Origin: Candidatus Sericytochromatia bacterium
Lineage (GTDB): Bacteria; Cyanobacteriota; Sericytochromatia; S15B-MN24; JAQBPE01
Assembly (NCBI GenBank): GCA_035285325.1
Contig: JAYKJB010000051.1
Location: forward strand, 1-33,568
Length of the DNA: 33,568 nt
Reading direction: 5' to 3'
Under the pieces are notes generated by a model, which saw only the letters and a program-made list of their open reading frames with translations, ran no database searches and was not told the DNA's origin. Of the stretch, positions 1 to 33,568 are shown piece after piece; positions within the stretch are counted from its first letter, which is position 1; each line of letters starts with the position of its first letter. Made by a program: the position numbers and the translations under genes.

Positions 1-224
1 GACATCGGCATGTCGCGCAGCCAATCGTTGGCGGCGAACACGTGGAGGATTTCGTCGAAGATCGGCTTGGCCGGTTCTGCCAGACCGGGCAGGGCCAGGG
101 CCGTGTAGGCCAGAGCCACCGCGAGGGCCAGTAACCAGTCGAGCCAGCGCGCGTTGTTACCGTCTTGTTCCGTCAAAGGGGTCACGGACGCACCATTACC
201 GGGGGCCTTGGTTCGGGGAATCAA
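1..224 (-). CDS. N-terminus of a GT39/PMT-type membrane glycosyltransferase (partial)
   Basis: The minus-strand frame runs off the left edge, so only the first 60-74 residues are seen. After a polar N-terminus comes one hydrophobic segment (WLLALAVALAYTALALPGL), then PIFDEILHVFAANDWL. A first transmembrane helix followed by a P-x-x-x-FDE-x-H stretch is the hallmark of the dolichyl-phosphate-mannose/polyprenol-phosphate sugar transferases (PMT, GT39), where this acidic pair sits at the outer membrane face. Two starts are possible: TTG at 224, overlapping the spoVS stop by four bases (TTGA), or GTG at 185. Neither has a convincing ribosome site, and the overlap suggests coupling to spoVS. The family rests on a short motif, so the substrate cannot be named. 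Confidence 0.55.
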   Translation of the reverse strand, partial: MIPRTKAPGNGASVTPLTEQDGNNARWLDWLLALAVALAYTALALPGLAEPAKPIFDEILHVFAANDWLRDMPM

Positions 225-481
225 CGAGGCTCGACAATCAACTTGATGGCTGTGCGTTCTTCGCCATCGATCTGGATGTCAATGAAGGCTGGCACGCAGA
301 CCAGGTCCATCCCACTCGGCGCCACGTAACCGCGGGCGATCGCGATCGCCTTGACCGCCTGGTTCAGCGCCCCCGCACCAATGGCCTGCATCTCCGCCTT
401 CCCATGCTCTCTCAGGACCCCGGCCAGGGCCCCGGCCACGGAACTGGGATTGGACTTTGCGGAAACTTTGAGGACGTCCAC
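221..481 (-). CDS. spoVS: Stage V sporulation protein S
   Basis: This 86-residue protein matches the SpoVS family over its whole length: it opens MDVLKVSAKSNPSSVAGALA, contains IGAGALNQAVKAIAIARG and ends in DIQIDGEERTAIKLIVEPR, nearly residue for residue like the Bacillus protein as I recall it. SpoVS is a small Alba-like fold protein needed for late spore coat/cortex stages in Bacillus, but it also occurs in non-sporulating Deinococcus-Thermus and others, where its role is unclear. The start is GTG at 481, with GGAGG at 487-491 five bases upstream. It follows rny and ymdB as in Bacillus. Presence of this gene alone does not show that the organism makes spores. Confidence 0.95.
   Translation of the reverse strand: MDVLKVSAKSNPSSVAGALAGVLREHGKAEMQAIGAGALNQAVKAIAIARGYVAPSGMDLVCVPAFIDIQIDGEERTAIKLIVEPR
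336..349. repeat. Two overlapping HIP1 octamers (GCGATCGC)
   Basis: Two copies of GCGATCGC (336-343 and 342-349) overlap by two bases inside spoVS. The other copies in the window start at 3291, 6225, 6294, 9215, 9669, 10783, 15299, 22946, 24074, 24439, 28121, 29605, 30280, 32997 and 33352. Most are extended to GGCGATCGCC. All copies fall inside genes and on no particular strand, as expected for the cyanobacterial highly iterated palindrome HIP1. Confidence 0.85.
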
Positions 482-568
482 GGGGGCCTCCAGAGATGCG
501 GCGACGATGAGAGCTGGGTATGTGACCTGGAGAGATGGGGTGTGGCACCAGGTGACAGGAGGGCCAAT

Positions 569-607
569 TTAAAGCGGGATGCGGTATTGAAGGTTTTTAA
601 GTTTCAT
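569..607 (-). other. Twelve-codon open frame after ymdB
   Basis: Thirteen bases after the ymdB stop a short frame, MKLKNLQYRIPL then TAA, occupies an AT-rich patch between ymdB and spoVS. A G-rich stretch (GGGTGGG) precedes the ATG. It may be a chance frame; the AT-rich patch could equally hold a spoVS promoter, although I found no well-spaced -35/-10 pair. Confidence 0.15.
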
Positions 608-619
608 GATAGCCCACCC

Positions 620-1408
620 TCAGCGGTAGTTCAAGCGTTCAATCGCGACACTATGGCCTGTCCGGGTGTCTACGCGGAGCCGCACCGCATTGAACTGACT
701 GGGACCGGAGGCCACCTCGAGCTTGGTGGGGAATGGGGTCTTCATCTTGCGGATGGCCAACTCGGTCTTCACCCCGATGACGGCGTCACGGGGGCCACAC
801 ATGCCGACGTCACTGAGGAAAGCCGTTCCGCCAGCCAGAATCGTCTCGTCCGCAGTTTGCACGTGCGTGTGGGTACCCAGGCAGGCGCTGACCCGGCCAT
901 CCACGTAGCGGGCGAGGGCGATTTTCTCCGCCGTTGCCTCCGCATGCACGTCGACCAGGATCACTTGTGCCTGGCCGGCGATTTCCGCTATCACCCGATC
1001 GAGGCAGACGAAGGGACAATCCACGGGCGGCATGAAGGCGCGGCCCATCACGTTCACGACGGCCACCTGGACCCCTGCCACCTCCAGCAGGGTCCAGCCG
1101 CGCCCCGGGGTCCCTTCGGGGTAGTTGGCTGGGCGCAGCAAACGCCGTTGCTCCCCGATGAACCCGAAGATCTCAGCCTTGTCCCAGGTGTGATTGCCCA
1201 TGGTCAGAACCTGAATCCCCAGATCGACCAGTTCCTGGCAGACGGGCTCCGTGAGGCCGAAGCCGCCTGCCGCATTTTCAGCATTCGCCACGATCAGGTC
1301 GGGGATGTCGGCCCTGCGCATATCTTGCAGGGTCTGTGCTACTGCATCCCGACCCGGTCTTCCGACGATGTCGCCAATGAACAGAACATCCAGGAAGGCG
1401 GCGCTCAC
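620..1408 (-). CDS. ymdB: YmdB-type metallophosphoesterase (2',3'-cyclic nucleotide phosphodiesterase)
   Basis: The 262-residue protein begins [20 protein letters not shown], with the metal-binding GDIVG motif of the TIGR00282/YmdB family near residue 12. NAENAAGG follows near residue 42, GNHTWD near residue 72, [10 protein letters not shown] in the middle, and [11 protein letters not shown] toward the C-terminus, giving the usual set of Asp, Asn and His ligands for a two-metal site. Family members hydrolyse 2',3'-cyclic nucleotides and in Bacillus affect biofilm and motility decisions. The start is GTG at 1408, overlapping the rny stop as GTGA, so the two genes are translationally coupled. 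Pairing with an RNase Y gene is conserved in many phyla and fits a role downstream of RNA decay. Length is normal for the family. Confidence 0.95.
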
Positions 1409-3066
1409 TTGGCGTACTCGGTGACGCGGGTTTCCCGCACGACCGTCACTTTGATCTGCCCGGGGTATTCCAGTTCGCCCTCGATCTTCTTGGCGATGTC
1501 GCGCGCCAGGACGGCCGATTGGGTGTCATCGACCAGTTGGGGTTGGACCACGATGCGGATCTCCCGTCCCGCCTGCACGGCGTAGGAGCGTTCCACCCCG
1601 TGGAATGATTTGGCGATGCGTTCGAGTTTCTCGAGGCGCTTGATGTAGATGTCGATGGTGTCTCGCCTGGCGCCTGGCCGGGCGGCCGAGATGGCATCCG
1701 CCACCTGGACCAGCACGGCCTCGACCGTTTCTTGGGGCACGTCCAGATGGTGGGCCGAGACGGCATTGACCACCCGGGGGTTTTCGCCGTGGCGACGGCA
1801 CAGATCGCCGCCCACCAGCGCGTGCGGCCCCTCGACCTCGTGAGAGAGGGCTTTGCCGATGTCGTGCAGCAGACCTGCCCGGCGAGCCAGGTGAATGTCA
1901 GCCCCCAGTTCCGCTGCCATCGAGGCCGCGATGTGGGCGACTTCGATGGAATGACGCAAGACGTTCTGGCCGTAAGAGGTGCGAAACCGCAAGCGCCCCA
2001 GCACCCGGATCAGCTCGGGATGAAGGCCCTGTATCTGAGCCTCGATCGCGGCATTTTCACCATCTTCACGAATTTTCTGGTCGACTTCTTCCCGGGCCTT
2101 CTCCACCAGTTCGTCGATGCGTGTCGGGTGAATGCGGCCATCCGCGATCAGACGTTCCAGCGCGAGCCTCGCCACCTCCCTGCGAACGGGGTCAAAACTC
2201 GACAGGATGACCGCCTCAGGCGTGTCGTCGATGATCAGGTCGATGCCTGTCGCCGCTTCAATGGCTCGGATGTTGCGTCCCTCTCGCCCGATGATGCGGC
2301 CTTTCATCTCGTCGCTGGGAAGGGAGACGACCGTGACGGTGGCATCCACCGTGTGATCGACCGCGCAGCGTTGAATCGAGGTCGTGATGATCTCCCGCGC
2401 TTTCTTGTCAGCCATTTCGCGGGCTTGCGCCTCGGCTTCGCGGATCATCACCCCCGATTCGTGTCGCAGTTCGTCCTCCAGCCGTTTCAGCAGTTCTTGC
2501 CGGGCCGCCTCTCGAGACAGACCACTGAGTCTTTCGAGTTCGGCCAGCGCCCGCGTCCACTGTTCGTCGAGGGCTGCCTGGCGGCCGCTCAAGGATTCCT
2601 CAAACTCCCGCTCGCGGTCATCCAGCCGATGTTCCCGTTCCCGGAGGATTCCTTCGCGCTGGGCCAGCGCCTCTTGCTTCCGTTCAAGCGCTTCTTCTTT
2701 ACTTTGGAGGCGCTGTTCGTTGCGCTTCAGCTCCTGTCGTTCGAGCCCGATGGCTTCCTCTTTTTTGGCGGCCTGGGCCTCCACTTCCGCCAGCGCGCGC
2801 TGCCGTTCTCGCTCGTTCTCGAGCAGGGCCTCGCCCTTCATGCGGTCCGCTTCCGCGACCGCCGCGAGCCGGGCGTTCTCCCCTGCCATCTGGGCCTGTT
2901 TCGACTTGTGATATTTGCGGTTGGCCAGAAACAGGCAGATGGCCCCGATGATGAACGTGGCGACCGCAATGAGCTGGTAGCCCACCAGCGCCAGATTGAT
3001 GTAGTTGGGTTCGGAATTCAAGGCAGAATCCCATCTAGCCACGGTCGCAACAAGCCGGGGCGACAT
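1405..3066 (-). CDS. rny: Ribonuclease Y
   Basis: This is a membrane-anchored endoribonuclease that starts mRNA decay. It has an N-terminal transmembrane helix ([20 protein letters not shown]), a long charged coiled coil rich in E, R, K and Q, a KH RNA-binding domain with the [12 protein letters not shown] loop, and an HD phosphohydrolase domain with [18 protein letters not shown] as metal centre. The start is uncertain. The frame stays open to a GTG at 3177. I chose the ATG at 3066 (553 residues); a TTG at 3021 would put the helix closer to the N-terminus (538 residues), nearer the usual 510-530. No start has a strong ribosome site. The gene lies after recA and overlaps ymdB by four bases. 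Confidence 0.93.
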
Positions 3067-3229
3067 CGCCCCGCTCAGCGTCGAGCGATGGGCATTTGAT
3101 ATCGGGAACGAGCCGGTGCGGCCGTAAGCGAAGTCGTTGGAGGGAGCGGGGAGGGCGCGCAGGTAAGGCCTGGACACCCAGGGATCTTATTCCCTTCCGC
3201 CCGAGGATTGAACACCGTTCAAGGCGCGT

Positions 3230-4246
3230 TTATTGTCGAGCGCTGGGGTTGCTCGGCTCCAACAAACCCGCCCGCTTACGCACCTCACGGGCGATCGCCT
3301 CGGCGGTCTCCGGGGCTTCCTTGATGGCCTCGCGGGCCGCGTCGCGCCCCTGGCCCAGGCGCTCGGAGCGGTACGAGTACCAGGCGCCACTGCGCTGAAC
3401 CACGTCGAATTCAACGGCCACATCGAGCAAGTTGCCTTCGGCCGAGATGCCCTCGCCGAACAGGATGTCGAACTCCGCCACACGAAACGGGGGAGACACC
3501 TTGTTCTTCACGACCTTCACCTTGACCCGGTTGCCATATTCGCTGCCGTCGCGCTTCAGCGTTTCGACGCGCCGGACCTCCAGGCGCACGCTGGCATAGA
3601 AGCGCAGGGCGCGACCGCCCGGCGTGGTTTCCGGGTTGCCATACATGACGCCGATTTTTTCCCGGATCTGGTTGATGAAGACCACCGTGCTGCGGCTCCG
3701 CCCGATGGCGGCCGTGAGTTTTCTCAGGGCCTGACTCATCAGCCGGGCTTGCAGTCCGACGTGGCTGTCGCCCATATCCCCTTCGATCTCCGCCTGGGGC
3801 ACCAGGGCGGCCACGGAGTCCACCACGATCACATCGACCGCGCCGGAGCGGACCAGGGCCTCGGTGATCTCCAAGGCTTGCTCGCCGGTGTCTGGCTGGC
3901 TGACCAGCAGGTTGTTGATATCGACCCCGATGGCCTCGGCGTAGCGAGGGTCAAGGGCGTGTTCCACGTCGACGAACGCAGCGGTCCCCCCCGCTTTCTG
4001 GGATTCCGCCACCACGTGCAGGGCCAGGGTCGTCTTGCCACCGGATTCCGGTCCATAGATTTCGATGATGCGGCCTTTGGGCAGGCCGCCCACCCCCAGG
4101 GCCAGGTCCAAGGCCAACGCGCCGGTGGAAATTGTCTCCACCCGCATGGCCGCCGCGTCTCCCAGCCTCATGATGGCGCCCTTACCAAACTGCTTTTCGA
4201 TGGCGGACAGGGCCGTGTCCAGCGCAATCTGGCGGTTCTTATCCAT
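3230..4246 (-). CDS. recA: Recombinase RecA
   Basis: The DNA-dependent ATPase of homologous recombination and SOS induction, 338 residues from ATG 4246. AGGAG lies 11 bases upstream, and the frame upstream of this ATG is not RecA-like. It starts [20 protein letters not shown] as the family does. The Walker A loop is GPESGGKTT (residues 65-73), with Gly where most RecAs have Ser; the same variant is known in Deinococcus, and Lys71 and Thr72 are intact. Walker B is [10 protein letters not shown], and [22 protein letters not shown] covers the DNA-binding loop 2 region. The C-terminus is short and ends in basic residues, without the acidic tail of the E. coli protein. I see no clear LexA box upstream. 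The order recA-rny-ymdB-spoVS resembles Firmicutes. Confidence 0.98.
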
Positions 4247-4372
4247 GGGCGGTGCGGCTCCTGATGCGAAGCAAATGGGAGGACAGGCCCATGCTACCAC
4301 GTGCCTCCGGTCCTCCAGAGGCCGCGCGAGGTCGCCTGCAAACCTGACGGTTCGGCCGGCCGGCAGATGGTT

Positions 4373-4405
4373 GCTGCCTCTGCCCTTGCCCAGGGCAGAG
4401 GCAGC
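4373..4405 (-). terminator. Strong hairpin between carboxypeptidase gene and recA
   Basis: A perfect 13-bp inverted repeat (GCTGCCTCTGCCC at 4373-4385 and its complement at 4393-4405) has a 7-base loop and lies about 30 bases past the carboxypeptidase stop. There is no T-run on either side, so it is a likely but non-canonical terminator or mRNA-stabilising stem. Confidence 0.6.
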
Positions 4406-4436
4406 GCTCCAGGAGGGCTTTCAGGTCCTCAATGCT

Positions 4437-5717
4437 TCAGCGCGCGCGGCGCTTGGTGGTCGTTTGCAACACCTGGGCAGGGTTGTCCGCGATCGAGAGC
4501 AGGTACATGGCCCCCGCTCGGTTCTCTCCGATCAGTTCCTGGGCCCGCTTGAAGGGCGGATCGAAGCCGTCCATGCGTCCTCCGATCTCGGTGGTGAAGT
4601 AGGGCACGTGCAGTTCACCGTAGACGAAGTCGCGGATTGTGCCGCAGGTGGGGTACAGCGAGCTGGCCTGAATGGGCTTGTAACGGTTGAAACTGGCCAG
4701 CTTGCGGCCGATGGTTTCAAGCATTGGAGCATCGGGGGCCGGCGACGCGGTCCAACCCCACGGCCACATCACGAGGTTCGAGTAGCTGTGGTAGTCCATC
4801 CCGATCTTGAGGTTGGGAATCCCCGACAGAAAGGCCTTGATGGCCTGCGTCTCCGGTTCGGAAGCGGGAGCAGGACCCTGGTAGGTGTCCGACCGTGGCG
4901 AGTCACTCGAACCGCCGTTGTCGAAGCCCCACTTGAAGGGAAAATTGCGATTCAGATCGACGCCCATGCCAACGTCGAAGGCGTGGGTGTTTTTCCGCCA
5001 GTCAGCCCCGGCCTCGGCCCGAACGTGGCCATCGGGGTTGGCCATCGGCATCACGTAGACCACGCGGGTGTCCAGCAATTGCTTGACCTCACCGCCGGAC
5101 GCGTACCCTGTCAGCAGGTCCTGAATGAGCCGCATGGCCAGTTCGACGGGGACCAGCTCTCGCGCGTGCACGTTGGCGGTGAAGGCCACGGCAGGGCGTT
5201 TCGACGCGTCGCCGGGTCCGGTGATGCGGACGGTCCACAGCTGGCGGTCCGCCTTGCCTTGGGTGGTCTCCCAAGACGGCCCCGCGCTCTTCAGCTGCAT
5301 GATCTCCGGATGCTTGGCGGCCAGGGATTGAAGCTCGCTGGTGAGCTGGGCGTAGGTTCGGTAGCCCCGGTCGAACTGGTTCCGCACGCCCATGCCGGGG
5401 GCATTGGCCGGTTCGATGGTCAGGCGCAATTTCTGGGCCTGCAAGCGTTTCAGGTTTTCGGCTGAAATTCGGCCAAACGCCCGCTGCTGGTCCATTTCGG
5501 CGCCGAACAAGTCGAGGCCGCCCGCCACCGCTGCTTGCAGTTCGGCAGGGGAGCGGTAATCCAAGCGCACGTAAAGCGATTCCCCCTGGGCCGTCGTGAC
5601 CGCGGAGGCCAGGGGCACGAGGCCCGCGCCACGGCAGGCCGACAGGCCCCCCATCAGCAAGACGGTCGCCGCGAGCATCCGGGCTGCGAGTGGGACGAGA
5701 CGGGAAGAATGCGCCAT
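4437..5717 (-). CDS. M14 zinc carboxypeptidase, lipoprotein
   Basis: A metallo-exopeptidase of the carboxypeptidase A (M14) family, 426 residues. The N-terminus has a signal with lipobox LSAC (MLAATVLLMGGLSAC), so it is probably tethered to a membrane outside the cytoplasm. Zinc ligands are visible as H184-A-R-E187 and H310 (DYHSYSN). DLNRNFPFKWG supplies the Arg/Asn that hold the substrate carboxylate, and E377 (TTEIGG) is the catalytic glutamate. About 100 residues between signal and catalytic domain resemble the propeptide region of M14A enzymes. The gene is monocistronic, with a hairpin after its stop. It likely trims amino acids from exported or environmental peptides, in line with pepF and the POT transporter nearby. 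Bond specificity cannot be read from the sequence. Confidence 0.93.
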   Translation of the reverse strand: MAHSSRLVPLAARMLAATVLLMGGLSACRGAGLVPLASAVTTAQGESLYVRLDYRSPAELQAAVAGGLDLFGAEMDQQRAFGRISAENLKRLQAQKLRLTIEPANAPGMGVRNQFDRGYRTYAQLTSELQSLAAKHPEIMQLKSAGPSWETTQGKADRQLWTVRITGPGDASKRPAVAFTANVHARELVPVELAMRLIQDLLTGYASGGEVKQLLDTRVVYVMPMANPDGHVRAEAGADWRKNTHAFDVGMGVDLNRNFPFKWGFDNGGSSDSPRSDTYQGPAPASEPETQAIKAFLSGIPNLKIGMDYHSYSNLVMWPWGWTASPAPDAPMLETIGRKLASFNRYKPIQASSLYPTCGTIRDFVYGELHVPYFTTEIGGRMDGFDPPFKRAQELIGENRAGAMYLLSIADNPAQVLQTTTKRRAR

Positions 5718-5757
5718 GCGTGGAAAAACCTCGGGCGGGCGGGGAGTAGACCCTCCG

Positions 5758-5763
5758 ATTATC
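5758..5763 (-). promoter_or_regulatory. Possible -10 element for the carboxypeptidase gene
   Basis: On the minus strand GATAAT lies about 40 bases before the ATG, in an AT-rich spacer (5718-5821). No good -35 hexamer is found at standard distance, so this is tentative. Confidence 0.3.
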
Positions 5764-5821
5764 GCCCGTCAGCCCTGGTGACTTGTTTGTCTTTTGTTTA
5801 AGTTAGGGTGTATTTAGGGTT

Positions 5822-6685
5822 TTATTGATGCAAGCGCTGGGCCAGCACGACCCGTTCGATGCCACTCAGGTCGGCGCGCACCACCGCAGGGCCCCAGAAA
5901 CCGCTGGCTTCGACTTCCGCCACCACCTGGACGGCCTGCCCTGCGCCGACCTCGACCGCCAGCCAACCTCCCGGTTCCACGTACGTGGCTCCTTCTCTCG
6001 CAAACACGCGATACCAGCGCAGCGCGTCCTCGCCTGGGGTCAATGCCGCGATCGGTTCGTGGTCTCGCACCTCGGGTTCCAGGCCGGGGATATCCGCTTC
6101 TGCGATGTAAGGCGGGTTGCTGATCAGATAGCGTACGGGCTCCCGCAGCACCGACAGGCCGTCGCCGTGCCGGAACTCGATCTGCTCGGCCGCATCGAGG
6201 CGACTGGCATTTTCGCGAGCCACGGCGATCGCCTCCGAGGAGATGTCCGACGCGATCACGCGCATGTAGGGGAGGGATTTGGCCAGGCTGATGGCGATCG
6301 CCCCGCTTCCTGTGCCGATGTCCGCCGCCAGCACGGGCAGGGATGAGCCGCCCTCCTCCTCGAGATCGAGGATCGACTCCACCAAGGTCTCCGTGTCGGG
6401 ACGCGGGATCAAAACCGCTGGGCTGACCAGGAAGTTGAGCCCAAGAAACTCCGTCTCTCCCAGGATGTACTGAAGTGGTTCACGCTGCAGGCGACGTGCG
6501 AGCAGGCCTTGGAAGCATCGCCAGGCCGGCTCTTCCAGTTCCTCGGCGGTGCGATTGATCAGACGCAGGCGGTCCAGGCCGGTGGCGCGACCGAGCAGCA
6601 GGGAGGCTTCCAGGGAGCCCGTGTCGATGCCGGCATCGAGCAGTTGTCGCGATGACTGATAGAGGGCGTCACCGATGGTGGGCAA
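5822..6685 (-). CDS. prmC: Release factor glutamine N5-methyltransferase
   Basis: It methylates the glutamine of the GGQ motif in peptide-chain release factors, using S-adenosylmethionine. Seen are an N-terminal helical domain, the SAM-binding motif DIGTGSG (122-128) and the catalytic NPPY (190-193), in LISNPPYIAEADI, as in HemK/PrmC. The frame is open up to 6961, into the prfA coding region, but the upstream residues are a low-complexity proline/glycine run. I therefore chose TTG at 6685, which has GAGG eight bases upstream and gives 287 residues, the usual family length. The gene lies downstream of its substrate gene prfA, a common pairing, but here the spacer is about 230 bases and holds GC-rich inverted repeats. 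Confidence 0.95.
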   Translation of the reverse strand: MPTIGDALYQSSRQLLDAGIDTGSLEASLLLGRATGLDRLRLINRTAEELEEPAWRCFQGLLARRLQREPLQYILGETEFLGLNFLVSPAVLIPRPDTETLVESILDLEEEGGSSLPVLAADIGTGSGAIAISLAKSLPYMRVIASDISSEAIAVARENASRLDAAEQIEFRHGDGLSVLREPVRYLISNPPYIAEADIPGLEPEVRDHEPIAALTPGEDALRWYRVFAREGATYVEPGGWLAVEVGAGQAVQVVAEVEASGFWGPAVVRADLSGIERVVLAQRLHQ

Positions 6686-6750
6686 GCGAAGTACCTCGAA
6701 CGGAGAGAGGCGGGCCGTCTTTCCTTCTCTCGACTTGAACGATGTCGCCT

Positions 6751-6814
6751 GGGGGGCCCGGCCAGGGTGTGGGCTTTGTACCCGCTGCCTTGGGCGGCCT
6801 TTGCATGGCCCCCC
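6751..6814. repeat. Inverted-repeat-bounded unit 1 in the prfA-prmC spacer
   Basis: GGGGGGCC at 6751-6758 is matched by GGCCCCCC at 6807-6814, framing 48 bases. With the neighbouring unit it fills most of the 229-base spacer between prfA and prmC. It could be a remnant of a small mobile repeat or an RNA structure; no other copy was noticed in this window. Confidence 0.4.
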
Positions 6815-6840
6815 AAAGATTGCCCCGCTGCCACGGGCTG

Positions 6841-6900
6841 GGGGAGGGAGAGCCAGGAGGGGCGAACCGCTTGCGGGGGAGCCACCACTGCTCCCTCCCC
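6841..6900. repeat. Inverted-repeat-bounded unit 2 after prfA
   Basis: GGGGAGGGAG at 6841-6850 and CTCCCTCCCC at 6891-6900 form a perfect 10-bp inverted repeat around 40 bases. It begins about 15 bases after the prfA stop (minus-strand direction), so it could also act as a terminator or attenuator between prfA and prmC. Confidence 0.5.
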
Positions 6901-6914
6901 AACGGAGCGGATCG

Positions 6915-7994
6915 TCAGGCGGATTGGGCGGTGAGTTTTTCGAGCCGCGCGCGCTGATCAAACGCGATCAATTCGCCCAGCAACTCATCGAGGTCGCCGG
7001 CCAGGATCTGATCGAGTTTGTGCAGGGTGACCTTGATCCGATGGTCCGTGACCCGGTTTTCCGGAAAGTTGTAGGTTCGGATCCGCTCCGAGCGGTCGCC
7101 CGTGCCGACCTGGCTGCGGCGTAGGTCTGACCGCTCGCTGGCCGCCTTCTCCGTCATCGCGTCGAGCAACTTGGTGCGCAGCATGGCCATGGCTTTCATG
7201 CGGTTTTGCAACTGCGAGCGCTCCTCCTGGCAGGCCACCACCACGCCGGTGGGCAGGTGGGTGATCCGCACGGCGGTTTCGACCTTGTTCACGTTCTGTC
7301 CACCGGCGCCGCCTGAGCGGAAGGTGTCGATTTGCAGATCCTTGGGGTTGATCTCCACGTCGACTTCCTCGGCTTCGGGCATGATCGCCACAGTGGCCGT
7401 CGAGGTATGAATCCGCCCCTGCGCCTCGGTCACCGGCACGCGCTGAACCCGATGGACGCCGGACTCGTATTTCATCTGGCGGTACACGCCCTCGCCCTTG
7501 ATCGAGAGCACGGCTTCCTTGACCCCGCCCAGCTCCGTTTCCTGCAAGTTCAGGAGTTCGGCTCGCCAGCCGCGCCGGTCTGCGTAGCGGGTGAACATAC
7601 GCAGCAGGTCCGCGGCGAACAGGTTGGATTCGTCACCACCCGCTCCCCCCCGGATTTCCACCAGGATGTTGCGATCGTCGTTGGGGTCTTTCGGCAGCAA
7701 CAAGATCTGCAGCCGCTCACCCAGGGCCGTTTCGCGGACCGTCAGGTCGTCCACTTCCGCCGCTGCCAGCTCCCGCAGTTCCACGTCGGTTTCGGTCTGG
7801 AGCATTGACTTGGCGTCTTTGAGTTCCTGGGTAACCCGCTGCCATTCATGGTAGGTCGTCACCGTCTCTTCCAGTTCGGCGCGGGCGCGGGCGAACTTCA
7901 TCAACCGGTCCTGGTCTGCCAGCACCGCCGGATCACTCAGAAGCTCGGTCAGTTCATGAAACTTGTGCTCAACTTCGCGCAGTTTGGCTTCCAT
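6915..7994 (-). CDS. prfA: Peptide chain release factor 1
   Basis: The class I release factor that reads UAA and UAG and triggers peptidyl-tRNA hydrolysis, 359 residues. The stop-codon tripeptide is PVT (187-189) in [17 protein letters not shown], as in Thermus RF1, rather than the SPF of RF2. The catalytic GGQ is at 231-233 in [11 protein letters not shown]. The N-terminal coiled-coil domain and C-terminal [13 protein letters not shown] segment are standard. The start is ATG at 7994. A TATCAT just upstream (about 8035-8042) could be a -10 element. The gene is followed by prmC, which modifies its GGQ glutamine. Confidence 0.97.
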
Positions 7995-8119
7995 GAGCGG
8001 CTTTCCTTCGCCTCGGGGGTGCGGCCAGAACGCTCATGATAGCACGCGATGCGCCCACCTCGCTCCCGGCGCGCGATGTCACCTGCGTCGCAGGCCCGTG
8101 TCTCCTCCAAACGTCGCTG

Positions 8120-9043
8120 TCAGCCTGGCGCGTACCGGCCCGACGGCACCTCAATCAGACGCTTCTCCAGCTGGATGAGCACCCGTTCCTGGCGCAGCGC
8201 GTGCCGGGCCGGCGTGAAGCGCAGGCGCCCGCCGTCTTCAGATTGGGTCGTGAACCAGACGCGGTCGTGCCCCAGCAGTTCCGTGCAATGCCACAGGACG
8301 TGAGACAGCAAGGCCGTCGCGATGCCACGGCCCCGAAAAGCCGGGCGCACCCCGAACAGGATCAGCTCAGCCCCGCTGGTCTCGCGTACGACCAGTTCCG
8401 CAAAGCCGAGATAGGTGCTGCCGGTGCGGGCCGCGAACAGCAAGACGTCCGGGCGCTGGAGGTGTTCGAATACCGCCGGGCGGCTCCAGTCGAGCCGTTC
8501 GCGCCAGCCCAGCTCGGTTCCGATTTCCCCATAGAGGGCCAGGTAATCGCTTGACAGCATGTCCGGGCTCAGGCCGACCCGCACGCCGTCGGGCGCCTCG
8601 GGCGCCGGGATGCTGCCCCGTGCAGCTGACAGCAGGTACTCGCGCTCGCCTGACAGTTTGAAGCCCTGGTTCAGGAAGAAGCCCAGGATGTGGTCGTCGT
8701 CCAGATCGACTTTCAAGTGAAGCTGCTCGAGCCGTTCTGCCGCCGCCCACTGCAAGGCGGCCGTCAGCAAGGCGTGGCCATAAAGATCCGCGAGCTGGTC
8801 GGCCCAGAGCAACGGGCCGACCAGGGTCGGGGTGGCGGTGCGCTCATCGATCGCAATCAGGCCAACGGCCGATTCTGGAGAAGTTTCCAGCACTTTCAGG
8901 GTGAGGCCTTCGGGGGCTTCACAGAGGGCGTCGATGCGATAAGCGGGCGGGAGCCTGAACCACAGCGGTCGCGTTTCGGACGCGAACCGAGAGCAGAGCG
9001 TCATCCCGTCCGATGGCTGGAACGAGCGTACTTTCAGGGGCAT
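8120..9043 (-). CDS. Tandem GNAT-fold N-acetyltransferase
   Basis: A 307-residue protein that looks like two GNAT halves. Residues 1-140 end in GFFLNQGFKLSGEREYLL, the beta-strand/helix typical of the acceptor end of a GNAT domain. Residues 150-300 carry LILFGVRPAFRGRGIATALL with the acetyl-CoA pyrophosphate-binding R-G-R-G-I-A at 237-242. The first half lacks a clear R/Q-x-x-G-x-G/A loop and may be degenerate. The start is ATG 9043; the long frame upstream crosses the divergent promoter region and is not used. There is no strong ribosome site. The substrate is unknown. The gene is divergent from the 9170 operon, with an operator-like dyad between them, and lies upstream of prfA at 125 bases. 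Confidence 0.8.
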   Translation of the reverse strand: MPLKVRSFQPSDGMTLCSRFASETRPLWFRLPPAYRIDALCEAPEGLTLKVLETSPESAVGLIAIDERTATPTLVGPLLWADQLADLYGHALLTAALQWAAAERLEQLHLKVDLDDDHILGFFLNQGFKLSGEREYLLSAARGSIPAPEAPDGVRVGLSPDMLSSDYLALYGEIGTELGWRERLDWSRPAVFEHLQRPDVLLFAARTGSTYLGFAELVVRETSGAELILFGVRPAFRGRGIATALLSHVLWHCTELLGHDRVWFTTQSEDGGRLRFTPARHALRQERVLIQLEKRLIEVPSGRYAPG

Positions 9044-9059
9044 GAGAGAGTGGCTTTCG

Positions 9060-9077
9060 TTGTGTATGATATCACAA
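9060..9077. promoter_or_regulatory. Operator-like dyad between divergent genes
   Basis: TTGTGTATGATATCACAA is a dyad with 5-bp half-sites TTGTG and CACAA around 8 bases, in an AT-rich island of a GC-rich region. It contains TATGAT reading rightward and TATCAT reading leftward, which could be overlapping -10 elements for the 9170 operon and the acetyltransferase gene. A repressor bound here could control both. Confidence 0.45.
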
Positions 9078-9169
9078 CCGCCCCCCCGCCAGGTCTGGTC
9101 ACCAGGCCCTGCGGACCGTTGACTCCGCTCGGGTGGAGGGAACCGTCGCCAACAGGACAGGGAGACGCC

Positions 9170-10615
9170 GTGAACGCCAACTGGACCGTCGCCGCCATTC
9201 CACTGGAGCCCGTGGCGATCGCCTGCGCCCTGCTCGGCTTGGCGGCCTGCCAGCTCGGCTGGCGGAAAGCGCCTGAGGCCATCCCGCAAGCAGCCCCGGC
9301 CTCCGCACGTGTTTCCTTCGCCACGTTGGTGCTGCTGCTTCCGCTCCTCTGGTTGATTTTTGGTGAGGCCGAGCGGGCCTTGCCGCCAGTGCTGGGGGCC
9401 TTGCTCGGGGCGGGGATGGTGTGGGGCTGGAGTGAGCGCTCGCGCCGTGGAGCCCCGCAGGCCGCGATCGGCTACCTGGGATGCGGGTTGCTACTCTGGC
9501 CGATTCCGGTGTGGTTGGCGGTGCCACCGGTCGCCGCGGCCAACTTCGCCATCGGCCTGGTCGCCGGAAGCCTCTGGCACTTGCTGTGGGAGCGCCTCAC
9601 CGGTCTTGGGAATCCGCTGACCGGCCCGGTGGGCGTGGGGTCTGCCCTGGCCGTCTGGGGGGCCTGGGGCGATCGCCTGGGCGGTGCGTCGGCGTCGGTA
9701 TGGGCGTCGGTCGCCACCTTGGCGGCCGTCGCCGTCTTGATGGAAGGCCTGCGCGCCCACGCACCGGTCGCCCTGCGTCGGGCTGCTCCGCTGCTGCTGC
9801 TGGGCCTGGCGGTCTGCTTCCTGTATGGTGCGCTGCGGGTGCCCCTGGTCTGGTGCTTTGCGCTGCTCGCGGGGGCCGCGCTGGGCGCTCTGGGCCCGAG
9901 GATGCTTCAGGCCGCCGCCTGGCGTCAGCCTCTGGCCCCCGCCTGGGCCTTGCTGTGGCTGGGCGGCCTGCTGCTGGTGGTGACCTCCCGCCTGGCCGGC
10001 ATGCAGGGCGTGGCATCGGCCGGTCTGGGACTGGCCCTGACCGGGGCGGCGGGGGGCTTGCCGGGCCTCCTCGGGGCCGCTCTGGGCTGGCTGGTGGCGA
10101 CCTTCAGCGCACGCGTCTGGCTCCAGCTCTTGCTCGAGCGAACCGCTTTGGATGGCTATGGTGTCGATCTGACCCACCCTTACGCGACGGCGGGGCTGCT
10201 CGCGGGAGCCTTGCTGGTCCCGCTGGCGGTGGCCCTGCTCCACCGCCGGACGTCGACCGGGGCCCGTGCGCTTGGCCTTGCGCTGAGCGCCCTGTTGCCC
10301 GCCGGCCTGGGCTACTGGTTGCATCTGGAAGCCGTGGCGGCGTGTTTGATGGGCCTCTGGGCGAGTGCCCTGGCGCTGCTGGCCGGTCCGGGCGAAGCGC
10401 CTGATGAGCCCGCCGAAGCCCTGCCGTTGGGACATTGGCTGCTGCTCGAGGTGCTGGCGGCCCTGCTGGCGGCGCCGTGGTTGGTGGCGGTCCAGCACGC
10501 CACCCGGGAGAGCCGCCTGACGGTGGCTGTCAGTGGGATGGCGCTGCTGGCGTTCGTTGCGCTCGCCTGGCGGCTCAGGCAGTGGGCCGGAGGGCGTGGC
10601 GGCGCGGCGGCATGA
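9170..10615 (+). CDS. Polytopic membrane protein of unknown function
   Basis: I do not recognise this 481-residue protein with confidence. It is very rich in Leu, Ala and Gly and has about 12-14 hydrophobic segments separated by short loops, with one longer acidic loop (GPGEAPDEPAEALPLG) before the last two helices. The start is GTG 9170, with AGGGAGA 4-5 bases upstream. Its C-terminal third shows a weak, ordered resemblance to membrane proton pyrophosphatases: LDGYG, then LTHPYATAGLLAGALLVPLA, then ALLPAGLGYWLHLEAVAA. The pyrophosphate-binding DNVGD, DNAGG and DNAKK motifs are absent, so it would be at best a non-catalytic relative. The stop overlaps the ATG of the transpeptidase-like gene (ATGA), which indicates co-translation. 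Confidence 0.8.
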   Translation: MNANWTVAAIPLEPVAIACALLGLAACQLGWRKAPEAIPQAAPASARVSFATLVLLLPLLWLIFGEAERALPPVLGALLGAGMVWGWSERSRRGAPQAAIGYLGCGLLLWPIPVWLAVPPVAAANFAIGLVAGSLWHLLWERLTGLGNPLTGPVGVGSALAVWGAWGDRLGGASASVWASVATLAAVAVLMEGLRAHAPVALRRAAPLLLLGLAVCFLYGALRVPLVWCFALLAGAALGALGPRMLQAAAWRQPLAPAWALLWLGGLLLVVTSRLAGMQGVASAGLGLALTGAAGGLPGLLGAALGWLVATFSARVWLQLLLERTALDGYGVDLTHPYATAGLLAGALLVPLAVALLHRRTSTGARALGLALSALLPAGLGYWLHLEAVAACLMGLWASALALLAGPGEAPDEPAEALPLGHWLLLEVLAALLAAPWLVAVQHATRESRLTVAVSGMALLAFVALAWRLRQWAGGRGGAAA

Positions 10616-11487
10616 ACGCGAACGTGCCGGACCTCCCCGCCTTCCAGCGGGATGTGGTCCAGCTCATGGCGGGTCGCCAGGGCACCCTGGTCAGTGTCTC
10701 GGCGGAGACCGGCTTGTTGCGCGCGGTGGTGAACCCGGGCGCGGCACGCCAACCGACGCCACCCGGCTCGCTGTTCAAGCTGGCGATCGCCCTGGCCGCC
10801 CTGCAACCGGCCGCCACTGCCGGGACCACGCGTCGCTGCCAGGGGGTGCTCGCTGACGTTTCGCCCGGGCCTGCGCTGCGTTGCTGGCTTCCCAGCGGCC
10901 ACGGCCAGCTGGGGCTGGAGGAGGCCCTGGCGCTGTCTTGCAACGTCTATTTCGCCGGCTTGGGACGTGAACTGGGCGAACCCGCGGTTCGTCGCTGGGG
11001 CCAACGGGTTGGCTTCCTGCCCGCGAAGCAGGCCGTGGCGCCTCGTCTGGAGGCCTGGATCGGGGAAGGTGCGCAGTGGTCTGCCACCCCCTGGACGCTG
11101 GCTGCCTTTGCGGCTGCACTGTCGCGGGAGGACGGGCGGCGCTTCGAGCCGAGCTGGCACCAGCCGGTGGCATCGCTTTCCCCTCTGGGGCTCGGCGCGC
11201 GCACGCGGGAGCGTCTGCTGGCCGGGATGCGCCTGGCGAGCACCCGGGGAAGCGCGCGGGCGGCCGGCCGAGCGGGCTTGTTGGTGTATGGCAAGAGCGG
11301 AACCGCGACCTACCTGGATGGCTCGAACCGGACGTGGGGATGGTTCGTCGGCTTTGGCCGCGTGGCCGGGGGGCGAGCGCCTACGCTTGCGCTGGCCGTT
11401 CGATTGGGGGATGCCTCCGGGTTTGGCGATGCGGCGCCACTGGCCGGACAGGTCTTTGCCCGCTGGGCCGCGCGAGGAACCCCATGA
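10612..11487 (+). CDS. Stand-alone penicillin-binding transpeptidase-like protein
   Basis: A 291-residue protein with all three active-site motifs of penicillin-binding transpeptidases: S53-x-x-K56 in PPGSLFKLAIALAAL, S109-C-N111 in LALSCNVYFAGLG, and K228-S-G-T231 in YGKSGTATY. The region before the serine (TLVSVSAETGLLRAVVNPGA) matches the strand that precedes the catalytic serine in PBP2/FtsI-like enzymes. These normally have a membrane anchor and a pedestal domain. Here both are missing, and the N-terminus MNANVPDLPAFQRDVVQLMA shows no signal or transmembrane helix. It overlaps the membrane protein upstream and the SpoIID gene downstream, each by ATGA. It could be a D,D-peptidase, a beta-lactamase-like protein or a sensor; how it would reach the periplasm is unclear. 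Confidence 0.85.
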   Translation: MNANVPDLPAFQRDVVQLMAGRQGTLVSVSAETGLLRAVVNPGAARQPTPPGSLFKLAIALAALQPAATAGTTRRCQGVLADVSPGPALRCWLPSGHGQLGLEEALALSCNVYFAGLGRELGEPAVRRWGQRVGFLPAKQAVAPRLEAWIGEGAQWSATPWTLAAFAAALSREDGRRFEPSWHQPVASLSPLGLGARTRERLLAGMRLASTRGSARAAGRAGLLVYGKSGTATYLDGSNRTWGWFVGFGRVAGGRAPTLALAVRLGDASGFGDAAPLAGQVFARWAARGTP

Positions 11488-12650
11488 ACGGCCTGTCCGC
11501 CCAGGTCGAACTGCTGCTGTTTGCGCACGAACGCCCGGCCGCGCTGGAGGTGGCGGCTCTGAGAGACTGGCGCCTGCGCTCCAGTCTCGTCACGCGGCGT
11601 TTTCAGGCCAGTCGCTCGACCGCCCTGGAATGTCGCGCCGGCAGTGTCGGCTTGAAGGGCGAGGCCACAGCGGCCGCGCGCTGGCAGGGAGAGGGGGACG
11701 GGCCCTGGCGTCTGCGCGCGGCCGGACGCGTGGTGACGCTGCGTGGCGACTGGGAGGTGTCAGACCAGGGAGGCAACCTGCGGGTGAAGGTGCGCTTGCC
11801 TCTGGAGGACTATGTGGCCGGTGTGCTGCCAGCCGAGATCACGGCGGACGCCCCGGCTGCCGCTCTGGCTGCGCAAGCCGTCTGCGTGCGCAGTTTCACG
11901 TGGCGGGCGAGTCGACATCCGCGCCATGAGGCGGCCTGGCTCTGCGATGCGACTCACTGTCAGCGTTTTCGGGGGACACTCCTACCAGCGCGCTGGGTCA
12001 CGCGTGCCCTGGCCGCCAGCGCGCACGTCGTGCGCACCTGGGACGGCCAACCGGCCCTCACCGTGTGGCACGCCAGTTGTGGTGGCCACGGGGCGTCGGC
12101 CCAGGCCGCCTTTGGCGGGACGGCCGTGCCTTACCTGCTCGGCGGCCGGGACACGCGGCCCGACGGGCGCGCCTGGTGCGAAGGTGCGCCCGGGCCGTGG
12201 CGCCTGACGCTGCCGCGGGACCATGCGGAGGCCCTCTGGCGTTCCGGGGGATTGCTGGGCCCGGGGGAGAGCCTTGTGCAACTCTCGGTCGATGCGCGGG
12301 AGCCGGACGGGCGGGTGCGTACGCTTCGTTGGGCCGGCCACGCGCCTCGCGTGGCCCTCGCGCGGGAGGTCTGGCCGCGGCTGGGGCCAACCCTGCCCTG
12401 GCCGGGCTGGGCCAGCTTGCGCTTCGACCTGAATCCAACATCGGAGGGCTGGCAGTTCACCGGGCAGGGGCTGGGCCACGGGGTGGGGCTGTGCCAGGCT
12501 GGAGCGAGTGCGCGAGCCCGCAGCGGCTGGTCGTTTGCGCGCATTCTGGACGCCTATTTCCCTGGCACACGCAGCGCCCATTGGAGGCTCGTGCGGGGGC
12601 AAAGGAGCGTGGTACCATCCTGGGCGGATGAGGGTCCTCCGGGCCTGTGA
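11484..12650 (+). CDS. SpoIID/LytB-domain protein (putative peptidoglycan lytic transglycosylase)
   Basis: A 388-residue protein with a SpoIID domain from about residue 100 on: RLPLEDYVAGVLPAEI (104-119, with the expected catalytic-type glutamate), LAAQAVCVRSF, DATHCQRF (155-162), WHASCGGHG, and the C-terminal GHGVGLCQAGA (331-341). SpoIID cleaves glycan strands lacking stem peptides during engulfment in Bacillus, and homologues occur widely in non-sporulating bacteria, including cyanobacteria. The first 100 residues are unassigned. The usual N-terminal signal or transmembrane helix is not visible. The start is ATG 11484, overlapping the transpeptidase stop. A longer frame open upstream is a shadow of that gene. 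Pairing with a transpeptidase domain suggests a wall-remodelling job. Confidence 0.9.
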   Translation: MNGLSAQVELLLFAHERPAALEVAALRDWRLRSSLVTRRFQASRSTALECRAGSVGLKGEATAAARWQGEGDGPWRLRAAGRVVTLRGDWEVSDQGGNLRVKVRLPLEDYVAGVLPAEITADAPAAALAAQAVCVRSFTWRASRHPRHEAAWLCDATHCQRFRGTLLPARWVTRALAASAHVVRTWDGQPALTVWHASCGGHGASAQAAFGGTAVPYLLGGRDTRPDGRAWCEGAPGPWRLTLPRDHAEALWRSGGLLGPGESLVQLSVDAREPDGRVRTLRWAGHAPRVALAREVWPRLGPTLPWPGWASLRFDLNPTSEGWQFTGQGLGHGVGLCQAGASARARSGWSFARILDAYFPGTRSAHWRLVRGQRSVVPSWADEGPPGL

Positions 12651-12669
12651 CAGAGGGAGACACACGACC

Positions 12670-13041
12670 ATGACTGAGGACGCCGCTCCGAACCTTGCCG
12701 GGATTGCCCCGGATGCCCTCCAGGCCTTTCTGGAAAGGCTCGATGAGGCTGGAGAAATTCTTCAGGCCACCATCGATGGGGAAAGCAACGACGCAAGTCC
12801 GGTGTTTCGCGTCTACATGGACGGGGCGGCTTTTCTGGAGGCGGGTTACCTGATGGTCGAACAACTGGCGCCCGCGTTCCCCGCGGTCTACCGGGCGCTG
12901 CTGGAAGGCCACTATGAGGCTGCCCTCACCGATGCGACCCGGGGCCGCATCGGCTGGGGAGAGGCGCTTCAGCGCTTGCCCGAGTTCTTGCGGGAGTATG
13001 CCGTCGACCGGGCGGCTGCGGTGCTGGAATCCGACGACTGA
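12670..13041 (+). CDS. Small acidic protein of unknown function
   Basis: A 123-residue acidic protein, all-helical by appearance, without signal or membrane segment. It starts at ATG 12670, with AGAGGGAGA nine bases upstream, 19 bases after the SpoIID stop, so it is probably the last gene of the operon starting at 9170. Visible pieces are APDALQAFLERLDEAGEILQ, FRVYMDGAAFLEAGYLM and GEALQRLPEFLREYAVD. I recognise no family. The strong ribosome site and codon pattern support a real gene. It is followed by a 199-base spacer before glgP containing a GGCCGGC/GCCGGCC inverted repeat (about 13052-13078). Confidence 0.75.
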   Translation: MTEDAAPNLAGIAPDALQAFLERLDEAGEILQATIDGESNDASPVFRVYMDGAAFLEAGYLMVEQLAPAFPAVYRALLEGHYEAALTDATRGRIGWGEALQRLPEFLREYAVDRAAAVLESDD

Positions 13042-13240
13042 GCCTGGGCCGGCTTTTCTCTTGCCGCAGGCGCCGGCCTGCAACAGCCGAGCGTCATTTT
13101 CTGAGAATCAGGCCTGGCGCCGCTCGAGGGCCCTTCCCAGGGGCGGGGGGCTGACCCCACGCGGGCTGCGTGTTAGCATGCCCGTTATTACTGACGTTCA
13201 CCCGGACATGTCCTTCATTTTCATATAAGGAGCCCCTCGC

Positions 13241-15793
13241 TTGCGTCTGCTTGGTCGTGTGTCTGTTTTTCCCGTGCTTCCTGCTCGCATCGACGGTTTG
13301 AGAGAGCTGGCCGTCAACGTGTGGTGGGTCTGGAATCCTGAAGCTCAAGCGCTTTTCAGCCGGCTGGACGAGGCCCTCTGGCAGCGGGTCTACCACAACC
13401 CGGTTCGTCTGCTCAGCGAGATCGAGCAACGCCGTCTCGATCAGGCCTCCCACGATGAGGCCTATCTGGCGGCCTACGATGCCGTTCTGTCGGCCTTCCG
13501 AGCCTACATCGACAACCGCGAGACCTGGTTCCGAACCACCTATCCAGCCTACGTGGGCAAGACCGTGGCCTATTTCTCGGCCGAGTTTGGCCTGCACGAA
13601 GCGCTACCTATCTATTCCGGCGGCCTCGGGATCCTGTCCGGTGACCACTGCAAGTCCAGTAGCAACCTCGACATCCCTTTCGTGGCCGTGGGATTGCTTT
13701 ACAACCAAGGCTACTTCCGTCAGCAACTCCGCGCCGATGGCATGCAGGAGGCGCTCTACGACAAGCTCAATTTCTCCGAACTGCCGATTGTCCCGGCGCG
13801 GGGCGCGGACGGTCAGGACGTCGTGATTCAGGTCGAGCTGCCGGGCCGCCTGGTTTCTGCGAAGGTCTGGAAGGTGTCGGTGGGGCGCATTGCGGTCTAC
13901 CTGCTCGACACCGACATCGATCGCAACACCCCGGAAGACCGCCGTTTCAGTGCCCAACTGTACGGCGGCGACCATGACATGCGCATTGCGCAGGAAATCA
14001 TCCTTGGCATCGGGGGCGTGCGCGCCTTGCGGGCGCTGGGCATCGAACCGGCCGCCTGGCACATGAATGAAGGCCACTCGGCCTTCCTGGGGCTGGAGCG
14101 GATTCGCGAGCTGGTGCAGCAGCAGGGCCTGTCCTACAACGAGGCGCTGGAAGCAGTGGCGGCCAACACCATCTTCACGACCCACACCCCGGTTCCGGCC
14201 GGCAACGACGCGTTCTCCTTCCAACTCGTGGAAAAGTACTTCAGCCGGTTCTATCCGCAGCTGGGCATCGGACGCGAGGAGTTCCTGTCGCTGGCTCGCC
14301 ACGATGCGCACGGTGGCCAGGGGATGTTCTCGCTCTCCGTGCTGGCCCTGCGCCTGTCGCGGCAGGCCAACGGGGTGTCGGCTCTGCACGGCGTGGTTTC
14401 TCGCAAGATGTGGCAGGACCTCTGGCCGGGCGTTCCGGCGGATGAGGTGCCGATCGGTTCGATCACCAACGGCATCCACACCGAAACCTGGATCGCGCCC
14501 GAATGGCGCGGGCTGTTTAGCCGTTCGGTCGGCCCTGATTGGCGGGATACGCTGGCAGATGCCCCGCGTTGGGAGGCAATCCGGACCCTTCCCGACGCGG
14601 AGGTGTGGGCGGTTCGTCGCTCCTTGAAGCAAAAGATGATTGGCTTCCTGCGGCAACGTGCTCGGGTCTATCGGGTGCGCGTGGGCGACAGCGTGTCGCG
14701 CGTGCTCGAGGCTGACACGATGTTCGATCCGGATGCCCTGACGATCGGTTTTGCGCGTCGCTTCGCCACATACAAGCGCGCCACCTTGATCTTCCGCGAC
14801 GTGGCGCGCCTGGCGGCCATCCTGAACGACCCCGACCGCCCGGTTCAGCTGATCTTCTCGGGCAAGGCCCATCCGGCTGACATGCCGGGCAAGGAGTTCA
14901 TCCAGGCCGTGGTGCGCTATGCCAAGGACCTCAATTTCTCCTGCCGTGTGCTGTTTGTCGAAGACTACGACATGAACGTCGCGCGTCATCTGGTGCAGGG
15001 CTGCGACGTCTGGTTGAACAACCCGCGGCGCCCCCTCGAAGCGTCGGGCACGAGCGGCGAGAAGGCTGCGGCGAATGGCTGTCTCAACTTTTCGGTGCTC
15101 GATGGTTGGTGGTGTGAAGGCTACAATGGCGTCAATGGCTGGGCCATTGGCGAGGAACGCGAATTCGCGGACCCGGATGAGCAGGACGAGGCCGATGCGC
15201 TGTCGTTCTATCACACGCTCGAGAACGAGATCGTTCCCCTGTTTTATGACCGCGATGCCGATGGCATTCCGCACGGCTGGCTGGCGCGCGTGAAGGATGC
15301 GATCGCCACCTTGACCCCGCGCTACTCGACCCATCGCATGGTCCAGGATTACGTGCGGAATCTGTACATTCCGGCAATCGACCACGGAGCGCGCCTGGCC
15401 GGCGACAGTTTCGCCACCGCCAAGCACTTTGCTGATTGGAAAACCGGCATTGGCTTCCACTGGCATCAGGTGCACGTGGAGGTTCAGCCACTGGAACTCG
15501 AGAAGGTTCAGGTCGGGGAACCGATCGACCTGTCCGCCCGGGTCAAGGGGGGCGGAATCGGGGCCCAGTATCTCTCGGTGCAACTGTATCAGGGGCGGGA
15601 ACAGGGGGGCGCCGTGACCGATGTGCGCGTCGTTCCGATGTCGCTCTGTGAGACCGCGGCGGATGGCTCGATGGTGTTCAAGGGGGCCTTCTCGCCTGAG
15701 CGGGGTGGCTCGTACATCTATGGGGTGCGGGTGCTGCCCTCGCATCCGGGGATGCTGCATCCTCAGGAACTCGGCCTGGTGCGCTGGGCCTGA
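13241..15793 (+). CDS. glgP: Alpha-glucan phosphorylase
   Basis: Phosphorolysis of glycogen or maltodextrin to glucose-1-phosphate; GT35 family, 850 residues. The N-terminus LPARIDGLRELAVNVWWVWN is the DUF3417 domain specific to the TIGR02094 branch of phosphorylases. AYFSAEFGLHEALPIYSGGLGILSGDH and AWHMNEGHSAFLGLERI are active-site segments. The pyridoxal-phosphate lysine is K608 in EASGTSGEKAAANGCLN, where the branch often has GTSGMKA. The start is TTG 13241, with AAGGAG (13227-13232) eight bases upstream and an AT-rich leader. The enzyme works with malQ at 25973, which rearranges the short glucans left behind. A hairpin 7 bases after the stop suggests a single-gene transcript. Confidence 0.97.
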   Translation: MRLLGRVSVFPVLPARIDGLRELAVNVWWVWNPEAQALFSRLDEALWQRVYHNPVRLLSEIEQRRLDQASHDEAYLAAYDAVLSAFRAYIDNRETWFRTTYPAYVGKTVAYFSAEFGLHEALPIYSGGLGILSGDHCKSSSNLDIPFVAVGLLYNQGYFRQQLRADGMQEALYDKLNFSELPIVPARGADGQDVVIQVELPGRLVSAKVWKVSVGRIAVYLLDTDIDRNTPEDRRFSAQLYGGDHDMRIAQEIILGIGGVRALRALGIEPAAWHMNEGHSAFLGLERIRELVQQQGLSYNEALEAVAANTIFTTHTPVPAGNDAFSFQLVEKYFSRFYPQLGIGREEFLSLARHDAHGGQGMFSLSVLALRLSRQANGVSALHGVVSRKMWQDLWPGVPADEVPIGSITNGIHTETWIAPEWRGLFSRSVGPDWRDTLADAPRWEAIRTLPDAEVWAVRRSLKQKMIGFLRQRARVYRVRVGDSVSRVLEADTMFDPDALTIGFARRFATYKRATLIFRDVARLAAILNDPDRPVQLIFSGKAHPADMPGKEFIQAVVRYAKDLNFSCRVLFVEDYDMNVARHLVQGCDVWLNNPRRPLEASGTSGEKAAANGCLNFSVLDGWWCEGYNGVNGWAIGEEREFADPDEQDEADALSFYHTLENEIVPLFYDRDADGIPHGWLARVKDAIATLTPRYSTHRMVQDYVRNLYIPAIDHGARLAGDSFATAKHFADWKTGIGFHWHQVHVEVQPLELEKVQVGEPIDLSARVKGGGIGAQYLSVQLYQGREQGGAVTDVRVVPMSLCETAADGSMVFKGAFSPERGGSYIYGVRVLPSHPGMLHPQELGLVRWA

Positions 15794-15799
15794 ACCGGG

Positions 15800-15825
15800 G
15801 CGCGCGGAAGGCGCCATCCGCGCGC
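15800..15825 (+). terminator. Hairpin after glgP
   Basis: GCGCGCGGA (15800-15808) pairs perfectly with TCCGCGCGC (15817-15825) across an 8-base loop, seven bases past the glgP stop. There is no T-tract after it. Confidence 0.6.
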
Positions 15826-15893
15826 GTTCAACGCCATGGCAGGCCAGGCAACGACGCCTGGCTTGCCGCACAAGAGTGTGGAGGGATCTCAAC

Positions 15894-17012
15894 GTGGAGG
15901 CCACATCGGGCCAGCTGGCCAAACAGGCGGTCGAACTGCAGGGAATCGACCATGTCGAATTCTGGGTGGGCAATGCCAAGCAGGCGGCTTACTTTTACTG
16001 CCACGCCTTCGGTTTCCGCGTGGTAGCCTACGCGGGGCCGGAGACGGGCGTCAAGGACCGGGCCAGTTACGTGCTCCGGCAAAATGACATCATCCTCGTG
16101 ATGACGTGTCCGCTGGGCCCTGAAGGGCCGGTGGCCGACCATGTGCGATTGCACGGTGACGGGGTGCGGGACGTGGCCTTCCGCGTTCGCGACGTGGACG
16201 GGGCCCACGCGGCCCTGCTGGCGCGCGGCGCCCGCTCGGTCGAGGCCCCTCAGTCGTTCGAAGGCCCTGGCGGTTCGCTTCGGCGTGCGGCGGTGGCCAC
16301 CTATGGCGATACCATCCATAGCCTGATTGGCCGCGAGGACTATGCCGGGGTGTTCTTGCCCGGCTACGAGGCGCGTGCGCCCCACGAGCCGACCCCAGGA
16401 GGGCTCGGGCGGATCGACCATGTGGTCGGGAACGTGGGCTGGAATGAGATGAACCACTGGGTTCAACAATACGTGGAGGTCTTTGGTTTTCATCCCTTCG
16501 TGTCATTCGACGACAAGGACATTTCCACCGAGTTCACCGCCTTGCGGTCGGTGGTGGTGGCGAACCCGGCCGAGAACATCAAGATGCCCATCAATGAGCC
16601 GGCCGAGGGCAAGAAACGTTCCCAGATCGAAGAGTACATCGATTTTTATCGTGGGCCGGGGGTCCAGCATCTGGCCTTGACCACCGCTGACATCGTCGGC
16701 ACCGTGGCCCGCTTGAAGCTGGCAGGCGTCGAGTTCCTGGAACCGCCGGCGTCCTATTACGACCAGTTGGCCGAACGGCTCGAAGGGATCGATTTCAAGG
16801 AGGACATCGAAGCCCTGAAGCCCCTGGGCATCCTGGTCGACCGCGATGAGAAGGGCTACTTGCTGCAGATCTTCACCAAGCCGATGACCGACCGCCCGAC
16901 GCTCTTTTTTGAGATCATCCAGCGCAAAGGCAGCGACAGCTTCGGCAAGGGCAATTTCAAGGCCCTGTTTGAAGCGATCGAAGCGGAACAGGCGCGACGC
17001 GGCACCCTCTGA
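15894..17012 (+). CDS. hpd: 4-hydroxyphenylpyruvate dioxygenase
   Basis: A non-haem iron dioxygenase that converts 4-hydroxyphenylpyruvate to homogentisate in tyrosine breakdown and, in phototrophs, tocopherol/plastoquinone synthesis. It has 372 residues with two vicinal-oxygen-chelate domains. The iron ligands are H176 (GRIDHVVGNV), H259 (GVQHLALTT) and E340 (LFFEIIQRKG). LLQIFTKPMTDRPTLFFEIIQRKG near the C-terminus is the family signature. The start is GTG 15894, with GGAGGG eight bases upstream; the frame open upstream overlaps glgP and is not used. No other tyrosine-pathway gene is adjacent, so the fate of homogentisate is unknown. A rho-independent-like terminator follows. Confidence 0.97.
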   Translation: MEATSGQLAKQAVELQGIDHVEFWVGNAKQAAYFYCHAFGFRVVAYAGPETGVKDRASYVLRQNDIILVMTCPLGPEGPVADHVRLHGDGVRDVAFRVRDVDGAHAALLARGARSVEAPQSFEGPGGSLRRAAVATYGDTIHSLIGREDYAGVFLPGYEARAPHEPTPGGLGRIDHVVGNVGWNEMNHWVQQYVEVFGFHPFVSFDDKDISTEFTALRSVVVANPAENIKMPINEPAEGKKRSQIEEYIDFYRGPGVQHLALTTADIVGTVARLKLAGVEFLEPPASYYDQLAERLEGIDFKEDIEALKPLGILVDRDEKGYLLQIFTKPMTDRPTLFFEIIQRKGSDSFGKGNFKALFEAIEAEQARRGTL

Positions 17013-17105
17013 GGGGGCCGTCCGCTCGTCCTGCGCTTCCACCGATCAGGCCCCGTCAAGCGTGGGGTCGCTCGCTCCGCCGCGCGATCTTCGCAATGCT
17101 GACCG

Positions 17106-17147
17106 CCGGCTGCCCTTAAGTTCAGATGAAGGGCAGCCGGTCTTTCC
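17106..17147 (+). terminator. Terminator after hpd
   Basis: A 12-bp perfect stem, CCGGCTGCCCTT at 17106-17117 and its complement at 17129-17140, has an 11-base loop and is followed by TCTTTCC. It lies about 95 bases after the hpd stop. The rest of the 17013-17280 spacer holds a TAAAAT (17160-17165), a possible -10 for the next gene, and a 7-bp hairpin at 17183-17202. Confidence 0.75.
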
Positions 17148-17280
17148 TGGCCGTCTGTGTAAAATGATCGTGAATTCAGACAGGCTCGCTGCGGGGCGAG
17201 CCGACAAGGCCTTCCGAGGTGAGCTGGGGGGCGGCTGACTGTGGGTCCGCCGTCACGCGTGAGCACGAGGTACCGACCCG

Positions 17281-19173
17281 ATGACGGGCCCCATCAACAA
17301 GCCAGGCACGGCGCCGCTCAGCCCCCACGTTCGCTTGCCCGACGGCTCCATGGCGGGTGCCGGCACGCCGCCGCCCGGCCGCGAGGAAGCCGGTTCGCGC
17401 GATGCCTCCCAGGCCCGCGCCCGTCCCGGAACGGCGCGCCTCAACCCCGTCAACCTCGAGGCCCTGGCCATTCCGGAAACGCCGGCCCCCGCGCCCGCGG
17501 CATCGGACCGGCTCTCTGCCTGGGCGACGGAAAAGGCGTCCCAGGTTCAGGCCTCCGTCACGGAGCTCGCGACCACGGCGGCTCAGGCCGCCCGCGGCGC
17601 CGGGGAACTGGCCCGCGCCGGGGTTAACGCCGTGGAAGCCGGGATCGAGGAGGTGCGTGCCTCGCGGCGCGCTGGGCAGGACCTGTGGGATTCGGTGCGC
17701 GACGGCGTCGGCGTTGGGGGAACGGTCTTCTACCGACAGGCGATCGATCCGCTGCTGGACCGCAGCGTGCTCGGTGCGGACGACCAGTTTCCAGATGCCG
17801 GCGTGGGGGCGCTGGGGCCCGTCCTGACCCGTCGTCTGGGGATGGGGGAGTCGGTCGACCTGAAGGTCGAGGCCGGGGTCACCCTGCCGACTGAACTGGT
17901 TGGAGCGCCCAACATCAAGCTGGATCGGGGGGGCACCCTCCGCCTCAAGCGGGTTTCGGCGCTCGATGAGAACAACCAACCGGTGCTGGACCCGCGCACC
18001 GGACAGCCGGCGACGCGGCTGGAGGTTTCTCTGATGGCGGACAATCGAACGGCCGCTGCCTATTCTGCCAGTGTCGGTATTTCGCTGGGGGTCAAGCTGG
18101 GCCAGGAGACACTGGGGGTGCATGCGGAGGCGGAAGCCGAGGCGGAGGCGGGCCTCACCGGCCGCGTCGAGATCAAGCTGCAATTCGACCCCGAGCGAGC
18201 CGACCAGATGGTCGGGCTGACCGCCGTGATGAAGCAACTGGCCGGCCGTGCGGCGCTCGCGCAACTGCCAGGCGCCGACGCCCTCACGCAGCAGTTGAGT
18301 CCTGAACAGACCCAACAAGGCCTGCGGCGGGCCGCGGTGCAACTGGAATCGATCTCCGGCTCCGGCGGCCTGTACCTGGCCGCGTCGGCTCGGGCGCGGC
18401 TGGCGATGGGCCTGGACAGCGTGGACAAGTCCAGAAAGACGCCTCCCTCCGCCGCGTCCGAAGCGCCTCCCAGCCCCTCTGACGAACCTGTGGGGGGCGC
18501 GGCGCGGCTCGCGCAGCAGGCGCGCTCGGCGGTGGCGGACCAGGCCGTGGATGCGGCCAAGGAGGTCTTGAACGAGAGCCTCGTCAACCTCGCGGCCGAC
18601 CTGGGAGGGCGCGTGGAACAGGCCGTCGAGCAGAACCTGCGCACGGGCACTCGGACCGTCTCCATTTCGGTTGAGGGGCGCCTCAAGGGCAGCGCCCAAG
18701 TGGCCCCACTGGCCGGTGGTGCCGGGTTTCAGGGCAACCGCTCGCTGGCTTTCGAGTTTAGCCGGTCGGGCGAGCTGTCGGGCGTTCACGTTCGCCAAAC
18801 CGTGACGCGGCAGGAGTTTCTGGCGCTTCGGACAACCCTGGAAGACCTCTACGGTCGTCCCCTGGATGATGGCGCCATTCTCAAGATGGGCACCGCCGAC
18901 ACGGTCGAGATCAACTTTTCTCTCCGTCCGGAGGTGCTCGCCCAGTTCAAGGAGCAACTGACGAGCGGTCGACCGGATGAACTCGCCAGGGCCGCCGGCA
19001 CCATTCTGAAAGCGGGCATTGCCAAGGACCGCTTCCTGCTCCGGCAGGGAGACATCAAGGCGATCCAGCGCGAGGAACTGTCGCTGGGCGCCGCTGGACA
19101 GGTTTCCCTGCTCGGCAAACTTCGCGTGAGTGGGCAGGCCACCCTCGGCCATCAGCAAGAGACAAGGATCTGA
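17281..19173 (+). CDS. Large unrecognised protein with repeated beta-strand/helix units
   Basis: I recognise no family in this 630-residue protein. The first 70 residues are Pro/Ala/Gly-rich and probably disordered. Residues 80-140 are alanine-rich helix, probably coiled coil. The rest alternates amphipathic beta strands with helices. Two similar units are visible: VEIKLQFDPERADQ at about 296 and VEINFSLRPEVLAQ at about 542. A short EAEAEAEAG run (about 283-291) precedes the first, and another disordered Pro/Ser linker lies near 380-405. There is no signal peptide or transmembrane helix. The start is ATG 17281, with GAGG ten bases upstream. Seven bases separate its stop from the next gene, which seems to share the strand-helix unit. 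Function is unknown; a structural or multimer-forming role is only a guess. Confidence 0.8.
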   Translation: MTGPINKPGTAPLSPHVRLPDGSMAGAGTPPPGREEAGSRDASQARARPGTARLNPVNLEALAIPETPAPAPAASDRLSAWATEKASQVQASVTELATTAAQAARGAGELARAGVNAVEAGIEEVRASRRAGQDLWDSVRDGVGVGGTVFYRQAIDPLLDRSVLGADDQFPDAGVGALGPVLTRRLGMGESVDLKVEAGVTLPTELVGAPNIKLDRGGTLRLKRVSALDENNQPVLDPRTGQPATRLEVSLMADNRTAAAYSASVGISLGVKLGQETLGVHAEAEAEAEAGLTGRVEIKLQFDPERADQMVGLTAVMKQLAGRAALAQLPGADALTQQLSPEQTQQGLRRAAVQLESISGSGGLYLAASARARLAMGLDSVDKSRKTPPSAASEAPPSPSDEPVGGAARLAQQARSAVADQAVDAAKEVLNESLVNLAADLGGRVEQAVEQNLRTGTRTVSISVEGRLKGSAQVAPLAGGAGFQGNRSLAFEFSRSGELSGVHVRQTVTRQEFLALRTTLEDLYGRPLDDGAILKMGTADTVEINFSLRPEVLAQFKEQLTSGRPDELARAAGTILKAGIAKDRFLLRQGDIKAIQREELSLGAAGQVSLLGKLRVSGQATLGHQQETRI

Positions 19174-19180
19174 ACCCGCC

Positions 19181-19618
19181 ATGCTGACCAACCACGGGCA
19201 CATCACGGTCCAGACCGAGCGGGACTTGACCAGCGGGGCGACGGCCTATCTCTTGCCGTTCAGCCTCGTGCCGGTCATCACGGCTGCCGGTCCTGCGCCT
19301 GGGCACTTGCGGGTGGCCGTCGGCAAGGAGGGGCGAGTGCGGGAGGTGCAGGCCGCGCTCACCGCTCGGGCGGCTCAGCTGGCTCCGGTGGCCGACGTGC
19401 TCGCGCGCGTGGCCAGCTTCGAACTGGATCCCGGCATCATTGAGAAGCTGCCGGGGGAGACGCCCATGACCCTGACCTTTGAACTCGACCGCGCCGGGTT
19501 GGACACGCTGGCCGGCCTGATCGTCAAGGGGCCGGAGGGTTTGGGTGTATTGCTGGATGCCCCGGTTCTGGGGGATGTGTTGGCGTTCCAGCTGGTCGAT
19601 CTGCGCGTCGGGGGATGA
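19181..19618 (+). CDS. Unrecognised protein, partner of the 17281 gene
   Basis: A 145-residue soluble protein. It opens with strands (MLTNHGHITVQTERDLTSG), has a helical middle (REVQAALTARAAQLAPVADV), and then carries MTLTFELDRAGLDTLAGLI. This last segment has the same shape as the VEINFSLRPEVLAQF unit of the upstream protein: four or five strand residues, an acidic/basic turn, then a helix. It starts at ATG 19181, seven bases after the upstream stop, so the two are almost certainly one operon. I cannot name a function. Confidence 0.75.
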   Translation: MLTNHGHITVQTERDLTSGATAYLLPFSLVPVITAAGPAPGHLRVAVGKEGRVREVQAALTARAAQLAPVADVLARVASFELDPGIIEKLPGETPMTLTFELDRAGLDTLAGLIVKGPEGLGVLLDAPVLGDVLAFQLVDLRVGG

Positions 19619-19630
19619 CCCGGCAGCGGC

Positions 19631-19647
19631 GCCCGAGGCGTTCGGGC
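19631..19647. terminator. Small hairpin between convergent genes
   Basis: GCCCGA (19631-19636) and TCGGGC (19642-19647) form a 6-bp stem with a 5-base loop in the 55-base gap between the convergent 19181 gene and pepF. It could stop transcription from both sides. Confidence 0.4.
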
Positions 19648-19673
19648 CCAGCTGCCTGACTCGGCCGTCGCAA

Positions 19674-21470
19674 TTAGACGCTCCGGGCCGCCTCCTCGTA
19701 TTCTTCGAGCATGCGCGTGACCAGCGCGAAGCCCTTCTCCCAGAACGCTGGGTCGCGGATATCGATGCCAATGCGGTCCAGCAGGACCGTGGCGGGCGCA
19801 GAGCCGCCGGCCGCGAGCAGGGTGTCAAGTTTCGGCACGAAGGCTTCCCCCTGCTCCTGGTACATCTGATACAGCGCATAGACCAGCAGTTGCCCGAAGG
19901 CATACGAGTAACAGTAAAATCGGTACTTAACCAGGTGGGGGATGGTGATCCAGCCCCACTGGTCGTGAGCTTGGGTCTGCACCACGTCGCCGTACAGGGC
20001 CCGGTTCAGTTCTCCCCACAGGGCAGAATACTGCTCGGTCGAGACCACGCCGTCGCGACGCAAGGCGTGGGCGCGCTGCTCCCAGCGCGTGAACATCACC
20101 TGCCGCATGACCGTTGAAATGGCATCCTCGACGCGGGTGGCCAGCAACTGGAGTCGCACGGCCGGATCGCGCGCTTCCTCGAGCAGGCGGTTCAGCGTCA
20201 CGAGTTCCGCAAACGTGGAGGCCGTCTCGGCCAGCGGGGTGATCGGGTAGTAGTTCAGCAAGGTCTGCGCCTGGCCGGCCAGCAGGAAGTGGATGCCGTG
20301 GCCCAGCTCATGCGCCAAGGTCAGGACATCCTGAAGCGTGTGGGTGTAGTTCAGCAGTACATACGGATGAAGTCCCGGTGACATCCCGGAGCAGAAGGCT
20401 CCCCCCTGCTTGCCCGGAGCGGGCGGCACATCGATGTAGCGACCCTCGAAGAAGGCCCTCGCCAGGTTGGCGTGGCGAGGGGAAAAACGTTGCAGGGCGT
20501 CGAGGACGATCGCCTGCCCCTCGGCAAACGGTACGTGTTCCTCCTGGGCGCTGTAGGGCGCGAGGACGTCGTGGGTGGCGAAGTCGGGAATGCCGAGGAC
20601 CTTCGCCTTGGTGCGATAGTAACGCTGAGCCAGTCCGTAGTGGGCCTCCGTGGTCGCCATCAAGGCTTCGACCACCTCGGGCGCCAGGTCTTCTTCCAGC
20701 AAGGTCGGGGCCATCGGGTCCTGGAAGTGCCGCATCGCGATGCTCTGGCGATGGTCCTCGAAGACGGTGTTGAAGATGTAGGTCAGCACGTGGGCCTGAT
20801 CCTGATGCGCCCGGAACAGACCAGCGCTGGCACGCTGCCGCATGTCTCGGTCCGGTCCGCTGCGCAGGGCCCGTGCCTCGGCGATCGTCACCAGGCGACT
20901 GGCTTCCGGGGTGCCCACCTCGACCTTCATGTTGGCCGTGATCTCCACGTAGAGCTGCGTCCAGGCTTGCACCCCGGTGGTGTTCTTGATCGCACAGAGG
21001 CGTTCCTCCGCGTCACTCAAGGTATGAGGGGCGTGGCGTCGGACGCGTTCGAGGTAGTAGTGATAGAGATGGAGGTCACCGGCCCGCAGGTGGGCGGCGA
21101 AATGCGCCTCGGGCGTGGCTTGCAGTTCGATCTCGATGAATTGCAGATCGGCGTGGGCCTCGGTCAATGCCGTGCGCACCTTGGCGTACAAGGCCTTGCC
21201 CGCCTCGTCCTGGGAATTTTCGGAGAACGTCAGCGACGCGAAAGCACCGAGCTGGCTGATTCGGCCGCTCCAGGCTTCATAGCGCTGAAGCAAGCGCAGC
21301 AGCTCGCCGGGAGTCAAAAGCGCGACCCGGCCGAGGTATTCCTGCCGCAGCGCCTCCGCCTCGCGGCGCATCGCGGCCAGATCGGCCTGCAGGGCCGGGT
21401 CATCCTTGCTGGCATACAGATGCCCGAGGTCCCATCTGAGCTGCTCTGGGGGCGACGAAAGGGTGGACAT
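19674..21470 (-). CDS. pepF: Oligoendopeptidase F (M3 metallopeptidase)
   Basis: A cytosolic zinc endopeptidase that cuts peptides of roughly 7-17 residues, 598 residues. The zinc motif is H387-E388-x-x-H391 in LAHELGHGIHF, followed by ITPLAETASTFAE, which provides the third ligand. The N-terminal helical M3 domain begins LRWDLGHLYAS as in PepF proteins. The start is ATG 21470, with GGAGG seven bases upstream; a 36-residue upstream extension is not used. No signal peptide is seen. Together with the POT transporter at 29326 it suggests growth on peptides. Its leader contains a 20-bp tandem duplication (21551-21590). Confidence 0.96.
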   Translation of the reverse strand: MSTLSSPPEQLRWDLGHLYASKDDPALQADLAAMRREAEALRQEYLGRVALLTPGELLRLLQRYEAWSGRISQLGAFASLTFSENSQDEAGKALYAKVRTALTEAHADLQFIEIELQATPEAHFAAHLRAGDLHLYHYYLERVRRHAPHTLSDAEERLCAIKNTTGVQAWTQLYVEITANMKVEVGTPEASRLVTIAEARALRSGPDRDMRQRASAGLFRAHQDQAHVLTYIFNTVFEDHRQSIAMRHFQDPMAPTLLEEDLAPEVVEALMATTEAHYGLAQRYYRTKAKVLGIPDFATHDVLAPYSAQEEHVPFAEGQAIVLDALQRFSPRHANLARAFFEGRYIDVPPAPGKQGGAFCSGMSPGLHPYVLLNYTHTLQDVLTLAHELGHGIHFLLAGQAQTLLNYYPITPLAETASTFAELVTLNRLLEEARDPAVRLQLLATRVEDAISTVMRQVMFTRWEQRAHALRRDGVVSTEQYSALWGELNRALYGDVVQTQAHDQWGWITIPHLVKYRFYCYSYAFGQLLVYALYQMYQEQGEAFVPKLDTLLAAGGSAPATVLLDRIGIDIRDPAFWEKGFALVTRMLEEYEEAARSV

Positions 21471-21550
21471 GGGAGGACCTCCGAACGGCCGGCACGGTGT
21501 CGAGCATACCCTCGTCGGTGCGGCCTGGGCTGTTGGTGTCATCACGCCAC

Positions 21551-21590
21551 GCCTCCAAGCATCCCGCCGCGTCTCCAAGCATCCCGCGCG
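21551..21590. repeat. Two tandem 20-bp units upstream of pepF
   Basis: The 15-base core CTCCAAGCATCCCGC occurs at 21553-21567 and again at 21573-21587, exactly 20 bases apart. It lies in the pepF leader, between pepF and the NUDIX gene. Only two copies are present. Confidence 0.6.
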
Positions 21591-21638
21591 GAGACCTCTC
21601 GCCCCAACAATCGGCCAGGGCCGGGACGCCCGCGCCGA

Positions 21639-22244
21639 TCAGGGGCCGGAAAAAGGCTCACCCAGGCCTGGGAAACTGCGGGTAACCGGGCGCACCGGGC
21701 ATTGGAGGTGACGCCAGGCACGGGCCAGACCGATCACGGCCACGGCGTCGGCAATTTCTCCACGCATGGCCATCTCGTGCGCTTCAGCCAATGGAAGACG
21801 CCGGATCGCAAGGCGTTCTGTGCCTTCCGGGGCGGCTTCCCCTTGCGTCAGTTCCTCGGCCAGGAAGATGCAGCCCAACTCATCGGTGCAGGAATTGGAC
21901 AGGGAAAATTCGCCCAGGTAGGTCCAGCGTTGCGCCGTCAGGCCCGTTTCCTCCCGCAGTTCGCGCTGAGCGGCTGCCAGGGGAGATTCCTGCAAAGGCC
22001 CACCGCCTTCCGGGATCTCCCAGGAGTAGCAACCCAGCGGATAGCGCCACTGGCCCACCAGAAACGTGTCCCCCTCGGTCGTGACGGGAACGACGCCGAT
22101 GGCGCGGTTCTTGAATTCCACCACCCCGTAGGTGCCCGGCTGTCCATCGGGCCGGGTGACCTCGTCCTCCCGGACCCGCAGCCACGGATTCTCGAAGACC
22201 GTCCGTGAGCCGTGCCGCACCCAGGGGTTGTCTTCCGCGAGCAT
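21639..22244 (-). CDS. NUDIX hydrolase, ADP-ribose pyrophosphatase-like
   Basis: A 201-residue hydrolase of nucleoside diphosphates linked to another group. The full Nudix box G-x5-E-x7-RELREETGL is at residues 80-102. The preceding WRYPLGCYSWEIPEG and the N-terminal beta domain (NPWLRVREDEV) match the ADP-sugar pyrophosphatase branch (NudF/YqiK-like) rather than MutT. The start is ATG 22244, with GGAGG (22250-22254) five bases upstream. It is divergent from nagA and upstream of pepF with an 168-base spacer. The exact substrate cannot be told from sequence. Confidence 0.92.
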   Translation of the reverse strand: MLAEDNPWVRHGSRTVFENPWLRVREDEVTRPDGQPGTYGVVEFKNRAIGVVPVTTEGDTFLVGQWRYPLGCYSWEIPEGGGPLQESPLAAAQRELREETGLTAQRWTYLGEFSLSNSCTDELGCIFLAEELTQGEAAPEGTERLAIRRLPLAEAHEMAMRGEIADAVAVIGLARAWRHLQCPVRPVTRSFPGLGEPFSGP

Positions 22245-22349
22245 GGGAGCCTCCGAGCGAGCTTGTCAGCTTCTGAGCGCGACCATCTTAGCACGTCCCA
22301 CGGTTGGCTCCGTGCCGCGCACACAGCGTTTCGCCCGTTCGCCCCGGCG

Positions 22350-22378
22350 TTGACCGGCGGCGCTGGGCTGGTTATCCT
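22350..22378 (+). promoter_or_regulatory. Putative sigma-70-type promoter of nagA
   Basis: TTGACC (22350-22355) and TATCCT (22373-22378) are separated by 17 bases, about 50 bases before the nagA ATG. This is the best-spaced promoter I found in the window. Confidence 0.5.
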
Positions 22379-22429
22379 GCAGAACCCGCCTCGCTGGTGG
22401 ACGTGAGGGGGCTGCTTGAAAGGCGTTGC

Positions 22430-23614
22430 ATGTCCTGTCATCCCTCCGCCCCGGTCTGGTTGGTTGGCGCTCGCTGGCTCGACCCGGCCGGTGCCTGGCG
22501 TCAGGAACCGCTGGCGGTGGCCGCCGGTCGCATCGTGGCCATCGGCGGCGAGCCTCAGGGCCAGGTGCGGGACCTCGCGGGGCACTGGCTGGTGCCTGGC
22601 CTGATCGAGACGCACATTCACGGCATGGGGCATGACGATGTCGCCGATGCGACGATGCCGGCTTTGGCCCGTATGGCCCAGGCGTTGGTGCGCTACGGCG
22701 TGACGTCGTGGCTGCCGACCACGGTGGCCTGCGCCCCCGAGGCGCTGGCGGCCACCTTGCGCACCGTGGCGGAGGCCCAGGCGCTGGCCCGGAACCCGGC
22801 GGCCGACTGGCCTGGCGCGCTGGTGTTGGGCGCTCACCTCGAATCGAATTTTCTGGCGCCGCGTTTCAAGGGCGCGCAACCCGCCGAGTGGTTGCGTCCG
22901 CCCGACGATCCGGGGTTGCGGGCCCTGCTTCGCGAGCATCGCGAGGCGATCGCCCTGGTGACCCTCGCGCCCGAACTGCCGGGAGCCCTGGCGCTGATCG
23001 AGACCCTGGTGGCCGATGGGGTGGTGGTCTCGGTGGGCCACTCGGATGCGACTCATGATCAGGTGCTGGCCGCCGTGGCGGCCGGGGCCAGCCGGGTGAC
23101 CCACCTCTGCAACGCCCAGCGGGGCTTTCATCACCGCGAGCCCGGGGTGCTGGGGGCCGCCCTCGTGTGTGATGACCTCTATGCCGAGGTCATCGCCGAC
23201 CTCCATCACGTCCACCCGGCGGGCCTGGAGATCGCCCGCCGCTGCAAGGGGCCGGGCCGTCTCCTGCTGGTGTCCGATGCGCTCCGTGGCACCGGCCTGC
23301 CGCCGGGTGAGTACGAACTGGGCGGCCAGACGACCCGCCTGGATGGGCAGGTGGCCCGGCTGGCGGACGGGACGATTGCCGGTAGCGTGATCACGCTGGA
23401 CCGGGCGGTGAAGCACGTACACGCCCACACCGGTGCGACCCTGGCAGAGGCGTTTGCCATGGCCTCCGCGGTGCCGGCCGAATCGCTCGGCCTGCCGGAC
23501 CGCGGCCACCTTGCTCCCGACATGCGGGCCGACCTGGCCGTCTTCGACGCCGACCTGCGCTGCTGCCTGACCATGGTCGGTGGTCGGATCGTCTACGAGG
23601 CCGGGCAGGCCTAG
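22430..23614 (+). CDS. nagA: N-acetylglucosamine-6-phosphate deacetylase (atypical)
   Basis: An amidohydrolase-superfamily enzyme that removes acetate from GlcNAc-6-phosphate, 394 residues. PGLIETHIHG places the metal-binding H62-x-H64. E138 lies in GAHLESNF, GHSDATHDQ and THLCNAQRGFHHREPG follow, and VSDALRGTGLPPGEYELGG holds the catalytic aspartate. Several positions differ from common NagA: HLESNF instead of HLEGPF, and IETHIHG instead of the usual aspartate. The fold and order of motifs are nevertheless clear. The start is ATG 22430, with AAAGG six bases upstream. No nagB, nagK or sugar transporter is adjacent, so a role in wall recycling is inferred, and a related N-acetylated sugar phosphate is possible. 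Confidence 0.88.
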   Translation: MSCHPSAPVWLVGARWLDPAGAWRQEPLAVAAGRIVAIGGEPQGQVRDLAGHWLVPGLIETHIHGMGHDDVADATMPALARMAQALVRYGVTSWLPTTVACAPEALAATLRTVAEAQALARNPAADWPGALVLGAHLESNFLAPRFKGAQPAEWLRPPDDPGLRALLREHREAIALVTLAPELPGALALIETLVADGVVVSVGHSDATHDQVLAAVAAGASRVTHLCNAQRGFHHREPGVLGAALVCDDLYAEVIADLHHVHPAGLEIARRCKGPGRLLLVSDALRGTGLPPGEYELGGQTTRLDGQVARLADGTIAGSVITLDRAVKHVHAHTGATLAEAFAMASAVPAESLGLPDRGHLAPDMRADLAVFDADLRCCLTMVGGRIVYEAGQA

Positions 23615-23666
23615 CCTCTGCTCCCCCGAGACAGCACGGCGCCAAATGGAATTGGCCACTTCTGTG

Positions 23667-23695
23667 TTGGGGGCTGCCCTGCTCCTGCCTATACT
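23667..23695 (+). promoter_or_regulatory. Putative promoter of the SLH-porin gene
   Basis: TTGGGG (23667-23672) and TATACT (23690-23695) are spaced by 17 bases, about 110 bases before the ATG. The -10 is good and the -35 is weak. Confidence 0.4.
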
Positions 23696-23805
23696 CGGCC
23701 CCATTCGGCCCCCGGCCGGCCAGCCAGAACCTCCCGCGTTGGGGGTTCGAGACGCTCCTGAGGTCTCCGTCACCGCGGAGTCGGGAGTGAGATGGGGAGG
23801 AAACC

Positions 23806-25191
23806 ATGGCATACCGTCACTTCGCGCTGATCCTGGTCCTGGCCGCGTGCTTCGCGCATCCGGCTCCGGCGTGGGCCCAGGGGCAGGAGCCCTCGGGATC
23901 GGCGTCCCAAAAAGAAACCGGCGAAACGCCACCCAATGCGATCCGGGCTGACCTGATTCGGAGTTTCCCCGACACCATGATCGCGGACCTGCCCAGCGGG
24001 CACTGGGCCACCCACGCCACGCAAGTGGCTGTCGCCAATGGGGTGTTGCCGCTGGAGGAAGGGGAGTTCCGGGGCGATCGCCAGATTGTGTTCGCCGAGT
24101 TGCATCAGGCCCTGGCGGCCCTGGTGGTCACGGCGGAAAACGTCGCCGCCAAGGGCATGATTCCCGAGCTCAGGGCCGCTGTGGAGGCCGTCCCTCAGGT
24201 GGAGCAACCGGTCAACCGGATCCAGGTCGCGGAGGCCACTTCTCGCTTTCTGGACGCGGCCAATCAGCACGGCCTGATCGCCCTGGCGGAGCCCGGCATG
24301 ACCGCTCCCCTGTTCAAGGACCTGGCGCCGAGCGTTCCGCCCTCCGTCACCTCGCTGGTCGACACCTACAAGGTGATGACGGGCTACAAGGACATGACCT
24401 TCCGGCCTCAGGAAATCGTCACGCGCTACCAGCTGGCGGCGATCGCCACCCAGATTCTCGACGACATGCGGCGCGCGCCGCTGGCCCAGCGCCCGATCGA
24501 GGCACCGCCGACCGTGGTGGTGGTGCCGGAACCCGTGGTGCCCGAACCGGTGGAAAAACGCCCCTCATTCCGGGCCAACGCGCCGGTGGCCCTGACCTGG
24601 CAAGCCCTGAACTATGGCAGCGTGCTGAGCACGACGCCCACCCTGTCGGTGATTCCAGTCTCGGGCATGCTGACTGGCTATGCGGGCCCGCTGATGCTCC
24701 AAGGCGTGGGAAACTTTCGCTATGACATCTTTGGCAACAATGGCTTCGATTCGGAGTTGCGGCTCGGTTACGGTGACCTCAAATGGGGCGGGCTGCAACT
24801 GATTCCCTACATCGGGGCCAACCTCGGCCTCGGGGCCAGCCTGCCGGGCCAGAGCCCGCTGGCGACCTACGTGGGCGGCTCTTACGGCGGCATCGTGAGC
24901 GCGCTGCCGATGGACAACGTCGAGATCTGGGGCAACCTGGGCCAGTCGACCCTGCTGGCCGGGGGGCGCTGGGGCCAGAATTTCCAGTCGCTCGGGGCGC
25001 TTTCGACCAGTGGCACCTTGCTGACCAACTACGGGTTCGGGGTCGACTACTACGTGACTCCCAACATGGCCCTGACCTTCGGCATGAACAACTTCCAGTT
25101 GCCGGCTGATCTGCAGGTGGCCCAGACCGGGCTGTCCGGCACCACGCTCGACACCTTGGGCGGGAACGTCGGCCTGGCCTTCGGTTTCTGA
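23806..25191 (+). CDS. SLH-domain outer-membrane beta-barrel protein
   Basis: A 461-residue exported protein. A signal peptide with AWA-Q cleavage is predicted after residue 24; an alternative lipobox LAAC at 12-15 seems less likely for a barrel protein. One SLH domain starts at about residue 54 (FPDTMIADLPSGHWATHATQ) and a second, more diverged copy at about 168-216 (FKDLAPSVPPSVTSLVDTYK). A Pro/Val linker (about 225-250) leads to a C-terminal domain of alternating polar/hydrophobic strands ending in GLAFGF, the terminal-Phe signature of outer-membrane barrels. SLH domains bind wall polymers, so this architecture links outer membrane and wall as in cyanobacteria, Deinococcus and Negativicutes. 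GGAGG lies five bases before the ATG. Confidence 0.88.
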   Translation: MAYRHFALILVLAACFAHPAPAWAQGQEPSGSASQKETGETPPNAIRADLIRSFPDTMIADLPSGHWATHATQVAVANGVLPLEEGEFRGDRQIVFAELHQALAALVVTAENVAAKGMIPELRAAVEAVPQVEQPVNRIQVAEATSRFLDAANQHGLIALAEPGMTAPLFKDLAPSVPPSVTSLVDTYKVMTGYKDMTFRPQEIVTRYQLAAIATQILDDMRRAPLAQRPIEAPPTVVVVPEPVVPEPVEKRPSFRANAPVALTWQALNYGSVLSTTPTLSVIPVSGMLTGYAGPLMLQGVGNFRYDIFGNNGFDSELRLGYGDLKWGGLQLIPYIGANLGLGASLPGQSPLATYVGGSYGGIVSALPMDNVEIWGNLGQSTLLAGGRWGQNFQSLGALSTSGTLLTNYGFGVDYYVTPNMALTFGMNNFQLPADLQVAQTGLSGTTLDTLGGNVGLAFGF

Positions 25192-25237
25192 ATTCGGCCT
25201 CATCGGCCGGGCTCGTCGGACGGGCCCTGCGCCGCGA

Positions 25238-25280
25238 GGGAGCGTCGGCCCGGCCCCTGTGCGCCAGGGCCGACGCTCCC
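25238..25280 (+). terminator. Very stable hairpin after the SLH-porin gene
   Basis: A perfect 14-bp stem, GGGAGCGTCGGCCC (25238-25251) and its complement (25267-25280), has a 15-base loop, 47 bases after the stop and 13 bases before the next start codon. There is no T-tract. Confidence 0.65.
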
Positions 25281-25293
25281 GTACGATGGGGGG

Positions 25294-25905
25294 ATGGAAC
25301 CTGCCGTCCCCCCATCGTCTGGCTGCTCGCCGCGAACGGCCCTGTTCATCGATGCCGCCTATCTCGACAAGCTCTGCACGGGGCCCTGGGCCCACGGCGG
25401 TGCGCCGCTGGCCTTGGATATGCGCCGCTTGCCCGCGCTGCTGAATGACGGCGTGCGGCCCTGGCGGGTGTTCTATTACCACGCCCTTCCTTGGCGTTCC
25501 GACCCCCCGCTGCCGGTCGAGGAGGCTGTGTTCGCGCGGCGGGCGGCGTTCGTCGCGTTTCTGGCACGCGATCCCCGCTGGGTGCTGCGGGAGGGGCGTC
25601 TCGAGCGCCGGGGCGGGCGTCGCCCGGGGGATTGGCTCTACGAGCAGAAGCGGACCGACGTGCAGATCGCGGTGGACCTCGTCCGCCTGGCCTGGCGCGG
25701 AGAGATCCAGCGCGCGGTGCTGCTGACCGGCGACAGTGATCTGCTCCCCGCGGTCGAGGATGCCCGGGCGGCCGGTGTCCACGTCAGTTTGCGCTATGCG
25801 CCGGGCCATGTGCACGCTGATTGGCTCAGCGCCTGTGATGCCGGCGAGCCCCTGCTCGAAACGCAGGTTCGGCAGATTCTCAGGGCACCTCGCTCGCCGG
25901 CCTGA
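25294..25905 (+). CDS. NYN/LabA-type nuclease-domain protein
   Basis: A 203-residue protein of the NYN (PIN-like, DUF88/LabA) fold. The acidic positions are D20 in TALFIDAAYL, D122 and D128 in KRTDVQIAVDLV, and D147/D149 in LLTGDSDLLPAVEDA. This constellation holds one or two metals in PIN-like ribonucleases, so an RNA-processing role is likely but unproven. The only in-frame ATG near the start (25294) follows directly on a G-run (GATGGGGGG) with poor spacing for a ribosome site, and a strong hairpin ends 13 bases upstream; translation may be weak or unusual. It precedes malQ by 67 bases. Confidence 0.88.
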   Translation: MEPAVPPSSGCSPRTALFIDAAYLDKLCTGPWAHGGAPLALDMRRLPALLNDGVRPWRVFYYHALPWRSDPPLPVEEAVFARRAAFVAFLARDPRWVLREGRLERRGGRRPGDWLYEQKRTDVQIAVDLVRLAWRGEIQRAVLLTGDSDLLPAVEDARAAGVHVSLRYAPGHVHADWLSACDAGEPLLETQVRQILRAPRSPA

Positions 25906-25972
25906 CGTGGCGCCCGCGATCGTGGCGGGTTAGAATTTTTCAGCAGATGGTCTGCGACCCGGAGGAAACGAC

Positions 25973-27520
25973 ATGGCTCACGCCCGCTACAGCGGTGTTC
26001 TCTTGCACCCCACCTCACTCCCAGGCGGTCACGGCATCGGGGATATGGGCCCCTCGGCCTACGCCTTTGTCGACTGGCTGGCGCAGGCCAATCAGCGCCT
26101 GTGGCAGGTGCTGCCGCTGGGCCCCACCGGCTATGGTGACTCCCCCTACCAGTCCTTCTCCGCCTTCGCGGGCAACCCCTTGTTGTTGGACCTGGACGCG
26201 TTGGTGGCCGCCGGCTGGCTGTCGTCCGTTGATCTGAACGACGCCCCTGCGAACGGCGATGCGATCGACTACGGGCACGTGGTCTGGTTCAAGTCTGAGC
26301 GTCTGAAACAGGCCTATGCCGGTTTTCAGGCGCATGCCTCGGCAGACCAGCGGGCCGAACTGCAGGCCTTCTGTCGGGCCGAGGCCGCGTGGCTGGATGA
26401 ATTTGCGCTTTACCAGGCGCTGAAAGAGGCGCACGGTGGGGCTTGCTGGAACCAGTGGCCCGCTCCGCTCGCCCGGCGCGAGGCCACGGCGCTCAAGAAG
26501 GCGCGCGCCGCCCACGCGCCCGCGATTGGCTATCACCAGTTTGTTCAGTGGCAGTTTTTCACCCAGTGGGCGGCCCTGCGGGCGCACGCCCAGCACAAGG
26601 GCGTGCGTATCGTGGGCGATGTGCCGATTTTCGTGGCCTTCGACAGTGCTGATGTGTGGGCCAACCCGTCGCTCTTCCATCTCGATGACAACCTCGCGCC
26701 GACCGTGGTGGCCGGTGTTCCGCCGGATTACTTCAGCGAGACCGGCCAGCTTTGGGGCAATCCGCTCTACCGCTGGGACGTGTTGGCCAAGAAGCGTTAC
26801 AGCTGGTGGATCGCCCGGATGCGCCAGGCGCTGCAGCTCTACGACATGGTTCGCCTGGACCATTTCCGCGGCTTCGAGGCGTACTGGGAAGTGCCGGCGG
26901 GGGAGCCGACGGCCGTCAACGGCCGCTGGGTGCGCGGACCGGGTGCCAAGCTGTTCGCGGCCCTGCGCAAGGCTCTGGGAGACGACCTGCCGGTGATTGC
27001 GGAAGACCTGGGCCTGATCACCCCGGAGGTGGAGGCCCTGCGTCTGGCCTTCGACTTGCCCGGCATGAAGATCCTGCAGTTCGCCTTCAGTGGTCCTGGC
27101 CACGCCTACTTGCCGCACAATTACGATCACAACTGCGTCGCCTACACCGGCACGCATGACAACGACACCGTCCGGGGCTGGTTCGACAGTGCCTCCGAGG
27201 CTGAACGGGGCTTCGCCCTGCGCTACCTGGGGACGGACGGGCCGGGCTTCCCGGCCGCCATGGTGCGGGCCGTGCTGGCCAGTCCAGCCCGCATCGCGCT
27301 GGTGCCGGCGCAGGACCTGCTGGGCCTCGGCAGCGCCGCGCGCATGAACACGCCCGGCCTGGCCTCGGCCAACTGGGCCTGGCGCCTCTTCCCGGACCAG
27401 TTGAACGGGGAGCTGGCCCACTGGCTGGGAGACCTGACCTACCTCTACGGCCGCACGCCCGAGGCTGAGATTGAAGTCGCCTCGCCCGAGGTGGAGGCGA
27501 TGGTGGTCCACGCCGTCTGA
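25973..27520 (+). CDS. malQ: 4-alpha-glucanotransferase
   Basis: An amylomaltase (GH77) that transfers alpha-1,4-glucan segments, 515 residues. It opens RYSGVLLHPTSLPGGHGIGD, as in the family. The catalytic triad is visible: nucleophile D296 (VRLDHFRGF), acid/base E344 (IAEDLG) and D396 (GTHDNDT). PLGPTGYGDSPYQSFSAFAGN is the conserved subsite segment. The start is ATG 25973, with GGAGG seven bases upstream. A TAGAAT (25931-25936) in an AT-rich spot may be a -10 element, without a clear -35. Works with the glgP product at 13241 in glycogen/maltodextrin turnover, though the genes are 10 kb apart. A hairpin follows the stop. Confidence 0.98.
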   Translation: MAHARYSGVLLHPTSLPGGHGIGDMGPSAYAFVDWLAQANQRLWQVLPLGPTGYGDSPYQSFSAFAGNPLLLDLDALVAAGWLSSVDLNDAPANGDAIDYGHVVWFKSERLKQAYAGFQAHASADQRAELQAFCRAEAAWLDEFALYQALKEAHGGACWNQWPAPLARREATALKKARAAHAPAIGYHQFVQWQFFTQWAALRAHAQHKGVRIVGDVPIFVAFDSADVWANPSLFHLDDNLAPTVVAGVPPDYFSETGQLWGNPLYRWDVLAKKRYSWWIARMRQALQLYDMVRLDHFRGFEAYWEVPAGEPTAVNGRWVRGPGAKLFAALRKALGDDLPVIAEDLGLITPEVEALRLAFDLPGMKILQFAFSGPGHAYLPHNYDHNCVAYTGTHDNDTVRGWFDSASEAERGFALRYLGTDGPGFPAAMVRAVLASPARIALVPAQDLLGLGSAARMNTPGLASANWAWRLFPDQLNGELAHWLGDLTYLYGRTPEAEIEVASPEVEAMVVHAV

Positions 27521-27536
27521 ACCGTGCCCTGGTAAC

Positions 27537-27560
27537 GGGCCCCTGGGTTGTCAGGGGCCC
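27537..27560 (+). terminator. Hairpin after malQ
   Basis: GGGCCCCTG (27537-27545) and CAGGGGCCC (27552-27560) form a 9-bp perfect stem with a 6-base loop, 16 bases after the malQ stop. Four bases later comes the ribosome site of the next gene, so it may attenuate rather than fully terminate. Confidence 0.6.
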
Positions 27561-27573
27561 TCTGGAGACCTTG

Positions 27574-28149
27574 ATGCCCATCGCTCGCATTCCCTTTCAA
27601 TCGCCGCCGCCCTTCGACTTGCCGGAGGCGTTCGCCGAACCCCTCACCAGTCTGCCCGTGCCCGAGGCGGCCGAACGCGCCTTGGACCTGCTGGGGCAAC
27701 TGGAAGCGGGGGACGTGATGGCCTTCTTCGCGCCGACGGCCGACGGGGGCGTGCGTGTTCTGGCGGCCCGCGCCGGCAGCCCGTTGGGAGAGCTCGCCCT
27801 GGCGGCCTGGCCGGCGGAATCGGCCCAGGCCCATTTCAGCGAGACCCCGCCGGTGCTGGCCGAAGCTCAGGTTGCCCAGCGGCCGCTGCTGTGCATGGGG
27901 CAGCTGGACGAGGCGGAGGCCCCGGCCTGGTCATCGCCCCTGCAGGCTTACTTCCGGGCCGAAGGCTGGGGGGCGCAGCTGGGTTTCCTGTATGTGTATC
28001 CCTGCCAAACGGCTGCCGGGCGACCGGTCGGGGCGCTGTGGGTGCATCGCGCGCTGACCGCGGGCCCCTTGAACCATGACCAGCCCGCCATCGTGGCGGC
28101 CGTGGCGAGTCTGCTCTGTCGCGATCGCCTGCAGGAGGTGGCCTCGTGA
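27574..28149 (+). CDS. GAF-like sensory domain protein (tentative)
   Basis: A 191-residue soluble protein. Its C-terminal half, GFLYVYPCQTAAGRPVGALWVHR followed by NHDQPAIVAAVASLLCRDRL, has the strand-turn-strand plus final helix pattern of GAF domains, which bind small ligands. The N-terminal half (PEAAERALDLLGQLEAGDVMAFFAPTADGGVRVLA) would be the first GAF helix and strands. I cannot name a ligand. The start is ATG 27574, with GGAG six bases upstream; the TTG just before it is an alternative. Its stop overlaps the GTG of the rhodanese gene (GTGA), so the pair is co-translated. Confidence 0.7.
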   Translation: MPIARIPFQSPPPFDLPEAFAEPLTSLPVPEAAERALDLLGQLEAGDVMAFFAPTADGGVRVLAARAGSPLGELALAAWPAESAQAHFSETPPVLAEAQVAQRPLLCMGQLDEAEAPAWSSPLQAYFRAEGWGAQLGFLYVYPCQTAAGRPVGALWVHRALTAGPLNHDQPAIVAAVASLLCRDRLQEVAS

Positions 28150-28526
28150 AGCAGCACGCGCCCGGTTTTCTGGCCCTGGTCGAGGACGCCAAGTCACGCG
28201 TTCGCGAGATCGAGGTGACGGCTTTCCTCGCGCTGAGGGACGGTGCGGACGCCCCCGCTCTGATTGATGTCCGTGAGGATCATGAATGGGCCCAGGCGCA
28301 TGCCACCGACGCCCTGCACCTGAGCAAGGGCATCATTGAACGTGACATCGAAGAACGCTTCCCCGACCACGATACGCCGCTGGTGCTCTATTGTGGCGGA
28401 GGCTTTCGTTCGGCCCTGGCGGCCGATGCGCTGCAGCGGATGGGCTACCGCAATGTGCTGAGCCTGGCGGGGGGCTGGCGGGCCTGGCAGGCTGCCGGCG
28501 CGCCGATCGCCACGCCGGAGCGCTGA
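28146..28526 (+). CDS. Single-domain rhodanese
   Basis: A 126-residue rhodanese-like sulfurtransferase. ALIDVREDHEWAQAHATDALHLSKG is the conserved first half. The active-site loop is C83-G-G-G-F-R-S with the persulfide-forming cysteine, and the end ALQRMGYRNVLSLAGGWRAWQAAGAP is standard. The N-terminus (KQHAPGFLALVEDAKSRVREIEV) is slightly longer than minimal rhodaneses such as GlpE. The start is GTG 28146, overlapping the preceding gene. It could move sulfur or sense redox state together with its GAF-like partner; that link is inferred from overlap only. Confidence 0.93.
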   Translation: MKQHAPGFLALVEDAKSRVREIEVTAFLALRDGADAPALIDVREDHEWAQAHATDALHLSKGIIERDIEERFPDHDTPLVLYCGGGFRSALAADALQRMGYRNVLSLAGGWRAWQAAGAPIATPER

Positions 28527-28542
28527 GCGCGCCACGCGGGTG

Positions 28543-29073
28543 ATGATGCGCGTAAAGAGGGCGATGGCGCTCGCTTGGCTGATCTGGGGGGCCAGCGCAG
28601 CGCCCGGCTGGGCGCTGCAAGCGGATCCCCGTCGCAGCCACGTCGATGCGCAGGCGCCTGCACTGGCGCCCAATGTCTGGGGACGGGCGCCGCTGGTGGG
28701 CGCCACTGACCGGGCTGGTCGGATTCAGCTGTGGGCCTCGGCTTCCTCCATCCAGACCGGCAATGTGCTCTACGATGCTTTCCTGCGACGAGCCCTGGCG
28801 CCGCGCATTGCGGTCTTCACCTCCCCCGTCGGCAACCTGGAGCGGATTCGAGGGGGCCAACGCAGGCGCGTGGACGCCCTCGCTCAGGTGGGACCGGCTG
28901 CCCTGGAACTCCCGCTGACCCTGCGCCTGCGTGGAACGACCCAGGGACTCAGCCTGAACACCTATGTCACGGTTCCGCTGGCGCCCTTCGGGGTGGTCAA
29001 TCCGCTGGGTGGGACCCCGGGACAGGTGCGCGTCGCCGTCTCGGCTTACTTTCCTCACCCGTCCCAGCCCTGA
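28543..29073 (+). CDS. Secreted protein of unknown function
   Basis: About 175 residues with a clear N-terminal signal: basic MRVKRAM, hydrophobic ALAWLIWGASAA, and a likely cleavage after GWA. The mature part (VWGRAPLVGATDRAGRIQLWASASSIQTGN) looks beta-rich, and later segments (LPLTLRLRGTTQGLSLNTYVTVPLAPFG) have alternating strands. I recognise no family and see no cysteines in the mature part. Three start codons follow each other (GTG 28540, ATG 28543, ATG 28546), none with a ribosome site; translation may be coupled to the rhodanese gene ending 16 bases upstream. Confidence 0.65.
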   Translation: MMRVKRAMALAWLIWGASAAPGWALQADPRRSHVDAQAPALAPNVWGRAPLVGATDRAGRIQLWASASSIQTGNVLYDAFLRRALAPRIAVFTSPVGNLERIRGGQRRRVDALAQVGPAALELPLTLRLRGTTQGLSLNTYVTVPLAPFGVVNPLGGTPGQVRVAVSAYFPHPSQP

Positions 29074-29249
29074 TACGCGCCAAAATTTTCCGGTCGCCAC
29101 CTCCACGGGAGGTTCGGACAGGCCTCCTGGCCAAGCCCGCGCCAGGTTCGGACGGCTCGAGGCCGAAGCGTTTCGGGGCCCGTCGCGGGAGCTTGAGCCC
29201 GGTATGGGTGGTGTCGCGCCTTCCCTGGCGGTGCTTCGGGGCCCGATGG

Positions 29250-29280
29250 TATGATGGACGCCTGTAGTTTAAAGTAAAAT
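29250..29280 (+). promoter_or_regulatory. AT-rich promoter region of the POT transporter gene
   Basis: The 252-base spacer 29074-29325 ends in a strikingly AT-rich patch with TATGAT (29250-29255) and TAAAAT (29275-29280), either of which could be a -10. No good -35 was found. Further upstream AGGTTCGGAC is repeated at 29110-29119 and 29144-29153, possibly a regulator site. Confidence 0.35.
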
Positions 29281-29325
29281 TAAATTAACGTGAAGCAAAG
29301 GCAAAGAAGGGAAGGAAATCTGCCC

Positions 29326-30810
29326 ATGTCCGCCGCCCCGTCCACCCTCTGGCAACAGGTCCAGGGGTATTCCCGCGCCTTCTGGTTCGCGAACTTCATG
29401 GAGTTCGTCGAACGCTGGGCCTACTATGGCGTGCGTCTCTCGCTGGCCCTGTACATCGTGGGGGCGGCCAATCTGGGGGGCCTGGAGTTCAACCACATTC
29501 AGAAGGGCAATATCTACCTGTGGTGGGCTGTGATTGCCTCGTTCCTGCCCATGTTCACGGGTGGCTTTGCGGACCGCTACGGTTACAAGAAGACCATCGG
29601 CGTGGCGATCGCCCTGAAGATCGTCGGCTACGCCTTGATGGCGACCCAGCGCGAGTACTGGTCGTTCTTCTCTGGTTGCTTGTTGCTGGCGGCCGGCACC
29701 GGTCTGTTCAAGCCTGGCGTGCAGGGCCTGATCGCGCATAGCGTGGCGGGCCGAAACGCTTCGGTTGGCTGGGGCATCTTCTACGAGCTGGTCAACGTCG
29801 GGGCCTTCATCGCCGGTTTCACCGTCGACCCGCTCAAGGCCTGGGGCGGCTGGTCGGCCATCTTCGCCTTCAACACGGGGTTGGTGGCGCTGAATTTCCT
29901 GCCGCTGTTCATGTTCAAGGAGCCCGATGTGCAGCGCCCGGCGCCCTATGAGCGCTGGCAAGATGGCCTGGCCGAGGTGGGCCGCATCTTCGTCACGTCC
30001 TTGCGGGATATTCTGCAGCCGCGGCTGGCCGTGTTCATTCTGGTGTTCAGCGGATTCTGGTTCTCGTTCCACCAGTTGTTCGACCTGCTGCCCAACTTCA
30101 TCGACGACTGGACGACCGTCGCCAGCACCCCCAGCCTGTTTCACTCGCGTGAGGGCGGGGTGGATTCGGCCCAGATTCTCAATCTGAACTCCGGCTTGAT
30201 CATGGTGTTCATGATCCCGGTGGCCTATGTGGCTTCGCGCTTCCAGCCGCTGGTGGCGATCTGCATCGGCATGTTGGCGGCGATCGCCGGCATCCTGATG
30301 GCCGGAATGACCCAGCTGGGCACCCTGGTGATCGGCGGAGTGGCAGTCTTTACGCTCGGCGAGATGCTTAGCAGCCCGCGCACCAAGGACTACATGGGCA
30401 CGATTGCGCCGCCGGACAAGCGCGCGCTGTTCATGGGCTACGGCGAGGTGCCGAGCGGCTTGGGCTGGGCCTTGGGTTCGATCTTCGCGGGTAACTTCTA
30501 CGAGCATCACGGCGACAAGGTCAACTTCGCGCGGGCCTGGCTTCAGTCGCAGGGCGGCATGACGCCGGAGGCGGTCGCGGCCATTCCCAAGGAAAAGGTC
30601 ATGGAAACCTTGGCGGCCAAGGCGCAGCTGACGATTCCGCAGGCCACGCAGATGCTCTGGAACCTGCATCATCCGCAGGTCATCTGGTACTGGATCGCGG
30701 GGGTCGGGGGCGTGTCGCTGGTGGCGATGGTGATTTACACCTACGTCCTGGCGGCACAAGACCGGCGTCCGGGCGGAGCTTCGAGCGAAGTTCCCGGGGC
30801 CGCCGCGTAG
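29326..30810 (+). CDS. POT-family proton-coupled oligopeptide transporter
   Basis: A 494-residue major-facilitator protein with about 12 membrane segments. The POT proton-coupling motif E-x-x-E-R is at residues 26-30 in FMEFVERWAYYGVR. GGFADRYGYKK is the MFS loop 2-3 motif, and GTGLFKPGVQGLIAHSV with FYELVNVGAFIAGF match the PTR2 signatures. A loop rich in charged residues (FYEHHGDKVNFARAWLQSQG onward, about 390-450) separates the last helices and is longer than usual. ATG 29326, with AAGGA nine bases upstream, is preferred to a GTG at 29290. It imports di/tripeptides with protons by family; substrates are unproven. The gene ends in a canonical terminator. Confidence 0.9.
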   Translation: MSAAPSTLWQQVQGYSRAFWFANFMEFVERWAYYGVRLSLALYIVGAANLGGLEFNHIQKGNIYLWWAVIASFLPMFTGGFADRYGYKKTIGVAIALKIVGYALMATQREYWSFFSGCLLLAAGTGLFKPGVQGLIAHSVAGRNASVGWGIFYELVNVGAFIAGFTVDPLKAWGGWSAIFAFNTGLVALNFLPLFMFKEPDVQRPAPYERWQDGLAEVGRIFVTSLRDILQPRLAVFILVFSGFWFSFHQLFDLLPNFIDDWTTVASTPSLFHSREGGVDSAQILNLNSGLIMVFMIPVAYVASRFQPLVAICIGMLAAIAGILMAGMTQLGTLVIGGVAVFTLGEMLSSPRTKDYMGTIAPPDKRALFMGYGEVPSGLGWALGSIFAGNFYEHHGDKVNFARAWLQSQGGMTPEAVAAIPKEKVMETLAAKAQLTIPQATQMLWNLHHPQVIWYWIAGVGGVSLVAMVIYTYVLAAQDRRPGGASSEVPGAAA

Positions 30811-30870
30811 CGGCCCCACCGGCATCGGCTGCCTTCGCCCGCAAGCTGGACGGGCGAATCACGCGATGGA

Positions 30871-30901
30871 GGCTCCCACGACTCGTGGGGGCCTTTTTTT
30901 T
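30871..30901 (+). terminator. Canonical rho-independent terminator after the POT gene
   Basis: GGCTCCCACG (30871-30880) pairs with CGTGGGGGCC (30884-30893) over a 3-base loop, with one G-T pair, followed by eight T residues. It is the only textbook terminator in the window. Confidence 0.92.
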
Positions 30902-30960
30902 CGGGTGGCAGCGGGGTGTCGCCTTGGGGCACCTCAGTGCCACGGGGGACAGTTGGGCGC

Positions 30961-31189
30961 TCGGATCGGTTGATCTGAAATCTGTCAATGGAATTGTGTG
31001 ATACACATCTCTGATCTTGGCCCGTTCATCTGCCAGTTGTGTACACATCGACTTGATTTGCGGCGAAATGCCGGAAATGATCTTGTGATCAGGATCTCCA
31101 GATCTGAGCCGATCAGTCCAGATCAAACAAGCCCCATGATCTGGTCAGAATTCCAGCCGTCATGGTGGGGTTGTGTGTTACATAACCCC
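30961..31189. promoter_or_regulatory. Non-coding cluster of GATC sites and TGTGT/ACACA dyads
   Basis: The convergent spacer 30811-31177 (367 bases) has no gene. After the terminator, 30961-31140 is about 47% G+C by my count. It holds ten GATC sites starting at 30964, 30972, 31013, 31079, 31087, 31093, 31101, 31111, 31121 and 31138; five are TGATCT or its complement. Dyads: TGTGT-GAT-ACACA at 30995-31007, the perfect palindrome TGTGTACACA at 31038-31047, and a 10-bp stem with one G-T pair at 31167-31189 that overlaps the oxygenase stop. CCAGATCA (31118-31125) faces TGATCTGG (31137-31144), and TCCAGATC is repeated at 31097 and 31117. Because both flanking genes point inward, these are not promoters for them. 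Confidence 0.6.
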
Positions 31190-31912
31190 GCGTTCGTCCG
31201 GGGGGCCGGCCAGCCAGCGGCGCACCTCGTCGCCGAAGGGCCCCGGCCCCGTCCCGCCCGAGAGTGGCGGTTCCGCCGGGGTCGCCTCACGGCGCGTGCC
31301 CACCCGAACGTCGGGCAGGTGCGCCAGTTGCACGTCCGTCAGGCGGTACTGTTCCACCACCAGACTGAGCCGCGCCTCGTAAATGTCCGGCGCCCCCGCG
31401 TCCACCGGGGTGACCTCATGGCGCAGTTCGCCGCGGAAGGTCACCAGGGCACCCTCGCGCGGCGTGACGGTGGCCTTCAGACGCTGGCCCTCATAGAGCT
31501 TCAAGTCACCCCCACGCAAGCTGGGGGGCACCTCGAGGTACAGCACGGAGACGCTGCGCGGGGTGCGCACGCCCGGGATGTGGCTGCTCAGGCTCAGGTC
31601 GATGTGCGGGGCCACCCCGGCGCCGTTGGTGATCAGCAGCGGGTTGAGGAAAAACGCATTGCATTCCGGACGCAGGGCGGCTTCGAAGAAGGGCGCAAAA
31701 GCCGGAAACTGGGTGATGACTTCATCCAGCTGGCTGCGGCAGAAGGCGACGGAAAACCCATAGGTGCCTGTGAATCGCTGGTTGAGGTTGCTGGCGCCCA
31801 TCAGGGGCGAGTTCAGCACGGCACGCCGGATCTCCGCCACCTGCTGGGGAGCCAGGGGCGCTGCTTGTAAGCGGTAGTGACGGAAGCGCCCGAAGCGCCA
31901 GAAGCCTTGCAT
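31178..31912 (-). CDS. 2-oxoglutarate/Fe(II)-dependent dioxygenase
   Basis: A 244-residue protein with the iron facial triad H103-x-D105 (GVAPHIDLSL) and H165 (LRHEVTPV), and R181 (EARLSLVVEQYRL) to bind 2-oxoglutarate. EVPPSLRGGDLKLYEGQRL is the strand pair between them and resembles prolyl-hydroxylase-like (P4Hc/PKHD) enzymes, which hydroxylate protein or small-molecule targets. The C-terminal 45 residues are extra and Pro/Gly-rich. The start is ATG 31912, with AGGA nine bases upstream. The stop codon lies inside a 23-base hairpin (31167-31189). The substrate is unknown. Confidence 0.87.
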   Translation of the reverse strand: MQGFWRFGRFRHYRLQAAPLAPQQVAEIRRAVLNSPLMGASNLNQRFTGTYGFSVAFCRSQLDEVITQFPAFAPFFEAALRPECNAFFLNPLLITNGAGVAPHIDLSLSSHIPGVRTPRSVSVLYLEVPPSLRGGDLKLYEGQRLKATVTPREGALVTFRGELRHEVTPVDAGAPDIYEARLSLVVEQYRLTDVQLAHLPDVRVGTRREATPAEPPLSGGTGPGPFGDEVRRWLAGPPDERGVM

Positions 31913-32053
31913 GGGTCAGATTCCTATCCTTCATCGTACCCCACTGCCTGCGAACTCGGCGTGGGAAGGCATCACCGACGACGCAATGGGCCACGCCGTG
32001 AGAGGCATAGCGACGCGCCGGGTGTCGTATCATGGAGAGGTGAGGGGAGCGGC

Positions 32054-32479
32054 ATGGCAGAAGTGACCCTGGCACCAGGCGTCTGGGTGTCGGAAGATGC
32101 GTTGACCTTCCGGGCCTCCCGCAGCGGCGGGCCCGGGGGCCAACACGTCAACAAGGTGGCCTCCAAGATCGAGCTGCGCGTGGCGCTGGCGGCGATCGAC
32201 GGCCTGCGCGACGACGCGCGCGCGCGCCTCGCCGACCTGGCCGGCAGCCGCCTGCTGGGGGACGGCACGCTGGTGATTGTGGCGCAGACCTCCCGTCACC
32301 AGCTGGCGAACCGGGAAGCGGCGCTGGAGCGTATGGCGCTGCTGGTGCGCCAGGCTCTGGTGCCCCCGGTGCCGCGCAAGGCCACCAAGCCCACGCGCGC
32401 CAGCGGCGAACGCCGCCTGGCCAGCAAGAAGAAGGAAGGCGCCAAGAAGCGCCAGCGTGGGGGCGGTTATGACGACTGA
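32054..32479 (+). CDS. arfB: Ribosome-rescue peptidyl-tRNA hydrolase ArfB
   Basis: A 141-residue single-domain release-factor relative. GGQ is at residues 28-30 in RSGGPGGQHVNKVASKIELR. There is no codon-recognition domain. The C-terminal tail is strongly basic (KATKPTRASGERRLASKKKEGAKKRQRG), which in ArfB/YaeJ enters the empty mRNA channel of stalled ribosomes. The start is ATG 32054, with GGGGAG about five bases upstream; TATCAT (32028-32033) may be a -10. The last codons overlap the start of the dus gene by 11 bases. Confidence 0.95.
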   Translation: MAEVTLAPGVWVSEDALTFRASRSGGPGGQHVNKVASKIELRVALAAIDGLRDDARARLADLAGSRLLGDGTLVIVAQTSRHQLANREAALERMALLVRQALVPPVPRKATKPTRASGERRLASKKKEGAKKRQRGGGYDD

Positions 32480-33568
32480 GAGGGGGGGCGAGGCCCCCGC
32501 CAGCGAGCATCCGGCACGCCAGCGGGCGCGTACGCCGCTGCGCCTCGGCTCGCTGGTGCTGCACAGCCGGGTCATGCTTGCGCCGATGGCGGGCATCTGC
32601 GACAGTCCCTTCAAGCGCGTCGTGCGGCGTTTTGACCAGGCCAGCTTGCTCTCGACCGAGCTGGTCAACGGCGAGGCCTGGCTGCGAGGCCATCACGAGA
32701 TGGCGCAGCGCATGGTCCTGCATCCCGACGAGTCTCCGGTGGCCATCCAGCTGTCGGGACACGACCCGGCCTTCCTGGCGGCCGCTGCCGCCAAGGCCGA
32801 AGCCGAGGGCGCCGACCTGGTCGACCTCAACTTCGGTTGTCCCGCGCCCCACCTGGTCAACTCCCGTAATGGCGCGGCCCGACTGCGCTATCCGGACGAA
32901 GCGCCCGCGATCTTCGAGGCCGTGCGCCAGGCCGTGCGCATTCCCGTCACGGTCAAGATGCGGCTGGGCTGGGATGCCGACGAGTTGACGGGCCTCGCGA
33001 TCGCCCGCATGGCGGAGGCTTGTGGCCTGGACGCCGTCTGGGTACACGGCCGCACCAAAGTGATGGGCTACGGCGGGCAGGCCGACTGGACGGCGGTTGC
33101 GGCCTTCAAGCAGGCGCTCACGATTCCGGTGATCGGGAATGGCGACATCCTCACGCCGGAGGATGCCTGGGAGCGCTTCACCAGCTCCGGGGTCGATGCG
33201 CTGGCGATCGGGCGCGGGGCCATGGGCAATCCGTGGATTTTCAAGCGTGCCCAGCATTTTCTGGCCACCGGCGAGTGCTTGCCGGAGCCCACCCTGCTCG
33301 AGCGGATCGAGGCCTGCCGGCTGCAGTGTCGTCATCTGGTCGAGGAGATGGGCGATCGCCTCGGCGTGCCGGAATGCCGCAAGCACGTGGCCTGGTTCGT
33401 GAAGGGCCTGCCTGAGACGGCCTCGTTGCGTGCGGCCGCCAACGCGGCCACCTGCCTGAACGAGCTGGAAGCGGCCCTCGACCGCTATCTGGAGGCCCAG
33501 CCGGATCGGTTGATCACCGCGCGGCGGGAGCTCTGGGGCGAACTGGTCGATCCCAAGTGGATGCGCTA
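32469..33568 (+). CDS. tRNA-dihydrouridine synthase (partial at the right edge)
   Basis: An FMN enzyme that reduces uridines in tRNA; 366 codons are present before the window ends. VMLAPMAGICDSPFKR is the family opening, C124 in DLNFGCPAPHLV is the catalytic cysteine, VKMRLGWD and VWVHGRTKVMGYGGQADW line the FMN and substrate sites, and IPVIGNGDILTPEDA and IGRGAMGNPWIF bind FMN phosphate. It is closest in feel to DusB. The first 24 residues (MTTERGGEAPASEHPARQRA) are an unusual polar extension, but ATG 32469 is the only start in frame before the conserved core. It overlaps arfB by 11 bases, with a G-run as possible ribosome site. Confidence 0.93.
   Translation, partial: MTTERGGEAPASEHPARQRARTPLRLGSLVLHSRVMLAPMAGICDSPFKRVVRRFDQASLLSTELVNGEAWLRGHHEMAQRMVLHPDESPVAIQLSGHDPAFLAAAAAKAEAEGADLVDLNFGCPAPHLVNSRNGAARLRYPDEAPAIFEAVRQAVRIPVTVKMRLGWDADELTGLAIARMAEACGLDAVWVHGRTKVMGYGGQADWTAVAAFKQALTIPVIGNGDILTPEDAWERFTSSGVDALAIGRGAMGNPWIFKRAQHFLATGECLPEPTLLERIEACRLQCRHLVEEMGDRLGVPECRKHVAWFVKGLPETASLRAAANAATCLNELEAALDRYLEAQPDRLITARRELWGELVDPKWMR

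Follow-up and report, generated by a model that had tools for sequence, protein, structure and literature searches.

A conserved GATC- and palindrome-rich non-coding element between a transporter and an oxygenase gene in Sericytochromatia

The locus and the composition of its spacer

The window analysed here is a 33,568-nucleotide stretch of contig JAYKJB010000051.1, from the genome of a Candidatus Sericytochromatia bacterium (assembly GCA_035285325.1). Toward one end of it, a transporter gene and a 2OG-Fe(II) oxygenase gene converge on a spacer crowded with GATC sites and palindromes, the features of which are listed in Table 1. The element in this spacer is separated from the transporter mRNA by an intrinsic terminator, and the 3' end of the oxygenase gene lies inside the last hairpin of the element. 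Compared with the homologue in RYN_339, a related genome described below, and with two other homologues, the oxygenase carries about ten extra C-terminal residues (AGPPDERGVM), and positions 31178-31210, where these are encoded, may mark the junction of a deletion. The spacer was also considered as a gene remnant, and this was rejected because the open reading frames crossing it matched no family. Elsewhere in the window, about 2.6 kb (10616-13240) showed neither an open reading frame of typical codon-position G+C nor an Rfam match.

Table 1 Features of the transporter-oxygenase spacer and its flanks in the window
Feature	Position	Strand	Details
MFS/POT-type transporter gene	29290..30810	+	Pfam MFS_1, E=2e-23; weak PTR2
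Intrinsic terminator of the transporter gene	30868..30903	+	stem and T run
Left part of the GATC-rich island	30961..31036	.	GGATCG, two TGATCT, dyad TTGTGTGATACACATC (30994-31009)
Dyad TTGTGTACAC	31037..31046	.	perfect palindrome TGTGTACACA at 31038-31047
Conserved GATC core	31076..31114	.	AAATGATC-N4-GATC-N10-GATC-N6-GATC, including TCCAGATCTG; GATC offsets 0/8/22/32, identical in RYN_339
Inverted repeat TCAGTCCAGATCA / TGATCTGGTCAGA	31113..31149	.	loop 11
GGGGTTGTGTGTTACATAACCCC, third dyad within hairpin	31167..31189	.	oxygenase stop codon (minus strand) lies within it, at 31178-31180
2OG-Fe(II) oxygenase gene	31178..31912	-	Pfam PF13640

Ten GATC sites were counted within 178 bp of the spacer (30964-31141), starting at 30964, 30972, 31013, 31079, 31087, 31093, 31101, 31111, 31121 and 31138. 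This agrees with an earlier sequence-only reading, made without database searches, which had noted ten sites in about 180 bp. That reading had also described five sites of the TGATCT/AGATCA type, an island of low G+C and a difference from HIP1; indeed, we found four TGATCT and one AGATCA, a G+C content of about 50% (48-54%) against 62-76% around the island, and no CGATCG among the ten.

The background was measured in 363 kb of the same genome (3.83 Mb in 138 contigs); two of the sampled stretches were largely or wholly masked, and the values refer to unmasked bases only. GATC occurred once per 188 bp, or 0.94 times per 178 bp (the earlier reading had expected about 0.7). No other 178-bp stretch in the sample held more than seven GATCs. 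Windows of 52% G+C or less held zero to four. The Poisson probability of at least ten sites was 7e-8 per window and about 0.003 genome-wide. When the spacer was shuffled 2000 times with its dinucleotides preserved, the mean was 3.0 and the maximum 8, never reaching ten; the spacer's own dinucleotides thus account for about three of the ten sites. GATC is over-represented 1.6-fold in the sampled genome. Triplets within about 40 bp are frequent (211), so the exceptional part is the density of ten together with the dyads. The cluster is real and goes beyond composition.

The dyad TTGTGT-N0-3-ACA was found at seven sites in the whole 3.83 Mb genome, three of them in the spacer (at 30994, 31037 and 31171), where shuffled sequence averaged 0.01 sites. 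The first two are clean (TGTGTGATACACA and TGTGTACACA), whereas the third, imperfect one, GTGTGTTACATAAC, shares bases with the stop codon of the oxygenase gene; hence the three dyads noted earlier were all present, one of them in imperfect form. The repeat TCCAGATC, described before as having a 20-bp period, was confirmed in just two copies, 20 bp apart. Overall, a set of GATC-centred palindromes, one of which is extended into a hairpin (consensus half-site GATCTGG/CCAGATC), lies between TTGTGT-N0-3-ACA(C) dyads. The loop-less palindromes are TGTGTACACA and CAGATCTG. The best limits for the feature are about 31037-31189, together with a weaker left part at 30961-31036, which does not align with RYN_339 and is perhaps a partial duplication. 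The element measures about 110-150 bp, or about 230 bp including the left part.

The counterpart in RYN_339

RYN_339 is a metagenome-assembled genome of another genus in the same family, and its orthologous transporter is 64-65% identical. The same element was found 3' of this transporter with its parts in the same order, namely a dyad, GATC-N4-GATC-N10-GATC-N6-GATC, CCAGATCTG, a CCAGATC/GATCTGG hairpin and a second dyad. The transporter stop codon is followed by two bases, the dyad hairpin GGGGTTGTGTGTACACGCCCC, AAACGATCGTCTGATCCCCGTTTCCAGATCTGGCCAGATCGCGAATGCGATCTGGCC and the second dyad GGGCTTGTGTACACGG. The hairpin GGCCAGATCGC-GAAT-GCGATCTGGCC is the counterpart of the inverted repeat in the window, the 10-mer TTGTGTACAC recurs, and GTGTACAC and CCAGATCTGG are loop-less palindromes. 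No counterpart of the transporter terminator was found in RYN_339.

In a MAFFT alignment, window positions 31076-31182 were collinear with RYN_339, with 61 of 83 aligned bases identical (73%) and 25 gap columns. Five GATCs coincided, four of them at identical spacing (8, 14 and 10 bp). The ungapped similarity exceeded that of all 2000 shuffles in which each GATC was kept whole, and GATC-preserving shuffles gave p=0.002 for the shared 10-mers, p=0.0095 for the coincident GATC spacing and p=0.016 for the gapped score. GATC columns were kept better than the rest (22/25 vs 39/58), though not significantly (p=0.06). Conservation of the spacer in relatives, on which the sequence-only reading had proposed to judge the site, was thus observed.

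The GATC spacing pattern occurred at four places in 386 genomes of the phylum, one each in the window's genome and RYN_339; since the pattern was derived with both sequences in view, this count is support and no blind test. The other two places, in two further genomes, were without TTGTGT and were regarded as chance. The dyad pattern, likewise written with both copies in view, gave 11 relaxed matches in the 7.0 Mb of RYN_339, two of which lie at the orthologous place. All five dyads of the locus, three in the window and two in RYN_339, have the same orientation. A stricter pattern ending in GATC was found once in the window's genome and twice in RYN_339, in every case at the locus. A dispersed repeat was rejected, as the other TTGTGT...ACA sites in both genomes lacked the GATC-plus-dyad arrangement.

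The gene order differs between the two genomes. In RYN_339, a co-oriented ARPP-1 gene starts about 50 bp past the last dyad of the element. Downstream of ARPP-1, MOSC, GntR-family and histidine-phosphatase genes precede the oxygenase gene. In the window, none of these intervening genes, ARPP-1 included, lies between the element and the oxygenase. The comparison suggests, as the simplest account, a deletion joining the element to the 3' end of the oxygenase gene, and the convergent layout in the window looks secondary; with two genomes compared, an insertion in RYN_339 could also explain the difference. The earlier statement that there is no promoter to regulate is weakened by the position directly upstream of ARPP-1 in RYN_339 and by the overrun of the oxygenase into the element. 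A sigma-70-like promoter was not found in either copy; the sigma-70 consensus may not be that of the host.

The element is single-copy in both genomes. A lone 20-bp exact match elsewhere in the window's genome was dismissed as chance, because the coding frame that contains it resembles a basic amino-acid decarboxylase and the similarity ends with those bases. RYN_339 was the sole close relative in a contig search with the transporter, and a search with the oxygenase found nothing. In three same-order genomes the element was absent downstream of the transporter homologues, plasmids and phages gave no match, and the core pattern was not found in viral contigs; accordingly, it appears to be restricted to the family of the window's genome, of which two members were seen. 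Dyad-plus-GATC matches in other genomes of the class looked unrelated. Another genome of the class has a TTGTGTGCTACACT site, accompanied by seven GATCs within about 320 bp, in front of a ribosomal protein S10-like gene; it looks like a promoter and unrelated to the element. Taken together, the conserved single-copy non-coding element is genuine and probably a control or protein-binding site rather than a random oddity, the case being moderate with two members.

Candidate functions of the element

As in a regulator-binding array, the non-coding sequence at this locus holds sites of dyad symmetry that both genera have kept. The loop-less palindromes are a feature of DNA rather than of RNA, and their conservation between genera points to dimeric DNA-binding proteins, one or more of which would assemble on the palindrome array. 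The position in RYN_339 likewise points to control of the downstream gene. We therefore tentatively favour, at somewhat less than even confidence, a single-copy cis-acting DNA site for dimeric proteins that would serve a regulatory role, as the upstream control region of the plus-strand gene after it. The putative regulated neighbour is ARPP-1 in RYN_339, whereas in the window a convergent gene takes its place; there, ARPP-1 and its neighbours may have been lost by the deletion, which would have left the site between convergent genes. Points against this reading are the occurrence in two genomes only, with no copy after the transporter homologues of the same order, the failure to find a sigma-70-like promoter in both copies, the non-significant preference for GATC columns, and hairpin pairing that would also fit an RNA. 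Operators of dimeric regulators such as those of the GntR family have a core of GT-Nx-AC. The TTGTGT-N0-3-ACA(C) dyads share this general shape. About 1.6 kb past the element of RYN_339 there is a GntR-family gene; in the window, this gene is not next to the element.

The main rival is a structured RNA, namely a plus-strand transcript, be it a small RNA or a structured leader or 3' UTR, that would fold through the GATC-rich inverted repeats; we consider it possible but doubtful. The plus strand folded better than shuffles, with z-scores of -4.2 in the window and -3.6 in RYN_339 (minus strand in the window, -2.6), yet GATC is self-complementary and a GATC cluster therefore inflates such scores. 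The consensus fold keeps 27 pairs, two of them changed on both sides, and this pairing would fit an RNA, but two sequences are too few for covariation and the best-conserved dyads, being without a loop, make no good RNA hairpins. In favour of an RNA, the RYN_339 element begins two bases past the transporter stop codon and ends about 50 bp before ARPP-1; in the window, on the other hand, the intrinsic terminator cuts the element off from the transporter mRNA. Neither a promoter nor a terminator was found inside or directly after the element, and Rfam gave no match at the gathering level in the window, with only chance-level matches over the spacer below it. A degraded small mobile element or an integration scar, of MITE type and ending in TTGTGT...ACA, is quite improbable in our view. 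It would explain the repeated ends around an inverted repeat and the island composition unlike the surroundings; however, the bracketing repeats are direct in both genomes and not terminal inverted repeats, and plasmids and phages gave no match, nor viral contigs the core pattern. The integration scar offered in the sequence-only reading is made unlikely by the matching order of the element's parts at the orthologous place in two genera and by the single copy in each genome. That an AT-richer spacer in a GATC-rich genome acquired the cluster by chance and compositional bias is the least credible explanation, hardly to be entertained: the 1.6-fold excess of GATC, the three sites retained in shuffles and the 211 triplets lend it something, but no sampled window reached ten GATCs, neither the dyads nor the collinear conservation would be explained, and the RYN_339 copy largely refutes it.

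It is unlikely, although less so than a mobile origin, that the element serves chromosome maintenance, as an origin or terminus or as a site for segregation or nucleoid proteins, and is read through GATC as Dam and SeqA sites are. One copy per genome, a very high GATC density, an AT-richer island and the genome-wide enrichment of GATC and HIP1 would suit such a site. Against this, SeqA (PF03925) was absent from the window's genome and RYN_339 while being found in the E. coli control. The methyltransferase search used the Dam-like protein of RYN_339 as the query together with PF02086 in the unmasked genome: a Dam-like protein, which RYN_339 has and which occurs in 13 of the 18 class genomes, was not found in the window's genome, an absence that is not final as parts of this genome are masked, and the PF02086 matches there are not Dam by the NCBIfam cut-off. 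Nevertheless, the window's copy has more GATCs than that of RYN_339. The G-C excess, proposed earlier as a check for an origin or terminus, showed no turn at the element, no replication gene lies beside it, and contig breaks prevent its placement relative to either. A dif site was also considered and rejected, since a by-eye comparison showed no XerC/XerD arm pair. The earlier reading of a special site, neither an ordinary spacer nor HIP1, was upheld, whereas its denial of a promoter to regulate and its proposal of sensitivity to GATC methylation held less well; with no Dam-like enzyme in the visible genome and no SeqA, a methylation-read site is possible but unsupported. Still less probable, and very unlikely in our estimate, is a nucleoprotein site specific to this non-photosynthetic cyanobacterial family, at which a putative protein would read the GATC palindromes between the dyads. 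Present once per genome, such a site would help to organise or segregate the chromosome where neither Dam nor SeqA was detected.

Known GATC clusters offer comparisons. In E. coli oriC, GATC sites are crowded at short, uneven intervals within an island richer in A+T. The element resembles oriC and SeqA-bound clusters in these respects, and differs from oriC in that no SeqA and no Dam were found, replication genes are not adjacent, and TTGTGT...ACA dyads are added. Local GATC clustering is also common to E. coli genes and the element; in those genes the clusters are found inside coding sequence and are linked to methylation by Dam (PMC493266), whereas the element is intergenic in a genome with no detected Dam. 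Cyanobacterial HIP1 (GCGATCGC) is associated with GATC and CGATCG methyltransferases (PMC4390886). It shares the GATC core and the phylum with the element, but is dispersed genome-wide, while the element is one cluster with no CGATCG among its ten sites.

Two further observations concern methylation and HIP1 in these genomes. A PF02086 adenine methyltransferase of 408 aa is encoded in the window's genome and a similar one of 376 aa in RYN_339, both on the minus strand, at 526-1752 and 1345-2475, respectively, of the stretches examined; by sequence, no relative of this protein was found among solved structures. HIP1 is about 10-fold over-represented in the window's genome (130 in 363 kb vs 13 expected), which is apparently non-photosynthetic, and a literature search found no paper joining Sericytochromatia with HIP1.

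To our knowledge, conserved non-coding elements have hardly been charted in the non-photosynthetic relatives of Cyanobacteria. As a candidate cis-acting site that is single-copy, has clear landmarks and occurs in two genera, the element is one from which the bound protein could be fished out directly. It would also allow the role of GATC clusters to be tested in a lineage without SeqA.
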